Assembly (NCBI GenBank): GCA_002238865.1
Contig: MPNE01000001.1
Span: forward strand, 1-64,000
Source of the DNA: Gemmatimonadetes bacterium bin94
Lineage (GTDB): Bacteria > Gemmatimonadota > Gemmatimonadetes > Longimicrobiales > Gaopeijiaceae
Direction: 5' to 3'
Length of the DNA stretch: 64,000 bases
Shown here piece after piece: positions 1 through 64,000 of the stretch (position 1 is its first letter; each line of letters opens with the position of its first letter). The notes beneath the pieces are model-generated. The model was not told where the DNA came from. It did no database searches and was given only the letters and a program-made list of their open reading frames with translations. A program made the translations under genes and the position numbers.

Positions 1-60
1 CCACCGTGTGGGGTGGTTCGAGCGGCACGGGAAGGAAGGGCGCCGGGTGTTGGCGGGGCG

Positions 61-146
<86 letters not shown>

Positions 147-147
147 C

Positions 148-813
148 GGGCTGCGCCGGGGCCTTCTCCGGCCTGGCCGAAGCCCATTCCCGGGCGCGCA
201 GCCACAGGGCGGCCGCGATACAGATGAACGACCCGGCCCAGGCCCAGTAGCCGACGCTCAGGGCGGTCATGCGCGCGAACCAACTCCCCGTCGTGGGGTC
301 CAGCAGGAAACTCACCCACCAATGGAGATTCAGCGCTGCCGCGCCCGTGACGAGCCAGGCGAGCCAACGAGTCCCAGGAGGCCGCGTGCCACCGATCTTG
401 AGCAATGTGACGACGATCAAGACGTTGGTGAGCGCGCTGATCGTCTCGATCGGGGATTCGGCCCACTCAAGCGTGAGAAGGAAGGCTTGCCAACCCCAAA
501 CCGGGTTTGTATCGCTGCTGAACACCGGCAGAAACCACGACACCGCGAACATCGCCCACCCGGCCGCCAGCAGACGGCGCCATCGCGGCTTGCCCGCCCT
601 CGCGAACTCCCTGGACAGCGCGGCCGGCTCGCCGACGTCTTCGCTTGCCGCTGCAAACGCCTGGGCGGACGTCAGAGCGCCGTTCAACTCCAGCTCCAGG
701 TCGATACGCGCCCGCAGGTGGTCTTCAAGTTCGTCGACTTCGCGCGGCGACAGTGACGATTTACGCTCCGCGTGCGTCCGCCAGCGCCGGACCTCGGTCT
801 CCAGGTCAAACAT
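148..813 (-). CDS. Permease-prefix-domain membrane protein, 3' end unresolved (paralogue 2)
   Basis: Starts at ATG 813 with an AGGAGG Shine-Dalgarno 5-6 bases upstream and begins MFDLETEVRRW. The first ~75 residues match the 'permease prefix domain 1' that precedes FtsX-type permeases near PadR regulators: charged helices including EVDELEDHLRARIDLELE. About four hydrophobic segments follow (for example WAMFAVSWFLPVF and a Trp-rich helix near the end). The frame is open to the window edge but enters the G/C homopolymer after LRAREWASARPEK, so the true stop is unknown; the paralogue ends about there. It lacks the FtsX permease domain. It is the last visible gene of a PadR-led cluster read leftwards. 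Its substrate and function are unknown. Confidence 0.7.
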
Positions 814-828
814 GATTGTCCTCCTGGA

Positions 829-1494
829 CTACGCCGTCACTTTTTTCGGCTCTGCCGAGACCAACTCGCGGGTGCGCGCACGGAGCGCGGCGGCCATGCA
901 GATCAACGAAACGGTCCACACCCAATAGCCGATTCCGACCATGAAAATGCCCGATCCGGCGGATTGCATGGTACGAACAAGGATCCAGAGTCCCAGGAGC
1001 CCCGTTCCAATTCCGGCCCAACCAGCAACCTTGAGGATGCGCTCAATCCGACGCCCGCGCGGTCGCGGATCCCGGAGCAGTCCGAGGGTCAGGAGCATTC
1101 CCAGGTTCGGGAGCATAAACGGGACCGCCCCGTCGCTGAGTATGTCCCATACTACCTGGTATCCGGAATCCCAGGACTGATGACCGAAGAGATTAGTGCC
1201 GAAAGCCGGCAGAAAGAACGACGTTGCAAACATCGCCCATCCGGCCACCAGCACCTTCCGCCACCTCGGCGTTCCCGCCTTCGCGAACTCGCGCGACAGC
1301 GTCGTCGCCTCACCGATATCGTCACGGGCCACCGCGAACGCTTGCGCCGGGACGAGTCCCGCATCCAGCTCCAACTCCAGGTCGATGCGCGCCCGCAGGT
1401 GGTCCTCAAGTTCGTCGACTTCGCGCGCCGAAAGCGACGAGCGGCGCTCCATGCGCCGACGCCAATTCTGAACTCCTGTCTCAAGGTCGAACAT
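829..1494 (-). CDS. Permease-prefix-domain membrane protein (paralogue 1)
   Basis: A protein of about 221 residues. The cytoplasmic N-terminus (MFDLETGVQNWRRRME, then EVDELEDHLRARIDLELELD) is nearly identical to that of the next gene and matches the permease-prefix domain. Four hydrophobic segments follow, including WAMFATSFFLPAF, an Asn-Leu-Gly-Met-rich helix and VGIGYWVWTVSLICMAAAL. I chose ATG 1494, not the upstream ATG 1524, because the paralogue starts at MFDLET with a good ribosome site; the 1524 start has none. It lies 53 bp downstream of the PadR-propeller gene and 15 bp upstream of its own copy, so this is a tandem duplication within one operon. In related systems the prefix domain is attached to large ABC-type permeases; here only a small four-helix protein remains. 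Function is inferred by association only. Confidence 0.72.
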   Translation of the reverse strand: MFDLETGVQNWRRRMERRSSLSAREVDELEDHLRARIDLELELDAGLVPAQAFAVARDDIGEATTLSREFAKAGTPRWRKVLVAGWAMFATSFFLPAFGTNLFGHQSWDSGYQVVWDILSDGAVPFMLPNLGMLLTLGLLRDPRPRGRRIERILKVAGWAGIGTGLLGLWILVRTMQSAGSGIFMVGIGYWVWTVSLICMAAALRARTRELVSAEPKKVTA

Positions 1495-1547
1495 GGCTGC
1501 CCCAAGGATGGTGGGAGGTGTCATCGTTCCGAGGTGCGGATACGGCC

Positions 1548-3098
1548 CTACGGTGTTGCATCGCCCGGCAAGTTCAAGCGGTACATCATGACCGTCTGAA
1601 TACCCAGTTCGCCGGTGTGGACGCCAAGGTAGTAGTCGGCGCCCATCTCGTAGCCGGTGAGCCCGGCGTGATCAATTCGGAGATGGCACAGGAAGTCACC
1701 ATCGGGCTCGAACACCATCCATCCCCGCGGCTCAGCCCGCGGCCGCCGGTACGGCCACACCCACACGCGCCCGTCTCGGCCGATCATCACGGAGGACATC
1801 GCCGGGAAGACCTCGGCCACGGGACGTTCGGGGTCTACTACCGGGTCGTCGAACCTGCCCCAATCGGGTGAGTTTCGGCCCCCGCGGCTCTCGATGAAGT
1901 CCTCGCGCCAGGCCCGCACATCTGCAGCGGTGACCTGTCTGGCGGGTTCGGACCAGCGGATAATGCGCCTGAGGCGAAACTCCTCATCCAGAATTCGCAC
2001 TTCGGGATCTCGCCCGTGCGCCAGAACGATCGTACGTCCGCCGGCGTCGACCATCGGGGATGCGTCAAAGAGCCTGCCCATCCAGAAATTCAGGGCTTTG
2101 GCTTCACGGGTCTGGCCCAGGTACCGGTTCGGAAGCCGCGTCAGAGCCCCGAGCCGGTCGCCGTCCGCCCCATGAGCCTCGACGACCCGGATGTCGGGCC
2201 TGGAGAAGTCCCCGCGTCTGTGGCGTTCGTCGACCGTGTTCATCGAACTCCCATTGTCGAGCACGCCTCCACCCCGGGACGGATTCGGATACGGAGGCGA
2301 CATGGGTACGGTCCGCACCCACTCTCCATCCGACGTGAACACGTTGTAGCGCCATGGACGATAGTCGCCGACCCAGAGCGTGTCGCCCGGGAGGACCCAG
2401 AGCTTCCAGGGGTCTCTGAATTCACCGGGACCGTCGCCGGAGCGACCCATGGAACGAAGGTGCCGGCCCGTCCGGTCGAAGATTCGAACCTCCGCACTCG
2501 TGCGGTCGACGACGGCCACCGAACCGTCCGACAGCCGCGCCACCCCCCTCACCTGGCTGAACCACTCCTCCTCCTCGTCCTCGCTGTCCCCCACCCGAAA
2601 GATCGGCTCCTCGCCGAGGGTGCACGTTGCGTCCGAACCAAGCGGGTCGCTGGTGACGACTTCGACTCCGGTGCTGTCGATTGCGATGGCGGGTGCCTGG
2701 GACGCCGATGAGCCGATCGGGACAGCGGGAAGGGCCACGAGCATGAGCAAGGCAACCATCGCCTGGCTCCCTCCCCATGACGTCTCGAGGGCTCCGTATA
2801 CGGCGTGCCAGCTCTTCCGATCGCGCGTCAGCTGCTTCTTGCCGCGGGCCGTCAGCCGGTAGTACTTCCGCCGCCGCCCTTCGTCGGTGAGCTCCCATCG
2901 GCCCGCGATCAACCCGTCACGCTCCAGCCGGTGCAGGACGGGGTAGAGCATGCCGTCCGACCACTCCAGCTGGCCGCCGGACAGCAGCTTGACCTGCTTG
3001 ATGATCTCGTAGCCGTAGCTCTCGCCCCCGGCCAGGATGGAAAGCACCATCGGGCGGGACGAGGCGGCTACGAGTTCCTTGTAGACCGGTTTCTTCAT
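1548..3098 (-). CDS. PadR winged-helix regulator fused to a six-bladed beta-propeller
   Basis: 516 residues. Residues 1-105 are a complete PadR domain (SYGYEIIKQV, then GMLYPVLHRLERDGLI, then GRRRKYYRLT). Residues 113-135 form a hydrophobic stretch (MVALLMLVALPAVPIG, then Ala/Ser) that looks like a signal peptide or membrane anchor. Residues ~170-500 are a propeller with repeats such as DGSVAVVDRTSAEVRIFDRTG and GDTLWVGDYRPWRYNVF, as in secreted 6-bladed propeller proteins. If read as one chain, the DNA-binding domain is cytoplasmic and the propeller periplasmic, as in ToxR/CadC-type regulators. An internal ATG at 2759 (residue 114) has a GGGAGGGAG sequence at ideal spacing, so a separate secreted propeller may also be made. 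No stop separates the two parts. It probably controls the two permease-prefix genes downstream and itself. Confidence 0.8.
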   Translation of the reverse strand: MKKPVYKELVAASSRPMVLSILAGGESYGYEIIKQVKLLSGGQLEWSDGMLYPVLHRLERDGLIAGRWELTDEGRRRKYYRLTARGKKQLTRDRKSWHAVYGALETSWGGSQAMVALLMLVALPAVPIGSSASQAPAIAIDSTGVEVVTSDPLGSDATCTLGEEPIFRVGDSEDEEEEWFSQVRGVARLSDGSVAVVDRTSAEVRIFDRTGRHLRSMGRSGDGPGEFRDPWKLWVLPGDTLWVGDYRPWRYNVFTSDGEWVRTVPMSPPYPNPSRGGGVLDNGSSMNTVDERHRRGDFSRPDIRVVEAHGADGDRLGALTRLPNRYLGQTREAKALNFWMGRLFDASPMVDAGGRTIVLAHGRDPEVRILDEEFRLRRIIRWSEPARQVTAADVRAWREDFIESRGGRNSPDWGRFDDPVVDPERPVAEVFPAMSSVMIGRDGRVWVWPYRRPRAEPRGWMVFEPDGDFLCHLRIDHAGLTGYEMGADYYLGVHTGELGIQTVMMYRLNLPGDATP

Positions 3099-3113
3099 GA
3101 TCCGAGATTTCCA

Positions 3114-3132
3114 TACATTGTGATACTATGTA
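3114..3132. promoter_or_regulatory. Candidate PadR operator (TACAT-N9-ATGTA)
   Basis: A perfect 5-bp inverted repeat, TACAT and ATGTA with 9 bases between, lies 16 bases upstream of the PadR-propeller start. On the - strand it contains TAGTAT, a possible -10 element. PadR proteins typically bind AT-rich dyads of the ATACAT/ATGTAT kind at their own promoters (family knowledge). Assignment as an autoregulatory site is inferred from position and sequence. Confidence 0.5.
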
Positions 3133-3264
3133 CCCTATGGCGTAAGGTATGGTTCCATGGATGGAAACGCAAGCGACGATCCTGGCCACGGTGGACAGCA
3201 CGTATCGTCCGCCACGTCCGTGCGTGCCCCGTCGACCTGCTCCTCCAGGCGCCGGAATCAACGG

Positions 3265-3293
3265 TTGTAAAGTGACAATCGACACATTACAAT
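3265..3293 (+). promoter_or_regulatory. higBA promoter with overlapping inverted-repeat operator
   Basis: TTGTAA at 3265 and TACAAT at 3288 are spaced exactly 17 bases, a good sigma-70 promoter. The same bases form a 10-bp inverted repeat with one mismatch, TTGTAAAGTG (3265-3274) and CACATTACAA (3283-3292), separated by 8 bases. Antitoxin binding here would cover both promoter elements. Transcription would start at about 3299-3301, on the toxin ATG, so the mRNA would be nearly leaderless. Confidence 0.72.
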
Positions 3294-3298
3294 ACTCA

Positions 3299-3577
3299 AT
3301 GATACGCAGCTTTCGGCATCGAGGGCTCAAGCGCTTGTTCGTGCGCGGCGACCGCAGTGGTGTCCGGCCTGATCTCGTCGCCCGCATCGAGGTTGTCCTC
3401 GCGCTCCTTGATGTCGCCGACTCCCCGATGGCGATGCGGCTGCCGGGCTACCGGCTGCACTCACTCAAGGGCGACCGAAGAGGGTATTGGTCGGTGACCG
3501 TGACCGCGAACTGGCGGATCGTCTTTCGCTTCGAGGGCGAGGATGCCTGCGACGTGGAGTTGATTGACTACCACTAG
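3299..3577 (+). CDS. higB: HigB-type (RelE/ParE superfamily) toxin
   Basis: 92 residues beginning MIRSFRHRGLKRLF, the usual opening of HigB mRNA interferases. The central stretch LPGYRLHSLKGDRRGYWSV and the C-terminal NWRIVFRFEGEDACDVELIDYH match the family closely. It would cleave mRNA at the ribosome, held in check by the XRE antitoxin encoded 30 bp downstream. I chose this ATG because it opens the family's conserved N-terminus; longer upstream reading in this frame has no similarity. The toxin-first order is typical of higBA. No ribosome site precedes the ATG, consistent with the near-leaderless promoter. Activity is inferred from family. Confidence 0.9.
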   Translation: MIRSFRHRGLKRLFVRGDRSGVRPDLVARIEVVLALLDVADSPMAMRLPGYRLHSLKGDRRGYWSVTVTANWRIVFRFEGEDACDVELIDYH

Positions 3578-3607
3578 CTGGTTGGAGGATGAGAGGAAGG
3601 TAGCGAC

Positions 3608-3904
3608 ATGCCCATGAAAAACCCGCCGCACCCCGGCAAGGTAGTCCGGCTTGCGTGTTTGGAGCCACTCAAGCTCACGGTCACGGATGGGGCCCAGGTG
3701 CTCGGCGTCAGCCGCCAGGCCCTGTCCAACCTGGTGAACGGTCGCGCTCGTATTTCGACCGGAATGGCAATCCGTCTCGCGAAGGCCTTTGGTTCAACTA
3801 CCGAGACCTGGATTCGCTTGCAGGCAGCCTACGACATTGCCATGGCCAAGTCTCGTGAGGACGAGATCAAAGTGGACCGATACCAGCCTCAGGCCATCGG
3901 TTGA
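3608..3904 (+). CDS. higA: HigA-type XRE antitoxin
   Basis: 98 residues. Residues ~8-75 are an XRE helix-turn-helix of the VapI/HigA kind: HPGKVVRLACLEPLKLTVTD, then VLGVSRQALSNLVNGRARIS, then ETWIRLQAAYD. It binds and neutralises HigB and represses the operon at the inverted repeat at 3265-3292. A purine-rich GAGGAAGG lies shortly upstream of the ATG. The C-terminal ~20 residues (KSREDEIKVDRYQPQ) are polar and may be the toxin-contacting or flexible part. Confidence 0.92.
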   Translation: MPMKNPPHPGKVVRLACLEPLKLTVTDGAQVLGVSRQALSNLVNGRARISTGMAIRLAKAFGSTTETWIRLQAAYDIAMAKSREDEIKVDRYQPQAIG

Positions 3905-3934
3905 CGACGAGTGCCGGGCTCGCGCCTGCCGCGC

Positions 3935-4228
3935 CTACAGCGAAATGTCGCCGCCCGGATCACGGCGGCGCAGGCGCGCCAGTCTGGCTTCGGCGTCACG
4001 CAGGCGCTCCTCGCGCAGGACCGGATCCACGGTCGCCGACGACCAATCCGGGCGACCGTTGGGGGTTGGGGGCACGCGGAGCACGTCGCCCTCGGCTACG
4101 GGCGGGAGCTGGTATCGCCGGAGTACCAGCTGGGGGTCGGTCTCGGCGGGTGACGGATCGTCGTGGACGAGGACGATCCGGTCACCCTCGGTGCGGTCGA
4201 CGACGAAGATGGTTTCGGATGGGGTCAT
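3935..4228 (-). CDS. DUF3006-family small protein
   Basis: 97 residues starting MTPSETIFVVDRTEGDRIVL. The core FVVDRTEGDRIVLVHDD followed by EGDVLRVPP is the hallmark of DUF3006, a small family often encoded beside ComEC-like metallo-hydrolases. It sits 11 bp downstream of just such a gene, in the same direction, so the two are probably co-transcribed. The C-terminus is an Arg/Glu-rich helix (LREERLRDAEARLARLRRR). Upstream in-frame sequence overlaps the hydrolase and is not coding. The biochemical role is unknown; a partner or accessory of the hydrolase is the best guess. Confidence 0.75.
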   Translation of the reverse strand: MTPSETIFVVDRTEGDRIVLVHDDPSPAETDPQLVLRRYQLPPVAEGDVLRVPPTPNGRPDWSSATVDPVLREERLRDAEARLARLRRRDPGGDISL

Positions 4229-4239
4229 GGAGTTTTCGG

Positions 4240-5589
4240 TCAATAGCTGAAGGCGAGCACGATCGCCCCGCTGCGATCGAATAGCGTGGCGGTGTCGCCG
4301 TCGTTGTTCCAGACAGCTTGTCGCCGGCCCATGTAGTAGCGAAACCCATCGGGCTGCCCGGTGCCCGTGTGGACGACAATCCGTCCTCCGGCTTCCAATA
4401 CGGCACCACCCGGGAACAGGAAGCAATGGCTCGCCCGGTCGCACAGTCGCCAGCCGCCGATCGCGATGTCGCGGGCGTCCATGCTCTCGATGGTGACGTA
4501 CTCCCCGTTCGGGTTCTGGTGGTCGTTGCCCGGAGCGTCCGCCGTGACGGAGAGCCTCAGCTTCGTGTTCGGGGCGGACATGGGCGTTGCGTCCGCCACC
4601 GGCGTCTCCGCGCCGATGATCGGTGGCTGCGTGATCCGCGCACGACCCGAACTCGCGGCCGACGCGACCTGTGCACCCCGAACCACCGCGTATGCGCCGT
4701 CCCGGTGTCCTTGCACCTGTACGTGCCCATGGAGGTCTGTGCGCAGCGTCTCGCCCGCCGTCGCGGCGTAGGCTTCGAGTGCGGCCGGCCTGGGATGACC
4801 GTAGCCGTTGCGGCCCACCGAAATCACTACCACCTCGGGCCTGGCAGTCTGCAGGAAGCTCCATGTGAATCCGTTGTCGCTCCCGTGGTGCGCGGCCTTG
4901 AGCAAGGTGAGTTTGGGCACGACTTGTTGGTTGACAAAGTGTGTCAACTGCTGCACTTCGGAGTCGCCACTCAGGAGGGCGGTGAAGTCTCCAAACCTCA
5001 ACACCACTGCGACCGAACGGTTGTTGTGGTCCGTGCTCCCGCGCGGCAGGAGTGGCAACACCTCAAGAGAGGCGGAGCCGAGTGAAATCGTCCGGGGCGT
5101 CGCTTCCAGGTAGGTGATCGCGGGCCTCGCTTCGAGGGCGGACAGAAGGCGGCTATATGTGGCCGTGGTGTGCGGGTCCCCGTTGTCCATGTAGAAGCGA
5201 ACCGGCATCGACTCGAGTACCCCGGTCATTCCGCCGATGTGGTCCGCGTGCGGATGCGTAGCGATCAGCAGGTCGATCCTTGTGACGCCCATTTCGCGCA
5301 GAAGGGGAACGACATCTCCCCGGCCCGCGTCGATCAGCGCGGTCTGGCCCTCCGGAGCCTGGAGGAGCACCGCGTCGCCCTGGCCGACATCGAGGAAGGT
5401 GACTCGAAGGGTGGAGTCGGATTGGGGCGGGGGGGTCTGGGCAGGGACCGGGGTGGTGGCAAGGGGCGCGAGTGTGGTGGCGAGGGCGGTGAGGGAGACG
5501 GCGAGGATGGCTGCGGTCGCGAATGCGCGCCGTGAACGGGTGGGGTGGGGCGTCGGTTGGCCGGGCGAGTCAATAGCTGGGTGGGACAT
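4240..5589 (-). CDS. Secreted ComEC-like metallo-beta-lactamase-fold hydrolase with lamin-tail domain
   Basis: 449 residues from ATG 5589 (MSHPAIDSP). An N-terminal hydrophobic segment (ATAAILAVSLTALATTLAP, ~25-43) ending at PVPAQ looks like a signal peptide. Residues ~60-310 are a metallo-hydrolase: TFLDVGQGDAVLL, the metal motif THPHADHIGG, LLSGDSE and AAHHGSDNG, the pattern of the ComEC/Rec2 C-terminal domain. The final ~110 residues (GEYVTIESMDARDIAIGGW and onward to DTATLFDRSG) match a lamin-tail domain. This MBL plus lamin-tail architecture is common in secreted or surface nuclease-like proteins. It may process extracellular nucleic acid or a phosphoester, but the substrate is not shown by the sequence. 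There are no ComEC channel helices, so it is not itself a DNA transporter. Confidence 0.82.
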   Translation of the reverse strand: MSHPAIDSPGQPTPHPTRSRRAFATAAILAVSLTALATTLAPLATTPVPAQTPPPQSDSTLRVTFLDVGQGDAVLLQAPEGQTALIDAGRGDVVPLLREMGVTRIDLLIATHPHADHIGGMTGVLESMPVRFYMDNGDPHTTATYSRLLSALEARPAITYLEATPRTISLGSASLEVLPLLPRGSTDHNNRSVAVVLRFGDFTALLSGDSEVQQLTHFVNQQVVPKLTLLKAAHHGSDNGFTWSFLQTARPEVVVISVGRNGYGHPRPAALEAYAATAGETLRTDLHGHVQVQGHRDGAYAVVRGAQVASAASSGRARITQPPIIGAETPVADATPMSAPNTKLRLSVTADAPGNDHQNPNGEYVTIESMDARDIAIGGWRLCDRASHCFLFPGGAVLEAGGRIVVHTGTGQPDGFRYYMGRRQAVWNNDGDTATLFDRSGAIVLAFSY

Positions 5590-5751
5590 GCGGACAAGCG
5601 TACGCGCTGGCGATTGGTGGGGCCACTCCACCTGTGAAGCCTGCCGCGCCCCTGTGTTGCCGCGACCGATGCTCCAAGGCAGAATTGCACGGCGCTCCCC
5701 GCACTCCACGCCTGACAACAGCCCCACCACCACCCCCAAAGGAGCAACCCC

Positions 5752-6690
5752 ATGCGCTCTCTGGCCCCGGTCCTCATCGCGAGCCTCGCCCTCGCACCCC
5801 CCGCCACCGCCCAGACCGGCGACCTGCCGCCCGTCCAGAAGGTCAGGAACTACCTGCCGCACATGACCCGGCCCGAGGTCGAGGACCTTCTGACCCGGAG
5901 CGACATGGTCATCATCCCGGTGGCGTCGCTCGAGCAGCACGGGACGCACCTCCCCATCGGGACCGACTACCTGAACGGCGTGGAGCGCTCGAAGCGCGTC
6001 GCGCAGAGGGCGGACGTTCTCGTGGCGCCGATCCTCCTGCCCGGGCAGTCTCCCTACCACATGGGCTTCGCCGGAACGGTCACCTTGCCGTCGACCCTGA
6101 TCCAGGAAGTCTACGTCGAAGCCGTCAAGAGCCTGATTCATCACGGGTTCAAGCGCTTCCTGATCCTGAACGCGCACGGGGGCAACCGGGCGATCACGAC
6201 CTTCATCGTCGACCGCATCAACCAGGAGACGGCGGGCATCGCGGTCGACCTGGGCGCGGTCACGGGTCCCTTCACCGTCCGGACCCGGGAGGCTGTGCAG
6301 CCGGATCCGGCCGCACCGGTACTCGATCGTCACGGCGGTACCAGCGAGACCTCCTCGTCGCTGTACCTGATCCCCGAACTGGTGGATCTGGACGCGGCCG
6401 AGCCGGCCCGCCTGACCCTGCCCCCGCATCTGGAGGCGATGGTGCCCCAGGTCCTCGCGGGCGACCCGACGGCGCTTTCCCTCTTCCTGGCCGAGGGGCT
6501 GAAGGACGAACCGACGGGGAAGGGGACCTCTTCTGCCGAGATGTCGAGCACCGGGGTGTGGGGTGCTCGCGATCCGGCCGAAGGCACCGTCGAGCGCGGC
6601 CGCGCGATGACCGAGTCGTTCGTCGACGCGGCGGTCGCTTTCATCGAGCGCTGGAACGAGCTGCGTCCCGTGGGAACCACCCCTCGATGA
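5752..6690 (+). CDS. Secreted creatininase-family amidohydrolase
   Basis: 312 residues with a signal peptide (MRSLAPVLIASLALAPPATAQ). The creatininase/MftE-like metal site is visible: IIPVASLEQHGTHLPIGTD (Glu, His and Asp ligands), LILNAHGGN and DRHGGTSETSSSLYL. Family members hydrolyse cyclic amides or peptide-like amide bonds (creatinine, the mycofactocin precursor, formamido sugars). The exact substrate cannot be read from the sequence, and the export signal is unusual for creatininase itself. It stands alone, ahead of the secD promoter, with 162 bp of non-coding sequence upstream. The reading frame and start are well supported by codon pattern and the signal peptide. Confidence 0.85.
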   Translation: MRSLAPVLIASLALAPPATAQTGDLPPVQKVRNYLPHMTRPEVEDLLTRSDMVIIPVASLEQHGTHLPIGTDYLNGVERSKRVAQRADVLVAPILLPGQSPYHMGFAGTVTLPSTLIQEVYVEAVKSLIHHGFKRFLILNAHGGNRAITTFIVDRINQETAGIAVDLGAVTGPFTVRTREAVQPDPAAPVLDRHGGTSETSSSLYLIPELVDLDAAEPARLTLPPHLEAMVPQVLAGDPTALSLFLAEGLKDEPTGKGTSSAEMSSTGVWGARDPAEGTVERGRAMTESFVDAAVAFIERWNELRPVGTTPR

Positions 6691-6719
6691 TTGACACCCC
6701 TTGCGCCCCGGGCGAACTT
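6691..6719 (+). promoter_or_regulatory. Candidate sigma-70 promoter for secDF operon
   Basis: A perfect -35 TTGACA (6691-6696) begins just after the creatininase stop codon, followed after exactly 17 bases by GAACTT (6714-6719), which keeps the key A at position 2 and T at position 6 of the -10. It would leave a 5' leader of about 110 bases before secD. Confidence 0.5.
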
Positions 6720-6836
6720 TCAGGGCTGCGATTACGGCGCCGCGCGCCGGGACACCGCTGAAACCGGCCGTCCGGAGGCAGCGTCCGTCATGGGACACGC
6801 GGGTTGTCAAGGTCCACGAAGGGGATAGGAAGTGCC

Positions 6837-8477
6837 ATGCTGAAGTCATTTCGAGGCCGGATCATCGTCATTCTGGCGGCGATCGGCCTTTCCGGGGGCT
6901 ATCTGTGGACTCGGGGCATCAAGCTGGGCCTCGATCTTCAGGGCGGGATCCACCTGGTTCTCGAGATCGACGATCCCGACGGAACCCTCACCGACGAGCG
7001 CCGGATCGACGCGATCGAGCGAGCGGAACGCATCATCCGGACCCGGATCGACGAGTTCGGTGTGGAGGAGCCGCTCATCCAGACCGTCGGCTCGGACAGG
7101 CTGATCGTGGAGCTCGCCGGGGTGGAAGACGAGTCCCGGGCCAAGGAGATCATCAACCAGCAGGCGTACCTGGAGTGGAAGCTCGTCCTGGAGACCACCG
7201 AGGTTGACCAGGCCCTGGAACGGCTCGATCGGGCCGTGGTCGTAGCCATCGGCGAAGAGGGGCTGCGCGAGATGGGCAGGGCGACCGGAGCGACGAGCCA
7301 GGCCACCCCCATCGAGCAGCTTCTCTTCAATGAGCCGCAGGATTCGGCGGCGGCCGCGGACAGCGCGGCGGCAACCGGGGAAGACGCCACGGCCGAGGCC
7401 GCGGAACCGGAAGAGCAGGAGCTCAACCTTCGCCCCTTCACCGGTCTTCTCAATCGGGGGGACGTCGGCACCTACACCATTGACGCCTCCGATGTGGAAA
7501 CGGCCAGCGAGTTCATCGCGCTACCCGAGTTCCAGCGCGCGCTCCCGCGCGATGTCAGCCTGCAGTGGGGATGGGATTCCCTCGCCATGGGAGGGCGTTT
7601 CTACCGGGAGCTGTACGTGCTGGAAGAGGACCCGTTCCTGACCGGCGAACAGCTCGACAATGCCACGGCCAACCGCGACCAGCAGTTCAATCAGCCGCAA
7701 GTACTCTTCGACCTCAACCGCAGGGGCGGCCGCGCCTTCCAGCAGCTCACCGGAGCCCACATCGGTGACCGCATCGCGATCGTTCTGGACGGAGAGGTGG
7801 TGAGCGCGCCCGTGGTCCGGGACAGGATCGGATCCCGCGGGTCGATCGATTTGGGCCAGGGGGCGGACATGTCCGAAGCGACCGACCTCGCCCTGGTGCT
7901 GAGGGCCGGTGCACTTCCGGCGCCACTGCGCATCATGGAAGAGCGGCTCGTTGGCCCCTCACTGGGCCAGGACTCCATCGACCAGGGCCAGATCGCGGGC
8001 ATCGTCGGCCTCATCGCCGTCGTCACCACCATGCTCTTCTATTACAGAGTGGCGGGACTCCTGGCGATTTTCGCGCTGGGCGTCTACGTGCTCCTCGTGC
8101 TCGGGGGGCTGGCCGTCTTCAACGCCAACCTGACTCTGCCCGGGATCGCCGGGCTGATCCTCTCCATCGGGATGGCCGTGGACGCCAACGTCCTCATCTT
8201 CGAACGAGTACGAGAGGAACTCGCGGCCCGCCGCGCACCGCGCACGGCGGTCGACGAGGGGTTCGGCAACGCGCTTTCCGCCATCGTGGACGCCAACATC
8301 ACCACGCTGATCACCGGCCTGATCCTCTTCCAGTTCGGCACCGGGCCCGTGCGCGGCTTCGCGGTGACGCTGTGTATCGGGATCGTGGCGTCGTTCTTCT
8401 CAGCCCTCTACGTAACCCGCACCCTCTTCATGATGTACCTGTCGAGGAAGCGCGGTTCGGACCCCATCAGCATCTAG
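6837..8477 (+). CDS. secD: Protein translocase subunit SecD
   Basis: 546 residues starting MLKSFRGRIIVILAAIGLSG, with TM1 at ~7-28 and the conserved LGLDLQGGIHLVLEI. The large periplasmic region (~30-360) contains an acidic Ala/Glu-rich insert around residues 170-200 (AAADSAAATGEDATAEAAEP). The C-terminal half carries the family's TM bundle (GQIAGIVGLIAVVTTMLFYY and LILSIGMAVDANVLIFERVR). With SecF it forms the proton-driven complex that completes protein export. I chose the ATG preceded by GGATAGGAAG; a TTG further upstream in frame lacks family similarity. Co-transcribed with secF, 24 bp away. Confidence 0.97.
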   Translation: MLKSFRGRIIVILAAIGLSGGYLWTRGIKLGLDLQGGIHLVLEIDDPDGTLTDERRIDAIERAERIIRTRIDEFGVEEPLIQTVGSDRLIVELAGVEDESRAKEIINQQAYLEWKLVLETTEVDQALERLDRAVVVAIGEEGLREMGRATGATSQATPIEQLLFNEPQDSAAAADSAAATGEDATAEAAEPEEQELNLRPFTGLLNRGDVGTYTIDASDVETASEFIALPEFQRALPRDVSLQWGWDSLAMGGRFYRELYVLEEDPFLTGEQLDNATANRDQQFNQPQVLFDLNRRGGRAFQQLTGAHIGDRIAIVLDGEVVSAPVVRDRIGSRGSIDLGQGADMSEATDLALVLRAGALPAPLRIMEERLVGPSLGQDSIDQGQIAGIVGLIAVVTTMLFYYRVAGLLAIFALGVYVLLVLGGLAVFNANLTLPGIAGLILSIGMAVDANVLIFERVREELAARRAPRTAVDEGFGNALSAIVDANITTLITGLILFQFGTGPVRGFAVTLCIGIVASFFSALYVTRTLFMMYLSRKRGSDPISI

Positions 8478-8501
8478 CACCGTCTACCGGGACCATTAGC
8501 C

Positions 8502-9461
8502 ATGTGGCTCTTTCACGAAGCGAAGTTCGGGTTCATCGCGATGCGCCGGAAGGCGTATGTCGTCTCCGGCGTGATTCTGACGCTCGGAATCGGGGCCATG
8601 GTGGCCAACACGGTGATCATCGGAAGCTGGCAGAACTACGGGGTGGACTTCACCGGGGGTGTCCTCGTGCAGCTCCGCTTCGATCAGCCCACGACGGACA
8701 ACCAGCTGCGCGAAGCGCTCGGCGGCGTGGACGCGCCCCCGATCACGCGCTTCGGCAGCGACAACGAGTACGTCGTCAGGGCGCCGATCCAGGAGGGCGT
8801 TGAAGTCGAGGAGGTCGCCGAGGGCATCGCCGCGCAAGTCGAAGCTGCCATGGGCGAGGGTTCCTTCGAGGTGATGCGCCGGGAATCGGTGGGACCCAAG
8901 ATCGGGCGGGAGTTGCAACAGAAGGCGTTAATGGCCGTGGTCTTCTCCCTCGTCCTCACGCTGCTGTACATCGGCTTCCGCTTCGAATTCCGCTTCGGAG
9001 TGGCGTCGGTGATCGCGACGGCTCACGACGTGCTGATCATTCTGGGTCTTCTCGCCCTCTTCCGGGTGGAGATCGCGCTCCCCACGGTTGCAGCGATCCT
9101 GACGATCCTGGGGTATTCCCTGAACGACACCATCGTGGTCTTCGACCGCATCCGCGAGAACCTGAACAAGCGGGGCGGACGTCGCGAAGACCCGTACCGC
9201 CTGGTGAACGGTTCCATCAACGAGACCCTGCCGCGCACGGTGCTCACCTCCGGCACGACTCTGGTGGTGCTCCTCTCCCTGCTCGTCCTGGGCGGCGCGG
9301 TGATCCGTGACTTCGCCATGGTGCTCATTCTCGGCGTGCTGATCGGCACCTACTCGTCAATCTTCATTGCCTCTCCGGCCCTCCTCGAGATCCAGAAGCG
9401 CTACGGCACGGGCGAAGCGCGGGCCAAGGAGCGAGCCGCACGGAGAGCCGCGGCGGTGTGA
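8502..9461 (+). CDS. secF: Protein translocase subunit SecF
   Basis: 319 residues. TM1 follows the N-terminal MWLFHEAKFGFIAMRRKAY, then NYGVDFTGGVLVQLRF, the conserved SecF start of the periplasmic domain. The C-terminal five-helix bundle contains ATAHDVLIILGLLALF, GYSLNDTIVVFDRIRENL and LPRTVLTSGTTLVVLL. It partners SecD. Its TGA stop overlaps the GTG start of tatD by 4 bp, implying translational coupling. Confidence 0.97.
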   Translation: MWLFHEAKFGFIAMRRKAYVVSGVILTLGIGAMVANTVIIGSWQNYGVDFTGGVLVQLRFDQPTTDNQLREALGGVDAPPITRFGSDNEYVVRAPIQEGVEVEEVAEGIAAQVEAAMGEGSFEVMRRESVGPKIGRELQQKALMAVVFSLVLTLLYIGFRFEFRFGVASVIATAHDVLIILGLLALFRVEIALPTVAAILTILGYSLNDTIVVFDRIRENLNKRGGRREDPYRLVNGSINETLPRTVLTSGTTLVVLLSLLVLGGAVIRDFAMVLILGVLIGTYSSIFIASPALLEIQKRYGTGEARAKERAARRAAAV

Positions 9462-10291
9462 AGTTCGCCGACTCCCACTGTCACCTTACAGACCGCGCGT
9501 TCAGCGCGGACCGGGCACTTGTCCTGGAAGATGCCCGGGAAGCGGGGGTTTCCCGCATCGTCACCATCGCCTCCGACAGTGACGACTCCCTTGCCGCACT
9601 GGAATTGGCCTGCGAGGACGGCGCCCTCTGGTGCTCGGCCGGAATCCACCCCCACTCCGTAGACGGTTCCTTGCCGGACACCGGCCTGCCCGTCGTGCGC
9701 GACATCGCGTCGCACCGGCGCTGCGTCGCCATCGGTGAGACCGGGCTGGACTACTTCTACGACAACGCGCCCAGGGACGCGCAGCGCCGCAGCTTCGAGC
9801 AGCATGCCCGGTTGGCCGCGGAGTTGGAGCTCCCCCTGGTCGTGCACTCGCGCGACGCCGAAGCCGACACGCGGGCGGTCATCCTCGAATCGACGGGGCA
9901 GGTGAAGGGAGTGCTTCACTGCTTCACGGGATCCGGGGATCTGATGGCGGTGGCGCTCGAGGCCGGGTGGTTCGTCTCCTTCACCGGGATCGTCACCTTC
10001 AAGCACTTCGACGCCGACCTCGTCCGCGACGTGCCGGCGAGGCGGTACATGATCGAGACCGACTCACCCTATCTGGCGCCCGTGCCGAAGCGGGGGCGGC
10101 GCAACGAGCCTGCCTACGTGGTTCATGTGGCTCGCGCGGTGGCCGACATCCGGGGCGAGTCGCTGGAGCAGGTGGCCAGGGACACCTGGGTGAACACTGC
10201 TCGTTTTTTCGGGTTGCCGGAGGATGAGTCTCGCCGCGCGGAGGGTCCCGCGCACGGCGGAGGCGGCGAGAAGCGCGGCCCCCGGCCATGA
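9458..10291 (+). CDS. tatD: TatD-family metal-dependent DNase
   Basis: 277 residues from GTG (KFADSHCHLTD). Metal-site motifs are all present: SHCHL, GETGLDYFY, VVHSRD, LHCFTGS and METDSPYLAP-type IETDSPYLAP. TatD proteins are Mg2+-dependent 3'-5' exonucleases/deoxyribonucleases linked to DNA repair and turnover. Overlaps secF upstream and mutL downstream by 4 bp each, placing a nuclease directly beside mismatch repair. The C-terminal 15 residues (AEGPAHGGGGEKRGPRP) are disordered. Confidence 0.95.
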   Translation: MKFADSHCHLTDRAFSADRALVLEDAREAGVSRIVTIASDSDDSLAALELACEDGALWCSAGIHPHSVDGSLPDTGLPVVRDIASHRRCVAIGETGLDYFYDNAPRDAQRRSFEQHARLAAELELPLVVHSRDAEADTRAVILESTGQVKGVLHCFTGSGDLMAVALEAGWFVSFTGIVTFKHFDADLVRDVPARRYMIETDSPYLAPVPKRGRRNEPAYVVHVARAVADIRGESLEQVARDTWVNTARFFGLPEDESRRAEGPAHGGGGEKRGPRP

Positions 10292-12090
10292 CGAAGCGTC
10301 CCCGACGACCCCGCATACGGGTGCTGCCGGACCCGGTGGCGAACCAGATCGCCGCCGGCGAGGTCGTGGAGCGCCCGGCGTCGGTGGTGAAGGAGCTGGT
10401 CGAGAACGCGTTGGACGCCGGGGCGGGAACCGTAAGGGTGGCCATCGAGCAGGGTGGAAAGGGTCGCATCGTCGTTGCCGACGACGGATGCGGCATGGTC
10501 CGCGAGGATGTTCTTCTCTGCCTGGACCGCCACGCCACCAGCAAGATCCGCCACGCCGAGGACCTGCGCGACATCCACACGCTGGGGTTCCGCGGGGAAG
10601 CGCTTCCCTCGATCGCCGCCGTGTCGCGGATGGTCATCGAAACCGCGGCCGAGGGGCAGGACACGGGATCCCGCCTGCGCTCGCTTGCGGGGAAGATGCA
10701 GGGCGTAGCGGACGCCGCGCGCCGGCCGGGGACGACGGTGGACGTTAGGAACCTGTTCCTGAACACGCCCGTGAGAGCCCGTTTCCTGCGGAGCGCGGGT
10801 GTGGAGACCCGGGCCGTCTCGGAAGTCGTGCATGCGCTGGCGCTGGCGAACCTGGGCGTGCGATTCGTGTTCGAGGTCAACGGGAAGGGCGTGCTGGACC
10901 TGCAGGCGGGACGGGATCTGCCCACCCGCATCGGCCAGGTCTGGCCCGACGCGGACGAGGCGGGACTCATCCCCCTCTCCACCCAGCGCGGCGGCCTCCG
11001 TCTGAGCGGTGCGGTCCAGCGCCCCGACCTGGCGCGTCCGGGATTCCGTCGCGTCCACCTCTTCGTCAACGGCCGCCCGTTCCGGGACTCCCGCGTCGTC
11101 AAGGCCGCGGACGGGGGATACCGCACGACCGTGGCCCAGGGCGTGAAGCCGTGGCTCTTTCTCTTCCTGGCCGCGCCGCGCGGCGAGGTGGACGTGAATG
11201 TGCATCCCGGCAAGTCCGAGGTCCGCTTCCACCGCCGCCGCGGCATCGACGACTTCGTCGAGGCGTCGGTACGCGAGACGCTGGAGGGGATCGATTCGGC
11301 CGCGGCGTGGGGCCGGCCGGCCGACATCCGGATGGTGCGCGAGGGCGGCAGCGGCCCGGGACACCCCGGTCCGGCCGGGACGCCGGACGAGGAGGAGGGC
11401 GCCGAGGCCGGTGCCCCCGATGCTCCCGACATCGCCCAGATGCACCTGTTCCGGGCCCGTGCCTCAAATGGCGGCGACGTCGCCGAGTCCGAAGAGACGC
11501 TCCTGCCCGGGACCGGGAGGCCGTCGCTCCTGCAGATCCACAACAGCTTCATCCTGGCGGAGACCCGCGACGGGGTGATCATCGTGGACCAGCACGCGGC
11601 CCACGAGCGCGTGCTCTACGAGGGGATCATCCGTGGCTTCGAGAGTGGCGAAGGGGAGGGCCAGCGCCTTCTCTTCCCCTTCACCGTCCGGCTCACCAGG
11701 CCCGAAGTGGACGTGATCCGGTCCATGGTGGGGCCGCTGGCCCGGCTCGGCTTCGATGTGTCCCTCTTCGGGCGCGACGCCATCCTCGTTCAGGCGGTGC
11801 CCAGCCCCCACCGCTACTTCGACGCCGAGCGTTGCGTTCGGGAGATGATCCACGAGCTGACGCACGGCTCGGACCTCATGCGCTCCGCCCGCAACCAGAA
11901 CGAGCGCGTGGCCATGAGCTTCGCCTGCAAGGGCGCGATCAAGGCGGGCCAGAGCCTCGCCACCGAAGAGATGCAGGAGCTCTTCGACCAGCTCTTCGCC
12001 ACCGAACTCCCCTACCACGACATCCACGGCCGCCCCACGATCGTTCGTCTCGGACTTGGGGAGCTGCAGCGGAAGTTCGGGCGCACGTGA
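10288..12090 (+). CDS. mutL: DNA mismatch repair endonuclease MutL
   Basis: 600 residues. The GHKL ATPase is intact: VKELVENALDAGAG, VADDGCGM and HTLGFRGEALPSIAA. The C-terminal endonuclease motif DQHAAHERVLYE (DQHA-x2-E-x4-E) is at ~434-445, and ACKGAIKAGQ follows, so it should nick DNA itself, as expected where no MutH exists. The last metal-site motif, usually CPHGRP, reads DIHGRPT, losing the Cys but keeping His. A linker rich in Gly, Pro and Glu (~345-400) joins the two domains. It starts within the tatD stop (ATGA overlap) and ends within the miaA start. Confidence 0.96.
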   Translation: MTKRPRRPRIRVLPDPVANQIAAGEVVERPASVVKELVENALDAGAGTVRVAIEQGGKGRIVVADDGCGMVREDVLLCLDRHATSKIRHAEDLRDIHTLGFRGEALPSIAAVSRMVIETAAEGQDTGSRLRSLAGKMQGVADAARRPGTTVDVRNLFLNTPVRARFLRSAGVETRAVSEVVHALALANLGVRFVFEVNGKGVLDLQAGRDLPTRIGQVWPDADEAGLIPLSTQRGGLRLSGAVQRPDLARPGFRRVHLFVNGRPFRDSRVVKAADGGYRTTVAQGVKPWLFLFLAAPRGEVDVNVHPGKSEVRFHRRRGIDDFVEASVRETLEGIDSAAAWGRPADIRMVREGGSGPGHPGPAGTPDEEEGAEAGAPDAPDIAQMHLFRARASNGGDVAESEETLLPGTGRPSLLQIHNSFILAETRDGVIIVDQHAAHERVLYEGIIRGFESGEGEGQRLLFPFTVRLTRPEVDVIRSMVGPLARLGFDVSLFGRDAILVQAVPSPHRYFDAERCVREMIHELTHGSDLMRSARNQNERVAMSFACKGAIKAGQSLATEEMQELFDQLFATELPYHDIHGRPTIVRLGLGELQRKFGRT

Positions 12091-13139
12091 TCGCCATCGG
12101 ACACTCCGGTCCGCGGACGTCGAGGTCGTCCCTGACGGCGGCGGCGCCCGCCCGCCCCCGCCCGCCGCGCTTTCTCGCCATCGTGGGGCCGACCGGGGCG
12201 GGGAAAACCGCGCTGTCGCTGCGGGTGGCCCGGGAACTGGACGGCGAGATCATCTCGATGGACTCGCGTCAGGTCTACCGCGGCATGGATGTGGGCACCG
12301 ACAAGGTGAGCGCGCGGCAACGGGCGCTCGTCCCTCATCACGGCCTCGACATCCGCGACCCGGGCCAGCGCTACAGCGCGGGCGAGTTCGGGCGGGACGC
12401 GCGCCGCTGGATCGGCGCCATCCGGTCGCGGGGGCGTGTGCCGGTACTCGCCGGCGGGACGGGGTTCTTCCTCAGGGTCCTGACCGATCCGATCTTCCGC
12501 GAGCCCCCCCTGGACCCCGCCCGGCGCGATGCGCTCGAGGCGGTGCTCGCCGCCCTGCCGAGGCCTGAAGTCGAGCGCTGGGTGCGCGCACTGGACCCTG
12601 ACCGGGCCGACCTCGCGATCGCGGGGGGATGTCAGCGCATGCTCCGAACCATCACAATCACCCTCCTGACGGGCCACGGACTATCCTGGTGGCATCACCG
12701 CCATCCCACCGATGCAAAAGCGCTTCCCGGCGTGGTGTGCGTACTGGACGTCCCGAGGGAGGTCCTGGACGAGCGGATCCGGCGGCGTATCCACGACATG
12801 GTGGCGGGCGGTTTCCGGGACGAGGTGGCGGGGCTGCTCGGGGCCGGCCATACGCGCGACGACCCGGGGCTGAACGGGGTGGGGTACCGCGAGATGGCCG
12901 ATCACCTGGCCGGGCGGATCACCCTGGAAGACGCGATGGAGCGAACCCGGGTGGCCACGCGCCGCTACGCAAAGCGGCAGGTCACGTGGTTTCGCCATCA
13001 GCTGGGGCCCGACGCGGTCACCGTTGACGGCACGGCCTCGGCGGCCGCGCAGCAGGCAGCCGTCGTGAGCGCGTGGCGTGCGCGCCGGGGAGAAAGCCGC
13101 GCCGGGGCGGGCGGGGCGGTGGCGGAGGCGGCGCGGTGA
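12087..13139 (+). CDS. miaA: tRNA dimethylallyltransferase MiaA
   Basis: 350 residues from the GTG that overlaps the mutL stop (GTGA). After ~27 disordered residues comes AIVGPTGAGKTALSLRVA (P-loop), then MDSRQVYRGMDVGTDK, the conserved substrate region, and VPVLAGGTGFFLRVL. The C-terminus has the family's NGVGYREM and RRYAKRQVTWFRHQ. It puts a dimethylallyl group on A37 of tRNAs reading U-starting codons, which include tRNA-Cys. Length is slightly above the usual ~310 because of the tails at both ends. Overlaps bshA by 4 bp. Confidence 0.95.
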   Translation: MIAIGHSGPRTSRSSLTAAAPARPRPPRFLAIVGPTGAGKTALSLRVARELDGEIISMDSRQVYRGMDVGTDKVSARQRALVPHHGLDIRDPGQRYSAGEFGRDARRWIGAIRSRGRVPVLAGGTGFFLRVLTDPIFREPPLDPARRDALEAVLAALPRPEVERWVRALDPDRADLAIAGGCQRMLRTITITLLTGHGLSWWHHRHPTDAKALPGVVCVLDVPREVLDERIRRRIHDMVAGGFRDEVAGLLGAGHTRDDPGLNGVGYREMADHLAGRITLEDAMERTRVATRRYAKRQVTWFRHQLGPDAVTVDGTASAAAQQAAVVSAWRARRGESRAGAGGAVAEAAR

Positions 13140-14296
13140 AGGTCGGCATCACCTGCTACCCGACCTACGGCGGTTCCGGCGCCGTGGCCACCGAGCTCGG
13201 GATCGGGCTGGCCGCGCGCGGACATGAGATCCACTTCATCTCGTACGCCCAGCCCTTCCGCCTGTCGGGCTTTCGCGAGCGTGTCTACTTCCACGAAGTG
13301 GAGATGGAGCGCTACCCCCTCTTCGAACACCCGCACTACACGCTGGCATTGGCGGCGGCCATCCACGACACGGTGCTGAGGGAGTCGCTGGACCTCATAC
13401 ACGTCCACTACGCGATCCCCCATGCCACATCGGCCTGGATCGCCTGCGCGATGCTGGAGGAAAACGGCGGTCCTCCCCTGGTGACCACCCTGCACGGGAC
13501 CGATGTCACCCTGGTCGGACTGCATCCTTCCTTTCACCCGATCACGCGCTTCTCGATCATGCGTTCGCAGGGCGTCACGGCGGTGTCCAGCTTCCTGAAG
13601 GAGGTCACGGTCCGGGACTTCGACGTGCCGCGGGAACGAATCCGCGTGATTCCCAACTTCGTGGACACGAAGGTCTTCCACCGGGGTCGCGATCCCTGTC
13701 ACCGTGACGTCTTCGCGCCCGGCGGCGAGAAGATCGTGATGCACGTATCCAACTTCCGTCCCGTGAAGCGGGTGGTGGACGTGATCGAGGTCTTCGCCGG
13801 GATCCGGCGCGAGATTCCGGCCCGTCTGGTAATGGCGGGTGATGGTCCGGACCGGCCCCGCGCCGCCGAGCGGGCCCGGACGCTGGGGGTGCAGGAGGAT
13901 GTGATCTTTCTGGGCAAGCACGCCGCGGTCGAGGAGCTGCTCGCGTGCGCAGACCTCTTCCTCATGACCAGCGACCGCGAATCGTTCGGTCTGGCGGCGC
14001 TGGAGGCGCTGTCCTGCGGGGTGCCCGTCGTCGGGTACCGCGCGGGAGGATTGCCGGAGGTCGTGCCGGACGGGGAGGCGGGGTTTCTCCTGCCGGTCGG
14101 CGCGGTGGAGGAGGCCACGGCCGCGGGTGTGGAGATTCTGGGTGATCCGGAGCGGTGGAGACGTTTCAGCGAGGCAGCCCGCGGCGTCGCCGTGGAGCGG
14201 TTCGGGGTCGGCCGGGTGCTTCCTCACTACGAGGCGTACTACGCGGAGGTGATTGCCGGCATGAACGCGGGCGCCGGACCCCGCGGCGGGCGATGA
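13136..14296 (+). CDS. bshA: N-acetyl-alpha-D-glucosaminyl L-malate synthase BshA-like glycosyltransferase
   Basis: 386 residues, GT-B fold, GT4 family. The opening KVGITCYPTYGGSGAVATEL is the BshA signature, and HYTLALAAAI, ATSAWIACAML, TLHGTDVTLVG, VIPNFVD and SDRESFGLAALEALSCGVPV match the family throughout. BshA makes GlcNAc-malate, the first step of bacillithiol, a low-molecular-weight thiol. bshB and bshC are not in this window. GTG start overlaps the miaA stop. A related GT4 activity cannot be fully excluded, but the N-terminal motif is quite specific. Confidence 0.88.
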   Translation: MKVGITCYPTYGGSGAVATELGIGLAARGHEIHFISYAQPFRLSGFRERVYFHEVEMERYPLFEHPHYTLALAAAIHDTVLRESLDLIHVHYAIPHATSAWIACAMLEENGGPPLVTTLHGTDVTLVGLHPSFHPITRFSIMRSQGVTAVSSFLKEVTVRDFDVPRERIRVIPNFVDTKVFHRGRDPCHRDVFAPGGEKIVMHVSNFRPVKRVVDVIEVFAGIRREIPARLVMAGDGPDRPRAAERARTLGVQEDVIFLGKHAAVEELLACADLFLMTSDRESFGLAALEALSCGVPVVGYRAGGLPEVVPDGEAGFLLPVGAVEEATAAGVEILGDPERWRRFSEAARGVAVERFGVGRVLPHYEAYYAEVIAGMNAGAGPRGGR

Positions 14297-14324
14297 CCGC
14301 CCCGGCCGCGACGGGGCCTGCAGC

Positions 14325-15173
14325 GTGACCTGGTACGAGGGGGCGTTCCTGGGGTTCCTGCAGGGTGCGACCGAGTTCCTGCCCGTGTCCAGCTCCGGCC
14401 ACCTGGTCATGGGGCAGACATTGCTCGGCCTCGAAGTGCCGGGCGCGGGACTTGAGGTCGCGCTTCACTTTGCCACCCTGGTGTCGGTGCTGGTCGTGTA
14501 CCGGGCGCGGATCCTGGTGCTGCTGGGGGGTGTGGCGCGCCGGGACGGGGTGCAGCTGCGCTACGCCGGACTGCTGCTGCTGGCGTCGATTCCGGCCGCG
14601 GTTGCGGGGATCGGCTTCGGCGGCTTCTTCGAGTCTCTCTTCGAGGCGCCCGCCGTCACCGGCGCTTCCCTGCTCGTGACGGGGTGCATCGTGTGGACGG
14701 CGGGCCGGGCGCTGGCCCGGGAGCCGTCGGGGCGCGTGCGAGCGGGCACGGCGGTGGCAGTGGGGGTGGCGCAGGCGGCAGCGATCGTCCCCGGCATCTC
14801 GCGGTCCGGCGCGACCGTGGTGACCGCGCTCTGGAGGGGCGTCGACCCCCGGGAGGCGGCGGCGTTTTCCTTTCTGATGTCGGTGCCGGTGGTGGCGGGC
14901 GCGGCCCTGCTCAAGCTCCCCGGTGTGATCGCGGCCGGCGGCGTGGCGTCCTCCGGCGACGGACTTGCGCCGGCCGCGCGCGGGGTTGGGGCAGCGGTGG
15001 CGGGGGCAGTGACGCTTCCTGTACTGGCCACGGCGGCCGTAGTCGCTTGCGTGACGGGCGTACTCGCGATCCGGATGTTCCGCGCCATGCTCGAAGACCG
15101 GTCCCTCCACCGCTTCGCGCCCTACCTGTGGGCAGTGGGCACGCTCTTCCTGTGGTTCGCGGCGGTCCGGTGA
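14325..15173 (+). CDS. uppP: Undecaprenyl-diphosphatase UppP (BacA)
   Basis: 282 residues, about eight TM helices. Catalytic motifs are clear: FLQGATEFLPVSSSGHLVMG near the N-terminus and PGISRSGATVVTAL in the middle. It dephosphorylates undecaprenyl diphosphate, recycling the lipid carrier for peptidoglycan and other envelope polymers. GTG start, 28 bp after bshA. Its stop overlaps the birA start. Confidence 0.96.
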   Translation: MTWYEGAFLGFLQGATEFLPVSSSGHLVMGQTLLGLEVPGAGLEVALHFATLVSVLVVYRARILVLLGGVARRDGVQLRYAGLLLLASIPAAVAGIGFGGFFESLFEAPAVTGASLLVTGCIVWTAGRALAREPSGRVRAGTAVAVGVAQAAAIVPGISRSGATVVTALWRGVDPREAAAFSFLMSVPVVAGAALLKLPGVIAAGGVASSGDGLAPAARGVGAAVAGAVTLPVLATAAVVACVTGVLAIRMFRAMLEDRSLHRFAPYLWAVGTLFLWFAAVR

Positions 15174-16063
15174 GCAGCGCCCCCGGAAACGGTGGACCGG
15201 CAGACGGCGGACCGGCAAGCTGCGCTTCGTCGAGCCAGGCGCACGCCGGAGCCGCCCATCCTCGCCGGGCACGGTGGGAGGGACGATCCGCGGCGACGTG
15301 GGCCCGGCGACTTTCCGTCGCCACGGTGGAGTTCCACGCGCGCATCGGGTCCACGAACGACCGCGCCAGGGCCCTCATGCGCGAGGAGTCGCCCGCCCCG
15401 GCGCTGGTGGTCGCCGACCGGCAAAGCGCCGGCAAGGGGCGGAGGGGACGGCACTGGCACTCCGACACGTCGTCCGGGCTCTGGTTTACGGTCGTTCGTT
15501 CCGCGGCCGAGGGGGGCGCGGAGGTGCTTCCGCTACGCGCAGGCCTGGCGGCTGCGCGGGGGATCGAGGCCGCCGTCCCCGGGCTGAGCATCGCGCTCAA
15601 GTGGCCCAACGACCTGTTTGCCAACGGCAGGAAGCTGGGAGGCGTCCTTTGCGAACGGGCCGGTGAGTGGGTGCTTGTCGGCATTGGTCTCAACCTGAAC
15701 CAGCGCCGGGACGAACTTCCGTCCGGGCTGACCCCGCCGGCTACCTCGGTAGCGTTGGAGACGGGGCACGCCGCGACAAGGGGGCGGGTGCTCGCGGCGG
15801 TCATGGACGCGCTCCATCCTGTTTGGTCACGGCCCGGACCACCCATCCCACCGGACGAGCTTGCCGAACTCCAGTCGCGATCGCTCCTGAACGGGCGGAG
15901 CTTGTCGGTCGACGGGGTAGTGCGACATTCTTCCCACGGCCCGCGCACCGTGGAGGGGCTCTCGGCCACGGCCGTTCGCCTGTGCTCCGACGGTTCGCTG
16001 GAAGTGCGTGTCGACGCCGGTACCCGCCTGCGTGTGGTCGCCGGCTCCGTCGTGTTGAAATGA
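15170..16063 (+). CDS. birA: Biotin--[acetyl-CoA-carboxylase] ligase
   Basis: 297 residues from the GTG overlapping the uppP stop. Residues ~55-297 form the catalytic and C-terminal domains: RIGSTNDRARAL, GKGRRGRHWHSD (biotinyl-AMP loop), ALKWPNDLF and LVGIGLNLNQ. The first ~50 residues are Gly/Ala/Ser-rich and have no helix-turn-helix, so this is the short type without repressor function; a start further in cannot be excluded. It attaches biotin to carboxylase carrier proteins. coaX follows after 58 bp. Confidence 0.93.
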   Translation: MSSAPGNGGPADGGPASCASSSQAHAGAAHPRRARWEGRSAATWARRLSVATVEFHARIGSTNDRARALMREESPAPALVVADRQSAGKGRRGRHWHSDTSSGLWFTVVRSAAEGGAEVLPLRAGLAAARGIEAAVPGLSIALKWPNDLFANGRKLGGVLCERAGEWVLVGIGLNLNQRRDELPSGLTPPATSVALETGHAATRGRVLAAVMDALHPVWSRPGPPIPPDELAELQSRSLLNGRSLSVDGVVRHSSHGPRTVEGLSATAVRLCSDGSLEVRVDAGTRLRVVAGSVVLK

Positions 16064-16121
16064 AGCCGGCCAAGCGAAACCGAGTGCGACCGGCCACGGT
16101 ACGCGGCCCGGGGAGGTAGCA

Positions 16122-16901
16122 ATGGACTGTCAGCTGGTTGCCGATGTGGGGAACACCGAGACCGTTTTCGGGCTCCTGAGCCTCTCTGGCGGCAGGGTCC
16201 ACGATCACTGGCGGGTGAGCACGCGTGTGCCCCGGACCGAGGCCGAGTACGCGGTTCTCCTGGGAGCGCTGCTCAATGCGGGTTCGGGGTCCGGTTCCAT
16301 CCGGCGCGGAGTCATCGGATCGGTGGTGCCCTCCGGGGACCGGACGCTTCGACGCGTGATGGCGTCGCTTGTCGACGGCACTGTCTTCAATGTGAGCGCG
16401 CGATCGGACCTGCCCATCGAACTCGACGTCGAGGAGCCCCTCACGGTCGGCGCGGACCGTATCGTCAACACCCTGGCCGCCAAGGTGCGCTTTGGCCGGA
16501 ACACCATCGCGGTCGACCTCGGGACGGCGACCACCTTCGACTGCATCACGGCCGACGGCGTCTTCCGCGGGGGAGTGATCGCTCCGGGGCTGAGCGCGGG
16601 CCTCGACTGGCTGGCCCGAAGCACCGCCAAGCTGCCGACGGTGGAACTCCTTCCTCCCGACGAGGTCGTGGGCCGTCGCACCGAGGCCTGCATCCAGAGC
16701 GGGGTCTTCTACTCCGTTGTGGACTCGGTCGACGGGATCGTGGACCGGATCCGGAAGAGCTGGGGCGCGGAGGACCTTCTGGTGGTGGCGACCGGGGGCT
16801 TCGCGCCCGTGATCGGCCCCTACACGGAGTCGGTGGACAGGATCGAGCCGTTCCTTACCCTGGAGGGGCTGGGGATCGCCGGGGCCCACCTGGATCGCTG
16901 A
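16122..16901 (+). CDS. coaX: Type III pantothenate kinase CoaX
   Basis: 259 residues, ASKHA fold. Motifs: VADVGNTETVFGLL (phosphate 1), VGADRIVNTLAAK, VDLGTATTFDCI (phosphate 2) and LVVATGGFAPVI. It phosphorylates pantothenate, the first step of CoA synthesis; type III enzymes use monovalent cations and are not inhibited by CoA. A GGGAGG ribosome site lies just before the ATG. With birA it pairs biotin and CoA functions. Confidence 0.96.
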   Translation: MDCQLVADVGNTETVFGLLSLSGGRVHDHWRVSTRVPRTEAEYAVLLGALLNAGSGSGSIRRGVIGSVVPSGDRTLRRVMASLVDGTVFNVSARSDLPIELDVEEPLTVGADRIVNTLAAKVRFGRNTIAVDLGTATTFDCITADGVFRGGVIAPGLSAGLDWLARSTAKLPTVELLPPDEVVGRRTEACIQSGVFYSVVDSVDGIVDRIRKSWGAEDLLVVATGGFAPVIGPYTESVDRIEPFLTLEGLGIAGAHLDR

Positions 16902-16924
16902 GCCACACCCCCGATCGACCGGGG

Positions 16925-16953
16925 TTGACACATTCAGTGCCTTTTGCGAGTCT
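16925..16953 (+). promoter_or_regulatory. Candidate sigma-70 promoter for groESL
   Basis: Perfect -35 TTGACA at 16925-16930; after 17 bases comes GAGTCT (16948-16953), poor but keeping A2 and T6 of the -10. The CIRCE operator begins 12 bases downstream, the usual placement around the transcription start. A second weaker option, TTGCGA at 16944 with TATCAC at 16967, would overlap CIRCE itself. Confidence 0.45.
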
Positions 16954-16965
16954 CCATTGCTGTTG

Positions 16966-16992
16966 TTATCACTCTACAAATGCGAGTGCTAA
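16966..16992. promoter_or_regulatory. CIRCE operator (HrcA binding site)
   Basis: TTATCACTC, 9 bases, GAGTGCTAA. Consensus CIRCE is TTAGCACTC-N9-GAGTGCTAA, so there is one mismatch in the left arm. It lies 53 bases before the groES ATG. HrcA represses heat-shock chaperonin genes through this site; hrcA itself is not in the window. Confidence 0.92.
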
Positions 16993-17045
16993 CACCGTGG
17001 GCGAACCGCCCGCAACCCAACCGAACCCATTCCAAGGAGGAGCGC

Positions 17046-19041
<1,996 letters not shown>

Positions 19042-19105
19042 ACGGTCCGCGGGATCGGCAGGGCCGGCCGCGGTTGATCGCGGGGGCCGAAGCCGGAAAA
19101 AAGGG

Positions 19106-19139
19106 ACGGGGTCCGGGTGCGTGAGCGCCCGGGCCCCGT
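19106..19139 (+). terminator. Rho-independent-type terminator after groEL
   Basis: 12-bp stem ACGGGGTCCGGG (19106-19117) with CCCGGGCCCCGT (19128-19139), one G-U pair, 10-base loop. The following bases (CTTGCGG) give only a weak U tract, so termination strength is uncertain. It also lies between convergent genes. Confidence 0.65.
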
Positions 19140-19177
19140 CTTGCGGTCGCCCCGGAGGGTTCGACCGGCAGCCTTAG

Positions 19178-19927
19178 CTACCGCTGCGGTCCCCCCGGGA
19201 AGTCGTCCACAAGCACATCCGTCCCCAGGTAGCTGTCCTCCGCGTTCGTAAACCAGCGCCGCTCGACCGGGATCCTCATGCCCAGTACGTCCCGTTCCCC
19301 GGAGAGGAGGATGTACTCGCCCCGCCCGGTGGTCTCGTCGTGATGGAACTGGTAGCCGACCATCCGGTAGGTGGTGGGGTCGAAGTGGAAGTACCAGATG
19401 TCCGTGCCGACGTCCGCGTCGTAGGTGACCTTCGCCACCTTCGTCGCCCGGCCGTCGAACTCGTCATCGGCAATCACCGGATCGATGATGGTGCCGGGGT
19501 CGCGCAGCTTCATGGGGAGGCCCCACAGGTACAGGTAGTAGTTCCGCATTCGCTCGATCGAGGGGCAGTCCAGCCGCAAGCTCGTCACCTGTGCCTCGGT
19601 CGGCTGCCGGCCGTCGACGGTCGCGAAACACCCGTCGTCCGTGACGCCCTTGGAGATGAGGCCTTCGCCGCTGTCCTCCTGGTAGTCGAACGTGCTCTTC
19701 GGGACGTCGAGGCGCACCGTCGCGCTGCGGCGGCTTCCGTCGGGGCGCGACTGGTCGATCACCAGCCCATGTCGCAGGGACGGCCAGGCACCGGCGGGGT
19801 CGTGGTAGGCGATAGCCGCCTCGACCAACTCCGGGCCGGTCGAGGGTGGAGAGTTTGCCGGGGCCGACTCGACGCCGCACGCGGTGAAGAAGCCCATGGC
19901 GAGGGCTGGCAACCGGAATCGCGTCAT
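19178..19927 (-). CDS. Putative secreted lipoprotein, DUF6503-like
   Basis: 249 residues from ATG 19927. The N-terminus MTRFRLPALAMGFFTACGVE has a lipobox-like FTAC at ~13-16, so it is probably an exported lipoprotein. The mature part begins VEAAIAYHDPAGAWPSLRHG, resembling the DUF6503 family, and continues as a beta-rich domain with TYDADVGTDIWYFHFDP and YQFHHDETTGRGEYILLSGE. No catalytic motif is recognised. Upstream in-frame sequence overlaps the opposite-strand gene and lacks a signal. It stands alone, divergent from the cyanophycinase-like gene. Confidence 0.72.
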   Translation of the reverse strand: MTRFRLPALAMGFFTACGVESAPANSPPSTGPELVEAAIAYHDPAGAWPSLRHGLVIDQSRPDGSRRSATVRLDVPKSTFDYQEDSGEGLISKGVTDDGCFATVDGRQPTEAQVTSLRLDCPSIERMRNYYLYLWGLPMKLRDPGTIIDPVIADDEFDGRATKVAKVTYDADVGTDIWYFHFDPTTYRMVGYQFHHDETTGRGEYILLSGERDVLGMRIPVERRWFTNAEDSYLGTDVLVDDFPGGPQR

Positions 19928-20147
19928 GGGGCAGATCCTTCCTGACTTCGGGGGTGTGCTGCCACGAATGTGGTGGTGGCGCGGCCGGGCGGCAACGAAA
20001 CCTGTGGGCGGATCGGTGTGTGCGGCAACCGCCCGTACTTTCACCGGGCCGCCTGTCGGGTCACTTTGGACCACCGGGCAGCTGAACCGGTTCGCCCGGC
20101 TTCGTCCGCCACCGCGTCCACGTATCGAACCCACAGGAGAAACACCC

Positions 20148-21032
20148 GTGAAGATTCTCCGCCTCTTCCCCCTGGCGCTTGTCATCCTTGCCGCCGCTCC
20201 CGCGCCCCGGTACGCCGACGCCCAGCAGGTCGGTCCCGCCAGCGGTTCCCTGATCGTTGCCGGGGGTGCCCTGTCCGACCCGGCCGTCTTCGAGCGCTTT
20301 GTGGAGCTCGCGGGAGGGCCGTCGGCTCCGATCGTCATCATTCCGACAGCGGGCGGTGCGCCGAGCTACGACCAGTACTTCGGGGGCCGTCGCAGCTTTG
20401 AGCGCGCCGGGGCCCGGCACATTACGATCCTGCACACGTACGACCGCGACGTGGCCGACACGGACGCCTTCGCCGCGCCCTTGCGGGAGGCCCGCGGCGT
20501 GTGGTTCACGGGGGGGCGCCAGTGGCGGCTGGCCGACTCCTACCTCGATACCAGGGTCCACGAAGCCCTGTGGGGCGTGTTGGAGCGGGGTGGCGTCATT
20601 GGCGGATCGTCGGCGGGAGCGTCCATCCAGGGGTCCTACCTGGTGCGGGGCGACACGCGCACCAATACGGTGATGATGGGCGACCACGAGGTCGGGCTCG
20701 GCTTCCTCAAGGGCGTGGGCATCGACCAGCATCTGCTGCGGCGGAACCGCCAATTCGACCTCATCGAGGTGATCCGCGCCAAGCCCGAGTTGCTGGGGAT
20801 CGGCCTCGACGAGAACACCGCCATCGTGGTGCGGGGCGATCGCTTCGAGGTCGTCGGCCAGAGCTACGCGGTGATCTACGACAGCCAGGCCACCCTGGAC
20901 GGGGGCGGTCTGTTCTATTTCCTGGCCCCCGGCGACCGCTACGACATGGCGACCCGGGAAGCGTTCCGTCCCGGCCGGGGCGAGCAGCCCCTGGAACGCG
21001 TGACCGGGACGCCCTGGCCTCCGGGACGGTAG
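20148..21032 (+). CDS. Exported cyanophycinase-like peptidase (S51 family)
   Basis: 294 residues from GTG with CAGGAG upstream. Signal peptide MKILRLFPLALVILAAAPAP. Then SLIVAGGALSDPAVFERF, IVIIPTAGG, GVWFTGGRQWRL and the nucleophile elbow GGSSAGASIQG (Ser at ~155), all diagnostic of S51 serine peptidases. Cyanophycinases cut cyanophycin (Asp-Arg polymer) to dipeptides; exported relatives may let the cell feed on polymer from other bacteria. The related dipeptidase E cannot be excluded. Last gene before thrS (58 bp). Confidence 0.86.
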   Translation: MKILRLFPLALVILAAAPAPRYADAQQVGPASGSLIVAGGALSDPAVFERFVELAGGPSAPIVIIPTAGGAPSYDQYFGGRRSFERAGARHITILHTYDRDVADTDAFAAPLREARGVWFTGGRQWRLADSYLDTRVHEALWGVLERGGVIGGSSAGASIQGSYLVRGDTRTNTVMMGDHEVGLGFLKGVGIDQHLLRRNRQFDLIEVIRAKPELLGIGLDENTAIVVRGDRFEVVGQSYAVIYDSQATLDGGGLFYFLAPGDRYDMATREAFRPGRGEQPLERVTGTPWPPGR

Positions 21033-21090
21033 GGACGGCCATCGGCGGCCGCTGCACACGGGTGTCCGCAAGCGCGTTACTTTTAGCGCC

Positions 21091-23013
21091 ATGAACAAAC
21101 AGTCCATCAACGTCACGCTGCCCGACGGCCGCGCGGTCACGCTCCCTGCGGGGTCGAGTTCCGCCACGCTCGCCGCCGAAATCGGACCCGGCCTTGCCCG
21201 CGCCGCGCTGGCCGCCGTTGTCGACGGCGAGGTGGTCGACCTGAACCGGCCGCTTGCCGATGGCGCGTCCGTGCGCCTCCTCACCGAGCGCGACCCCGAG
21301 GCCCTGGCCGTCCTGCGCCACTCTGCCGCGCACGTACTCGCCACAGCGGTGCGAGAGATGATTCCGGGGGCGGGGATCGGCTTCGGTCCGGCAATCGATG
21401 ACGGCTTCTACTACGACTTCGATGTCCCCGCGCCCTTCACGCCCGAGCAGCTGGAGGCCATTCAGGAGCGGATGCACGGGGTTGTCCAGGCGGACTACCC
21501 CTTTGAGCGCCGGGTCGTCAGCCGGGAGGAAGCCCGTGAACTCTTCGCCGATGATCCCCTCAAGCTCGAACGGCTGGAGGAATTCGCCGAAGACGAGACC
21601 ATCTCCGTGTACCAGGACGGCCCCTTCGTGGACCTTTGCCGCGGCCCCCACGTCCCCAGCACCGGCCGGTTGCGTCACTTCAAGCTGCTCAAGGCGGCGG
21701 GCGCGTACTGGAGGGGCGACGAACGCCGCCGGATGCTCCAGCGCCTCTACGGCACCGCGTTCTTCCGGAAGAAGGAACTCCGCACCCACCTTCATCGTCT
21801 CGAAGAGGCGAAGAAGCGGGACCACCGCGTGCTGGGCAAGCGTCTGGACCTCTTCTCGATCCAGGAAGAGGTGGGACCCGGCTTCGTGCTGTGGCACCCG
21901 CACGGGGGCCGCGTCCGGCACATCATCGAGGATTTCCTGAAGCAGACCCTGATCGAACACGGGTACGAACTCGTCTTCACTCCGCATGTGGCCAACGAGG
22001 AGTTGTACCGCATCTCCGGCCACCTGGACGTCTTCAGCGAAGACATGTTCCCGGCAATGGACGACGACGGGGACCGGTTCCGCATGAAGCCCATGAACTG
22101 CCCCCACCACTTCATGATCTACCGTTCGGGGATCCGTTCCTACCGCGATCTGCCCCTGCGATACGCCGAACTGGGCACCTGTTACCGCTACGAGCGTTCC
22201 GGGGCGCTGCACGGGATGCTGCGCGTCCGCTCCTTCACCCAGGACGACGCCCACATCTTCATCCGCGAGGACCAGATCGAGGAGGAGTACGCACGCCTTC
22301 TGGATCTGGGGGACTACCTTCTCAAGGTCTTCGGCTACGAATACCGCACCGCTCTGTCCACCCGGCCCGAGAAGGCCATCGGAGACCCGGCGGTCTACGA
22401 CGCGGCCGCCGACCGCCTGGCGAGCGTGCTCCGGGACCGGGGGCTCGACTACGAAATCGACGAGGGCGGAGGCGCGTTCTACGGCCCCAAGGTGGACATC
22501 CTGGTGACGGACGCCCTGGGCCGGGAATGGCAGGGAGGCACTTTCCAGCTCGACTTCCTGATGCCCGAGCGCTTCGGCCTCGAATACGTGGGCGCGGACA
22601 ACCTGCGCCATCAGGCCGTCGTGATCCACCGCACCCTGCTCGGGTCGATGGAGCGCTTCATAGGCGGGCTGATCGAGCACTACGGGGGGGCGTTCCCGCT
22701 CTGGCTCGCCCCCGTGCAGATCCGGATTCTGCCCGTGTCGGAACAGTGGACGGCGTCGGCCCGGGAGTTGGCGGATCAGCTGTCCCGGGAGGGGCTCCGT
22801 GTAGAGGTGGACGAGCGCGACACGCTGGGATACCGCATCCGTGCCGCCGAGACCACGAAGCTCCCGTACATGGGGATCGTCGGTGAACGGGAAGCGGAAG
22901 CCGGAACGGTGTCGGTACGGAAACGCGGGGCCCGGCAGAAGCAGGTCACAATGCCGAGGGACGATTTCGTACGGCAGTTGAGGCACGAAGTGCGAAGTCG
23001 CGCCCTGACGTGA
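21091..23013 (+). CDS. thrS: Threonyl-tRNA synthetase
   Basis: 640 residues, usual length. TGS domain at 1-65 (MNKQSINVTLPDGRAVTLPA), the editing domain with RHSAAHVLATAV (HxxxH), class II core with FRMKPMNCPHHFMIY and YRYERSGALHGMLRVRSFTQ, and the anticodon-binding domain from ~540. Charges tRNA-Thr and edits Ser. Only 58 bp separate it from the peptidase gene, too short for a T-box leader. The infC promoter lies directly downstream. Confidence 0.98.
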   Translation: MNKQSINVTLPDGRAVTLPAGSSSATLAAEIGPGLARAALAAVVDGEVVDLNRPLADGASVRLLTERDPEALAVLRHSAAHVLATAVREMIPGAGIGFGPAIDDGFYYDFDVPAPFTPEQLEAIQERMHGVVQADYPFERRVVSREEARELFADDPLKLERLEEFAEDETISVYQDGPFVDLCRGPHVPSTGRLRHFKLLKAAGAYWRGDERRRMLQRLYGTAFFRKKELRTHLHRLEEAKKRDHRVLGKRLDLFSIQEEVGPGFVLWHPHGGRVRHIIEDFLKQTLIEHGYELVFTPHVANEELYRISGHLDVFSEDMFPAMDDDGDRFRMKPMNCPHHFMIYRSGIRSYRDLPLRYAELGTCYRYERSGALHGMLRVRSFTQDDAHIFIREDQIEEEYARLLDLGDYLLKVFGYEYRTALSTRPEKAIGDPAVYDAAADRLASVLRDRGLDYEIDEGGGAFYGPKVDILVTDALGREWQGGTFQLDFLMPERFGLEYVGADNLRHQAVVIHRTLLGSMERFIGGLIEHYGGAFPLWLAPVQIRILPVSEQWTASARELADQLSREGLRVEVDERDTLGYRIRAAETTKLPYMGIVGEREAEAGTVSVRKRGARQKQVTMPRDDFVRQLRHEVRSRALT

Positions 23014-23049
23014 CGACCTCCGGTTTGACACCCCTGCCGTTGACGCTAC

Positions 23050-23079
23050 TTGACATCGGTGATCCCGATCCCCGATACT
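23050..23079 (+). promoter_or_regulatory. Promoter of infC-rpmI-rplT operon
   Basis: TTGACA (23050-23055), 18 bases, GATACT (23074-23079): a near-consensus sigma-70 promoter 37 bases after thrS. It leaves a leader of about 237 bases before infC that contains an attenuator. A second TTGACA at 23025 has no matching -10. Confidence 0.7.
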
Positions 23080-23186
23080 ACAAGTCTGTACCAACCCTCT
23101 TTTTCGTGCGGTAACCACGGCAGTTGCGACACGACAAATCAGGAAGCAGAGGACTGACCGCCTCTCACCCTCGTAGCTAGCGGGCT

Positions 23187-23261
23187 TCCGGGTCCCAGGT
23201 CGGCGGTGGGCGCATGCGCCCCGCTCGGCTGGTCGCAAGGCCCGGACAATCCGGGCTTTTT
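23187..23261 (+). promoter_or_regulatory. Transcription attenuator in infC leader, with antiterminator
   Basis: A strong intrinsic terminator: GCCCGGA (23240-23246), loop CAA, TCCGGGC (23250-23256), then TTTTT; A-U and G-U pairs extend the stem to about 10 bp. Its left arm can instead pair with TCCGGGTC at 23187-23194 (8 bp, one G-U), which would prevent termination. Between the arms lies another hairpin built on GGGCG-CATG-CGCCC. The terminator sits ~160 bases after the promoter and ~60 before infC, so it should control the operon. In Firmicutes, ribosomal protein L20 attenuates the same operon through a comparable leader; the effector here is inferred, not shown. Confidence 0.7.
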
Positions 23262-23322
23262 CATTTGGGGAGCGGCGAAAACGGGCGGCGGGGCCGCCCC
23301 GGAGAGCAAGGAGAGTTCCAAG

Positions 23323-23838
23323 ATCGCGGAAAAACGTGTCCGGGTAAACGAACAGATCAGAATCAGCCCGATTCGGCTGATCGACGAAAATGGTGGGCAG
23401 GTCGGGATCGTTTCACTGGACGATGCACGCGCCCGGGCCGCCGAGAAGGGACTCGACCTGGTTGAAGTCGCTCCCGACTCAAGGCCGCCGGTGGTCCGCA
23501 TGATGGATTACGGGAAGTACAAGTACAAGGCGGCGCGCGCCGCCCGGGAGGCCAGAAGAAAGCAGCACACGACCCAGATCAAGGAAGTGAAATTCCGGCC
23601 TGGAATCGAAGACCATGACTATGATTTCAAGCTCCGTCACGCTCGGCGCTTCCTGGAGGAGGGGAACAAGGTGAAGCTGACCATGATGTTTCGCGGACGG
23701 CAGATCACACACCCGGAACTGGGACGACAAGTCCTTCTGCGCCTCACCGAAGACCTGGGGGAATTCGGAAAGATCGAACAGTATCCCAACTTCGAGGGCC
23801 GTCAGATGTCCATGATGCTGACCCCGTTGAAGCACTGA
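23323..23838 (+). CDS. infC: Translation initiation factor IF-3, probable AUC start codon
   Basis: 171 residues if translation starts at ATC 23323, giving (M)AEKRVRVNEQIRISPIRL, exactly where IF-3 proteins begin. AAGGAG at 23308-23313 sits 9 bases before it, an ideal Shine-Dalgarno; no ATG, GTG or TTG lies at a suitable place. The upstream GTG 23206 would add 39 residues encoded by the attenuator itself. IF-3 rejects non-standard starts, so a rare start codon on its own gene gives feedback control, as with AUU in E. coli. Core blocks: ENGGQVGIVSLDDAR, VRMMDYGKYKY, EVKFRPGIEDHDYDFK, MMFRGRQI. First gene of the L35-L20 operon. Confidence 0.93.
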   Translation: MAEKRVRVNEQIRISPIRLIDENGGQVGIVSLDDARARAAEKGLDLVEVAPDSRPPVVRMMDYGKYKYKAARAAREARRKQHTTQIKEVKFRPGIEDHDYDFKLRHARRFLEEGNKVKLTMMFRGRQITHPELGRQVLLRLTEDLGEFGKIEQYPNFEGRQMSMMLTPLKH

Positions 23839-23922
23839 CCGGGCGGGGTCTGTCCGCGCGGGTGCGCGGAGCCCCGAAAATCGCCGAAGAGCTCGACAAC
23901 ACGATGTGATCAGGGAGAACGT

Positions 23923-24120
23923 ATGCCGAAGATGAAGTCGAATCGGGGCGCGGCAAAGCGCTTCCGCAGGACGGGATCCGGAAAGCTCGTGAGGATGAGG
24001 GCCAACAAGTCCCACATGCTCACCAAGAAGAACAAGAAGCGGAAGCGCCGGCTCCGCTCGTCGACATTGGCGTCCAAGTCCGATGTCGCGCGGGTCCGCC
24101 GGATGCTCCCGGGCTCATAG
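23923..24120 (+). CDS. rpmI: Ribosomal protein L35 (bL35)
   Basis: 65 residues, [20 protein letters not shown] then KKRKRRLR: highly basic, standard length. Large-subunit protein. A GGAGAA sequence lies just before the ATG. Located 84 bp after infC and 13 bp before rplT, the conserved order in bacteria. Confidence 0.98.
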
Positions 24121-24133
24121 GAGGCGATGAACG

Positions 24134-24493
24134 ATGCCGCGTTCGACCCGCGCCGTTGCGCGAAACAAGCGCAAGAAGAAGGTCTTCAGCACCGCGAAGG
24201 GGTATTTCGGGGGCCGGAAGAACCTGTACCGCACGGCCAAGGATGCCGTTGAGAAGGGCTGGGAGCATGCCTACCGGGACCGGAAGAAGAAGAAGCGCAA
24301 CTTCCGCCGGCTCTGGATCACCCGGATCAACGCCGCCGCCCGCCAGAACGACCTCTCGTATTCCCGGTTCATGAACGGGCTGCGGGTGGCGGGGGTTGAA
24401 CTGGACCGGAAGGCTCTTGCCGACCTGGCCATCCGAAGCCCCGATGCGTTCGCGTCCCTCGCGGACCGGGCGCGGTCGGCCCTGGACAACTAG
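24134..24493 (+). CDS. rplT: Ribosomal protein L20 (bL20)
   Basis: 119 residues, [20 protein letters not shown], then [20 protein letters not shown] and [20 protein letters not shown], textbook L20. Early assembly protein of the 50S subunit that binds 23S rRNA. In some bacteria it represses its own operon by binding the leader RNA; the attenuator before infC makes this worth considering here. Confidence 0.98.
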
Positions 24494-24550
24494 GCAGGGG
24501 GGCCCGCGCCGGCAGGAAACCGCGGGCTCCCGCGAACGGCTAACGGATCC

Positions 24551-25561
24551 TTGATCGAAGACCTCCGGAGGCTGGAGGAGGACGCCCTCGCGGCGATCCT
24601 CGCGGCCGTGGACGCGGACGAACTCGAGCAGATTCGTGTCCGCTATCTGGGTCGCAGGGAAGGCCTCGTGTCGGGGCTGCTGCGTCGGCTGGGAAGCCTC
24701 GCTCCCTCGGACCGGCCGGCGGCGGGGGCAGAAGCCAACCGGGTGAAGAAGGCGGTTGCCGCCGCGCTGGAAGGCCGCCTCGAGCAGGTGTCGGCCACCG
24801 AGGTCCACGGTGGCGGCGATCCGGATCTGACCCTGCCGCCCCGTCGCAAGTGGCGGGGCACGATTCACCCCGTCAGCCGGGTGATCGACGATATCTGGGC
24901 GATTTTTCGAAGCCTGGGCTTTACGCGGGCCCGGGGCCCCGAGGTCGACAGCGAGTGGTACAACTTCGTGGCGCTGAACACGCCGCTGGACCACCCCGCC
25001 GCCGATGAACAGGATACCCTCTACCTTGGCCGGGGTCTGCTGCTGCGGAGCCACACGTCGCCGGTCCAGATCCGCACCATGGAGCTGTATCCGCCCCCGA
25101 TCCGTATCATCGCGCCGGGCATGGTGTATCGGCGCGACACCTACGACGCTACGCACACGCCCGCCTTCGCACAGATCGAGGGGTTGGTCGTCGACGAAGG
25201 TGTCACCTTCGTGGACTTCAAGGCCACCTTGGCCGAGTTCGCGCGGCGCTTCTGGGGGCCCGGCACCCGGGTCCGCTTCCGTCCGTCCTTCTTCCCGTTC
25301 ACGGAGCCCTCCGCCGAAGTGGACGTGAAGCGCGTGATCGTGCGCGAGGATGGCACGGAAGAGGAGACGGACTGGATCGAGATCATGGGCGCGGGGATGG
25401 TCGATCCGGCCGTGCTGGAGAACGTCGGCTACGACTCCGAGCGGTATACGGGCTGGGCATTCGGCATGGGGCCGGCCCGGGTCGCGCTGCTGCGTCACGG
25501 GGTCAGGGACCTCAGGCTCTTCTACGAGAACGACATGCGTTTCCTGGCGCAGTTCGCGTGA
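24551..25561 (+). CDS. pheS: Phenylalanyl-tRNA synthetase alpha subunit
   Basis: 336 residues from TTG (IEDLRRLEEDALAAILAAVD). The N-terminal coiled coil is followed by the class II catalytic core: HPVSRVIDDIWAIFRSLGF, LLLRSHTSPVQIRTM, PGMVYRRDTYDATHTPAFAQIEG-type block, FFPFTEPSAEVDV and GWAFGMGPARVALL. Works as alpha2-beta2 with PheT. 57 bp after rplT; pheT begins 10 bp later. Confidence 0.96.
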   Translation: MIEDLRRLEEDALAAILAAVDADELEQIRVRYLGRREGLVSGLLRRLGSLAPSDRPAAGAEANRVKKAVAAALEGRLEQVSATEVHGGGDPDLTLPPRRKWRGTIHPVSRVIDDIWAIFRSLGFTRARGPEVDSEWYNFVALNTPLDHPAADEQDTLYLGRGLLLRSHTSPVQIRTMELYPPPIRIIAPGMVYRRDTYDATHTPAFAQIEGLVVDEGVTFVDFKATLAEFARRFWGPGTRVRFRPSFFPFTEPSAEVDVKRVIVREDGTEEETDWIEIMGAGMVDPAVLENVGYDSERYTGWAFGMGPARVALLRHGVRDLRLFYENDMRFLAQFA

Positions 25562-25571
25562 GGGGGGTCGG

Positions 25572-28058
25572 ATGAAGGTATCGTACCGCTGGGTGCGAGA
25601 CGTTGCGCCCGGGATCGGGCTCACCCCCGAGGAAGCGATGGAGCGGCTGGCCCTGAGGGGTGCTCCCGTGGAAGAGGTGGTCGATCTCGCGGCGGGCCTC
25701 GAGGACGTGGTGATCGGCCGGGTCCTGGAGGCGCGGCCGCACCCGAACGCGGACCGGCTGACGCTTTGCCGAGTGGCAGGGCCTGACGGGGAGGTTCCGG
25801 TGGTCTGCGGCGCCCCGGTTGTCGTGCCGGGAGCGTTCTATCCCTTCGCTCCGGTGGGCGCGGTCCTTCCGGGCGGCTTCAGGATCGGCAAGCGGAAGAT
25901 CCGGGGGGAGTACAGCGAAGGCATGCTTTGCTCCGAGAGCGAACTCGGTCTCGGGAGCGATCACGCGGGGATCATGTTGCTGGACGGCGAATACGAGACC
26001 GGATCGCCATTCGCTGCCGCCACGGGCCTGGACGATGTTCGCCTGGACGTGGAAGTCACCCCGAACCGCGGCGACCTGCTGTCGCACGTGGGTATTGCGC
26101 GCGAGCTGCACCCCGACGGGCAGGGTGGGATCGTGCTGCCTCCCTTCCCGTCGGGGGCGGCGCAAGACGGTGAGCCGGCCGAGACGCCGGGCGGGCTGGA
26201 CGCTTCCTTCGCCCGCGGGACCTCGGAGAGCGCGTCGGCGGGCGTCGGCATCCGCATCGAGGACTCCGACCTCTGCTCACGCTATCTGGGGGCCGTGATC
26301 CGGGGCGTTTCCGTCGGGCCGTCGCCGCGGTGGCTCGCGGATCGGCTCCGGGCCGCGGGGTCCCGCCCCATCAACAACGTCGTTGACGCGACCAACTACG
26401 TCATGCTGGAGCTGGGACAGCCGCTGCACGCCTTCGACCTGGACCGCCTGACGGATGCCACGATCGTGGTCGGTCGCACGCGTCCGGGGGAAACCCTGGT
26501 TACGCTGGATGGCGAAAAGCGCCCGATCACCCCCGATATGCTCATGATCCGTGACGCGCGGAGTCCCGTTGCGATTGCGGGCGTGATGGGGGGACGCGAC
26601 TCCGAAGTCTCGACCGATTCGGCGGATATTCTGCTCGAGTGCGCGCTCTTCGAGCCCCGGCAGGTCCGGGCCACGCGGCGTGCACTGGGCATGTCCACCG
26701 ACGCGAGTTACCGCTTCGAGCGCGGCGTCGACCCGGCCACGATGGAGACCGCGGTGCTCAGGGCGGCGGCCCTCATCCTGGCAACCGCCGGCGGGACGCT
26801 GGACGGCGAGATCATCGACGCTCACCCCGTGCCCTGGAAGCCTCCGCTCGTCACGCTCAGGCCTTCCCGGGTGAGTCACGTTCTGGGCGTCGACTTCGCT
26901 GCGGACGCACTCTCGGGCCTGCTCACCCCGCTGGGGTACGAGGCGACGGATCGGGGCGCCGACACCCTGGAGGTCGCGGTGCCGGGGCACCGCAGCTTCG
27001 ACACGCTGCGGGAGGTGGACCTGATCGAAGAGGTGGCGCGGACACACGGCTACGACGCCTTCCCGGAAGTCATGTCGGCTGCCCGGCCCGGCACGGTCCC
27101 GGACCACCCGCTCTTCCAGCTCGAGGACCGGCTGCGCTCGCTGCTGGCGGCGGACGGAATCAGCGAGGCGCAGACACCGGCACTGGGGCCCGCCCGGGAC
27201 GGCGACGTGCCACTTCTCAACCCGATGTCCCGGGACGAGAGTCACCTGCGGCGGGACCGGCTGCCCGGGCTGTTCACGCACGTGGAGAGGAACCTGGCGA
27301 GGGGTGTGCGTGACGTGCGCCTCTTCGAGATCGGCACCGTCTTCGCTCCCGTACCGGGGTCGGCGCCGGCGGAATCATCCCGCGTGGCCGTCGTGCTCAC
27401 CGGGGCGCGCGCGCCCGTGCACTGGTCGGCTGAGGGCGATCCCATGGACGTGTTCGACGCCGGACGGGTGCTGGACCTGGTCGCCGGAGAGGCGTTTCCC
27501 GGTGCGCGCGTGGTGCCGGCCGGGCAGGGCGGTGGTGGTCGCGACCGGGCGGCTGCGTCGTCCGCGCCGGGACCGCTGGCCGCGCCCTCTCCATTCGTGC
27601 AGGAACGGTGCTACGAGCTCGTGACCGCCGCCGGGGAGTTGGTGGGGCGGGGGGGTGAGGTGCGGCCCGGAGTGATGGATCTTCCCCCGTGGGCGGGGGC
27701 GGTGGTCGGTGTCGAGGTGGTGTTGCCGGCAGAGCCGGAACCCAGGCCGGATGTGACCGCGCGCGACCTGCCGGACCAGCCGGCGTCCCGGCGCGACGTG
27801 GCGTTCCTGGTGCCGGCCGGGTCCGCCGCCGGCGACGTGATCCGTGCCGCGCGAGGGGGTGGTGGGGGGCTCCTCGAGGCGGTGGACGTGTTCGATCTCT
27901 ACGAGGGGGACGACCTGCCTCCGGCGACCCGCTCGGTGGCCCTTCGCTTGCGTTTCCGGGCCCGAGGTCGAACCCTGACGGACAGGGAGGTCGACAAGGC
28001 GTACCGGCGCGTGCTCAGGAAAGTGAAGGAGGAGACCGGTGTCGAACCGAGAAGCTAG
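25572..28058 (+). CDS. pheT: Phenylalanyl-tRNA synthetase beta subunit
   Basis: 828 residues from ATG 25572 (MKVSYRWVRDVAPG). Order of domains: tRNA-binding OB domain ~40-150 (PHPNADRLTLCRVAG and YSEGMLCSESELGLG), B3/B4 editing domain, B5 domain (DLIEEVARTHGYDAFP), catalytic-like core, and C-terminal ferredoxin-like anticodon-binding domain (DQPASRRDVAFLVPA). A low-complexity acidic/Gly insert lies around 170-210. The last 20 bases overlap the next gene. Confidence 0.97.
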   Translation: MKVSYRWVRDVAPGIGLTPEEAMERLALRGAPVEEVVDLAAGLEDVVIGRVLEARPHPNADRLTLCRVAGPDGEVPVVCGAPVVVPGAFYPFAPVGAVLPGGFRIGKRKIRGEYSEGMLCSESELGLGSDHAGIMLLDGEYETGSPFAAATGLDDVRLDVEVTPNRGDLLSHVGIARELHPDGQGGIVLPPFPSGAAQDGEPAETPGGLDASFARGTSESASAGVGIRIEDSDLCSRYLGAVIRGVSVGPSPRWLADRLRAAGSRPINNVVDATNYVMLELGQPLHAFDLDRLTDATIVVGRTRPGETLVTLDGEKRPITPDMLMIRDARSPVAIAGVMGGRDSEVSTDSADILLECALFEPRQVRATRRALGMSTDASYRFERGVDPATMETAVLRAAALILATAGGTLDGEIIDAHPVPWKPPLVTLRPSRVSHVLGVDFAADALSGLLTPLGYEATDRGADTLEVAVPGHRSFDTLREVDLIEEVARTHGYDAFPEVMSAARPGTVPDHPLFQLEDRLRSLLAADGISEAQTPALGPARDGDVPLLNPMSRDESHLRRDRLPGLFTHVERNLARGVRDVRLFEIGTVFAPVPGSAPAESSRVAVVLTGARAPVHWSAEGDPMDVFDAGRVLDLVAGEAFPGARVVPAGQGGGGRDRAAASSAPGPLAAPSPFVQERCYELVTAAGELVGRGGEVRPGVMDLPPWAGAVVGVEVVLPAEPEPRPDVTARDLPDQPASRRDVAFLVPAGSAAGDVIRAARGGGGGLLEAVDVFDLYEGDDLPPATRSVALRLRFRARGRTLTDREVDKAYRRVLRKVKEETGVEPRS

Positions 28059-28353
28059 GGGGTCGGCGGGAACCCCGGCCCCCGGTCTGGACGCGCTCGA
28101 GTCCGCGGTTGAGCGGTTGATTGCGGAAGTGCGTTCGACTCGCGAGCGGGCGATGATTGCGCAGGCCGAGGCCGAACGGGGCGACCATCTGCTCCGCCAG
28201 TTCGTGGACGGGCGACAGGATCCGGGTGAGTTGGCGCGGCGCGTGGCCGAACTCGAGGCCGAGAACCGCGATTTGCGCGCACGGCTCGCGAAGGGACGCG
28301 AAGGCGTCGATCGGATGCTTGCCAGCATAAGGTTTCTGGAGGATCGGCGATGA
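28039..28353 (+). CDS. Small coiled-coil protein between pheT and zapA
   Basis: 104 residues from GTG, overlapping the pheT end by 20 bp and the zapA start by 4 bp. Residues ~18-95 are strongly helical and coiled-coil-like (ALESAVERLIAEVRSTRERA, then LARRVAELEAENRDLRARLA). No enzyme motif. Its place directly before zapA suggests a cell-division accessory, perhaps acting like ZapB, but sequence identity to ZapB is not evident to me. The tight overlaps argue it is a real translated gene. Confidence 0.72.
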   Translation: MSNREARGSAGTPAPGLDALESAVERLIAEVRSTRERAMIAQAEAERGDHLLRQFVDGRQDPGELARRVAELEAENRDLRARLAKGREGVDRMLASIRFLEDRR

Positions 28354-28670
28354 TGGAGGATGCGTCCGGATCTCGTGCGGCGGTGGAGGTGGAGATCGCC
28401 GGAGAGAAGTACACTCTCCGCACCGATGCCGACGAAGAATACACCCGACGGTGTGCCGCACTCGTCGATGAGCGGATGCGACAGATCGGAGGGTCCGGCC
28501 TCGATCGAAAAAACGCTGCAATCATGACGGCGTTGTCGCTTTCCGACGAACTGTTCCAGCAGGAAGCCCGGATCCGGGATCGGTCACGGGCCTTGACAGG
28601 ACGTATCGAGGAGGCGCTGGAGGCTGCCGACGATGTGCGGCCGCTGCCCGGAGAGCCTTCGGAAGACTGA
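28350..28670 (+). CDS. zapA: Cell division protein ZapA
   Basis: 106 residues. The N-terminal block VEVEIAGEKYTLRTDADEEY and the following helix (ALVDERMRQIGG) are the ZapA head domain; a coiled coil (LSDELFQQEARIRDRSRALT) follows. ZapA crosslinks FtsZ filaments at midcell. Two adjacent ATGs are possible starts; the first forms an ATGA overlap with the upstream gene. Confidence 0.9.
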   Translation: MMEDASGSRAAVEVEIAGEKYTLRTDADEEYTRRCAALVDERMRQIGGSGLDRKNAAIMTALSLSDELFQQEARIRDRSRALTGRIEEALEAADDVRPLPGEPSED

Positions 28671-28695
28671 CCGCTACACCGCAGCGAGGATCGAC

Positions 28696-29994
28696 ATGAA
28701 GCCGACCACAAGACGACGGAACCTGTCGCGCCGGGCCTGGCTCGCCACGGCCTCGGGGACCGCGGCCACGGGTCTGGTCATGACCCGGTGGGATGCACTC
28801 AAGGCCACGACCCCGGCTTCCCGAGCGTCCACCGCCGGGGCCCGACAGATCCCCGCCGCTTCGGCCGACCCCACGAAGGTCCCGGGGCGTTTCGTGTCCG
28901 AAGTGGGCCGCCGGGCAACCGGCGAGCAGCCGGTGCGGCTGTTGAGGACGCTGGCCCTGTCGAGTTCGTCACGCACGCCGCTGCAGGATCTTCAGGGGAC
29001 GATCACCCCCTCCGATCTGCACTTCGAGCGGCACCATGCGGGAGTTCCCGAGATCGCCGCCGAGGAGCACGAGCTGCTTGTGCACGGGATGGTGGAGCGT
29101 CCGACGGTCTTCCGCATGGCGGACCTGAGGCGATATCCGCAGGTGTCCCGCATCTGTTTCGTCGAGTGCTCGGGAAACGGGGGCGGTGCCTACAATCGTA
29201 GCCGCATGCCGACCGCGATCACCCCGCAGCAGCTCGATGGCCTCCTGAGCACGAGCGAATGGACCGGAGTGATGCTGTCGACCATCCTGCGCGAGGTCGG
29301 GGTGCGTTCGGGCGCGAGCTGGATCCTTGCCGAGGGCAGAGACGCGGCGGTCATGTCTCGCAGCGTTCCTCTGGAGAAGGCGATGGACGACGCGATGCTC
29401 GCTTACGGCCAGAACGGTGAAGCGATCCGGCCCGAGCAGGGCTACCCCGTGCGGTTGCTGTTGCCGGGGTGGGAGGGCAACGCACAGGTGAAGTGGCTGA
29501 GGCGGATCGAAATCTCGGACCGGCCCACGATGACCCGGGACGAGACCTCGCGCTACACCGATCCGCTCAAGGACGGAACCGCGCGCCAATTCAGCTTTGT
29601 CATGGACGCGAAGTCGCTCATCACCTTCCCGTCGTACCCCTATGTGCTGCCCGACCGCGGTTGGTGGGAGATCGAGGGGTTGGCGTGGACGGGGCGGGGG
29701 CGCATCACCCGGGTCGAAGTCAGCACCGATGGCGGTCGTTCGTGGGCCGACGCCGTGCTGCAGCCACCCGTTCTCTCGAAGTCGACGGTGCGTTTCCGTC
29801 ACCTCTGGAACTGGGATGGCCGCGAGACGGTGATCCTCAGCCGCGCCACCGACGAGACAGGGTACGTCCAGCCCACCGTGCACCAGCTCTGGGACGCGCG
29901 GGGCGAAGGGACGGCGTACCACCAGAACCATCAGCGCGCGTGGAAGATCGCATCGGACGGCGCGGTGACCTTCGGACTCGGAGACCTGCTGTGA
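28696..29994 (+). CDS. soxC: Sulfite dehydrogenase, molybdopterin subunit (SoxC-like)
   Basis: 432 residues. A Tat-type signal (RRRNLSRRAWLATASGTAAT) at the N-terminus, as expected for a folded molybdenum enzyme. The Mo-ligand Cys is in RICFVECSGNGGG (Cys158), with GVMLSTILREVGV, RPEQGYPVRLLLPGWEGN and KWLRRIEISDRP in the sulfite-oxidase core and a C-terminal dimerisation domain (GRITRVEVSTDGGRSWADAV). Oxidises sulfite or, as SoxCD, the sulfane sulfur bound to SoxYZ. ATG 28696 chosen because it opens the Tat signal. Stop overlaps the cytochrome start. No soxAXYZB here. Confidence 0.9.
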   Translation: MKPTTRRRNLSRRAWLATASGTAATGLVMTRWDALKATTPASRASTAGARQIPAASADPTKVPGRFVSEVGRRATGEQPVRLLRTLALSSSSRTPLQDLQGTITPSDLHFERHHAGVPEIAAEEHELLVHGMVERPTVFRMADLRRYPQVSRICFVECSGNGGGAYNRSRMPTAITPQQLDGLLSTSEWTGVMLSTILREVGVRSGASWILAEGRDAAVMSRSVPLEKAMDDAMLAYGQNGEAIRPEQGYPVRLLLPGWEGNAQVKWLRRIEISDRPTMTRDETSRYTDPLKDGTARQFSFVMDAKSLITFPSYPYVLPDRGWWEIEGLAWTGRGRITRVEVSTDGGRSWADAVLQPPVLSKSTVRFRHLWNWDGRETVILSRATDETGYVQPTVHQLWDARGEGTAYHQNHQRAWKIASDGAVTFGLGDLL

Positions 29995-30626
29995 GGGCCG
30001 CACGCAAGCGCTTCGCCGGAGGTGCCTGGGCGCTCCTCGCCGTCCTGCTGGCTGCGTGCGCGCCGGACACGGGCCGCGAACCCGAGGTCACGGCGGCCGC
30101 TTCCGGCTCCGTCGCGCAGGCCGCGTTTTCCGGCTCGTTGCCCGCGCATGCGCCGGAGCGCTTTGGTTTCGGCGCTCCCGCGTCGGCGGACCGCATCGCG
30201 CTCTGGGACATCGACATCAAGCCCGACGGCGAGGGGTTGCCTCCGGGGAGCGGGTCCGTCGCGGAGGGACGGCGCATCTACGAGTTGTCCTGCATGCAAT
30301 GCCATGGGCCGACGGGCACCGAAGGGCCCAACGACCGACTGGCCAGCTCCGGCGAGTGGGGCGAGTGGCCCGCTGGCCGAACGGTGGGCGGGTATTGGCC
30401 CTACGCGACGACACTCTTCGACTACACTCGAAAGGCGATGCCCCAGGCCACCCCGGGAACACTCGGCGACGACGAAGTCTACGCCGTGGTCGGATATGTT
30501 CTGCACCTCAGCGGACTGGTCCCCGCCGACGCCGTCATGGATGCCGAGACTCTGGCCGCCGTCGAAATGCCCTACCGGGACCGTTTCGTCCCGGACGACC
30601 GGAAGGGCGGGCCGGAAATCCGTTAG
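29991..30626 (+). CDS. soxD: Mono-heme cytochrome c, SoxD-like electron acceptor
   Basis: 211 residues from GTG overlapping soxC (GTGA). N-terminal hydrophobic segment with lipobox-like LLAACAP, so probably a lipoprotein. One heme site, CMQCH at 101-105, with a Met ligand probably in KAMPQATPG. Conserved GTEGPNDRLAS and GGYWPYATTLFDY blocks match SoxD-type cytochromes. Should take electrons from the SoxC-like subunit. Only one heme site is visible, fewer than in some SoxD proteins. Confidence 0.86.
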   Translation: MRAARKRFAGGAWALLAVLLAACAPDTGREPEVTAAASGSVAQAAFSGSLPAHAPERFGFGAPASADRIALWDIDIKPDGEGLPPGSGSVAEGRRIYELSCMQCHGPTGTEGPNDRLASSGEWGEWPAGRTVGGYWPYATTLFDYTRKAMPQATPGTLGDDEVYAVVGYVLHLSGLVPADAVMDAETLAAVEMPYRDRFVPDDRKGGPEIR

Positions 30627-30698
30627 GCGGGCCTTCGCCCGGATCCGGGCCCCTGCTGTGCCCGGTCGGTACAGGCCTCCCTCGATTCGACGGGTTGC

Positions 30699-30768
30699 TT
30701 GCGCGAGATCCGGCGCTCGTCCTATTGTAGGAGCGCATTCAAGGAACCGGCGATCTGTCTGGCCGGTT
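30699..30768 (+). promoter_or_regulatory. Candidate rny promoter and leader hairpin
   Basis: TTGCGC (30699-30704), 18 bases, TATTGT (30723-30728). About 16 bases downstream the leader can fold AACCGGC (30745-30751) with GCCGGTT (30762-30768), a perfect 7-bp stem with a 10-base loop and a short T run after it. It may stabilise the mRNA or partly terminate; the function is open. Confidence 0.45.
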
Positions 30769-30823
30769 GCGTTTCCCTTGTCGACTCGTCGGCCGAACGC
30801 TGGTTCGGTCTTGGAGAAAATAC

Positions 30824-32392
30824 ATGGACCCGCTGGGTTTGTCCCTGGCGGTGGGTGCCGTTGTCGCCGCGGTTTTGGGGTATGTCCTGGGAAGGCACCG
30901 GGAGCGTGCCCGCCAGCTCAAAGAGAAACAAGCGGGTCGTGACGAAGCGTCGCTGATCCGGAACAGGGCTAAGGAAGACGCCGACAACCTGCGCCGCGCC
31001 GCGGAGTTGCAAGCCAAGGAACAGGCATTCCGCCTCAGGGAGACCTGGGAGACGGAAGAGAGTCGGCGCCGCGAAGAGGTTGAGAGGGGGGAGCACCGGC
31101 TCGCGCAGCGCACCGAAGCCGTCGAGCGCAAGTCCGATCTGCTTGACCGTCGTTCCGAATCGCTGGAGGCGCGGGCCACGGACCTCAAGTCCCGACAGCA
31201 AGAGGTCGCCGCGGAGCGGAAGAAGGCCTCCGGCGTTCTCGCCGAAGCGCTTGAGCGCCTGGAGACCGTGGCGGGACTCACCGCGACCGAAGCCCGGGAC
31301 CAGCTCGTGGAGGAGATGGAGGACAAGGCCCGCGCGGACGCTGCAAACCTCGTGCGGGAGATCAAGGAGGAGGGCCAGCGCACCGCCGAACGCGAGGCGA
31401 AGAAGCTGGTGGCCATGGCGGTGCAGCGGATGGCTGCCGAGGAGACCGCACAGTTGACCGTCTCGGTCGTTCAGCTTCCCTCGGACGAGATGAAGGGGCG
31501 GATCATCGGCCGTGAGGGGCGCAATATCCGCGCCTTCGAGCAGGCTACCGGCATCGACGTGATCATCGACGATACGCCCGAGGCCGTGGTGCTGTCGGGG
31601 TACAACCCCGTGCGCCGCGAAGTCGCTCGTGTCGCGCTGTCGAAGCTGATCGAAGATGGCCGCATCCACCCGGGCCGGATCGAGGAGACGGTTGCCAAGA
31701 GCGAGCAGGAAGTCGAAGTGGAAATGCGCGAAGCGGCCGAGGAGGTGCTGTACGGGCTCGGGATCCACAATGTGCCCCCCGAGATCGTCAAGGTGCTTGG
31801 ACGGCTGAAATTCCGTACCTCGTACGGCCAGAATCAGTTGGCGCATGCCAGGGAGGTGGCGTTGCTGGCCGGGAACATGGCCGCCGAGATGGGGCTGGAT
31901 GTGCAGTTGACCCGCCGGGCCGGGTTGTTGCACGACGTCGGCAAGGGGCAGACACACGAGCAGGAGCTCACCCACGTGGAGTTGGGCTACCGGCTGTGCA
32001 AGCGGTTCAAGGAGCCCGACCTCGTGCTGAACGCGATCAGGGCCCACCACGACGAAGAGCCCCACCGGTACCCCGAGGCGTGGCTCGTAACCGCAGCCGA
32101 TGCGATCAGCGGGGCGCGTCCCGGAGCTCGCCGGGAGATGTTCGAGGGGTACGTGAAACGCCTTGAGAAGCTCGAGGAGATCGCTACCGAATACCCGGGC
32201 GTGGAAAGGTGTTTCGCGATCCAGGCGGGACGGGAACTCCGGGTCATGGTGCAGCCGGAACGAGTGTCCGACGAGGAGATGACCCGGATATCGGAGGCGG
32301 TGGCACGGCGGATCGAAGGCGAACTCCAGTACCCCGGGCAGATCAAGGTCGTGGTGATACGGGAGACCCGGGCCATCGACTTCGCCAGATAG
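30824..32392 (+). CDS. rny: Ribonuclease Y
   Basis: 522 residues. One N-terminal TM helix (LGLSLAVGAVVAAVLGYVLG), a long coiled coil (~25-190), a KH domain (MKGRIIGREGRNIRAFEQAT) and an HD domain (RAGLLHDVGKGQTHEQELTH) with the catalytic His-Asp at ~369. Membrane-bound endonuclease that starts mRNA decay in bacteria lacking or supplementing RNase E. ATG chosen because the TM helix follows directly. Folate and DNA-repair genes follow in the same direction. Confidence 0.97.
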   Translation: MDPLGLSLAVGAVVAAVLGYVLGRHRERARQLKEKQAGRDEASLIRNRAKEDADNLRRAAELQAKEQAFRLRETWETEESRRREEVERGEHRLAQRTEAVERKSDLLDRRSESLEARATDLKSRQQEVAAERKKASGVLAEALERLETVAGLTATEARDQLVEEMEDKARADAANLVREIKEEGQRTAEREAKKLVAMAVQRMAAEETAQLTVSVVQLPSDEMKGRIIGREGRNIRAFEQATGIDVIIDDTPEAVVLSGYNPVRREVARVALSKLIEDGRIHPGRIEETVAKSEQEVEVEMREAAEEVLYGLGIHNVPPEIVKVLGRLKFRTSYGQNQLAHAREVALLAGNMAAEMGLDVQLTRRAGLLHDVGKGQTHEQELTHVELGYRLCKRFKEPDLVLNAIRAHHDEEPHRYPEAWLVTAADAISGARPGARREMFEGYVKRLEKLEEIATEYPGVERCFAIQAGRELRVMVQPERVSDEEMTRISEAVARRIEGELQYPGQIKVVVIRETRAIDFAR

Positions 32393-32443
32393 GCATCGCC
32401 AGACTCAATTCACCCTTTGAAGCCCTCGAGCGAGAAGAGATCC

Positions 32444-33337
32444 ATGTCGGCGAGAATCATTTCAGGGAAGGAAATCGCCCGGACCATTCGGGACGAACTC
32501 AATGAGCAGGTCGCGGAGTTGGCCGGCGAAGGGCTGGTGCCGGGGCTGGCGACGGTGCTGGCTGGCGAAGACCCGGCCAGCCGGCTGTATGTGGGCATGA
32601 AGAACAAGGCAGCCGCCGCGGCCGGGATCCATTCGCGCCAGGTGACATTGTCCGATTCGACGAGCGAGGCGGAGCTGCTCGCCCTGATCGACGAGTTGAA
32701 CGCGGACCCTGAAATCCACGGGATCCTGGTACAGCTTCCCCTGCCGCGACAGATCGACGAGGCGAAGGTCCTGCTGGCCATCGATCCCGACAAGGATGTG
32801 GACGGCTTCCATCCGGTTAACGTGGGACGTCTTGCAACCGGCGACCCCAACGTGCTGGCTCCGTGTACGCCCAGGGGCGTGATCGAGATGCTGGTCAGGA
32901 GCGGCGTGGATCCTGCAGGGAAGCACGTAGTCGTCGTTGGGCGGTCCAACATCGTGGGCAAGCCGATGGCTCTGCTGCTCCTGCGGCGCGCGCCGGGCGG
33001 TAACGCGACGGTTAGCGTGGCGCACAGCCGCACCGCCGATCTGGGGGCGCTCACCCGCACGGCGGATATCCTGATTGTTGCCGTGGGGTGGCCCAATACG
33101 ATCACCCGCGACATGGTGAAGCCGGGGGTGACGGTGATCGATGTGGGCACGAACCGCGTGGACGACCCGACCCGGGAGCGCGGCTACCGGGTGGTGGGTG
33201 ATGTCGACTTCGAGGGCGTGAGCGAGGTGGCCGCGGCGATCACCCCGGTGCCGGGCGGAGTGGGCCCCATGACGATCGCGATGCTTCTGGCCAACACGGT
33301 CGAAGCCGCGATCAGGCAGCGCGGCAGGGCCGGGTGA
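32444..33337 (+). CDS. folD: Methylenetetrahydrofolate dehydrogenase/cyclohydrolase FolD
   Basis: 297 residues. Key blocks: YVGMKNKAAAAAGI, GILVQLPLPRQID, DKDVDGFHPVNVGRL, PCTPRGVIEML, VVVGRSNIVGKPMALLLL and TPVPGGVGPMTIAMLL. Interconverts methylene-, methenyl- and formyl-THF. ATG 32444 preceded by GAGAAGAGA. Formate from histidine breakdown (HutF route) could feed the same C1 pool. Overlaps xseA by 4 bp. Confidence 0.97.
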   Translation: MSARIISGKEIARTIRDELNEQVAELAGEGLVPGLATVLAGEDPASRLYVGMKNKAAAAAGIHSRQVTLSDSTSEAELLALIDELNADPEIHGILVQLPLPRQIDEAKVLLAIDPDKDVDGFHPVNVGRLATGDPNVLAPCTPRGVIEMLVRSGVDPAGKHVVVVGRSNIVGKPMALLLLRRAPGGNATVSVAHSRTADLGALTRTADILIVAVGWPNTITRDMVKPGVTVIDVGTNRVDDPTRERGYRVVGDVDFEGVSEVAAAITPVPGGVGPMTIAMLLANTVEAAIRQRGRAG

Positions 33338-34710
33338 GCGACCCCACGCTGGATCTGTTCGGGGACGCGCCGCCGGGCGACGGCGGCGAGGCGCGGCGAG
33401 ACGGGGGGCGGCGTCCTCCTCCGCCGCGCAGCGAGCCCGAGGCGCGCTCGCTGCCCGCTCCCCGTGTGTGGACGGTGCGCCAGGTGAACCGCGCCGTGCG
33501 CCTCCAGCTGGAACAGACTCTGCCGCAACTCTGGGTCGGGGGGGAAATGGCGAATTTCCGTCGCCAGCGCTCCGGTCACTGCTACTTCACCCTGAAGGAC
33601 GATGCGGCCCAGCTGCGCTGCGTCATGTTCCGGCGCGAGGCCGTGCGGCTGCCCGCCGACCCCGAGGAGGGGATGACCCTGAAGGTGTTCGGGGGGCTGA
33701 CGCTGTATGAGGCGCGGGGCGTCTATCAGCTCGTCGTGGCGAAGGTGGAGGCGGAAAGCGAGGGCGGAATGTGGAAGCTCGCCTTCGACCGCCTGGCGAG
33801 CCGGCTGGATGCGGAGGGCCTGACGGACCCGGGCCGGAAGCGCCCACTCCCCGCCTTCCCCAACAGGGTGGGCATCGTGAGTTCGCCGACGAGCGCGGCG
33901 CTGAAGGACGTCATCGCCGTGGTCGGCAGGCGGGCACCGTGGGTGCGGCTCCTGGTGCGGAGCACGCGCGTGCAGGGGCAGGGGGCGGGCGCGGAGATCG
34001 CCGCCGCCATATCGTCCCTCGCTTCCCGTGACGTGGACGTGGTCATTGTGGCGAGGGGAGGCGGCTCGATCGAGGACCTCTGGGGCTTCAACGAAGAGCC
34101 GGTCGCACGGGCCGTCGCGGCGAGCCCGGTACCGGTGGTCTCCGGGGTCGGACACGAGACGGACGTCACGATCTGCGACCTCGTGGCCGACCTGCGGGCC
34201 GCCACTCCCTCGGCCGCGGCGGAAGCCGTGGCGCCTGACCGCAAGGCGGTGGCCGGGGTTCTGCAGGGCCTGGGGCGGCGGCTTGGCAAGGGGCTGGCCG
34301 CTCAGGCGAGGTCCCGTCGGTGGAGGCTCGACCAGGCTGGGGACATGCTGGTTCGGCGGGGGCGCCGCAGGCTGGCCGTTTCGCGCGCGCGGCTGGACGC
34401 CGCGGGCGCGAGGATGTCGGATACGGTACGCCGCCGGATCCGGCACGAGTCCGGGCGGCTTGCCGAGGTGGCGGCTGCCATGGATGCGCTTTCCCCCCTG
34501 TCGACGCTGGCGCGCGGGTACGCCCTCCCTCTCGACGGCGAGGGTCGCCTTCTGCGCGGCGTTCGCGACTTTACGCCGGGCCGCGACTTCGGGTTGCGGG
34601 TCGTCGACGGGAACGTCCCGTGCGAGGTGACGGGCCCGGCCCTGGGCGCGCCTCTGCCCGATGCGGGTGCGGTAGCATTCGAGTCCGGGAGCACCAGGCA
34701 TGGAAGCTGA
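33334..34710 (+). CDS. xseA: Exodeoxyribonuclease VII large subunit
   Basis: 458 residues from GTG in the folD stop. N-terminal OB domain (VWTVRQVNRAVRLQLEQTLP, then LWVGGEMANFRRQRSGHCYF), then the catalytic region VGIVSSPTSAALKDVI, VVIVARGGGSIEDLWGFN and VSGVGHETDVTICDLVADLRA-type block. Degrades single-stranded DNA with XseB. The first 45 residues are disordered and Gly/Arg/Pro-rich. Confidence 0.96.
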   Translation: MSDPTLDLFGDAPPGDGGEARRDGGRRPPPPRSEPEARSLPAPRVWTVRQVNRAVRLQLEQTLPQLWVGGEMANFRRQRSGHCYFTLKDDAAQLRCVMFRREAVRLPADPEEGMTLKVFGGLTLYEARGVYQLVVAKVEAESEGGMWKLAFDRLASRLDAEGLTDPGRKRPLPAFPNRVGIVSSPTSAALKDVIAVVGRRAPWVRLLVRSTRVQGQGAGAEIAAAISSLASRDVDVVIVARGGGSIEDLWGFNEEPVARAVAASPVPVVSGVGHETDVTICDLVADLRAATPSAAAEAVAPDRKAVAGVLQGLGRRLGKGLAAQARSRRWRLDQAGDMLVRRGRRRLAVSRARLDAAGARMSDTVRRRIRHESGRLAEVAAAMDALSPLSTLARGYALPLDGEGRLLRGVRDFTPGRDFGLRVVDGNVPCEVTGPALGAPLPDAGAVAFESGSTRHGS

Positions 34711-34954
34711 GCGGGGACTCGACGCGACGCTGAAGCGCATCGAGGCGATCGTCGCCGCGCTGGACTCGGATTCGCTGGGGTTGGACGAGGCGCTTGCGCT
34801 GTTCGAAGAAGGTGTGGGCCATCTTCGCCGGGCCCAGGAATTCCTTGCGATGGCGGAACTTCGCGTGGAAGAGTTGATTGGACGCGAAGGAGAGGAGGTT
34901 CGGGAGTTTCGGGAACCTGGCCAGGGAGACCGCGATGCCGGAGATGACAGCTGA
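34700..34954 (+). CDS. xseB: Exodeoxyribonuclease VII small subunit
   Basis: 84 residues. LKRIEAIVAALDSDSLGLDE followed by ALFEEGVGHLRRAQEFLAMA is the XseB helical hairpin. Binds several copies per XseA. Starts 11 bases before the xseA stop and ends inside the ispA start region. Confidence 0.94.
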   Translation: MEAERGLDATLKRIEAIVAALDSDSLGLDEALALFEEGVGHLRRAQEFLAMAELRVEELIGREGEEVREFREPGQGDRDAGDDS

Positions 34955-35867
34955 CCGCTGGGGCGTGGCGCGGTCGTCCTTCGACGTTTACCTGGAGACC
35001 GGGAGGGGACACATCGAGGCCGCCCTGCGCCGCTCGGTGACCGGGATGGGTGAAGTCATCCCGTCCGGGCTGCTGACCGCGGTGGAGGATGGGGTCATGG
35101 GTGCCGGAAAGCGGCTGCGGCCGCTCCTGCTGGTCACAGCTTGCGAGGAAACCGGTGGACGCACATCCGACGACCTCTACGACCTCGCGGTCTCGGTCGA
35201 GCTGATCCACGCCTACTCCCTGATTCACGACGACCTTCCCTGCATGGATGATGCCCCGCTCAGGAGGGGTCGTCCCACGGCGCACATCGTCCACGGAGTC
35301 CACACGGCCATGTACGCGGGAGCTGTCATCATCCCGTGGGCCGCGGCCTGGGCCTTCGACTCGGCCCGAAGGATGGGCCGCACCGGGGGTCAGGCCAGGG
35401 ACATCGTTGCGCACCTCCTGGAGGCGGCCGGCGCGGGCGGCATGATCGGCGGCCAGGCGCTGGACCTCCTCGGCGAAGGACGGTCGCTGGGCGAAGATGA
35501 ACTGGCGGAGCTGCACGGTCTCAAGACCGGCGCCCTCCTCGCGGCTTCGCTCGAGCTGGGGGCGATGGCTTCGGGGGCGGACAGTACCGTGCGGCACGCC
35601 ATCGGCAGCTTCGGCCGCGATCTGGGCCTGGCCTTCCAGGTCATGGACGACGTTCTGGACGCGACCGGCTCGGCCGATGTTCTCGGAAAGCGGCCCTCGG
35701 ATGCGGAGCAGGAAAAGTCGACCTACGTCGCGCTGCTGGGTGTGGAAGGGGCCCGGGCACATGGAAGGAGACTCGTTGACCGCGGCGCGGCCACACTGGA
35801 CGCCGTGGGGCTGGCCGCGCCCCGGCTGCGACAGCTCGCCCGACTCGTGATCCAGCGGCGGCGGTAG
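34935..35867 (+). CDS. ispA: Farnesyl diphosphate synthase-type polyprenyl synthase
   Basis: 310 residues. First Asp-rich motif in ELIHAYSLIHDDLPCMDDAP, almost as in E. coli IspA, and the second in AFQVMDDVLDATG. The Tyr five residues before the first motif is typical of C15-product enzymes. KRLRPLLL and GGQALDLLGE are also present. I chose ATG 34935 (MPEMTADRW), preceded by CAGGGAGA; ATG 34944 is nearly as good. Feeds undecaprenyl and quinone synthesis, and sits next to nadK. Confidence 0.93.
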   Translation: MPEMTADRWGVARSSFDVYLETGRGHIEAALRRSVTGMGEVIPSGLLTAVEDGVMGAGKRLRPLLLVTACEETGGRTSDDLYDLAVSVELIHAYSLIHDDLPCMDDAPLRRGRPTAHIVHGVHTAMYAGAVIIPWAAAWAFDSARRMGRTGGQARDIVAHLLEAAGAGGMIGGQALDLLGEGRSLGEDELAELHGLKTGALLAASLELGAMASGADSTVRHAIGSFGRDLGLAFQVMDDVLDATGSADVLGKRPSDAEQEKSTYVALLGVEGARAHGRRLVDRGAATLDAVGLAAPRLRQLARLVIQRRR

Positions 35868-35872
35868 CGCAG

Positions 35873-36781
35873 ATGAGATTTCGGCAAATCGCGGTTCTGG
35901 GCCGCACGGGTGGCGATGGCCAGATGGTGGCCGCCTTTCGCAAGGTCGCGGCGGTGGCCGAGGAATTCGGCGCCTCGGTAGCGTTCGAGCCGGGGATGGC
36001 CTCGGTCGTCGAGGGTTCGGGCAGGACAGCGGCGACCCTGTCGACGTCCGACGAACTGCCCGACACCGTCGACCTGGTGATCTCGCTGGGAGGGGACGGG
36101 ACGCTCCTGCGCGCGGCACGGTCGGTCTTCGGCCGCGGTGTCCCGGTGCTGGGCGTAAACCTGGGGAGCCTGGGGTTCCTCACGTCGGTGTCCGGGGCGC
36201 GTGTCGAAGACGGACTGCGCCGTATCCTGGGCGGCGAATACGCCATCGAGGAGCGGAGAACGCTCCACGCGGAGGTGCGTGCGCCGGGGGGCGCGGTGCA
36301 AAGGAGCTTCTCGGTCCTGAACGACGTCGTGGTTCACAAGGCCGGTGCCGCCCAGGTCATTCGTCTCGATCTCTGGGTCGGCCCCGAGGACGATCTGGAC
36401 GAGATCGGCAGCTTTTCCGGCGACGGCGTGATCCTCGCCACGCCGACGGGGTCCACCGCCTACTCGCTTTCGGCTGGAGGCCCCATCGTCGTGCCCAGGA
36501 TGAACTGCCTCCTCGTCACGCCGATCCTGCCCCACACCCTCGCGGTACGTCCCCTCGTCGTCCCCGGTGACGAAGAGATCACGGTCACGGCGCTCGACCG
36601 GGGCGAGCCCCTCTTTCTCACGGTGGACGGGCAGGAGGGCGGACCCGTCGGGCACAGCGACCGGGTGGTGGTGCGCATGGGCACGGAGGCGGTTCCCCTC
36701 GTCAGGCTCCCCGGCCATTCCTTCTTTGCCACGCTGCGGCACAAGCTGGGCTGGGCCGTCCGGCCGCTCGACGGAAGCTGA
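35873..36781 (+). CDS. nadK: NAD kinase
   Basis: 302 residues. Contains LVISLGGDGTLLRAARSVFG (catalytic GGDG), LNDVVVHK (NDVV), GDGVILATPTGSTAYSLSAGG and the C-terminal LTVDGQEGGPV. Makes NADP from NAD and ATP. Starts 5 bp after ispA. Confidence 0.96.
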   Translation: MRFRQIAVLGRTGGDGQMVAAFRKVAAVAEEFGASVAFEPGMASVVEGSGRTAATLSTSDELPDTVDLVISLGGDGTLLRAARSVFGRGVPVLGVNLGSLGFLTSVSGARVEDGLRRILGGEYAIEERRTLHAEVRAPGGAVQRSFSVLNDVVVHKAGAAQVIRLDLWVGPEDDLDEIGSFSGDGVILATPTGSTAYSLSAGGPIVVPRMNCLLVTPILPHTLAVRPLVVPGDEEITVTALDRGEPLFLTVDGQEGGPVGHSDRVVVRMGTEAVPLVRLPGHSFFATLRHKLGWAVRPLDGS

Positions 36782-36788
36782 GGCCCGT

Positions 36789-36873
36789 CCATGGCGGCGC
36801 CCCGGCATGGCGGCCAGGATTCTTCCGGATTCACCCGGCCGGTGATTGGGCCCGGCCAGCCATGGCGGCGCCC
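36789..36873. repeat. Direct repeat CCATGGCGGCGCCC between nadK and recN
   Basis: The 14-mer CCATGGCGGCGCCC occurs at 36789-36802 and again at 36860-36873, 71 bp apart, with a shorter related copy (GCATGGCGGCC) between. It fills the nadK-recN gap; no ORF or promoter was recognised in it. Origin unknown; it may be a small intergenic repeat element. Confidence 0.6.
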
Positions 36874-36899
36874 GTTCGCCGACCTCACATTCAAGATCC

Positions 36900-38573
36900 A
36901 TGTTCGTTGAGCTGAGAATCCGTAACTTTGCCGTCCTCAAGGACTTGTCCGTTTCACTTGAACCAGGACTGAATGTCCTTTCGGGGGAAACAGGGGCCGG
37001 AAAGTCCATCGTGGTGGATGCCTTGGAGACCCTGGTGGGCGGCCGGGCGTCTACGGGTGTCGTGCGCTCGGGGGAAGCGCGTGCGCTCGTGGAGGGTGTG
37101 GTCGACGTGGGTGGGCTGGACGAGGTCGCGGAGCAGCTGGCCGAACTGGGGCTGGAGGCCGATGACGACCACCTCGTGCTGCGCCGCGAGATCCGGGCCG
37201 AGGGCCGGAGCCGGGGGTGGGTCAACGGCTCGCCTGCGACCGCCGGAATACTGCGCCGGATCGGCTCGCTGCTGGTGGACATCCACGGCCAGCACGAGCA
37301 CCAGCGCCTCATGTCCGCTGACTTCCAGCAGGAGGTGCTGGACGCCTTCGGCGGGTGCCGGGATCTGGCCGGGGAGGTTGCGTCGGCCTTCCGGCGATCG
37401 ACGGGCCTGATGCGCAGACTGGCGGCACTGGAGGACCGGCGGGGCGAGCTGGAGAGCCGGGCCGACTTCATCCGCTTCCAGCTCGGCGAGATCCTGGGCG
37501 CGAAGATCCGTCCGGGTGAGGACGATGAGCTGCGCATGGAGGCGAACCGCCTCGCGAACGCGGACGTGCTGGCGCGGGAGTGCCACGCCCTCCACGAACT
37601 GCTCCACGGCGGGGAGGGAGCGGTCACGGATCGCCTCGCCAACGCGGTGGCGCGGATCCAACGCCTCGGCAGGATCGACCCTTCGCTCGCCCCGCACCAG
37701 CCTATCCTGGAGGACGCCTACCATCAGCTGTCGGACGCGGCCGGGGCCCTGGGGGACTACGGCGCCGGCATCGACCACGACCCCGCGCGGCTGGAGGATA
37801 TTCGGGAGCGGCAGGTTCTCCTCCAGCGGCTTCAGCGGAAGTACGGCGCCACCCTCGCCGACGTGATCGAAACCGGGGAGACCCTGCGTCGGGAGTTGGA
37901 CGAGCTCGAAACCGCCGACCTGGACGCTACCGCCCTGCGAGCGGAGCTGGCGCGGGAGCGGGAGAATTGGACATCGGCAGCGGAAGAGCTGTCACGGCAG
38001 CGGAGGGAGGCGGCCGACCGGCTTGCGGGCGAAGCGGAGGCTGCATTCCCGGGCCTGGGCCTGGAAGGCGGCCGCTTCCGGGTGCACTTCGAGGAGCTGT
38101 CCGCGCCTGCGGCGCGAGGTCTGGAGCGGATCCGGTTCACGGCCACCATGAACCCGGGCTTCCCGCCCGCCCCGCTCGCGCAGATCGCGTCCGGGGGGGA
38201 ACTCTCCCGCGTGATGCTCGTGCTGAAGTCGGTGCTCGCCGGGATCGACGACCTTCCCACCCTGGTGTTCGACGAGGTCGACGCCGGGATCGGAGGGGTC
38301 GTGGCGGGGAGGGTGGGGGAGCGGCTGGAAGAGGTCGCACGCGGCCGGCAGGTGCTCGTGGTAACGCACCTGGCGCGCATCGCCGCCCGGGCGGCCAACC
38401 ACCTCGTGGTGGAGAAGGGCGCCGCGGACGGCACGGCGGTCAGCGGTGTGCGCCGCCTGGAGGCGGATGAGCGGGTGCGGGAGATTGCCCGCATGCTCGG
38501 GGGCGATCCGGAGTCGGCGCCGTCGCTGGATCATGCGCGAGAGCTGTTGGGGGTGGAGGGCACAGGTGAGTAG
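36900..38573 (+). CDS. recN: DNA repair protein RecN
   Basis: 557 residues, SMC-like. Walker A LSGETGAGKSIVVDAL at ~28-43, a long coiled coil (~150-370), the ABC signature QIASGGELSRVMLVLKS and Walker B TLVFDEVDAGIGG. Acts early in double-strand-break repair. The ATG opens the conserved MFVELRIRNFAVLKDL. Confidence 0.97.
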   Translation: MFVELRIRNFAVLKDLSVSLEPGLNVLSGETGAGKSIVVDALETLVGGRASTGVVRSGEARALVEGVVDVGGLDEVAEQLAELGLEADDDHLVLRREIRAEGRSRGWVNGSPATAGILRRIGSLLVDIHGQHEHQRLMSADFQQEVLDAFGGCRDLAGEVASAFRRSTGLMRRLAALEDRRGELESRADFIRFQLGEILGAKIRPGEDDELRMEANRLANADVLARECHALHELLHGGEGAVTDRLANAVARIQRLGRIDPSLAPHQPILEDAYHQLSDAAGALGDYGAGIDHDPARLEDIRERQVLLQRLQRKYGATLADVIETGETLRRELDELETADLDATALRAELARERENWTSAAEELSRQRREAADRLAGEAEAAFPGLGLEGGRFRVHFEELSAPAARGLERIRFTATMNPGFPPAPLAQIASGGELSRVMLVLKSVLAGIDDLPTLVFDEVDAGIGGVVAGRVGERLEEVARGRQVLVVTHLARIAARAANHLVVEKGAADGTAVSGVRRLEADERVREIARMLGGDPESAPSLDHARELLGVEGTGE

Positions 38574-38640
38574 CCCCAGGACGCGCATTATGGTGACCCC
38601 GGACGTGATGATCGGTGGCAAGCGCACGACGGTTAGCTAC

Positions 38641-38674
38641 GCGGGCGAAGCGTTCATGATCGCGCTTCGCCCGC
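38641..38674. terminator. Bidirectional hairpin terminator between recN and a convergent gene
   Basis: A perfect 12-bp inverted repeat, GCGGGCGAAGCG (38641-38652) and CGCTTCGCCCGC (38663-38674), 10-base loop. It sits between convergent stop codons at 38573 and 38707. No long T tract, but stem strength and position support termination of both genes. Confidence 0.7.
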
Positions 38675-38706
38675 TACGGCCATCGGGCGGGGAGCCATGC
38701 CCGGCG

Positions 38707-40377
38707 TCATCCCCCCCACACCCCCACGAAGAACCGGAATCCGGCTTCCAGCGACCGGGTGTTCGGCACGTTCCCGCCACTTCCCCCGACCACCTCCCGG
38801 AACATGATCCGGATCTCCAACGGGCTCCCCCGGATCCCGTCGCGGACGGACGCCGCGCGGTTGTAGACCACCCCGAGCACTACGCGGCTGGACGACGCCG
38901 AGCTCTCGGGGACCAGAATCTCCGGGTCGGGCATCGCGCGGGATCCGGCCATGTCCGTCTTCCTGCCCACGGCCTCGCTGCCGCCCGGTTCCGCCCCGCC
39001 CCCCGTATCCGCCCCCTCGGCGACCATTTCCGTCACCTCGGGCGCCGCCACCGCGAAGGTGTCGTGTCCCTTGCGGACGTAGCGGTACCCGGCCAGCAGG
39101 CGCATCGTCGCCGCGATCTGGAACCACGGTGACAGCTCGAGGAGCTGATAGTCGCCCGGATCCCAGTCCAGCCGGATCTGGGACGCGAGAGGGGCGAATG
39201 TGACATTGGGGTCGAAGGCGCGCCGCTCGGTGGTACCCTTCATCTGGACGCCGTAGCGGACATCGGCCCACAGGCCCAGGCGGCCCCCCCACCGCCCGTT
39301 CATCCACCCGCGCACCTCCACGTCCGGCTGGGCGTCGCCCGTTCCCATGTCGAGGAAGTTCGCGGGATCGTCCTGCACTCCGGTGGGGAGCCGCACGGCC
39401 GCGCCGGCGCCGGCGACGACGTGATGCGCGCCATCCGGTTCCCCGGACTCCAGCAATCGTCCGTCGATCCGCACCTCGATGTCGCCCAGTGCCCAGGGGT
39501 GTTTCCACGTGTCCAGAGGATGGGTTGCCGCAATGCCGAAGACCGGGTCGGTGACCAGGCCGTGGAACTCTTCGGCGGTCAGGGGAACGTCGGACAGAGG
39601 CACGGCGGCCGGCATTCCCGTCACCCCGGCGGCCTGAAAGGCCTCGGCCAGCATGACAAGGCGCGCCTGCAGGGCCATCCCCGCGGAGGACGACCCGATG
39701 GGCGCGAACATGCTTCCGTACATCGCCGACAGAGCGTTCTGAAAGGTCCGCGCGTCCGCGAGCAGCGCCGTGGCATCCCGGCACCCGGGCGAAGACGGTT
39801 CGGACAGGCAGGTCCTCGCCCGAAAGGCGTCGAACGCGTTGACGGAACCCTGCAGACCGGACAGGAACCCCGACACCAGGGCGGCGTCGGCCAGTCCGGG
39901 GCTGAAGCCGGCGTTGGCGCTCGCGGAGTCCGCGACAAAGGTGAACGAGAACTCGGTCTCGCGTTGCACGAAGGGGACCACGGCGCCCACGGTCAGCCAG
40001 TCGAATACACCGGCGTCGAGCGAGAGAGGCACGCGGGCCGAACTCTTCTCCATGACGGAGGCCATGGACCCGAGGCTCATCGTGAACGCTTCGCCCGCCG
40101 CGCCTTGAACCGCGTCCTCAAGGTCTCGCATCATCGGGAACATGCCGCTGCCGGCGGGACCGCTGAAGTCGGCGTTCAGCTGCTCCAGTCCTCCCGTCGA
40201 CGAGGCCCCCTCTGCCCACATCCCGTAGCGCGACGCAAAGGAGGAGTACTCTCCGCGGATGCCAAGACGGACACTCCCCCGGGGGACGAGGGGTGAAAAA
40301 GGCTCCTGGGCGCTCGCGAGGGCGGGCGCGAAAAGAACGCAGAGGAGGGTGGCGAGCAGGGAAGAGGTACGGTACAC
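38707..40377 (-). CDS. Putative outer-membrane beta-barrel protein
   Basis: 556 residues with a signal peptide (MYRTSSLLATLLCVLFAPALASAQ). The mature part has alternating aromatic/glycine strands (GSVRLGIRGEYSSFASRYGM, ADVRYGVQMKG, LSPWFQIAATMRLLAGYRYV) and ends RSLEAGFRFFVGVWGG, consistent with a porin-like barrel of the kind seen in uncharacterised secreted proteins. Long loops contain one Cys pair (CLSEPSSPGC). No family name recognised. Single gene, facing away from the tRNAs. Confidence 0.7.
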   Translation of the reverse strand: MYRTSSLLATLLCVLFAPALASAQEPFSPLVPRGSVRLGIRGEYSSFASRYGMWAEGASSTGGLEQLNADFSGPAGSGMFPMMRDLEDAVQGAAGEAFTMSLGSMASVMEKSSARVPLSLDAGVFDWLTVGAVVPFVQRETEFSFTFVADSASANAGFSPGLADAALVSGFLSGLQGSVNAFDAFRARTCLSEPSSPGCRDATALLADARTFQNALSAMYGSMFAPIGSSSAGMALQARLVMLAEAFQAAGVTGMPAAVPLSDVPLTAEEFHGLVTDPVFGIAATHPLDTWKHPWALGDIEVRIDGRLLESGEPDGAHHVVAGAGAAVRLPTGVQDDPANFLDMGTGDAQPDVEVRGWMNGRWGGRLGLWADVRYGVQMKGTTERRAFDPNVTFAPLASQIRLDWDPGDYQLLELSPWFQIAATMRLLAGYRYVRKGHDTFAVAAPEVTEMVAEGADTGGGAEPGGSEAVGRKTDMAGSRAMPDPEILVPESSASSSRVVLGVVYNRAASVRDGIRGSPLEIRIMFREVVGGSGGNVPNTRSLEAGFRFFVGVWGG

Positions 40378-40497
40378 GGACTATCCGGGAAGGTGTTGGC
40401 CCGGCGAAACCGGGCTGCGACTCCGCGAACGGTCGTCGCGAAGACAAGATAATGCCGACGGCCCGCCGGGCGAACGGAAGGGGGCGGGTGGCCACGC

Positions 40498-40526
40498 TTG
40501 ACACCGCACGAAGCCGCGTCTAGCGT
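40498..40526 (+). promoter_or_regulatory. Promoter of tRNA-Gly/tRNA-Cys
   Basis: Perfect TTGACA (40498-40503), exactly 17 bases, TAGCGT (40521-40526). It is 80 bases before tRNA-Gly and directed toward it. The -10 keeps T1, A2 and T6. Confidence 0.65.
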
Positions 40527-40605
40527 TGTATTCCCGTTCGACGGAACCGGGCTCCGGGAAGTGCTCCACCGAAGGTCGTTTTGCCGCCGAACAGGTGATT
40601 GACAT

Positions 40606-40678
<73 letters not shown>

Positions 40679-40689
40679 CTGATGCTCGA

Positions 40690-40718
40690 GGGGGCGACGG
40701 CGGTTGCCGGACGCCCCC
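40690..40718 (+). other. Stable hairpin between the two tRNAs
   Basis: GGGGGCG (40690-40696) pairs with CGCCCCC (40712-40718); inside, CGGC-GGTT-GCCG extends the stem. It may help processing of a joint tRNA transcript or terminate part of it (two T bases follow). Confidence 0.5.
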
Positions 40719-40726
40719 TTCGTGTC

Positions 40727-40798
<72 letters not shown>

Positions 40799-40814
40799 CT
40801 CGTCTGTACCGGCG

Positions 40815-40870
40815 GGGCACGCCCGTCCCGGGAGCGGACGAACCCCGGACGGCATGCCCGGCGTATTTTT
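40815..40870 (+). terminator. Terminator after the tRNA pair
   Basis: Long imperfect hairpin: GGGCACGCC-CGTCC region at 40815-40829 pairs with the GGACGGCATGCCC region ending at 40859, followed by TATTTTT (to 40870). It also separates the tRNAs from the convergent gene ending at 40882. Confidence 0.7.
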
Positions 40871-40881
40871 CGCACGGGCTC

Positions 40882-43425
40882 CTATGGAATCAGCCGCCGC
40901 GGCCGGGGCCTCAGCAGGAAGACCCCCTCGTACATGCTCGTGACGACGACCGTACCGCTCTCGAAGAACGGGTAGGCGGTCCACGCACCGACGAAGCCGG
41001 GCGGGTCCCCCTCGTACGGCGTGGTGTCGAACCAGGCGATCTCGCGCGGCGCCTCCGGGTCGCTGATGTCGAAGAGGCGGAAGCCGGCCTGATAGTTGGC
41101 CTGGTACATCCGGTCGCCCTTGACGTACAGGTTGTGGTCGGTGGCGCCGGAGGTCCCGTCCACGCTCCCCACCAGGATGGGGTCGTCCAGCTCCGCCACG
41201 TCGAAGATGAAGGTCCGCGTGGTCGGCGCCGTGCCGACCAGCTCGTCGAGTTCGTCGTCGAGGTAGTAGTACCGCTGGTCGTCGGTGAGCCATCCCTGGT
41301 GGACGTACGCCAGGCCGGGGTAGGTCGCGGTGCCGACGGGGGCCGGCGCCGACTTGTCGGTGACGTCGATGATCCTGAGCGCGGTCTCGTTGGATGCGAA
41401 GCAGAGCTGCCGCCCCTGGAAACGGTCGTCGGGGCCCCGGTACACGACGCACTGGGCGTCGTGGGTGCGCCCCGGGTAGATCAGCCCCTCGGTGTCGGTG
41501 AAGCAGCCCGCGAAGACGGGTGACTTCGGGTCGCGCACGTCCACCATGTGGAGACCGCCGCCGCACGTCTCGCCGCCCCCGCTCGCACCCACCGGGAATG
41601 CGAAGCCGCTCTCCGGGTCCAGCACCAGGTTGTGAGCGCTCGCGATTCCATCGTAGACGGCGTCCGGCTGGAACTCGGCCGGGTCGGGGCCCGCCCCCCG
41701 CACGCGGGTGAGGTCGAAGACGACGAGGCCGTGGTCGCCGGCCCCGTCACCCGTGAAGAAGAGGTGGTCGGCGTAGACCTTCAGGTCGCGTGCGCCGCTG
41801 GGGTTGGCCTGGACCGCTCCGATGTAGCGGGGGGCAGCCGCGTCGGTGACGTCGATGATCGCCGCGCCGCCGGTCCGGCCGACCAGCGCGTACTCGCGCC
41901 CCGTCTCGGGGTCGGTCCATCCCCAGACGTCGCTCACGCGCTCCCCGGGCGCGCCTCCGAGGGCGGAGGCCGGCAGGAATGCGAGGAGATCGACGCCGTC
42001 GCACGAGAATCCCGCCGCGTCGCCGCCGTCGCAGCGCACTTCGCCACTGGTGACGGCCTCGGGACCACCGCCGGGACGCAGCGGCTCGCTTGCCGGCGAC
42101 CAGGATCCGTCCGGCCCCCGGGTGAAGACCATCGCGGCGCCCGCGCCTCCGTCGGCTCCAGGCGCGCCCACGGCGGCGACGGCCGGGCCGAGTGCGATGG
42201 CCGTACCGAAGCCCCCGCCCGCGCCGAACGCCTGCACGCCGTCGTGTACGGTGAGCGCAACCCAGCTCCCGTCCCGGTAGCCGAACAGCGCGACCCGTCC
42301 GGTACCGGGGGCCCCCACCCACATCTCGTCTCCGAGCACCGCGACGGCGCCCCCGAAGCCCTGACGCTCCGGATCGCTCGGAGGCCCCAGCACCTCTGAC
42401 GGCTCCCAGACGCCGTCATCGCCTTGAACGTACGGGAACACAAGACCCGATCCGAGGCGCGCTCCGGGGGCTCCGACAACCAGTCTACCGTCCGCGATGG
42501 CCATGGAGGAGCCGAAGCGGGCGCCCAGCTCGGTCGAGTCAGGCCGGAGCGTAACCGATAGCGACCACGATCCGTTCGTTTCCGTGAAGGCATGCACGGC
42601 ACCGGTGCGGTCCAGGGCGGGGGACGCGACAAACAGGCCGCTCTCGTGGAGGATCAGGGCGCTGCCGAATCCCTCGTCGGTATCTTCGGACGGGCGTGGA
42701 ACCGTGGCGGCCACCGCCCACGCCCCGTCCCGGCCCTGCTCGAAGATGTGCACGGCGGGGGGAGACATCCCGTTGCGGGCGACCGACACGGCCACCCTGT
42801 TGCCGCTGACAGCCGCGACCCGGAGAGGGGGCTGAAGGATCCGCATGATACCCGCGAAGTCCACCGCCGCGCCCCCGGGGCCCGTCCCGGGCCCGGCTTC
42901 CGCCCGCTCCTCTCCCGGTGCGCCGGCCAGCGCGAGGCCTGCCTCATGGACCCAGCCGCCGTTGCCCGTGTCGCGAAACAGGTGCGCCCCGGTCTCCACC
43001 TCCGCGTCACCCGACCCCACCACCAGCCGCCCGTTCCGCCATTCCATCGACGGCGACAACCTGGATCCGCTGGCAGCCGTGCCCGGCGGGGACAGCGTCC
43101 CGGCGAGCACCCACGCACCGGTCCCGGACCTCTCGAAGCGGTAGAGCGCGGCGGGCCCCCGCGCCGCCCCCGGCTTGCCGACGATCACGGTCTCGCCCGC
43201 CACCGCGACCATGCTGCCGAAGTCGTCCTGGACCGCCGCGAAGGCAGGGGTCACGCTCACCACGCCGGTGGCCGCGGCAACCGCGATGCACAGGACTCCG
43301 GCGCCCCTTGCAGCGCGGTGTCCCCTCCGCTCCGGGTTCCGCGCGGAGAGTTCACCACGGGTTGCGAAATCGACCTGGCAGCGGACGCCGGCGCGTCCCG
43401 GCCGGCAACTGGTCACCTTGAACAT
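40882..43425 (-). CDS. Exported choice-of-anchor B family protein with FG-GAP-like propeller
   Basis: 847 residues. Hydrophobic signal-like stretch at ~40-62 (GVLCIAVAAATGVVSVTPAFA) after a long N-terminus. Residues ~65-440 carry FG-GAP/integrin-alpha-like repeats (DDFGSMVAVAGETVIVGKPG, FGSSMAIADGRLVVGAPG, GFGGAVAVLGDEMWVGAPG). Residues ~480-840 are LVIVD-type propeller repeats (GGAAIIDVTDAAAPRYIGAV, ALRIIDVTDKSAPAPVGTAT, GFRLFDISDPEAPREIAWFD) with TADH/HNL motifs typical of the 'choice-of-anchor B' family. Surface or periplasmic; ligand unknown. The start may be internal, nearer the signal segment. Divergent from the AhpD-family gene, 65 bp away. Confidence 0.8.
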   Translation of the reverse strand: MFKVTSCRPGRAGVRCQVDFATRGELSARNPERRGHRAARGAGVLCIAVAAATGVVSVTPAFAAVQDDFGSMVAVAGETVIVGKPGAARGPAALYRFERSGTGAWVLAGTLSPPGTAASGSRLSPSMEWRNGRLVVGSGDAEVETGAHLFRDTGNGGWVHEAGLALAGAPGEERAEAGPGTGPGGAAVDFAGIMRILQPPLRVAAVSGNRVAVSVARNGMSPPAVHIFEQGRDGAWAVAATVPRPSEDTDEGFGSALILHESGLFVASPALDRTGAVHAFTETNGSWSLSVTLRPDSTELGARFGSSMAIADGRLVVGAPGARLGSGLVFPYVQGDDGVWEPSEVLGPPSDPERQGFGGAVAVLGDEMWVGAPGTGRVALFGYRDGSWVALTVHDGVQAFGAGGGFGTAIALGPAVAAVGAPGADGGAGAAMVFTRGPDGSWSPASEPLRPGGGPEAVTSGEVRCDGGDAAGFSCDGVDLLAFLPASALGGAPGERVSDVWGWTDPETGREYALVGRTGGAAIIDVTDAAAPRYIGAVQANPSGARDLKVYADHLFFTGDGAGDHGLVVFDLTRVRGAGPDPAEFQPDAVYDGIASAHNLVLDPESGFAFPVGASGGGETCGGGLHMVDVRDPKSPVFAGCFTDTEGLIYPGRTHDAQCVVYRGPDDRFQGRQLCFASNETALRIIDVTDKSAPAPVGTATYPGLAYVHQGWLTDDQRYYYLDDELDELVGTAPTTRTFIFDVAELDDPILVGSVDGTSGATDHNLYVKGDRMYQANYQAGFRLFDISDPEAPREIAWFDTTPYEGDPPGFVGAWTAYPFFESGTVVVTSMYEGVFLLRPRPRRLIP

Positions 43426-43490
43426 GCGTATCTCCCGGTCTTAGGCTGAAGTCGCAAACTGAAGCCACCCTCGACCTCCGGCAATGCAGA

Positions 43491-44090
43491 ATGGCTCACA
43501 TACGGTACGCATCCCCCGCGGAAGCGGGCTCGGAACTGGCCGAGCTTTACGCGCGTTACGCCGACCGGGCGGGGAACCTCGACAACATTCTCCGGATACA
43601 TTCCCTCAACCCACCTTCGTTGGAGCATCACTACGACCTCTATCGCCACCTCATGGCCGGGCCCTCCCCGCTGTCGCGGCAGCAGCGCGAGATGATCGCG
43701 GTCGCGGTGTCGGCCGAGAACGACTGCTTCTACTGAATTAACCACCACGGAGCGGGCCTCCGTCGTCTGACCGGCACGGCCGACCTGGCGAATGCGCTCG
43801 CCAGAGGCCGGCGGCCGGACTTGCTCACCGACAGGGACACGGTCATGCTCGACTACGCCGTCAAGCTGACCCGGGATCCGGGGGGAATGACCGCGGACGA
43901 TGTGGAGGCGCTGCGGGAAGCCGGCTTCGGCGACCGGGCGGTCCTCGACATCTGCCAGGTGGTGTCCTACTACAACTACGTGAACCGTCTGGCCGACGGC
44001 CTCGGAGTCGAACTGGAGGAGGAGTGGAGCGATGCGGACCATACCATGACCCGGGACGAATTCGACGCGCAGCGGGACACCTCCCCGTGA
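43491..44090 (+). CDS. AhpD-family peroxidase-like selenoprotein (CxxU; UGA at codon 82)
   Basis: 199 residues if the in-frame TGA at 43734-43736 is read as selenocysteine. The first part ends REMIAVAVSAENDCFY, then TGA, then INHHGAGLRRLTGTADLANA, continuing in the same frame to DGLGVELEEEW and a normal stop. Carboxymuconolactone decarboxylase/AhpD 'peroxidase-related' proteins have CFYCxxHHG here, so Sec replaces exactly the second catalytic Cys, giving C79-F-Y-U82 with His at +4 (H86) as in AhpD. Similarity is continuous on both sides and total length fits. A SECIS-like hairpin follows. Probable role: thiol/selenol peroxide reduction. The stop overlaps the hutH GTG. Alternatives: a nonsense mutation or a base error. 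Confidence 0.82.
43744..43766 (+). promoter_or_regulatory. Candidate bacterial SECIS hairpin
   Basis: Stem ACGGAG (43747-43752) with CTCCGT (43758-43763), loop CGGGC; beyond a C-C mismatch, AC (43744-43745) pairs with GT (43765-43766). The apical loop begins 16 bases after the UGA and has G at its second position. Both fit the general bacterial SECIS model recognised by SelB (short stem just after UGA, loop with an early G). The exact energy and specificity were not computed. Confidence 0.6.
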
Positions 44091-45757
44091 TCACGGTCGA
44101 CGGACACGGGCTGACCCTCGCGGAGGTTGAAGCGGTGGCGGTCGGCGGCGCCCAGGTCCGGCTGCACGAAGACGCCGCGGCACGGATACGCCGCTCGCGA
44201 AGTCTTCTCGACCGCCTCCTCGAGGGAGACGCCCCCGTGTATGGCGTGAACACCGGTTTCGGGCGGCTCGCCGACGTGCGCATCTCGCGTGACGATCAGT
44301 TCGCGCTCCAGCGAAACCTGGTGAGGAGCCACGCCGCAGGGACCGGCCGCCCCCTCCCGGACGCGGAGGTGCGCGCAATCCTGCTTCTCAGGGCCAACAC
44401 CCTGGCCCGGGGACAGTCCGGGTGCCGCCTGGTCGTGGTCGAGCGTCTGCTGGAGCTGCTCAACCGCGCCGTCCACCCCGTCGTGCCCGAGATCGGGTCT
44501 GTGGGCGCGAGCGGCGACCTGGCCCCGCTCGCCCACGTCGCCCTCGCGCTGACGGGAGAGGGCAGGGCCGTAGCCGACGGCAGGGAGGGTGACGCCGGGC
44601 GGCTCATGGGCGCGGCGGGGATCGCACCGCTGCAGCTTGCCGAGAAGGAGGGCCTGGCGCTGGTCAACGGCACCCAGGCCACCACCGGGATCGGGATCCT
44701 GGCAGTGGGGCGCTTCGGCCGCGCGCTCGAAACCGCCGATGTGGCTGGCGCCATGTCGCTGGAAGGGGTGCGCGGGTCTCCCGCCCCCTTCCGCGCCGAA
44801 ATACACAATGCGCGGCCGCACCCGGGCCAGATCGCCAGCGCGCGGCGCCTGAGGGCGTTGCTGGAGGGCTCGGAGATCCGCGAGTCGCACAGGGAAGGGG
44901 ATACGCGCGTCCAGGATCCCTACTCGCTCCGCTGCATGCCGCAGGTCCATGGGGCCGCCCGCGAAGCGTACGGGTACGCGAGCCGCATCCTCACAACGGA
45001 AGCGAATTCGACCACGGACAACCCGCTTGTTCTGGCCGACGGGGGCACCGACGGTGAAGTCGGCGCGGATTCGTCCGGCGGCCTGGTCGTGAGCGGCGGC
45101 AACTTCCACGCGCAGGTGGTTGCGCAGAGCCTGGACCTCGTCGCCATCGCGGCGGCCGACCTGGCCTCGATCTCGGAACGGCGGACCGACCGGCTCCTCA
45201 ACCCCGACCTTTCCGGCCTGCCCGCCTTCCTGACCCCCGACCCCGGAACCCGCTCCGGCCTCATGATCGTCCAGGTTGTCGCGGCCGACGCCCTGTCGGA
45301 GATGCGCGTCCTCGCCAACCCCGCCAGTTCGGACTCGGTTCCCACCTGCGCTTCTCAGGAAGACCACGTCTCCATGGGGATGGCCGCGGCGAGAAAGCTT
45401 CGCCGAAGCATGGAGCTGCTGGAAATCGTTCTGGCGGTCGAGATTCTCTGCGCCGCGCAGGCCGTGGAGTTCCACCGGCCGTTGCGCGCCGGGCAGGGCG
45501 TGGAGCGAGCGCTGAAAACGGTGCGCGATCGTGTAGCCCGCCTCGACGAAGACAGGATCCTCGGGGGTGACATCGAGATCCTTCGCGACCTGGTGGCTGC
45601 GGGCGCGTTTGCGGAACAGGATGCGGCCGCGGCGCAAGCCGAGGCGGCCGCTGCACAAGCGGTCGCTGCCGCTGGGCAAGCAGCCGCTGCCGCCGCACGA
45701 GCCGACGCAGCCGCTGCACATTCCGACGCTTCCTCTCCCGCCGGCGAGTCTCGATAA
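44087..45757 (+). CDS. hutH: Histidine ammonia-lyase
   Basis: 556 residues from GTG overlapping the selenoprotein stop (GTGA). MIO-forming triad Ala-Ser-Gly at ~141-143 in GSVGASGDLAPLAH; also VYGVNTGFGRLADV, NGTQATTGIGI, EANSTTDNPLV and QEDHVSMGM. Converts histidine to urocanate. The core ends near residue 510; a further ~45 residues form an Ala/Gln-rich tail (AAAAQAEAAAAQAVAAAGQA and onward), unusual for HutH. First hut enzyme, with hutU 12 bp on. Confidence 0.96.
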   Translation: MITVDGHGLTLAEVEAVAVGGAQVRLHEDAAARIRRSRSLLDRLLEGDAPVYGVNTGFGRLADVRISRDDQFALQRNLVRSHAAGTGRPLPDAEVRAILLLRANTLARGQSGCRLVVVERLLELLNRAVHPVVPEIGSVGASGDLAPLAHVALALTGEGRAVADGREGDAGRLMGAAGIAPLQLAEKEGLALVNGTQATTGIGILAVGRFGRALETADVAGAMSLEGVRGSPAPFRAEIHNARPHPGQIASARRLRALLEGSEIRESHREGDTRVQDPYSLRCMPQVHGAAREAYGYASRILTTEANSTTDNPLVLADGGTDGEVGADSSGGLVVSGGNFHAQVVAQSLDLVAIAAADLASISERRTDRLLNPDLSGLPAFLTPDPGTRSGLMIVQVVAADALSEMRVLANPASSDSVPTCASQEDHVSMGMAAARKLRRSMELLEIVLAVEILCAAQAVEFHRPLRAGQGVERALKTVRDRVARLDEDRILGGDIEILRDLVAAGAFAEQDAAAAQAEAAAAQAVAAAGQAAAAAARADAAAAHSDASSPAGESR

Positions 45758-45769
45758 GGACGATCCGAC

Positions 45770-47455
45770 ATGCAGCCCACCACGACGCGCTCCACCGCAC
45801 CCGCATCCGGTCCCCGGACCGTCCTCGCGCCGCGCGGCACCACGCTCAGGTGCAAGGGCTGGACCCAGGAAGCCGCGCTCCGCATGCTCATGAACAACCT
45901 GGATCCGGCGGTCGCCGAGCAGCCGGACGAGCTGGTGGTCTACGGCGGCACCGGCCGGGCCGCGCGGAGCTGGGCCGCATTCGACGCCATCGTCTCGGCC
46001 CTGGAGCAGCTGGAGGGCGACGAAACCCTCCTGGTTCAGTCCGGCAAGCCCGTCGGGGTCTTCCGCACGCACCGGCATGCCCCGCGGGTGTTGATCGCCA
46101 ACTCGAATCTGGTGGGCCGCTGGGCCACCTGGGAGCACTTTCACGAGCTGGAGCGCCAGGGGCTGATGATGTACGGTCAGATGACCGCCGGTTCGTGGAT
46201 CTACATCGGGACGCAGGGGATCCTCCAGGGAACGTACGAGACCTTCGGCGCCATGGCGCGGAGGCACTTCGGCGGGTCGCTCTCCGGCCGATGGATCCTC
46301 ACAGGCGGCATGGGCGGCATGGGCGGCGCACAGCCGCTCGCGGCCACGATGAACGGCGCAGCCATCCTGGTGGTCGAAGTCGACCCCGAGCGGATCCGGC
46401 GCCGGATCGAGACGCGCTACTGCGACCGCATGACCGACGACCTGGACGAGGCGTTGGCGTGGCTGCGGGAGGCGACCGAAGCGGGGCAGGCGGTTTCGGT
46501 GGGGCTGGTGGGGAACTGCGCCGATGTCCTCCCCGAGCTGAACCGGCGCGGGATCACCCCCGATATCGTGACCGACCAGACCTCGGCCCACGACCCCGTG
46601 GACGGCTACGTGCCTTGCGGTTTCTCGATCGATGAGGCGTCCGTCTTGCGAAAGCACGATCGAACCGAATATCGCTTGCACGCGATGGCGTCGATCCGCA
46701 GGCACTGTGAAGCCATCGTGGAGATGACCAGGCGGGGTGCTATCGCGGTCGACTACGGCAACAACCTGCGCGGCTATGCGCACGAGGCCGGCTTCGAGGA
46801 CGCGTTTTCGTATCCGGGCTTCGTTCCCGCGTACGTCCGCCCCCTCTTCTGCCTCGGCAAGGGCCCCTTTCGGTGGGTCGCGCTGTCGGGCGACCCTGCC
46901 GACATCCACCGCACCGACGACCTTGTGCTGGACATGTTCCCCCGGGACGAACACCTCTGTCGCTGGATCCGCATGGCGCGCGAGCAGGTAGCTTTTCAGG
47001 GGCTTCCTGCGCGGATCTGCTGGCTGGGCCAGGGGGAGCGGGCGCGCTTCGGCGTCGCCATGAACGAACTGGTCGCCAGCGGCGAGGTCAGCGCTCCCAT
47101 CGTGATCGGGCGCGACCACCTGGACACGGGGTCGGTGGCGTCGCCGTACCGCGAGACGGAGGGGATGAAGGACGGGACCGACGCGGTCGCCGACTGGCCC
47201 GTCCTGAATGCGCTGCTGAACACCGCCTCGGGGGCGAGCTGGGTGTCGTTTCACCATGGGGGCGGCGTGGGGATCGGGGACTCGCTGCACGCGGGCCAGG
47301 TGCTGGTTGCCGACGGAACGCCGGAGATGCGCACCCGGATCGAGCGCGTGCTGACGAACGATCCGGGGCTGGGGGTGGCCAGGCACGCGGACGCGGGGTA
47401 CGAGGCCGCGCAGGCGACGGCCCGGGAGAAGGGGGTCAGGATCCCGATGGGGTGA
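45770..47455 (+). CDS. hutU: Urocanate hydratase
   Basis: 561 residues. Typical blocks: [40 protein letters not shown], the NAD-binding [15 protein letters not shown] (~177-191), [14 protein letters not shown] and [16 protein letters not shown]. Converts urocanate to imidazolonepropionate using tightly bound NAD. Second gene of the hutHU unit. Confidence 0.97.
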
Positions 47456-47495
47456 AGGTGGGCTGCGGCAGTCGCCCGGCGTCGACGCCGGGCGG

Positions 47496-49025
47496 CTATG
47501 TTCGCGCCCCCAGCCCCTTCACGGCCGCCGTGAACGCGCGCCCGACCTCCTCCTCACGTGCATGGCGGCCGGACTGCACCACCCAGTTGCCACCCACCAT
47601 GACGTCCCGCACCGGGTTGTCGGTCCCGGAGAACAGCCACGAGTCGAGCACGGCGCGGCCGCCGCGCCCGGCCAGCGCCGGATGTTCCGCGTCCAGGACC
47701 ACCAGGTCCGCCCGGGCGCCGACCTCGACGCGGCCTCCGTCCCACGCCAGCGCCCGGCATCCTCCGTCCCACGCGTGCTGCAAGAGCGTGCCACCGGCTC
47801 CGGCGAGCGCACCCCCGGCTTCGGCGAGCACACCGTCTCCCGGCCCGTTCGCCCCCGTGGATGTCTCGGCGACCCGCCCCCCTCCCGTGCCGGACGCGCG
47901 CTTCCGCGCCTTCAGCACCGACCGGGTCCGGCACACCAGCCGCTGCCCGTAGTCCAGGAGGCGCAACTCCTCCACCGGGCTACGCGACACGTGGCTGTCG
48001 GTCCCGATCGCGAACCTTCCTCCGAGCGCTGCAAACGCCCCCAGCGGGAACAGTCCGTCCCCGAGGTTCGCCTCGGTCGTCGGGCACAACCCCGCCACCG
48101 CCCCCCGCCGCACGACCCCGGCTACCTCGGCATCGCTGACGTGCGTGCCGTGAACCAGGCACCACCGCTCGTCGACGGGGGCGTGGTCCAGAAGCCACTC
48201 GACCGGCCGCGCCTTCCGGTCGGCCAGACAGTCCCGCACCTCCTTCTCCTGCTCGGCCACATGGATGTGCACCGGCGCTTCGCCTGCCGCGGCCGGCCCG
48301 GCTCCCCCGGACACGAAGTCACCGAAGCGCGCGAACGACTCGCGCGAAACCGCCCGCAAGCTGTGTACCGCCCACCCCAGCTGCACGGGGGACGCGGACG
48401 GGCCCGGACGCGCGGACTCCACGTGCCGCGATCCCTCCCCGCCGAGTGCCGCGTGCAACCGCGCCGCCCCCTCCAGGTCCATCCGGAAGCGCCGTTGGCT
48501 CCCCGCCAGCGCCTCGCCGCCGAAGCCGCCCGTCTCGTACACCACGGGCATGTGTACCAGGCCGATCCCCGTGGCACGCGCCGCGGCAATGACCCGTCGG
48601 CTCATCTCGGCTGGATCGTCGTAGGCACCGCCGTCCGGCCGACGGTGCAGGTAGTGGAACTCGCCGACGCAGGTGAAGCCCGCCTTGAGCATCTCGACGT
48701 ACAGTTGGGCCGTGACCGCCTCCACGTCGTCTGGCGTGAGGTGGCGGAGGAACGCGTACATCGCCTCGCGCCAACTCCAGAACGAATCCGGCCCGCCCCC
48801 TTCGGCGAGCCCCGCCAGGGCGCGCTGGAACGAATGGCTGTGCACGTTGGGCACCCCGGGAACCGTCCACCCCGCCACCGTTTCGCATCCGCCGTTGCTG
48901 CCCGGCTCCACCGACAGGATGCGGCCGCGCTCGTCCACCGCCACGACTGCGTCGCGCTGCCAGCGGTCCCCGATCAGGAGTCGTTCGAAGCGGAACCTGT
49001 GGCGTGGGCGAGCCCTTGGCGGCAT
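47496..49025 (-). CDS. hutF: Formimidoylglutamate deiminase HutF
   Basis: 509 residues, amidohydrolase fold. VPGVPNVHSHSFQRALAGL (~56-74), FTCVGEFHYLHRRPDGGAYD, HIHVAEQEKEV (~253), HGTHVSDAE and FAIGTDSHVSRSPVEELRLL (Asp ~343) mark HutF. It deiminates N-formimino-glutamate to N-formyl-glutamate, so histidine is degraded by the five-step route ending in formate and glutamate. A ~40-residue Gly/Ala-rich insertion at ~370-410 (ETSTGANGPGDGVLAEAGGA) is unusual. It faces hutHU and diverges from hutI. HutG, the next enzyme, is not in the window. Confidence 0.92.
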   Translation of the reverse strand: MPPRARPRHRFRFERLLIGDRWQRDAVVAVDERGRILSVEPGSNGGCETVAGWTVPGVPNVHSHSFQRALAGLAEGGGPDSFWSWREAMYAFLRHLTPDDVEAVTAQLYVEMLKAGFTCVGEFHYLHRRPDGGAYDDPAEMSRRVIAAARATGIGLVHMPVVYETGGFGGEALAGSQRRFRMDLEGAARLHAALGGEGSRHVESARPGPSASPVQLGWAVHSLRAVSRESFARFGDFVSGGAGPAAAGEAPVHIHVAEQEKEVRDCLADRKARPVEWLLDHAPVDERWCLVHGTHVSDAEVAGVVRRGAVAGLCPTTEANLGDGLFPLGAFAALGGRFAIGTDSHVSRSPVEELRLLDYGQRLVCRTRSVLKARKRASGTGGGRVAETSTGANGPGDGVLAEAGGALAGAGGTLLQHAWDGGCRALAWDGGRVEVGARADLVVLDAEHPALAGRGGRAVLDSWLFSGTDNPVRDVMVGGNWVVQSGRHAREEEVGRAFTAAVKGLGART

Positions 49026-49129
49026 GGACGTTCCTCACGATCGGATTTGCGAATCGGCGCGGTTCGATGCATCAATCTGGCTGCTGTCCCTCAATTTCGC
49101 TTCAACCGCGCGGCCGCGCGAACGACCCA

Positions 49130-50371
49130 ATGCCTCATCCCCGCTGGGACCGAATCTGGACGGACGTCAACCTCGCGACCATGACCGACGCGTCGCTGGG
49201 CATCATCGAGGACGGGGCGATCGTGAGCACCGGCGGGCGCATCGCGTGGGTCGGGCGACGGGCCGACCTGCCCGAGGCCGGGAAGCGGATGGCGGGCGAC
49301 ATCATCCGCTGCGGTGGCGCCTGGCTCACCCCCGGGCTGATCGACTGCCATACGCACATTGTCTTCGGGGGCGACCGCAGCGGTGACTTCCGCCGCCGGC
49401 TACGGGGTGAATCGTACGGCGACATCGCGAGGGCGGGCGGGGGCATCATGTCGACAGTCCGCGCCACGCGCGACGCCTCGAACGAGGAGCTGACCGTGCG
49501 CGCCGTCGCCCGGGGAGCGGAGTTGGCGGCCTGGGGTGTCACCACGATCGAGGTCAAATCCGGCTACGGCCTCGACCTGCCGACCGAACTGCGGATGCTG
49601 GATGTCGCCGCCGGGCTTGCCGACCATCTCCCCGTGGACATCTCGCCCACCCTGCTCGCCGCCCATGCGATCCCGCCCGAGTACGCGGGGCGGCGGGCCG
49701 GCTACGTCCGGCTGGTCATCGACGAGATCATCCCCGCGGCGCTGGAGCAGGGCCGCGCGACGGCCGTGGACGTCTTCTGCGAGGACATCGCCTTCACGCC
49801 GGCCGAGTCGCGCGCGATCCTCGAAGCCGGGATCGGGGCGGGGCTGCACGGCCGCCTCCACGCGGACCAGCTCTCGGACCTGGGCGGGGGCGCGCTGGCC
49901 GCCGCCGCGGGAGCCCGCTCGGCAGACCATGTGGAGTACCTGTCGCGAGACGGGGTGCGAGCCATGGCGGCAGCGGGTGTGTGCGCGGTCCTCCTCCCCG
50001 GTGCCGCCTACACCCTGGGGGCGGACCGCAGGCCGCCCGTCGGCACGCTGCGGCAAGCCGGCGTGACGATGGCGCTGGCCACTGACGCGAATCCCGGGTC
50101 ATCGCCCATCACGAACGTCGGCGTGATCCTGAACCTGGCGTGCATCCTTTTCGGACTCACCCCGGAAGAGGCCCTGTTCGGCTTCACAGCCGCCGCGGCC
50201 CGGGTTCTCGGCCTGGAAGCGGACCGCGGCACCCTCCAGCCGGGCAAGTGGGCCGACCTGGCCCTGTGGAACGTGCGTGACCTGGCGGAGCTGTGCTACT
50301 GGGTGGGCGCGAGCCCCTTGCGGTCGCTGGTCAAGCACGGGGTTCCCCGTGCCTTGGGGCAATCGATGTAG
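49130..50371 (+). CDS. hutI: Imidazolonepropionase HutI
   Basis: 413 residues. GAWLTPGLIDCHTHIVFGGDR (metal HxH), ESYGDIARAGGGIMSTVRAT, VKSGYGLDLPTELRML, LHGRLHADQLSDLGGGALAA and TMALATDANPGSSP (Asp ligand). Opens the imidazolone ring to N-formimino-glutamate, the HutF substrate. ATG 49130 gives the usual N-terminus (WDRIWTDVNLATM); no strong ribosome site. 104 bp of promoter space lies between it and the divergent hutF. Confidence 0.96.
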   Translation: MPHPRWDRIWTDVNLATMTDASLGIIEDGAIVSTGGRIAWVGRRADLPEAGKRMAGDIIRCGGAWLTPGLIDCHTHIVFGGDRSGDFRRRLRGESYGDIARAGGGIMSTVRATRDASNEELTVRAVARGAELAAWGVTTIEVKSGYGLDLPTELRMLDVAAGLADHLPVDISPTLLAAHAIPPEYAGRRAGYVRLVIDEIIPAALEQGRATAVDVFCEDIAFTPAESRAILEAGIGAGLHGRLHADQLSDLGGGALAAAAGARSADHVEYLSRDGVRAMAAAGVCAVLLPGAAYTLGADRRPPVGTLRQAGVTMALATDANPGSSPITNVGVILNLACILFGLTPEEALFGFTAAAARVLGLEADRGTLQPGKWADLALWNVRDLAELCYWVGASPLRSLVKHGVPRALGQSM

Positions 50372-50372
50372 C

Positions 50373-51689
50373 TCAGCCTCCGCGTCTGCGCGGCGGGCTA
50401 CGCTTTGCGGGCGCGCCGGAGCCGCCTGAGCGGCGCGGTGCAGGGCGTGCCTTCGGCGGCGAGCGCCTGGGCGGTGCGGAGCGTGCCTTCGGCGGCGAGC
50501 GCCTGGGTGGTGCGGAGCGCACCTTCGGCGCCGGTCGCCTGGATGGAGCTTGACGCGCGCCGGGCTGCGAGCGCCTGGGTATTGCCGGTCGCGCGACGGG
50601 TCCCCGGCGAGGCGGCGTTGTCCGCACGATGGGTTCCCGGCGAGGCGGCGTTGTTCGTACGATCGGCTGCCGCTTCGGGGTGGACGCCCCCGTGCGCGGT
50701 GCGGCCTCGGGCCGCTTTCTTACCTTCGGCGGCGTGGTGCGCACCGGCGTTGGCGAACCTGTTCCGATGGGTGGTCTGCGTGTTGCAGGGCGAGGGGTCG
50801 CTCTCCTCGTGTCCTCACCCGTCGCCTTCGCGTCACCGTCGCCTCGTGGACGCGCCGTTCGTGGAACGGCCCGGGCCCATGGGCGGGCTGCGCGACTGCC
50901 AACATCCGTCCGGTCGCCGGCACCGGCGACACCAACTCCCGACGCGCCGGTTCCCCTGCGAGTAAGGTCCGAAACGGGGCGCTCCGGTCCGTTGTCCGTC
51001 ACGTACACCTCCGGCCGTTCCTTGAAACGTGGACCGAACAGGGGGCTGCGGAGGACGGCTCCTCGCCCTGAGCGGTAGCCGTAGGGGGAAACACGTCCTC
51101 CGTACCCGTCAGCCACGTAGTAACGGCGAAAGTGGCGGTAGTCTCCGCCCCAACCGTAACCCGGATACCCGCTCCAGCCGTACCCGGGATACCCGCCCCA
51201 GCCGTCGTACCACCCGGAGTATCCGCCGTACCAGAATGGGGAGGTCGCGTACACGTGCCGGCGCAGGTAGCGGGGTGAAGGCCATCCCAGGAAGCCGTAC
51301 GGTCTCAGCCACGGGCTGGGAGGGCCCCACCAGCCGAAAGGTCCAAAGCCGACGGGCAGGTAGCTCCCGCAATCCAGGAAGGGGTCGTGCAGGAGGTAGT
51401 CCCAGCAGTGGGAGAGTCCCCAACCGTCCTGGTAGCCGCCGAGGTAGCCGTCGTGGTAACTGCTGAAGCCGATGCCGATTGACACATGGGAAGAGGCGCC
51501 GAGCCCAAACCCGGGGCTGCGGAACACCGGCTGGTAGGCAAGGCCCAACCCCCATCCGGACCAGAACGTGGCCTGACCCGCGGCGGCCAGGTCAAGTCTT
51601 GCCGAAACATGGTTGGCGACCTGGGCCGTGCCAGCCGCCGGGACCGAGAGCATCCCCGCCATCAGAACCACTCTGCTTGCAAGCTTCAT
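50373..51689 (-). CDS. Secreted Gly/Tyr/Trp-rich protein with Pro/Arg repeat tail
   Basis: 438 residues, GGAGGTG ribosome site before ATG. Signal peptide MKLASRVVLMAGMLSVPAAG. Residues ~25-100 look like a small beta domain (SARLDLAAAGQATFWSGWGL); ~100-200 are full of Gly, Tyr and Trp (GWGGYPGYGWSGYPGYGWGG); ~290-438 are a highly basic repeat region with units such as PIVRTTPPRR and RSAPPRRSPPKA. It is presumably an exported surface or envelope protein whose tail binds acidic polymer, but no family is recognised. Ends 2 bp from the hutI stop (convergent). Confidence 0.65.
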   Translation of the reverse strand: MKLASRVVLMAGMLSVPAAGTAQVANHVSARLDLAAAGQATFWSGWGLGLAYQPVFRSPGFGLGASSHVSIGIGFSSYHDGYLGGYQDGWGLSHCWDYLLHDPFLDCGSYLPVGFGPFGWWGPPSPWLRPYGFLGWPSPRYLRRHVYATSPFWYGGYSGWYDGWGGYPGYGWSGYPGYGWGGDYRHFRRYYVADGYGGRVSPYGYRSGRGAVLRSPLFGPRFKERPEVYVTDNGPERPVSDLTRRGTGASGVGVAGAGDRTDVGSRAARPWARAVPRTARPRGDGDAKATGEDTRRATPRPATRRPPIGTGSPTPVRTTPPKVRKRPEAAPRTGASTPKRQPIVRTTPPRREPIVRTTPPRRGPVARPAIPRRSQPGARQAPSRRPAPKVRSAPPRRSPPKARSAPPRRSPPKARPAPRRSGGSGAPAKRSPPRRRGG

Positions 51690-51734
51690 TTCACCACCTC
51701 CGCGTATTTGGGCTGGCGGTTATCATAAGCAACG

Positions 51735-51763
51735 ATCATGCCATGAATCATCCAGTCGTCCAA
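51735..51763 (-). promoter_or_regulatory. Candidate promoter for the repeat-tail protein
   Basis: On the - strand, TTGGAC (51763-51758), 17 bases, CATGAT (51740-51735), about 45 bases before the ATG. No repressor site seen. Confidence 0.4.
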
Positions 51764-51875
51764 CTCGTTGATATGCCGAGAGATGCGCGTGAGCGACCTG
51801 CCACCGTCCGGCGCGCGTGTCCCTGTCCTGCAACAGGTAGCGACCCATCCCGTGGACAGGTGTCCCGATCCCACG

Positions 51876-52064
51876 TCATGGCGAAAGACACCGGTGCACC
51901 AGCAGGAGCGCCAAAAGCGCGACGAAGGGCGCGGCCGTCATGACCAGCTTCCCCGCGGTGCCGGCCACGGCCGTCACGCCCCCCCCCCCCGCGGCGCCGC
52001 CCCCGGCCGCCCCGCCGCCGGCGTCCCCGGCGGGGCATCCTTCCGACTCCGAATGCTCCGTCAT
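51876..52064 (-). CDS. Possible small Gly-rich single-TM protein containing a G12 tract
   Basis: 62 residues from ATG 52064 with GGAG 9 bases upstream: MTEHSESEGCPAGDAGGG, a Gly/Ala linker, then a hydrophobic C-terminal helix (VMTAAPFVALLALLLVH). The linker is partly encoded by twelve consecutive G (C12 at 51979-51990 on +), so slippage would change the frame. Codon pattern is plausible but there is no homology support. The rest of 51690-51875 holds only the promoter noted above. Confidence 0.35.
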   Translation of the reverse strand: MTEHSESEGCPAGDAGGGAAGGGAAGGGGVTAVAGTAGKLVMTAAPFVALLALLLVHRCLSP

Positions 52065-52439
52065 GACCGTGGCTCCGGTCGGTTGACGATCCATGAATCT
52101 TCGGCCCCCCGCTTCGTGTGGAGAGTGCGGCCGCTCACCGGTAAACTCGACTCCCCGGCGCGTTGCCGCAAGCGAGTCGGCGTGGCGGTTGAACCCTTGA
52201 CTTGCCAAGTTCGCGGGCAGAGTGAATCTTGATAGCACCGACGCCGTGGTGAATCACCGGGCATCCTGAAGCCGGACGCGGCGGGTTTCGGACCCTCATT
52301 TCTATCTCCCGGGCGGTACCCGCGCCATCGAATGAAGCGCGCGGAATCGTCCCCGGCATGGGGGCGTACGAACGCCCCGGCTGGGTCCGTGCTGCGCTCA
52401 ACGTGTGACGCTTGTTCCCCCCGGAAGGTGTTAGCGACC
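52065..52439. other. Non-coding region before rho, with a leader hairpin
   Basis: No convincing gene. The + strand holds a perfect 7-bp hairpin, GGGGCGT (52361-52367), loop ACGA, ACGCCCC (52372-52378), about 60 bases before rho; rho genes are commonly autoregulated through their leaders, so it may matter. A TTGACT at about 52197 has no good -10. A GGAAGG sequence lies 11 bases before the chosen rho start. Confidence 0.5.
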
Positions 52440-53708
52440 GTGACCGATCAAACAACTACGCCACCTCAGGAAACTCCCAAACCCCGCAAGCGCAGGCCAC
52501 GGGGGCGCCGCCACAGAGGCGGGGCACGCAGGGACGAAAACGAAGTGAACATCAACGACCCCAACCGGGAGCCGGGGCCGGTTCTCGGCATCCTGGAGGT
52601 CCTGCCGAGCGGCTCGGGGTTCGTACGTCGGGCCGAGGACGGGTACATCCCCGGCCACAACGACATCTACGTCGGGTCACGGCTCATCCACAGATTCGGC
52701 CTGCGCACCGGAGACGAAGTGGCGGGCGTCGTCGGTCGCCGTCCGCGCAACGGGAAGAGCCCGCCTCTGCGCTATCTGGATCTGGTCAACGGACTTACCG
52801 CGGACAACGCGACCAATCGGCCGGACTTCAACCGTCTGAGCGCGATGCACCCCCGACACCAGCTCAGACTGGAGTGCGGGAGGGTACACGGTGGAGAACC
52901 GGACATGACCAACCGGGTCATCGACCTCTTCTGCCCGATGGGCAAGGGTCAGCGCGCGATGATCGTGGCACCGGCCAAGGCGGGCAAGACCACCATTCTG
53001 CAGGCGGTGGCCGAGGGAGTGGAGAAGAACCATCCCGAATGCGAGTTGATGATTCTCCTGGTGGACGAGCGGCCTGAAGAGGTCACGGAGATGGAGATGT
53101 GCGGCTTCGGCGAGGTCATCGCGTCGACCTTCGACCTGACCGCCGAGCGGCACTGCCAGGTCGCCGAGATGACCCTGGAGCGGGCGCGGCGCCGGGTGGA
53201 GGTCGGCAAGCATGTCGTCATCATCCTGGACTCCATTACCCGTCTGGCCCGAGCCCACAACACGGTCGAGGAAGGAAGCGGACGTACGCTTTCCGGGGGC
53301 CTCGACGCGAGTTCGCTGGAAAAGCCGAAGCGCTTTCTGGGCAGCGCCAGGCTGATCAAGGAGGAGCAGGGCGGGGGGTCACTCACGATCATCGCGACGG
53401 CGCTGGTGGATACCGGATCGCGCATGGACCAGGTGATCTTCGAGGAGTTCAAGGGGACGGGAAACAGCGAGCTGGTGCTCAGCCGTGAACTGGCCGACAG
53501 GCGCATCTATCCCGCCATCGACCTGAGGGCCTCCGCAACCCGCAAGGAAGAACTGCTTCTGTCGCCGGATGCGCTGCGGCTGTCGCGTGCGATGAGGCGT
53601 CAACTTTCCGATTCGATGCCGGCCGAGGCGATGGACGAGCTCCTGCGGGTGATGCGCCAGACCAAGTCGAACGACGAGCTGATCGACGTGGCGTTGCAGA
53701 GGCTGTAG
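52440..53708 (+). CDS. rho: Transcription termination factor Rho
   Basis: 422 residues from GTG 52440; GTG 52428, four codons upstream, is equally possible. An Arg-rich disordered N-terminus (KPRKRRPRGRRHRGGARRDE) replaces the usual Rho_N helical domain. Then come the cold-shock-type RNA-binding domain (GILEVLPSGSGFVRRAEDGY), Walker A IVAPAKAGKTTILQAVAEG, Walker B LMILLVDERPEEVTEM and the Q/R-loop region. Hexameric RNA helicase that ends transcription and enforces polarity on untranslated mRNA, relevant to the selenoprotein-hutH arrangement. Confidence 0.97.
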   Translation: MTDQTTTPPQETPKPRKRRPRGRRHRGGARRDENEVNINDPNREPGPVLGILEVLPSGSGFVRRAEDGYIPGHNDIYVGSRLIHRFGLRTGDEVAGVVGRRPRNGKSPPLRYLDLVNGLTADNATNRPDFNRLSAMHPRHQLRLECGRVHGGEPDMTNRVIDLFCPMGKGQRAMIVAPAKAGKTTILQAVAEGVEKNHPECELMILLVDERPEEVTEMEMCGFGEVIASTFDLTAERHCQVAEMTLERARRRVEVGKHVVIILDSITRLARAHNTVEEGSGRTLSGGLDASSLEKPKRFLGSARLIKEEQGGGSLTIIATALVDTGSRMDQVIFEEFKGTGNSELVLSRELADRRIYPAIDLRASATRKEELLLSPDALRLSRAMRRQLSDSMPAEAMDELLRVMRQTKSNDELIDVALQRL

Positions 53709-53726
53709 CGGGGGGGTTGTACAACG

Positions 53727-54263
53727 CTAGCCGCCCGACTCGGCGCGCTCCTTCAGCCGTTCCAGGCTTTCCTGCAACTGGAGCCCCTGGGACTCGTCCA
53801 TGGTGAGGGCGGTCCACCCCAGCAGCGGATTCCACCCCAATTCGACCCGCTCCGTCCAGGAGACCAGTGACCCGCGGCTTCTCTCCTGTATGGAGATCGT
53901 ACCCTCGAACCGGATCGCGCCGTCCTCTACCTCGACCTCATAGCCGACCTCGAGTGGCGGACGCGACACCACCAGCGTCAGGGTGCCCGAACCCATCGCG
54001 GCATCGTCCCACACGCGGCGCGCGCCGACCCCGGCCGCGGGTCCTTCCAGCTCCGACTCGAGATCGCCCCACGGCGTCCACTCGGTCCACGCCTCGAGGT
54101 CGTTGACCAGAGGGAAGACGGCTTCCGGCGAAGCGTCGATGTCGACGGAGCGGGTCACCTCAACGGTCCCGGGAAGAAGGATCCCCACGATCAGAAAACC
54201 ACCGGCGAGCAAGGCGAGGATACCGGCCACCACCACGCCCGGCCGCGACACGCACCGGAGCAT
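53727..54263 (-). CDS. Membrane-anchored SRPBCC-family protein
   Basis: 178 residues from ATG 54263, overlapping the upstream stop (TGATG). A single N-terminal TM helix (GVVVAGILALLAGGFLIVGILL) is followed by an SRPBCC/polyketide-cyclase fold (VEVTRSVDIDASPEAVFPLV, LEAWTEWTPWGDL, WTERVELGWNPLLGW). Such proteins bind hydrophobic ligands. An ATG at 54320 is possible but lies within the upstream gene. Encoded directly behind the TesA-like esterase, suggesting a joint role in lipid handling. Confidence 0.82.
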   Translation of the reverse strand: MLRCVSRPGVVVAGILALLAGGFLIVGILLPGTVEVTRSVDIDASPEAVFPLVNDLEAWTEWTPWGDLESELEGPAAGVGARRVWDDAAMGSGTLTLVVSRPPLEVGYEVEVEDGAIRFEGTISIQERSRGSLVSWTERVELGWNPLLGWTALTMDESQGLQLQESLERLKERAESGG

Positions 54264-55018
54264 CAGGAAGTCCTCTCCGCCGCGCAGCGGCCGGCCAGTT
54301 CGCCCTCCAGCACCGACCATACGTGCTCGGCCATGGCTGCGTGCCCCTCGGCATTGGGGTGGATGCCGTCGGACTGATTGAGTGCGGGCACGGCGGCCAC
54401 CCCTTCCAGCAGGAACGGGACGAGGACGGCTCCGTGTTCTTTCGCCACCCGCGGGAACACGTCGCGGAACGCCTGCGTGTAGGCCGGTCCCAGATTCGTC
54501 GGGGCCTCCATTCCGGCGACCACGATCGCAGCTTCCGGGTGCTGCCGGCGCGCTTGGCCCACGATCCGGGCCAGGTTGTCGTACAGCGCTTCCGGGCTCT
54601 GTCCCCGGAGCCCGTCGTTGGCGCCGAGTTCGACGAACAGCGCCGCGAGAGGAAGCTGCAGCGCCCCCAACAGCTGGTCCAGGCGCGCTCGCCCTCCGGC
54701 GGAGGTGTCCCCGCTGACGCCGGCGTTCACGACCCGGCAGCGACCCCCCGCGTCGTCGATGCGCCGGCCGATCAGGGCGGGATAGGCCAGGGTCGGGTCG
54801 TCCAGCCCGTACCCCGCCGTCAGGCTGGTGCCGATAAAGACGACATTCGCGGCGGCGCTCTCCGGGGGGGTCGCGGCGGCGCCCGCCCGGGCTGTTCCCG
54901 TTGGCCCGGCTTCGCCAGCTTCAGGGGTCGCCGCGCCGGTGGCCGGCGGAGCACCGGAACCGTCACCCGCGTCCACGCACCCCGACCAGGCAGCTGCCGA
55001 AAATCCCATCCACAGCAT
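54263..55018 (-). CDS. tesA: TesA-like SGNH esterase/arylesterase (lipoprotein)
   Basis: 251 residues from ATG 55018; ATG 55054 (MIARASLCRASL) would give a better signal n-region. The signal ends in a lipobox-like AAWSGC. An Ala/Gly/Pro-rich linker (~20-50) leads to the SGNH fold: VVFIGTSLTAGYGLDD (Ser), NAGVSGDTSAGG (Gly), VELGANDGLRG (Asn), and SDGIHPNAEG (Asp-His). Periplasmic thioesterase/lysophospholipase type. Divergent from ybbA-ybbP exactly as in E. coli; the ATGs of both genes share one CATG. Confidence 0.88.
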   Translation of the reverse strand: MLWMGFSAAAWSGCVDAGDGSGAPPATGAATPEAGEAGPTGTARAGAAATPPESAAANVVFIGTSLTAGYGLDDPTLAYPALIGRRIDDAGGRCRVVNAGVSGDTSAGGRARLDQLLGALQLPLAALFVELGANDGLRGQSPEALYDNLARIVGQARRQHPEAAIVVAGMEAPTNLGPAYTQAFRDVFPRVAKEHGAVLVPFLLEGVAAVPALNQSDGIHPNAEGHAAMAEHVWSVLEGELAGRCAAERTS

Positions 55019-55790
55019 GAGCGAAGCCCTGCAAAGCGACGCACGCGCGATCATCGAGGCCCGGGGGCTGACCCGTATTTTCATGAGCGGCGGGCGTCCG
55101 CTGGAGGTGCTCAAGGGCATCGACCTGAACATCGGGGCGCGTGAGTTCGTGGCGGTCGTTGGCCCCTCGGGGAGCGGAAAAACCACGCTGCTGGGTCTCC
55201 TTGCGGGACTTGACAGGCCCACGGCCGGGAACGTCAGGGTGGACGGCCGCGACCTGGGCGCACTCACTGAAGATGAGCTTGCGCTCTTCCGGGTCAACCG
55301 AATCGGCTTCGTCTTCCAGACGTTTCATCTCCTCCCCACCCTGACCGCGCTGGAGAACGTACTCGTTCCGGTGGAACTCGCCGGGGGGAACCGCGGGGGC
55401 GTGCGCCTCACGGGGCGAGCGGCCCGGGATCACGCCCGTGCCCTCCTGGACCGCGCGGGTCTGGGCGACCGCGCACACCACTATCCCGTCCAGCTGTCGG
55501 GTGGGGAGCGGCAACGGGTCGCCCTGGCACGCGCGTTCGCGAACCGTCCCCGCATCCTCTTCGCCGACGAGCCCACGGGGAACCTGGACGCCGACACCGG
55601 ATCCACGGTCGTCGCCCTGATGGAGGACCTCAACCGGGACGCGGGCACGACGCTCGTTCTCGTCACCCACGACGCAGAGCTCGCGGCTCGCGCCGGCCGC
55701 GTCATACGGCTCGGGAAAGGGCGCGTGGTCTCGGACGCGCCGCCGGTCAGGGCGGAGCGCTTCGGCGCGGCCCCGGTCTCCGGGCAATAG
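55017..55790 (+). CDS. ybbA: ABC transporter ATPase, YbbA-like
   Basis: 257 residues. Walker A GPSGSGKTTLLGLLAG (~49-64), Q-loop FVFQTFHLLPTL, signature QLSGGERQRVALARAFA and Walker B ILFADEPTGNLDADTG: the MacB/LolD class that works with FtsX-like permeases. ATG 55017 starts in the divergent tesA start. Permease follows after 1 bp. In E. coli, YbbA-YbbP-TesA form one module for extruding hydrophobic compounds. Confidence 0.93.
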   Translation: MSEALQSDARAIIEARGLTRIFMSGGRPLEVLKGIDLNIGAREFVAVVGPSGSGKTTLLGLLAGLDRPTAGNVRVDGRDLGALTEDELALFRVNRIGFVFQTFHLLPTLTALENVLVPVELAGGNRGGVRLTGRAARDHARALLDRAGLGDRAHHYPVQLSGGERQRVALARAFANRPRILFADEPTGNLDADTGSTVVALMEDLNRDAGTTLVLVTHDAELAARAGRVIRLGKGRVVSDAPPVRAERFGAAPVSGQ

Positions 55791-55791
55791 G

Positions 55792-58332
55792 ATGGACCGC
55801 TTTTCCTTCAGGATGGCGCGGCGCGAGTGGAGGGCCACGCTGCGCCGCCTGGGCGTCTACATGACGTCGATCACCATCGGCGTGGCCGCGCTTGTGGCCC
55901 TCCACTCCTTCCGACACGATGTGGTGCGGTCCATACACGCCGAGAACCGGAGCCTGCTGGGCGCTGACGCACGGCTGGGCACGAACCGGGAGATCCCCGA
56001 CTCCGTCACGGCTATCGTCGATTCCCTGGTCGCGCACGGTGCGGACGCCGCCCGCGTGACCGGTCTCGTCTCGATGGCGTTGGCCGAGCGCAGCGGACTC
56101 ACGCGGCTCGTCCAGCTGCGCGGCGTCGAGGCGGGCTTTCCCTTCTACGGCGAGGTCACCACCGATCCGCCCGGCATGTGGGGCCGTCTGTCGGGGCGCA
56201 ACGCGCTGGTCGACCCGGCCGTCATGGTGCAACTGGCGATCGGGCCGGGGGACACCCTGCGCCTGGGCACGGCGGCCTTCACGGTCGCGGGTTCGGTGGA
56301 GGGACTGCCCACCGACATCGGGTTCCAGGCGGCCACCGGGCCCCGCGTCTTCATCGCCCACGACCAGGTCGATGACACCGGGCTGCTCGGCCTCGGGAGC
56401 CTCTCGCGCCACAACGTGTACCTCCGCCTCCCGCCCGGCATCGATCCCGACGAGGTGGAAGAGGCGCACGAAGAAGTCCTGCGCGCCACCCGGGTCTCGC
56501 TGCGTACCCCGGAAGAGCACGCGCGCTCACTCACACGGTCCACCGACTTTCTCGCCGACTTTCTGGGCCTGGTCGGACTGGCTGCCCTGTTGCTCGGCGG
56601 GATCGGCGTGGGGAGTGCCGTGAACGTCTTCGTGCGCGCCCACTTCACGTCGATCGCCGTCCTGCGCTGCGTCGGCGCCACACGGCGGCAGGTATTCTCG
56701 ATCTACCTGCTGCAATCGGTGTGGATGGGGTTCTTGGGATCGGTGGGCGGAGTGGCTCTGGGTCTGGTCGTGCAACGCTTCCTGCCTCTCCTCATCCGTG
56801 ACGTGCTGCCGGTCGAGGTGGCGACGTCCGTGTCGGCCGGGTCGGTCGCCTTCGGCCTCTTTCTGGGCACGTGGGTGGCCTTCATCTTCGCGCTGCTGCC
56901 GCTCCTGGAGGTGCGCAAGGTGTCGCCGCTGCAGGCGCTGCGCCTGGAGTCGGAGGCAGCGCCGGGGAAGGATCCCGCACGGATCCTGGCGGTGTCCGCC
57001 ATCGCCGTCACGGTTCTCGCCCTCACCCTCTTCGAGGCGCCGTCGCCGGAAGCGGGCCTCGCGTTCGCAGGGGGCCTCGCCGTCGTGACCGCGGTCCTGT
57101 CGGGTGTGGCACTCGGCCTCGCGCGGGGGACACGCAGGTTCTTTCCGCGCGGGGCCGGCTACACCCTCCGGCAGGGGGTCGCGAATCTCTTTCGTCCCGG
57201 CAACCAGACCGTCGCCGTCACGCTCGCGCTCGGCTTCGGGGTCCTGGTCGTCGGGGTGATCGTCCAGCTGCAGCGCAACCTTGTCAGGGCACTGTCGCTG
57301 GAAGGGGGGGCGAACAGCGCCAACATGCTCCTCTTCGATGTGCAGCCGGGCCAGGAGGAGGGGGTTGGCGCAATCCTTGCCGGATACTCGGAGGGGGCTC
57401 CGGAGATTGCCCCGATGGTGACCGCGAGGGTGGCGGCGCTGAACGGACGCCCCGTGGCCGACATCCTGGCCGACAGCGCCGGGGACGAGCGGCCGGAGCG
57501 GTGGACGCTGCGCCGTGAGTACCGTCACACATACCGCGCGGCCGTGAAGGACACCGAGACGGTCGTCGCGGGTGAGTGGTGGGGCGGTGGCGGTCCGGCA
57601 GAGGGGGCGCTTGCGCGGGTCTCGGTAGAGGAGGAGTTGGCGGATGACCTGCGCGTGGGCGTCGGGGACGAGATCACATGGCTGGTGGCGGGGATCGAGA
57701 TCCCCACGGTGGTGAGCAATCTGCGCAGTGTCGATTGGGCCGGGTTCGACACGAACTTCTTCGTGGTGTTCGAGCCGGGGATCCTTGAGGAGCTGCCTCG
57801 GACCAGCATCGTGCTGGCCACAGTGCCGGGCGAGGAAGCCCGGGCGCGTTTTCAGCAGGCCCTGGTGCGTGGGTACCCCAACGTTTCGGTCCTCGACCTG
57901 GTGACGATCAGGACGGCCGTGGAGACCATTCTCTCGCGGGTGGTAGCCGTAATCCGCATCCTGGCGGGATTGTGCGCGGCGGCGGGGCTGGTCGTGATGG
58001 CGGGATCGATCGCCTCCACAAGGGCCCAGCGCCGGCGCGAGGGGGCCCTGCTGCGCACACTGGGCGCCCGCTTCGGCCAGATCCGGCGGATCCTGATGAG
58101 CGAATACGTGGCGCTTGGCACCCTGGCGGCGCTGGCTGGTGGGGCGCTTGCCCTCGTGGCCAGCTGGCTTCTTACCGTGCAGCTCTTCGGCCTGACCTTC
58201 GCTCCCGCCCTTGGTGCGGCGGCGCTGCTTTGGCTGGCCGTGGTCGCACTGACCGTGCTGACCGGAGTGGCGAGTGGGGGTGGAGGGGCGGGGAGCGCGC
58301 CGCTCAAGGCGTTGAGAGCGGCGGCCGAGTAG
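55792..58332 (+). CDS. ybbP: FtsX-like ABC permease, YbbP-like
   Basis: 846 residues with duplicated FtsX architecture: TM1 near residue 20 (VYMTSITIGVAALVALHSF), large periplasmic domain (~45-240), TM bundle ~250-430 (LVGLAALLLGGIGVGSAVNV), a second extracytoplasmic domain (~470-680) and a final bundle from ~690 (IRILAGLCAAAGLVVMAG) ending in PLKAL. Mechanotransmission-type transporter with the ATPase upstream. Length matches YbbP. Confidence 0.92.
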   Translation: MDRFSFRMARREWRATLRRLGVYMTSITIGVAALVALHSFRHDVVRSIHAENRSLLGADARLGTNREIPDSVTAIVDSLVAHGADAARVTGLVSMALAERSGLTRLVQLRGVEAGFPFYGEVTTDPPGMWGRLSGRNALVDPAVMVQLAIGPGDTLRLGTAAFTVAGSVEGLPTDIGFQAATGPRVFIAHDQVDDTGLLGLGSLSRHNVYLRLPPGIDPDEVEEAHEEVLRATRVSLRTPEEHARSLTRSTDFLADFLGLVGLAALLLGGIGVGSAVNVFVRAHFTSIAVLRCVGATRRQVFSIYLLQSVWMGFLGSVGGVALGLVVQRFLPLLIRDVLPVEVATSVSAGSVAFGLFLGTWVAFIFALLPLLEVRKVSPLQALRLESEAAPGKDPARILAVSAIAVTVLALTLFEAPSPEAGLAFAGGLAVVTAVLSGVALGLARGTRRFFPRGAGYTLRQGVANLFRPGNQTVAVTLALGFGVLVVGVIVQLQRNLVRALSLEGGANSANMLLFDVQPGQEEGVGAILAGYSEGAPEIAPMVTARVAALNGRPVADILADSAGDERPERWTLRREYRHTYRAAVKDTETVVAGEWWGGGGPAEGALARVSVEEELADDLRVGVGDEITWLVAGIEIPTVVSNLRSVDWAGFDTNFFVVFEPGILEELPRTSIVLATVPGEEARARFQQALVRGYPNVSVLDLVTIRTAVETILSRVVAVIRILAGLCAAAGLVVMAGSIASTRAQRRREGALLRTLGARFGQIRRILMSEYVALGTLAALAGGALALVASWLLTVQLFGLTFAPALGAAALLWLAVVALTVLTGVASGGGGAGSAPLKALRAAAE

Positions 58333-58355
58333 CGAGCGCGGACCGTGCCAACGGC

Positions 58356-58385
58356 GGCGGGGCGCCTCCGAAGAGACGCCCCGCC
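58356..58385. terminator. Bidirectional terminator after ybbP
   Basis: GGCGGGGCG (58356-58364) pairs with CGCCCCGCC (58377-58385); CTC-CGAA-GAG inside extends it. It lies between convergent stops at 58332 and 58429. No strong T run, so confidence rests on stem and position. Confidence 0.7.
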
Positions 58386-58428
58386 CTGTTGCCTGATTGC
58401 GGCTTCGAGCGCCGCATTCGCCCCCGTG

Positions 58429-58941
58429 CTACTGCTGGGGGCCTGTCGCCGACCAACGGGTCATCAGATGGTCCCGTACATCCTCGGGGATGAGCGGCGA
58501 GGTCGCGAGAAGCTGCGCCCGGTTGAGGAGGTCGTGGGCGCGGGCTCCAAAGCCGCGCGTATTGGCGACCCAGGCAGCGTCCGCGAAGGCATTCGCGGCC
58601 ACGATTACGTCGCCCATGGCGACCGCGCGCTGCCCGGCGGCCTCGAAGTCGCGCACAGCCCGACCCTCGTCGCCGGTGTAGAAGGAGAGCCTTGCGGCCT
58701 GAATCAGGTCTTGTACCGCGACGGGATCGCCCGCCGGCCGCAGGTCGGCCGCGCGCCGAAACAGCGACGCGGCGCGGTCCCACCGGTCCAGATCCTTCAG
58801 GTTGTCCATCGCTCTCGTTTCGATGGCGTCGATCTCGTCGGCCGGCACCTGCGCGGTTGACTGTGCCGAGAGGGTGGTGGCGCTGGCCGCTATCAGAAGA
58901 GCTGCCATCGCGGGGCGGCTCCATGCGAAGTTCCTGTGCAT
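58429..58941 (-). CDS. Exported helical-repeat protein of unknown function
   Basis: 170 residues with a signal peptide (MHRNFAWSRPAMAALLIAAS, cleavage near SAQ). The rest is all-helical with TPR-like pairs (NLKDLDRWDRAASLFRRAAD, LIQAARLSFYTGDEGRAVRD, NRAQLLATSPLIPEDVRDHL). Such proteins usually mediate protein contacts. No closer family recognised. 194 bp of non-coding sequence separates it from the aminotransferase upstream. Confidence 0.68.
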   Translation of the reverse strand: MHRNFAWSRPAMAALLIAASATTLSAQSTAQVPADEIDAIETRAMDNLKDLDRWDRAASLFRRAADLRPAGDPVAVQDLIQAARLSFYTGDEGRAVRDFEAAGQRAVAMGDVIVAANAFADAAWVANTRGFGARAHDLLNRAQLLATSPLIPEDVRDHLMTRWSATGPQQ

Positions 58942-59135
58942 CGTATCCTCCGTGTTTCTTCTATCGATTAAGGTCCGGGCGCCCGAGAAGTCAGGGGTCT
59001 GCGCCCGGTCGTGGACCGGTCGGCACCCGCGGTGACGCGGTCCAACCGTCCCAACGGAGGTCAGATACGACGGATCGTCCGGATTGTTTCACACCGATGT
59101 GGCCCTGGCGCCGGACTTCGAGCCCTCAGGCGGCG

Positions 59136-60296
59136 TCAGCCGAAGAAATCCCGCATTCGCGCGACCGCCCGTTCCAGTGTCCCGGCTTGTTTGCAGAAGG
59201 CGAAGCGCACCAGTTTGCGGCCATCCTCCGCACTGTTGTAGAAGGAGGAGCCCGGAACCGGAGCGACCCCGCATTCCCGGGCCAGGTAGTGACTGAAAGC
59301 GGTGTCGTCGAGCGAACTGAGACCGGAGAAATCGGCCATGATGTAGTAGGCGCCCTCGGGAGGGTTGCACCGGAAGCCCGCGTCGCGCAGCCCCGCGTAC
59401 AGAATGTCGCGCCGTTCGAGATAGTCCCGCGCGATCGCGTCGTAGTAGTCGCGGCCGAGGGTGTCGATGCCGGCTGCGCAGGCTTCCTGGAGTGGAGCTG
59501 GAGCCCCGACAGTCAGGAAATCGTGGACCTTGCGAATCGCGGCGGTGAGGTAGGGCGGCGCGACGATCGTGCCCACCCGCCACCCCGTGACGCTGAAGGT
59601 CTTCGAAAGCCCCGAAATGATGATTGTGCGGTCACGCATGCCCGGCAGGCCGGCCAGCGGGATGTGCTCCCCTTCGTAGATGATGTGTTCATAGATCTCG
59701 TCGGTGATGGCGAGAACGTCATGCTCAAGGCAAATCTCGGCCACGGCATTCATTTCGTCATGATCGAAGACGCGGCCGGAGGGGTTGTTCGGGGTGTTGA
59801 TGACGATGGCGCGGGTTCGTTCCGTGACCGCGCTGCGAAGCCGATCCGGATCGAGGCGGAAGTCCGGTGGGTCGAGAGGGACGAACACGGGAGCGGCGGC
59901 CGAGAGAATGGCGTCGGGACCGTAGTTCTCGTAGAAGGGCTCGAAGACAATGACTTCCTCGCCCGGATCGACGGCGGCGAGCATGACCGCGGCCATGGCT
60001 TCCGTCGCACCGCATGTGACCGTGATCTCCCGGTCGCCGTCCACCTCGATTCCATACCACTCGGCGTACTTTCGAACCAGCGCCTGGCGGATGCCGGGTG
60101 TGCCCCAGGTGATGGCGTATTGGTTGACATTGTCCTGTATTGCGCGGCAGGCGGCGTCCTTCAAGAGCTGCGGGGCCGAGAAATCGGGGAAGCCCTGAGA
60201 CAGGTTGATCGCGTCGTATCGCCGCGCTACCCGCGTCATATCGCGAATCACGGATTCGGTGAACGTGTGAGTTCGTACCGCTGTGCGCTGGATCAT
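59136..60296 (-). CDS. PLP-dependent class I aminotransferase
   Basis: 386 residues. AINLSQGFPDF, QYAITWGTPGIRQAL, VIVFEPFYENYGPDA, INTPNNPSGRVF and the PLP lysine in ISGLSKTFSVTGWRVG show a fold-type I aminotransferase. It is closest in pattern to kynurenine/methionine aminotransferases (YbdL-like) acting on aromatic or sulfur amino acids; substrate choice is inferred. Single gene, divergent from the sigma-4-like protein. Confidence 0.9.
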   Translation of the reverse strand: MIQRTAVRTHTFTESVIRDMTRVARRYDAINLSQGFPDFSAPQLLKDAACRAIQDNVNQYAITWGTPGIRQALVRKYAEWYGIEVDGDREITVTCGATEAMAAVMLAAVDPGEEVIVFEPFYENYGPDAILSAAAPVFVPLDPPDFRLDPDRLRSAVTERTRAIVINTPNNPSGRVFDHDEMNAVAEICLEHDVLAITDEIYEHIIYEGEHIPLAGLPGMRDRTIIISGLSKTFSVTGWRVGTIVAPPYLTAAIRKVHDFLTVGAPAPLQEACAAGIDTLGRDYYDAIARDYLERRDILYAGLRDAGFRCNPPEGAYYIMADFSGLSSLDDTAFSHYLARECGVAPVPGSSFYNSAEDGRKLVRFAFCKQAGTLERAVARMRDFFG

Positions 60297-60333
60297 GAGA
60301 TGGACGTTAGATCAACGCCGGGGGCGACGCCAG

Positions 60334-60362
60334 TTGCCGAAAATACGTACGCTTTGTATGTT
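60334..60362 (+). promoter_or_regulatory. Promoter of the sigma-4-like gene
   Basis: TTGCCG (60334-60339), exactly 17 bases, TATGTT (60357-60362), an unusually AT-rich spot for this genome. The palindrome TACGTA (60344-60349) lies in the spacer and could be an operator. Transcription start would be about 27 bases before the ATG. Confidence 0.6.
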
Positions 60363-60395
60363 ATGACCCGCTTCCAACGACAGCCCGGGTGAGCC

Positions 60396-61886
60396 ATGTC
60401 CTCGTCTTCCCATTCCGACTTTCGTGACGCCGTGGAGCGCCTTCTCGGATGCGCCGTGCTCTTCCACGGCGCCGAAAACCTCGGCGATCTTGCCGATATC
60501 GATCTGGCCACGCTGCTGCAGGAAAGCGGGCTCGGCGACGTGGCCGACGGCATCGAGATCGCCAACACGGCGGTGGTCCTGCGCTCCGAGATTCAGATCG
60601 GCGCGGAGTTCTGCAAGGCGCTTGACGGCCTTGACGAAAGACGCCGCGTGATTGCACGTAAGCGGACCTACGCCAGGGACCCCGCAAAGCTTGCCGCATT
60701 GGGTCACGAGTTCGGGGTCAGCCGCGAGAGGGCGCGCCAGTTGGAAGTCAGGTTGCGCCGAGCGGTAGATGTGGAGGTTTCCCACCTCGTGAAGAGAGCG
60801 GCCAACTGGCTGGGGCGCGCCGTGGGCTCGGCGGCCAAGCCGGCGAAATTCGACAGGATCCTGAGCTTGCTCGTGGATGACGCGCCGCCCGAGTGGAGGA
60901 CTGCGGCCGAGGTGGCCGTGATGGCCGAAGGTGGCTATGAGATGCTGAACGGGGTCGTGGGGAACAGGACTTTCAAAGAGCAGATCGAGCGGGCGCGGCG
61001 CTCTGCCCCCGACTTTGCAAACGAAGCCGGGGTCATCGACGAGGAGGGTTTGCGGCTGGCGGTCGACGCGGTGGACACGACCGAGTGGGAGGCGCTCACG
61101 CGCAACGCCCGGCTGGTGCGGATCGGCAACCACCTGGTGGCAAGGGACACCCGGCGGGCTCGCGTCTTCCTCGCATTGGAGGCAATCGGCGAGCCGTCCA
61201 CAAGGGAGAACATCGCGTCCGTGGCGGAGTTGGCCGACAACTCCTCTCTGTCCAGCCTGCTCTCGTCGGACCCTCTCTTTGTTCGCTTCACCAAGGACAA
61301 ATGGGGCCTGAGCACATGGACCGACGAGCCGTACGAGGGCGTCGTCGAGGCAATTGTCAAACGGATCGAGGAGGCTGGTGGAGAGATCGACATCGACCTC
61401 CTGGTGGAGGAGATCCCCGCGAAGTTCGAGGTCTTGCCGGCCACGGTGAGGAACTACATCGGCACCCGGAAGTTCGAGATCAAGGGAGACAAGGTGAGGG
61501 TTGTCGCCGATCCGGTCGCGCCGGTCCAGGATCTTGCCTCGGCTCGCGATGTGGTGTGGACGCGGGACGGGACCCCGGTGCTGCGCTTTACCGTCGGCCT
61601 GCATCACCTGAAGGGGAACAGCCAGAAAATCTCGGCAGCGGTGGCCCAGCACCTGGGGGTCGGGCTGGACGGGTCGACGAAAATTCCGTTCGTCCAGCCC
61701 CGTGGCGTCGACGACGCCTCGGTCATATGGCGGTCCTACGACCCCAACGGGCCGGAGATGGGCCGCCTGCGCGAGGCCCTCATGAAGGCCGGCATCGAGC
61801 CGGGGCAGCATGCCCATGTGCTCCTCCGGCGTGAGGGTCTGCGCCTGTTCGCCAACGGCTCGGACATGCTGCAGGAGAAGCCTTGA
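60396..61886 (+). CDS. Orphan protein with sigma-70 region-4-like HTH and winged-helix-like domains
   Basis: 496 residues. Residues ~79-124 (LDERRRVIARKRTYARDPAK, then LGHEFGVSRERARQLEVRLR) closely match sigma-70 region 4, which contacts the -35 element. There is no region 2, so it is not a complete sigma factor. Residues ~150-370 look like repeated winged-helix units (AEVAVMAEGGYEMLN; RENIASVAELADNSSLSSLL; VVEAIVKRIEEAGGEIDIDL), somewhat like HARE-HTH modules. The C-terminal ~100 residues (LRFTVGLHHLKGNSQKISAA and onward) have no recognised family. It may be a transcription modulator or nucleic-acid-binding defence-type protein; I do not assign a function. Confidence 0.75.
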   Translation: MSSSSHSDFRDAVERLLGCAVLFHGAENLGDLADIDLATLLQESGLGDVADGIEIANTAVVLRSEIQIGAEFCKALDGLDERRRVIARKRTYARDPAKLAALGHEFGVSRERARQLEVRLRRAVDVEVSHLVKRAANWLGRAVGSAAKPAKFDRILSLLVDDAPPEWRTAAEVAVMAEGGYEMLNGVVGNRTFKEQIERARRSAPDFANEAGVIDEEGLRLAVDAVDTTEWEALTRNARLVRIGNHLVARDTRRARVFLALEAIGEPSTRENIASVAELADNSSLSSLLSSDPLFVRFTKDKWGLSTWTDEPYEGVVEAIVKRIEEAGGEIDIDLLVEEIPAKFEVLPATVRNYIGTRKFEIKGDKVRVVADPVAPVQDLASARDVVWTRDGTPVLRFTVGLHHLKGNSQKISAAVAQHLGVGLDGSTKIPFVQPRGVDDASVIWRSYDPNGPEMGRLREALMKAGIEPGQHAHVLLRREGLRLFANGSDMLQEKP

Positions 61887-61937
61887 AGCCCACACCATCC
61901 CGTACCGCGCGGAACTCGCTCGGCTGATCGGTCAAGG

Positions 61938-63179
61938 GTGAGAGCCCCGGAGGCGGTCGCGGCAGACCGCAACCCGGCGCAGCGCGCTGCCGGGAATGAC
62001 TCCGATCCACGGCGGTGGAGGATCCTTGCGCTGCTGAGCGTTGCCGAACTCCTTGGCATGTCGCTCTGGTTCACGGCGACCGCCGTGTCGGGGGAGCTGG
62101 GGGCGCGGTGGGAATTGTCGCCGAATCAGGTCGGTTGGTTGGCCACCGCGGTCAACCTGGGCTTCGTGGCCGGGACCGCCGTGGCGGCACTGCTCAACCT
62201 GGCGGACATCATTCGTTCACGTGTGTACTTCGCCACCGCCGCCGTGCTGGCCGCCGTGGTCAACGCCGCCGTCCTCGTGGCGCCCGGCTTTGCCACCGCG
62301 GCCGGGCTGCGCTTCGCGACGGGCTTCCTGCTGGCCGGCGTCTATCCGCCCGCGATGAAGATGATCGCCACCTGGTTCCGGTCGGCCCGGGGGCTGGCCA
62401 TCGGTACCATCGTGGGGGCCCTGACGGTGGGGAAGGCCATGCCGTACCTCCTCAAGGCATTTCCGCGGGCGGGAGCGGAGCAGGTGATCATCGGCGCATC
62501 CGTCGGAGCTCTGACCGGGGCCGTCCTCGTGGCGCTTTTCTACCGCGACGGCCCGTTTCCGTTCTCGCGCCGCCCCTTCTCCTGGGGCCTTGCCGGCAAG
62601 GTGCTGCGTCACCGGGAGACGCGCCTCGCCACGGCGGGTTACCTGGGGCACATGTGGGAGCTCTATGCGATGTGGGCGTGGGTGCCGGTGTTTCTGGCGG
62701 CGTCGAGCGAGGCGGCGGGCCAGGGGGGTGGCTGGGTGGAACTGGCCAGCTTCGGTGCGCTGGCCGCGGGCGGAATCGGGTGCGTATGGGGCGGATGGGC
62801 GGCGGACCGGATCGGCCGCGAGAGGCTGGTGATTCAGGCCATGACGGTCAGCGGGCTGTGCTGCCTTGCGGTCGGCTTCCTGTTCGGCGGCCCATTCGTG
62901 CTGGTCACCGCCGCGACGCTGGTGTGGGGTTTCTTCGTGGTGGCCGATTCGGCCCAGTTCAGCACGCTCGTCACCGAGGTTGCGCCCAGGGGGGCCGCGG
63001 GGACCGCCCTGACCCTTCAGACGTGCCTCGGATTCCTGCTGGCGTCGTTCACGATCCAGGCCGTGCCGGTGGCGGCCGGGGCGGTTGGGTGGGCGTGGGC
63101 GTTCGCCGTGCTGGCTCTCGGCCCGTCGGCCGGGATCGTGGCGATCAGGCGGTTTGCGCGCTGCCGTGCCGGCGTATGA
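61938..63179 (+). CDS. Major facilitator superfamily transporter
   Basis: 413 residues from GTG, twelve predicted TM helices. ELLGMSLWFTATAVSGELGA opens TM1, and the MFS loop is WGGWAADRIGRERLVIQA. Resembles nitrate/sugar-phosphate-like permeases of the YfkF/CynX kind but substrate is unclear. Its last 35 bases overlap the opposite-strand gene. Confidence 0.88.
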   Translation: MRAPEAVAADRNPAQRAAGNDSDPRRWRILALLSVAELLGMSLWFTATAVSGELGARWELSPNQVGWLATAVNLGFVAGTAVAALLNLADIIRSRVYFATAAVLAAVVNAAVLVAPGFATAAGLRFATGFLLAGVYPPAMKMIATWFRSARGLAIGTIVGALTVGKAMPYLLKAFPRAGAEQVIIGASVGALTGAVLVALFYRDGPFPFSRRPFSWGLAGKVLRHRETRLATAGYLGHMWELYAMWAWVPVFLAASSEAAGQGGGWVELASFGALAAGGIGCVWGGWAADRIGRERLVIQAMTVSGLCCLAVGFLFGGPFVLVTAATLVWGFFVVADSAQFSTLVTEVAPRGAAGTALTLQTCLGFLLASFTIQAVPVAAGAVGWAWAFAVLALGPSAGIVAIRRFARCRAGV

Positions 63180-64000
63180 GGTAGATTCCCCACGTCAGAA
63201 CCGGCAGGACGAACACGAAGAGATAGCCCCAGGTGATCATCCCGTACCCCTGGGCGATCAGCGGGGTCAGTCCGAACTGTGCGATCAGGGCGCCCAGACC
63301 GAGCATCCCGATGGCCGCGACCGCCCGCGTGCGCGGCGGCAGGACCCTGTCCCGTTCGCTGTAGCTCCGTGCGACGCGCTCGTTGACCGCGTGGATCATT
63401 CCGGCCCCGGTCTCGACCAGGGTGCCGAAAAGCATGACCTGGAATGCGATCTGGAAGCCGCGGGAACCCAGCGCGTCCAACATATGGTTTACTGGAACTA
63501 CTTCTGTCAAGATTCCGGGGTATTCACCGGCGATGGCCACGAAGAAGAGCAGGGCCGGGATCATGGCGATGGGCCCGGTCAGGAGTCCGGCGATGAAGGT
63601 GTCCCTGCGGTTGCGGTGGTGGCGAATGGTGATCAGAACCGCGGGCAGTACGCCCAGGTTGTATCCGGCGTACTCGAAACCGCCCCGGATCCAGCTTCCT
63701 TCGATGACGCCGGACGCGAACGACGCCTGGATTGACGGCCCGAAGCTGCGCAAGCACATCACGAAGAAGATCAGGTAGACCAGGTACAGGACCCCCGACC
63801 AGCCGGCGAAGGCCCGCTCGATGGTGCGGTTGCCGCCGAATACGAGGAAGCCCACGAGTGCCAGGATTCCAAGGACGCCGACCAGGTACGGCAGGCCGAA
63901 GGTCTCTTGTGTAATCGACCCGGCCGATGCCGCGATCACCGCCAGCACGATCATCATCAGCGCCACGTAGAGGAACTCGAAGGCGATCCAGCCGCGACCG
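63145..64000 (-). CDS. YkvI-like membrane protein, 5' end cut by window edge
   Basis: About 285 residues visible; the frame stays open to base 64000 with residues GRGWIAFEFLYVALMMIVLA, so the N-terminus is outside. About eight TM helices. The block LFGTLVETGAGMIHAVNERV is a strong match to the YkvI family of APC-type amino-acid-like transporters, with PYLVGVLGILALVGFLVFGG before it. Ends YLIRRHGSAQTA, its coding end overlapping the convergent MFS gene by 35 bp. Confidence 0.8.
   Translation of the reverse strand, partial: GRGWIAFEFLYVALMMIVLAVIAASAGSITQETFGLPYLVGVLGILALVGFLVFGGNRTIERAFAGWSGVLYLVYLIFFVMCLRSFGPSIQASFASGVIEGSWIRGGFEYAGYNLGVLPAVLITIRHHRNRRDTFIAGLLTGPIAMIPALLFFVAIAGEYPGILTEVVPVNHMLDALGSRGFQIAFQVMLFGTLVETGAGMIHAVNERVARSYSERDRVLPPRTRAVAAIGMLGLGALIAQFGLTPLIAQGYGMITWGYLFVFVLPVLTWGIYLIRRHGSAQTA

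Follow-up and report, generated by a model that had tools for sequence, protein, structure and literature searches.

CxxU AhpD-like selenoproteins have been catalogued from metagenomes since 2005. In the Sargasso Sea survey of that year, they belong to COG2128/TIGR01926 and are represented by 27 sequences (PMC1088965), and in the table of the 2008 GOS survey, the family termed 'AhpD-like 1' is the fourth most numerous, with 299 sequences (PMC2398784). The initial annotation of the locus described here had stated that such enzymes are known from metagenomes; it mentioned neither TIGR01926 as a catalogued selenoprotein family nor the linkage of the gene to hutH. A catalogue from 2026 also lists the AhpD-like selenoprotein under TIGR01926 (PMC13188914). 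The bacterial SECIS (bSECIS) model given in that catalogue comprises a stem of 4–16 bp, a loop of 3–9 nt with a G within the first two loop positions, and a spacing of 16–37 nt between the UGA and the loop (PMC13188914). The window analysed here is a stretch of 64,000 nucleotides from Gemmatimonadetes bacterium bin94 (contig MPNE01000001.1, positions 1–64,000). Its segment 43491–44090 is almost certainly an intact selenoprotein gene, situated at the head of the hut operon and encoding an AhpD/CMD redox enzyme, in which UGA82 would be read as selenocysteine (Sec) by means of a downstream hairpin.

Reading frame, redox motif and fold

The gene is located on the plus strand, extends from the ATG at 43491–43493 to the TGA stop at 44088–44090, and encodes a CxxU AhpD-like (TIGR01926, peroxidase-related) protein of 199 aa. 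A single internal stop, the TGA at 43734–43736, interrupts this frame, and translation with TGA as U runs from MAHIRY through NDCFY-U82-INHHGAG to the terminal TSP. Gene calling with translation table 11 yields two separate ORFs, 43491–43736 (81 aa) and 43821–44090 (89 aa, with a TTG start). The protein read through the TGA matches TIGR01926 (peroxid_rel) over residues 6–175 with 144.9 bits, well above the curated cut-off of 81.8 bits, whereas the two halves taken separately reach 46.0 and 79.1 bits, both below it. The Pfam CMD family is a further match of the read-through protein. The initial annotation had described one frame broken only by this TGA, split by automatic annotation and belonging to the peroxidase-related/AhpD family, and the translation, the table 11 calls and the family scores bear this description out.

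The redox motif CFYUINHH occupies codons 79–86 (43725–43748, plus strand) and reads C79-F80-Y81-U82-I83-N84-H85-H86, with the putative Sec82 at the second position of the CxxU unit. The arrangement C79-x-x-U82-x-x-x-H86 is found as originally proposed, and 40 homologues show no variation at C79, Y81, residue 82 or H86. The AlphaFold2 model, built with Cys at position 82, has a mean pLDDT of 95.3 and adopts the all-helical AhpD/CMD fold, carrying the CxxU unit and the His. The best PDB matches of the model are 3c1l, 2pfx and 6k40, and it also matches 2prr and 2oyo; all five are peroxidase-related AhpD proteins. Judging from the family, the product is most likely a thiol/selenol-dependent hydroperoxidase or disulfide reductase, in which Sec82 would attack the peroxide, or the disulfide of a partner, and Cys79 would act as the resolving residue.

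Selenocysteine machinery, codon conservation and hairpin

The host genome, with 83 contigs totalling 4.42 Mb and a completeness of 97.5%, contains the complete Sec machinery. The selA gene lies at C22:321828 (487.9 bits), selB at C22:98727 (306.6 bits, above its cut-off) and selD at C34:18385 (388.4 bits). The tRNA-Sec gene (selC) is located at C22:132539–132631 with 79.7 bits, its anticodon TCA is seen in the sequence, and it is the only one of ten matches in the host genome that reaches the gathering score. All four components had been predicted from the window alone to lie elsewhere in the genome. The selD gene (G000:C34:18385–19308, L113) is itself a selenoprotein gene: codon 11 of its match is an in-frame TGA, and the motif reads HGAGUACK.

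Orthologues with 54–80% identity were drawn from 121 genomes of the same bacterial family. In all 54 orthologue loci examined, which come from many assemblies, the aligned codon is TGA and codons 1–180 are otherwise free of TAA, TAG and TGA, a pattern beyond chance. A related locus is also found on the public record JAJDXM010000050.1, the group of which is given as Gemmatimonadetes, and TGA forms are again common elsewhere in the phylum. In a set of Cys outgroup sequences, the codon is TGC or TGT in 13 of 13 loci. The tRNA-Sec gene was found in 63 of the 72 genomes with the TGA form versus one of the 12 with the Cys form only (Fisher p = 9.6e-8, uncorrected for relatedness). The mixture of TGA, TGC and TGT named by the initial annotation as a check is therefore present among the relatives, with the Cys forms mostly in genomes without tRNA-Sec; meanwhile, the frame damage downstream of the TGA that it had named as refuting evidence is absent, and pN/pS against the orthologues is similar before (0.17–0.47) and after (0.20–0.37) the codon.

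The correspondence between codon and tRNA has exceptions on both sides. Searches for tRNA-Sec returned no match in nine genomes with the TGA form (G003, G012, G028, G054, G059, G071, G090, G101 and G107); several of these genomes are MAGs with missing parts, but completeness reaches 93–96% in G012, G028 and G054. In these three, which carry the TGA-form loci L021 (G012), L109 (G028) and L077 (G054), the tRNA may be absent from the assembly, or the system may be decaying. Conversely, G076 and G419 are Cys-form genomes that do have tRNA-Sec. The Cys forms of G227, G277 and G383 occur in genomes without it, and G412 could not be aligned at this position. A maximum-likelihood tree nests the G227 Cys form (L115, G227:C49) in the Sec clade, within a five-row group supported at 100/99 and with its own pairing at 99/73; because of this position, it likely represents a Sec-to-Cys reversal.

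A putative bSECIS hairpin is situated at 43747–43763 on the plus strand, with the stem strands ACGGAG (43747–43752) and CTCCGT (43758–43763) enclosing the loop CGGGC (43753–43757). Its 6-bp stem, 5-nt loop with G at loop position 2, and 16 nt from the TGA to the apical loop agree with the published model. A generic bSECIS rule is passed by 34 of the 262 TGA positions in the window and is not significant alone, and the hairpin, taken in isolation, has no stability advantage over shuffled sequences (z +1.2). Stability and the generic rule were hence dropped as stand-alone evidence, and synonymous constraint was used instead. Among 141 scored columns in the 54 orthologues, codons 88, 90, 91 and 86 rank as the four most constrained. 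His86 is CAC in all 54, while the adjacent His85 is divided between CAC (28) and CAT (26). Gly87 is GGA or GGG in 54 of 54 and never GGC or GGT, as pairing with the opposing U requires. Furthermore, Ala88 is GCG throughout, Leu90 is CTC in 52 and Arg91 is CGT in 46. In the Cys outgroup, the columns of codons 86–91 are unconstrained and mostly unpaired, and at the same site, the G227 revertant reads CACGGTGGCAACCTCCGC, which interrupts the pairing. A formal covariation count for the hairpin of the window gene gave one-sided variation, one side of every pair hardly varying. This conserved candidate bSECIS, absent from the initial annotation, adds independent evidence for the Sec reading. Insertion would proceed as ribosomes reach UGA82 and SelB carrying Sec-tRNA(Sec) binds the hairpin, which begins 10 nt downstream, after which translation would run on to the real stop, UGA200; Sec insertion by SelB and this hairpin is very likely the route employed.

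A second TIGR01926 AhpD-like gene with an in-frame TGA exists in the same genome at G000:C66:4001–4492 (L091:3974–4555, minus strand). Like the window protein, its product belongs to TIGR01926 and has a CFYU motif, and the gene has its own bSECIS-like hairpin with a CGGG loop. The paralogue differs from the window protein in that its clade is 39–45% identical and reads UTQAHAHDL in place of UINHHGAGL. Its hairpin, GACCTC-CGGG(NN)-GAGGTC, is placed 8 nt further downstream than that of the window gene. One compensatory change from C-G to U-A is seen in six closely similar sequences of this clade, a result matched by 36 of 500 shuffles. The CGGG loop common to both hairpins suggests a single recognition rule for SelB. 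The 2–4 kb examined around the paralogue contained no hut genes.

Linkage to the hut genes and alternative readings

Downstream of the selenoprotein gene, hutH (histidine ammonia-lyase, 44087–45757, plus strand) begins with a GTG that overlaps the TGA stop by 4 nt (GTGA). It is followed on the same strand by hutU (urocanate hydratase, 45770–47455), then by hutF (formimidoylglutamate deiminase, 47496–49025) on the minus strand and by hutI (imidazolonepropionase, 49004–50371) on the plus strand. The family match of hutI begins at residue 68 of the ORF, so its true start is probably further downstream than 49004. In a count made by hand, from which one species-duplicate record and one locus cut by a contig end were excluded, the selenoprotein gene is immediately followed by hutH in 46 of the 53 orthologues that could be assessed, leaving seven without an adjacent hutH. 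The 4-nt NTGA overlap recurs in 37 of the 46 adjacent pairs, across more than a dozen genera. Among the loci compared, the neighbouring gene on the other side is conserved only between genera that are closely related. In the window, this is a large, divergent gene for a choice-of-anchor B family protein (TIGR04312; 40882–43425, minus strand), which adjoins the selenoprotein gene only in close relatives; on its 3' side, two neighbouring tRNA genes are located at 40606–40678 and 40727–40798. No hut genes were found beside Cys forms or forms from other families. The selenoprotein gene is the first gene of a hut operon, hutH is probably translationally coupled to it, and a functional link between the selenoprotein and histidine breakdown may be inferred. 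A pathway that requires the selenoprotein gene is ruled out by the presence of hutH in many relatives without that gene.

The simplest rival to the Sec reading, a pseudogene or a sequencing or assembly error, would need only one change from TGC or TGT to TGA and would account for the two broken ORFs of table 11, the 3' part being a decaying remnant. Such an origin is hardly credible against an identical TGA with no further stop in all the orthologues from many assemblies, against pN/pS values after the TGA like those before it, and against the unusual synonymous conservation of codons 86–91 downstream. If UGA had been reassigned in the lineage, with Trp or Cys, for instance, inserted in place of Sec, in-frame TGA would likewise be seen in conserved genes; such a reassignment is opposed by the complete Sec system of the genome, by the use of TGA as the gene's own stop, by the lack of another in-frame TGA in codons 1–180 of the 54 orthologues, and by homologues that carry Cys, not Trp, and its probability is similarly negligible.

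The overlap with hutH allows UGA82 to be viewed mainly as a regulated stop, at which Sec insertion would gate the translation of coupled hutH and the enzyme itself would be unimportant, since with the NTGA overlap in 37 of 46 pairs, hutH initiation could depend on passing UGA82. Purifying selection after the TGA and the invariant catalytic residues indicate that the full protein matters, and together with the seven orthologues lacking hutH next door and the many relatives having hutH without the selenoprotein gene, they render this view very unlikely. The reading of an intact selenoenzyme gene is preferred. A further conceivable reading is that selenium gates histidine catabolism: hutH, perhaps with hutU, would be made well only with selenium, and the selenoenzyme may also act in or protect the pathway. 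Ribosomes failing to insert Sec at UGA82 would drop off approximately 350 nt upstream of the hutH start, and because hutH starts inside the selenoprotein stop codon, its output would be tied to selenium. Such control of histidine catabolism by selenium is unlikely. The conserved hutH overlap opens a direct way to test whether histidine breakdown is tied to the supply of selenium.

Comparison with known systems

Structurally, the window protein shares 28–38% identity and a TM-score of about 0.8 with 3c1l (Mesorhizobium Mlr4105), 2pfx, 2oyo, 2prr and 6k40 (D. radiodurans AhpD). In 3c1l and 2pfx, the two that were aligned at the site, a Cys occupies the position of Sec82. A literature search on D. 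radiodurans AhpD returned no papers. NF041238 (AhpD_rel_CFYUT) has the CFYU active-site string in common with the window protein and is homologous over residues 29–190; however, it is a family of 357 positions compared with 199 aa here, and membership was rejected at 65.3 bits, below the curated cut-off of 175.

A search of the open-access literature for a Gemmatimonadota selenoproteome, or for selenoproteins encoded within hut operons, yielded nothing relevant, and the hut linkage of an AhpD-like selenoprotein may accordingly be undescribed. AhpD-like enzymes with Sec are widespread in this Gemmatimonadota family, frequently as a pair in one genome, and table 11 calling splits their genes. 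The family also provides an unusually clean natural experiment, in which the Sec or Cys form, the presence of tRNA-Sec and the constraint on the hairpin largely change together.

The window selenoprotein itself is not new in kind, its exact family (TIGR01926) having been catalogued since 2005, and to specialists it would be expected. As far as the relevant entries of the three sources describe it, the AhpD-like selenoprotein (PMC1088965, PMC2398784, PMC13188914) corresponds to the window protein in its TIGR01926 membership, CxxU motif, single Sec and downstream bSECIS. The window gene differs from those catalogued in its host, a member of the little-studied phylum Gemmatimonadota, and in leading a hut operon with its stop codon overlapping the start of hutH, two features that the same entries do not mention.

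Follow-up and report, generated by a model that had tools for sequence, protein, structure and literature searches.

Does the in-frame UGA codon of an AhpD-like gene in Gemmatimonadetes bacterium bin94 end translation, or is it read as selenocysteine (Sec) with the help of a hairpin just downstream? The window analysed here is a 64,000-nucleotide stretch of this genome (contig MPNE01000001.1, positions 1 to 64,000 of the forward strand). An earlier note, made from its letters alone, had proposed that the hairpin is a bacterial SECIS. This proposal is supported by relatives, frozen codons, two compensatory changes and the genes of the Sec machinery, and we consider it almost certain that the hairpin is a bacterial SECIS for Sec at the UGA, giving a full AhpD-like protein that is a probable peroxidase or related antioxidant enzyme. 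A recoding site predicted from raw sequence alone is now well supported.

A UGA codon at a redox position

43491..44090, + strand: AhpD-like/peroxidase-related gene, predicted selenoprotein (translation with TGA read as U; family matches; the codon is also TGA in orthologs)
43734..43736, + strand: UGA predicted to be read as Sec, which as residue 82 would be the second redox residue in C79-F-Y-U82

When the internal TGA is read as a residue, the gene is a single 199-residue frame from the ATG at 43491 to the stop TGA at 44088-44090. In profile searches it matches TIGR01926 (peroxidase-related) with 144.9 bits (curated cut-off 81.8, E 2.1e-42) and PF02627, also above cut-off; these matches extend across the UGA, and the frame is open on both sides. 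The PDB relatives 3c1l, 2pfx and 6k40, found by sequence search, have a Cys where this gene has the UGA, so that the in-frame UGA stands at the second Cys of CxxC and is Cys in homologs. Relative to the UGA, Glu -15, Cys -3 and His +4 are kept in all 71 UGA orthologs of the class. The Glu lies 12 residues before the Cys of the redox motif, and together with the His it presumably corresponds to the proton relay of AhpD. The catalytic activity of the protein is most likely that of a thiol/selenol peroxidase or a related antioxidant enzyme. The standard code splits the gene with a stop at 43736; as the UGA is very probably a recoding site, this annotation should be corrected.

Relatives were drawn from two overlapping sets, the union of which comprises 100 distinct 54-nt stretches. 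The class search covered 394 genomes, 157 of them with a match. Part of these matches was examined, beginning with 90 loci that comprised 71 UGA genes of the same type, 13 Cys genes and 6 paralogs with UGA; 20 further loci were added afterwards. Contigs were also scanned across phyla with the peptide patterns HHGAGLR[RKT][LI] and VNR[LM]ADGLG, from which the best 80 of 249 relatives were taken; such a set is biased towards genes close to the UGA form and is unsuited to counting UGA against Cys. The record labels of these best 80 of 249 include Gemmatimonadota, Phycisphaerae or Planctomycetota, Acidobacteriota, SAR324, KSB1, Chloroflexi, Zixibacteriota, Caldithrix, Halobacteroidaceae, Bacteroidetes and others. 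For alignment by column, the window was combined with 75 of the 80 loci, and L138, L140, L148, L200 and L208 were omitted as duplicates or near-duplicates.

The hairpin and its fold

43747..43763, + strand: core of the predicted bacterial SECIS, stem ACGGAG/CTCCGT and loop CGGGC (fold and conservation)
43744..43766, + strand: the same hairpin lengthened beyond a C/C mismatch by outer AC/GT pairs (fold; outer pairs not conserved)

The arms of the hairpin occupy 43747-43752 and 43758-43763 and the loop 43753-43757, with G43754 at loop position 2 and 16 nt between the UGA and the loop; sequence and fold both agree with the stem, loop and spacing first described. Beyond the C/C mismatch, the pairs A43744-U43766 and C43745-G43765 are possible. 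The figure legend of a review gives the constraints on bacterial SECIS elements as a loop of 3-9 nt, a stem of 4-16 bp, a spacing of 16-37 nt and a G within the first two loop positions (PMC13188914). With a 5-nt loop, a 6-bp stem, the loop G and a 16-nt spacing, the shortest that the published range allows, the hairpin lies within these limits (PMC13188914). It departs from the consensus in two respects: its primary sequence varies very little among the examined loci, and the published energy threshold (MFE at or below -7.5 kcal/mol) is reached only through the non-conserved outer pairs, as the value of -8.5 kcal/mol for 43734-43773 includes them and the six-pair core alone has -6.9 kcal/mol.

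A check of the fold had been suggested in the earlier note. The hairpin is the MFE structure of 43734-43773, but its stability is not better than that of dinucleotide shuffles of this stretch (z +0.21; 110 of 200 fold at least as well), and over the longer stretch 43724-43800 (77 nt) the MFE structure is a different one. In 24 of 60 synonymous resamplings of the gene, too, a SECIS-like hairpin of equal or greater stability appeared. Because shuffles and resamplings do equally well, the hairpin of one sequence is at the chance level for GC-rich DNA; single-sequence thermodynamics does not separate it from chance and was not counted as support, in keeping with the original caution that the hairpin alone was supporting evidence rather than proof. 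An Rfam search of the window at gathering thresholds returned two tRNAs and nothing else.

Such values would be expected of a chance structure in GC-rich DNA, following a UGA that arose in an AhpD-like pseudogene by nonsense mutation or was a sequencing error. The relatives contradict this. TGA occupies the same codon in the 71 class orthologs and in all 80 scan loci (best 80 of 249), and the downstream frames are intact; conserved TGA and conserved downstream frame together refute the pseudogene explanation. The frozen synonymous sites and the full set of Sec machinery genes described below also speak against it, and its probability is close to nil.

Conservation of the hairpin among relatives

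An energy-based scan picks other hairpins in some genes, so pairs were counted in a fixed register instead. In the class, the five core pairs together with a G at loop position 1 or 2 occur in 70 of 71 UGA relatives and in none of the 13 Cys relatives, the comparison for which the earlier note had called; the Cys relatives are diverged subfamilies, so that their missing hairpin partly reflects divergence of the protein. The one exception, L087, has no hairpin in the standard register and can form a shifted one (CGCGGAG-GGT-CTCCGCG). Among the scan loci (best 80 of 249), the inner four pairs and the loop G are present in 80 of 80 and all five pairs in 77.

In this set, only L192 (KSB1) and L210 (Chloroflexi) have U for C at column 15, and the same two loci are the only ones with A for G at column 29, where the encoded Arg becomes His (best 80 of 249). 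These are two compensatory changes from C-G to U-A. The 15-29 pair is broken in L185, L191 and L206 (best 80 of 249), all three of which have G24, able to pair with C20, and 14 of the 75 distinct aligned sequences from the same scan lack the 14-30 pair. The extra AC/GT pairing past the mismatch, which had been counted as part of the hairpin, did not survive the comparison: the 12-32 pair forms in 51 of the 75 distinct aligned sequences (best 80 of 249) and the outer pair A11-U33 in just one, and the outer extension is therefore not part of the element. It is thus the comparison among relatives, and not the fold of a single sequence, that places the hairpin beyond chance.

Selection on synonymous sites

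Much of the stem lies within an invariant peptide, as would be expected if the conservation were wholly at the level of the protein (its HHGAGLR motif) combined with codon bias. Codon choice was compared with expectations from the codon use of the gene concerned, for a set of 53 sequences with less than 75% identity after thinning. Third positions are frozen where they are paired: Gly+5 is GGR in 53 of 53 (expected 24.3), Leu+8 is CTY (CTC or CTT) in 53 of 53 (expected 22.8), Arg+9 is CGT in 40 of 49 (expected 7.3) and His+4 is CAC in 51 of 53 (expected 36.2). Ala+6, the third base of which is the loop G, is GCG in 52 of 52 (expected 17.5). At Gly+7 the third base occupies the final loop position and varies freely (GGT, GGC or GGA in 40 of 51; expected 36.8), and the neighbouring conserved codons Leu+11 and Gly+13, taken as controls, match expectation. 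The lowest P among the other conserved columns tested outside +3 to +9 was 5.6e-4; P values in this test ignore the shared ancestry that remains after thinning at 75%.

This pattern of frozen and free positions refutes an explanation by protein and codon bias; paralogs with a different peptide that retain a different hairpin with matched changes (see below) also speak against it, and we give that explanation practically no credence. On the SECIS reading, the hairpin is a clear natural case of synonymous selection imposed by a SECIS: across loci ranging from Gemmatimonadota to SAR324, paired third positions are frozen and a loop position is free. At codon +3 (window 43743-43745), His is encoded by CAT rather than CAC more often than expected (34 versus 16.8 in the 53 thinned relatives), next to a His+4 that is CAC; avoidance of extra pairing is perhaps the reason.

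Selenocysteine machinery

The genome encodes what insertion of Sec would need. Profile searches found selA (487.9 bits), selB (306.6 bits) and selD (388.4 bits; L018, G000:C34:18385-19308), and a tRNA-Sec with anticodon TCA scored 79.7 bits; selA, selB, selC and selD are accordingly all present in the host, and the contig of the window (C22) itself also carries selA, selB and the tRNA-Sec. One in-frame TGA lies within the selD match, so that SelD is probably a selenoprotein here as well. Within the class, 67 of the 71 UGA genes, against 2 of the 13 Cys genes, come from genomes with a selA match (Fisher P 5e-9; table read by eye). The four UGA genes without a selA match are in G171, G256, G079 and G382, assemblies that are 82-89% complete.

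These genes bear on a further possibility, namely that the UGA is passed in some other way (general suppression, reassignment or a programmed read-through mixture) and that the conserved stretch serves, for example, pausing. A conserved RNA segment past a stop codon fits programmed read-through in general terms. However, the UGA takes the place of the redox Cys, TGA also terminates frames in the window, the AhpD-like gene included, the presence of selA tracks the UGA genes and the genome has a tRNA-Sec with a TCA anticodon; we regard read-through of this kind as very improbable.

For Sec insertion, we infer that SelB carrying Sec-tRNA(Sec) would bind the apical loop of the hairpin on the mRNA and deliver Sec at the UGA 16 nt upstream of the loop. 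The ribosome would then continue rather than stop after residue 81, producing a 199-residue protein with a C-F-Y-U redox centre in which Sec replaces the C-terminal Cys of C-x-x-C.

Known families and a second copy

Neither the kind of protein (AhpD-like CxxU) nor the kind of signal is new; what is new is the present copy. An 'AhpD-like protein, TIGR01926, CxxU' is among the selenoproteins in a table of a review (PMC13188914), and two surveys describe an AhpD-like selenoprotein family found in Sargasso Sea data in 2005, with 27 sequences (PMC1088965), and AhpD-like 1 (COG2128) and AhpD-like 2 in the 2008 GOS study (PMC2398784). As AhpD-like CxxU proteins have been published since 2005, the present gene adds to a known kind. 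It shares with that family (COG2128/TIGR01926) the same model, the CxxU motif, the UGA at the same redox position and a SECIS close downstream, and differs in nothing of kind; this copy is in a Gemmatimonadota-related genome and precedes hutH. Another family, NF041238 AhpD_rel_CFYUT (alkylhydroperoxidase-related (seleno)protein), has a related AhpD domain and bears the CFYU motif in its name, but membership was rejected, as the gene scores 65.3 bits against a curated cut-off of 175.

L115 (G000:C66:4001-4492, - strand), another AhpD-like gene of this genome with a UGA, has the peptide CFYUTQAHAHDLR, and the hairpin after its UGA differs (TGACCTC-CGGGCC-GAGGTCG). Among 21 genes of this type, counted by eye, GAC occurs with GAGGTC or GAGGTT in 11 and GAT with GAGATC in 10. 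The GAT/GAGATC genes are mostly of one genus, so this change may be a single event.

Association with hutH

44087..45757, + strand: hutH, histidine ammonia-lyase (TIGR01225, 648.9 bits, above cut-off)
45770..47455, + strand: hutU, urocanate hydratase, next in the hut run (TIGR01228, 945 bits)
40882-43425, - strand: choice-of-anchor B family protein gene

The GTG start of hutH at 44087 overlaps the stop of the AhpD-like gene by 4 nt (GTGA). Among the best 80 of 249 relatives, with flanks of at most 2.5 kb, hutH follows the AhpD-like gene in 41 of 50 Gemmatimonadota loci (assigned by title) versus 0 of 30 others; the 4-nt overlap is present in 34 of these 41 Gemmatimonadota loci by letters and in 33 with an open hutH frame. 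The overlap was noted at 44087 in the window and in most of the Gemmatimonadota loci with hutH in the series L136-L198.

This arrangement raises a testable question about the role of an uncharacterised peroxidase-like selenoprotein. Through the overlap, translation of hutH in Gemmatimonadota could be coupled to successful insertion of Sec. If so, ribosomes short of selenium would stop at the UGA, some 350 nt before hutH, little hutH would be made and histidine breakdown would be gated by selenium. We think such coupling unlikely: three genomes of the same genus (G120, G167 and G185) have hutH without an intact selenoprotein gene upstream, and hutH could have a ribosome-binding site of its own. 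Literature searches for a link of hutH or histidine ammonia-lyase with AhpD-like proteins brought up no paper that appeared relevant. In G167 (L231), a remnant matching residues 162-197 of the AhpD-like protein lies just upstream of hutH and looks like a lost AhpD-like copy.

Farther upstream in the window, tRNA-Gly and tRNA-Cys genes at 40606-40799 adjoin the gene for the choice-of-anchor B family protein.
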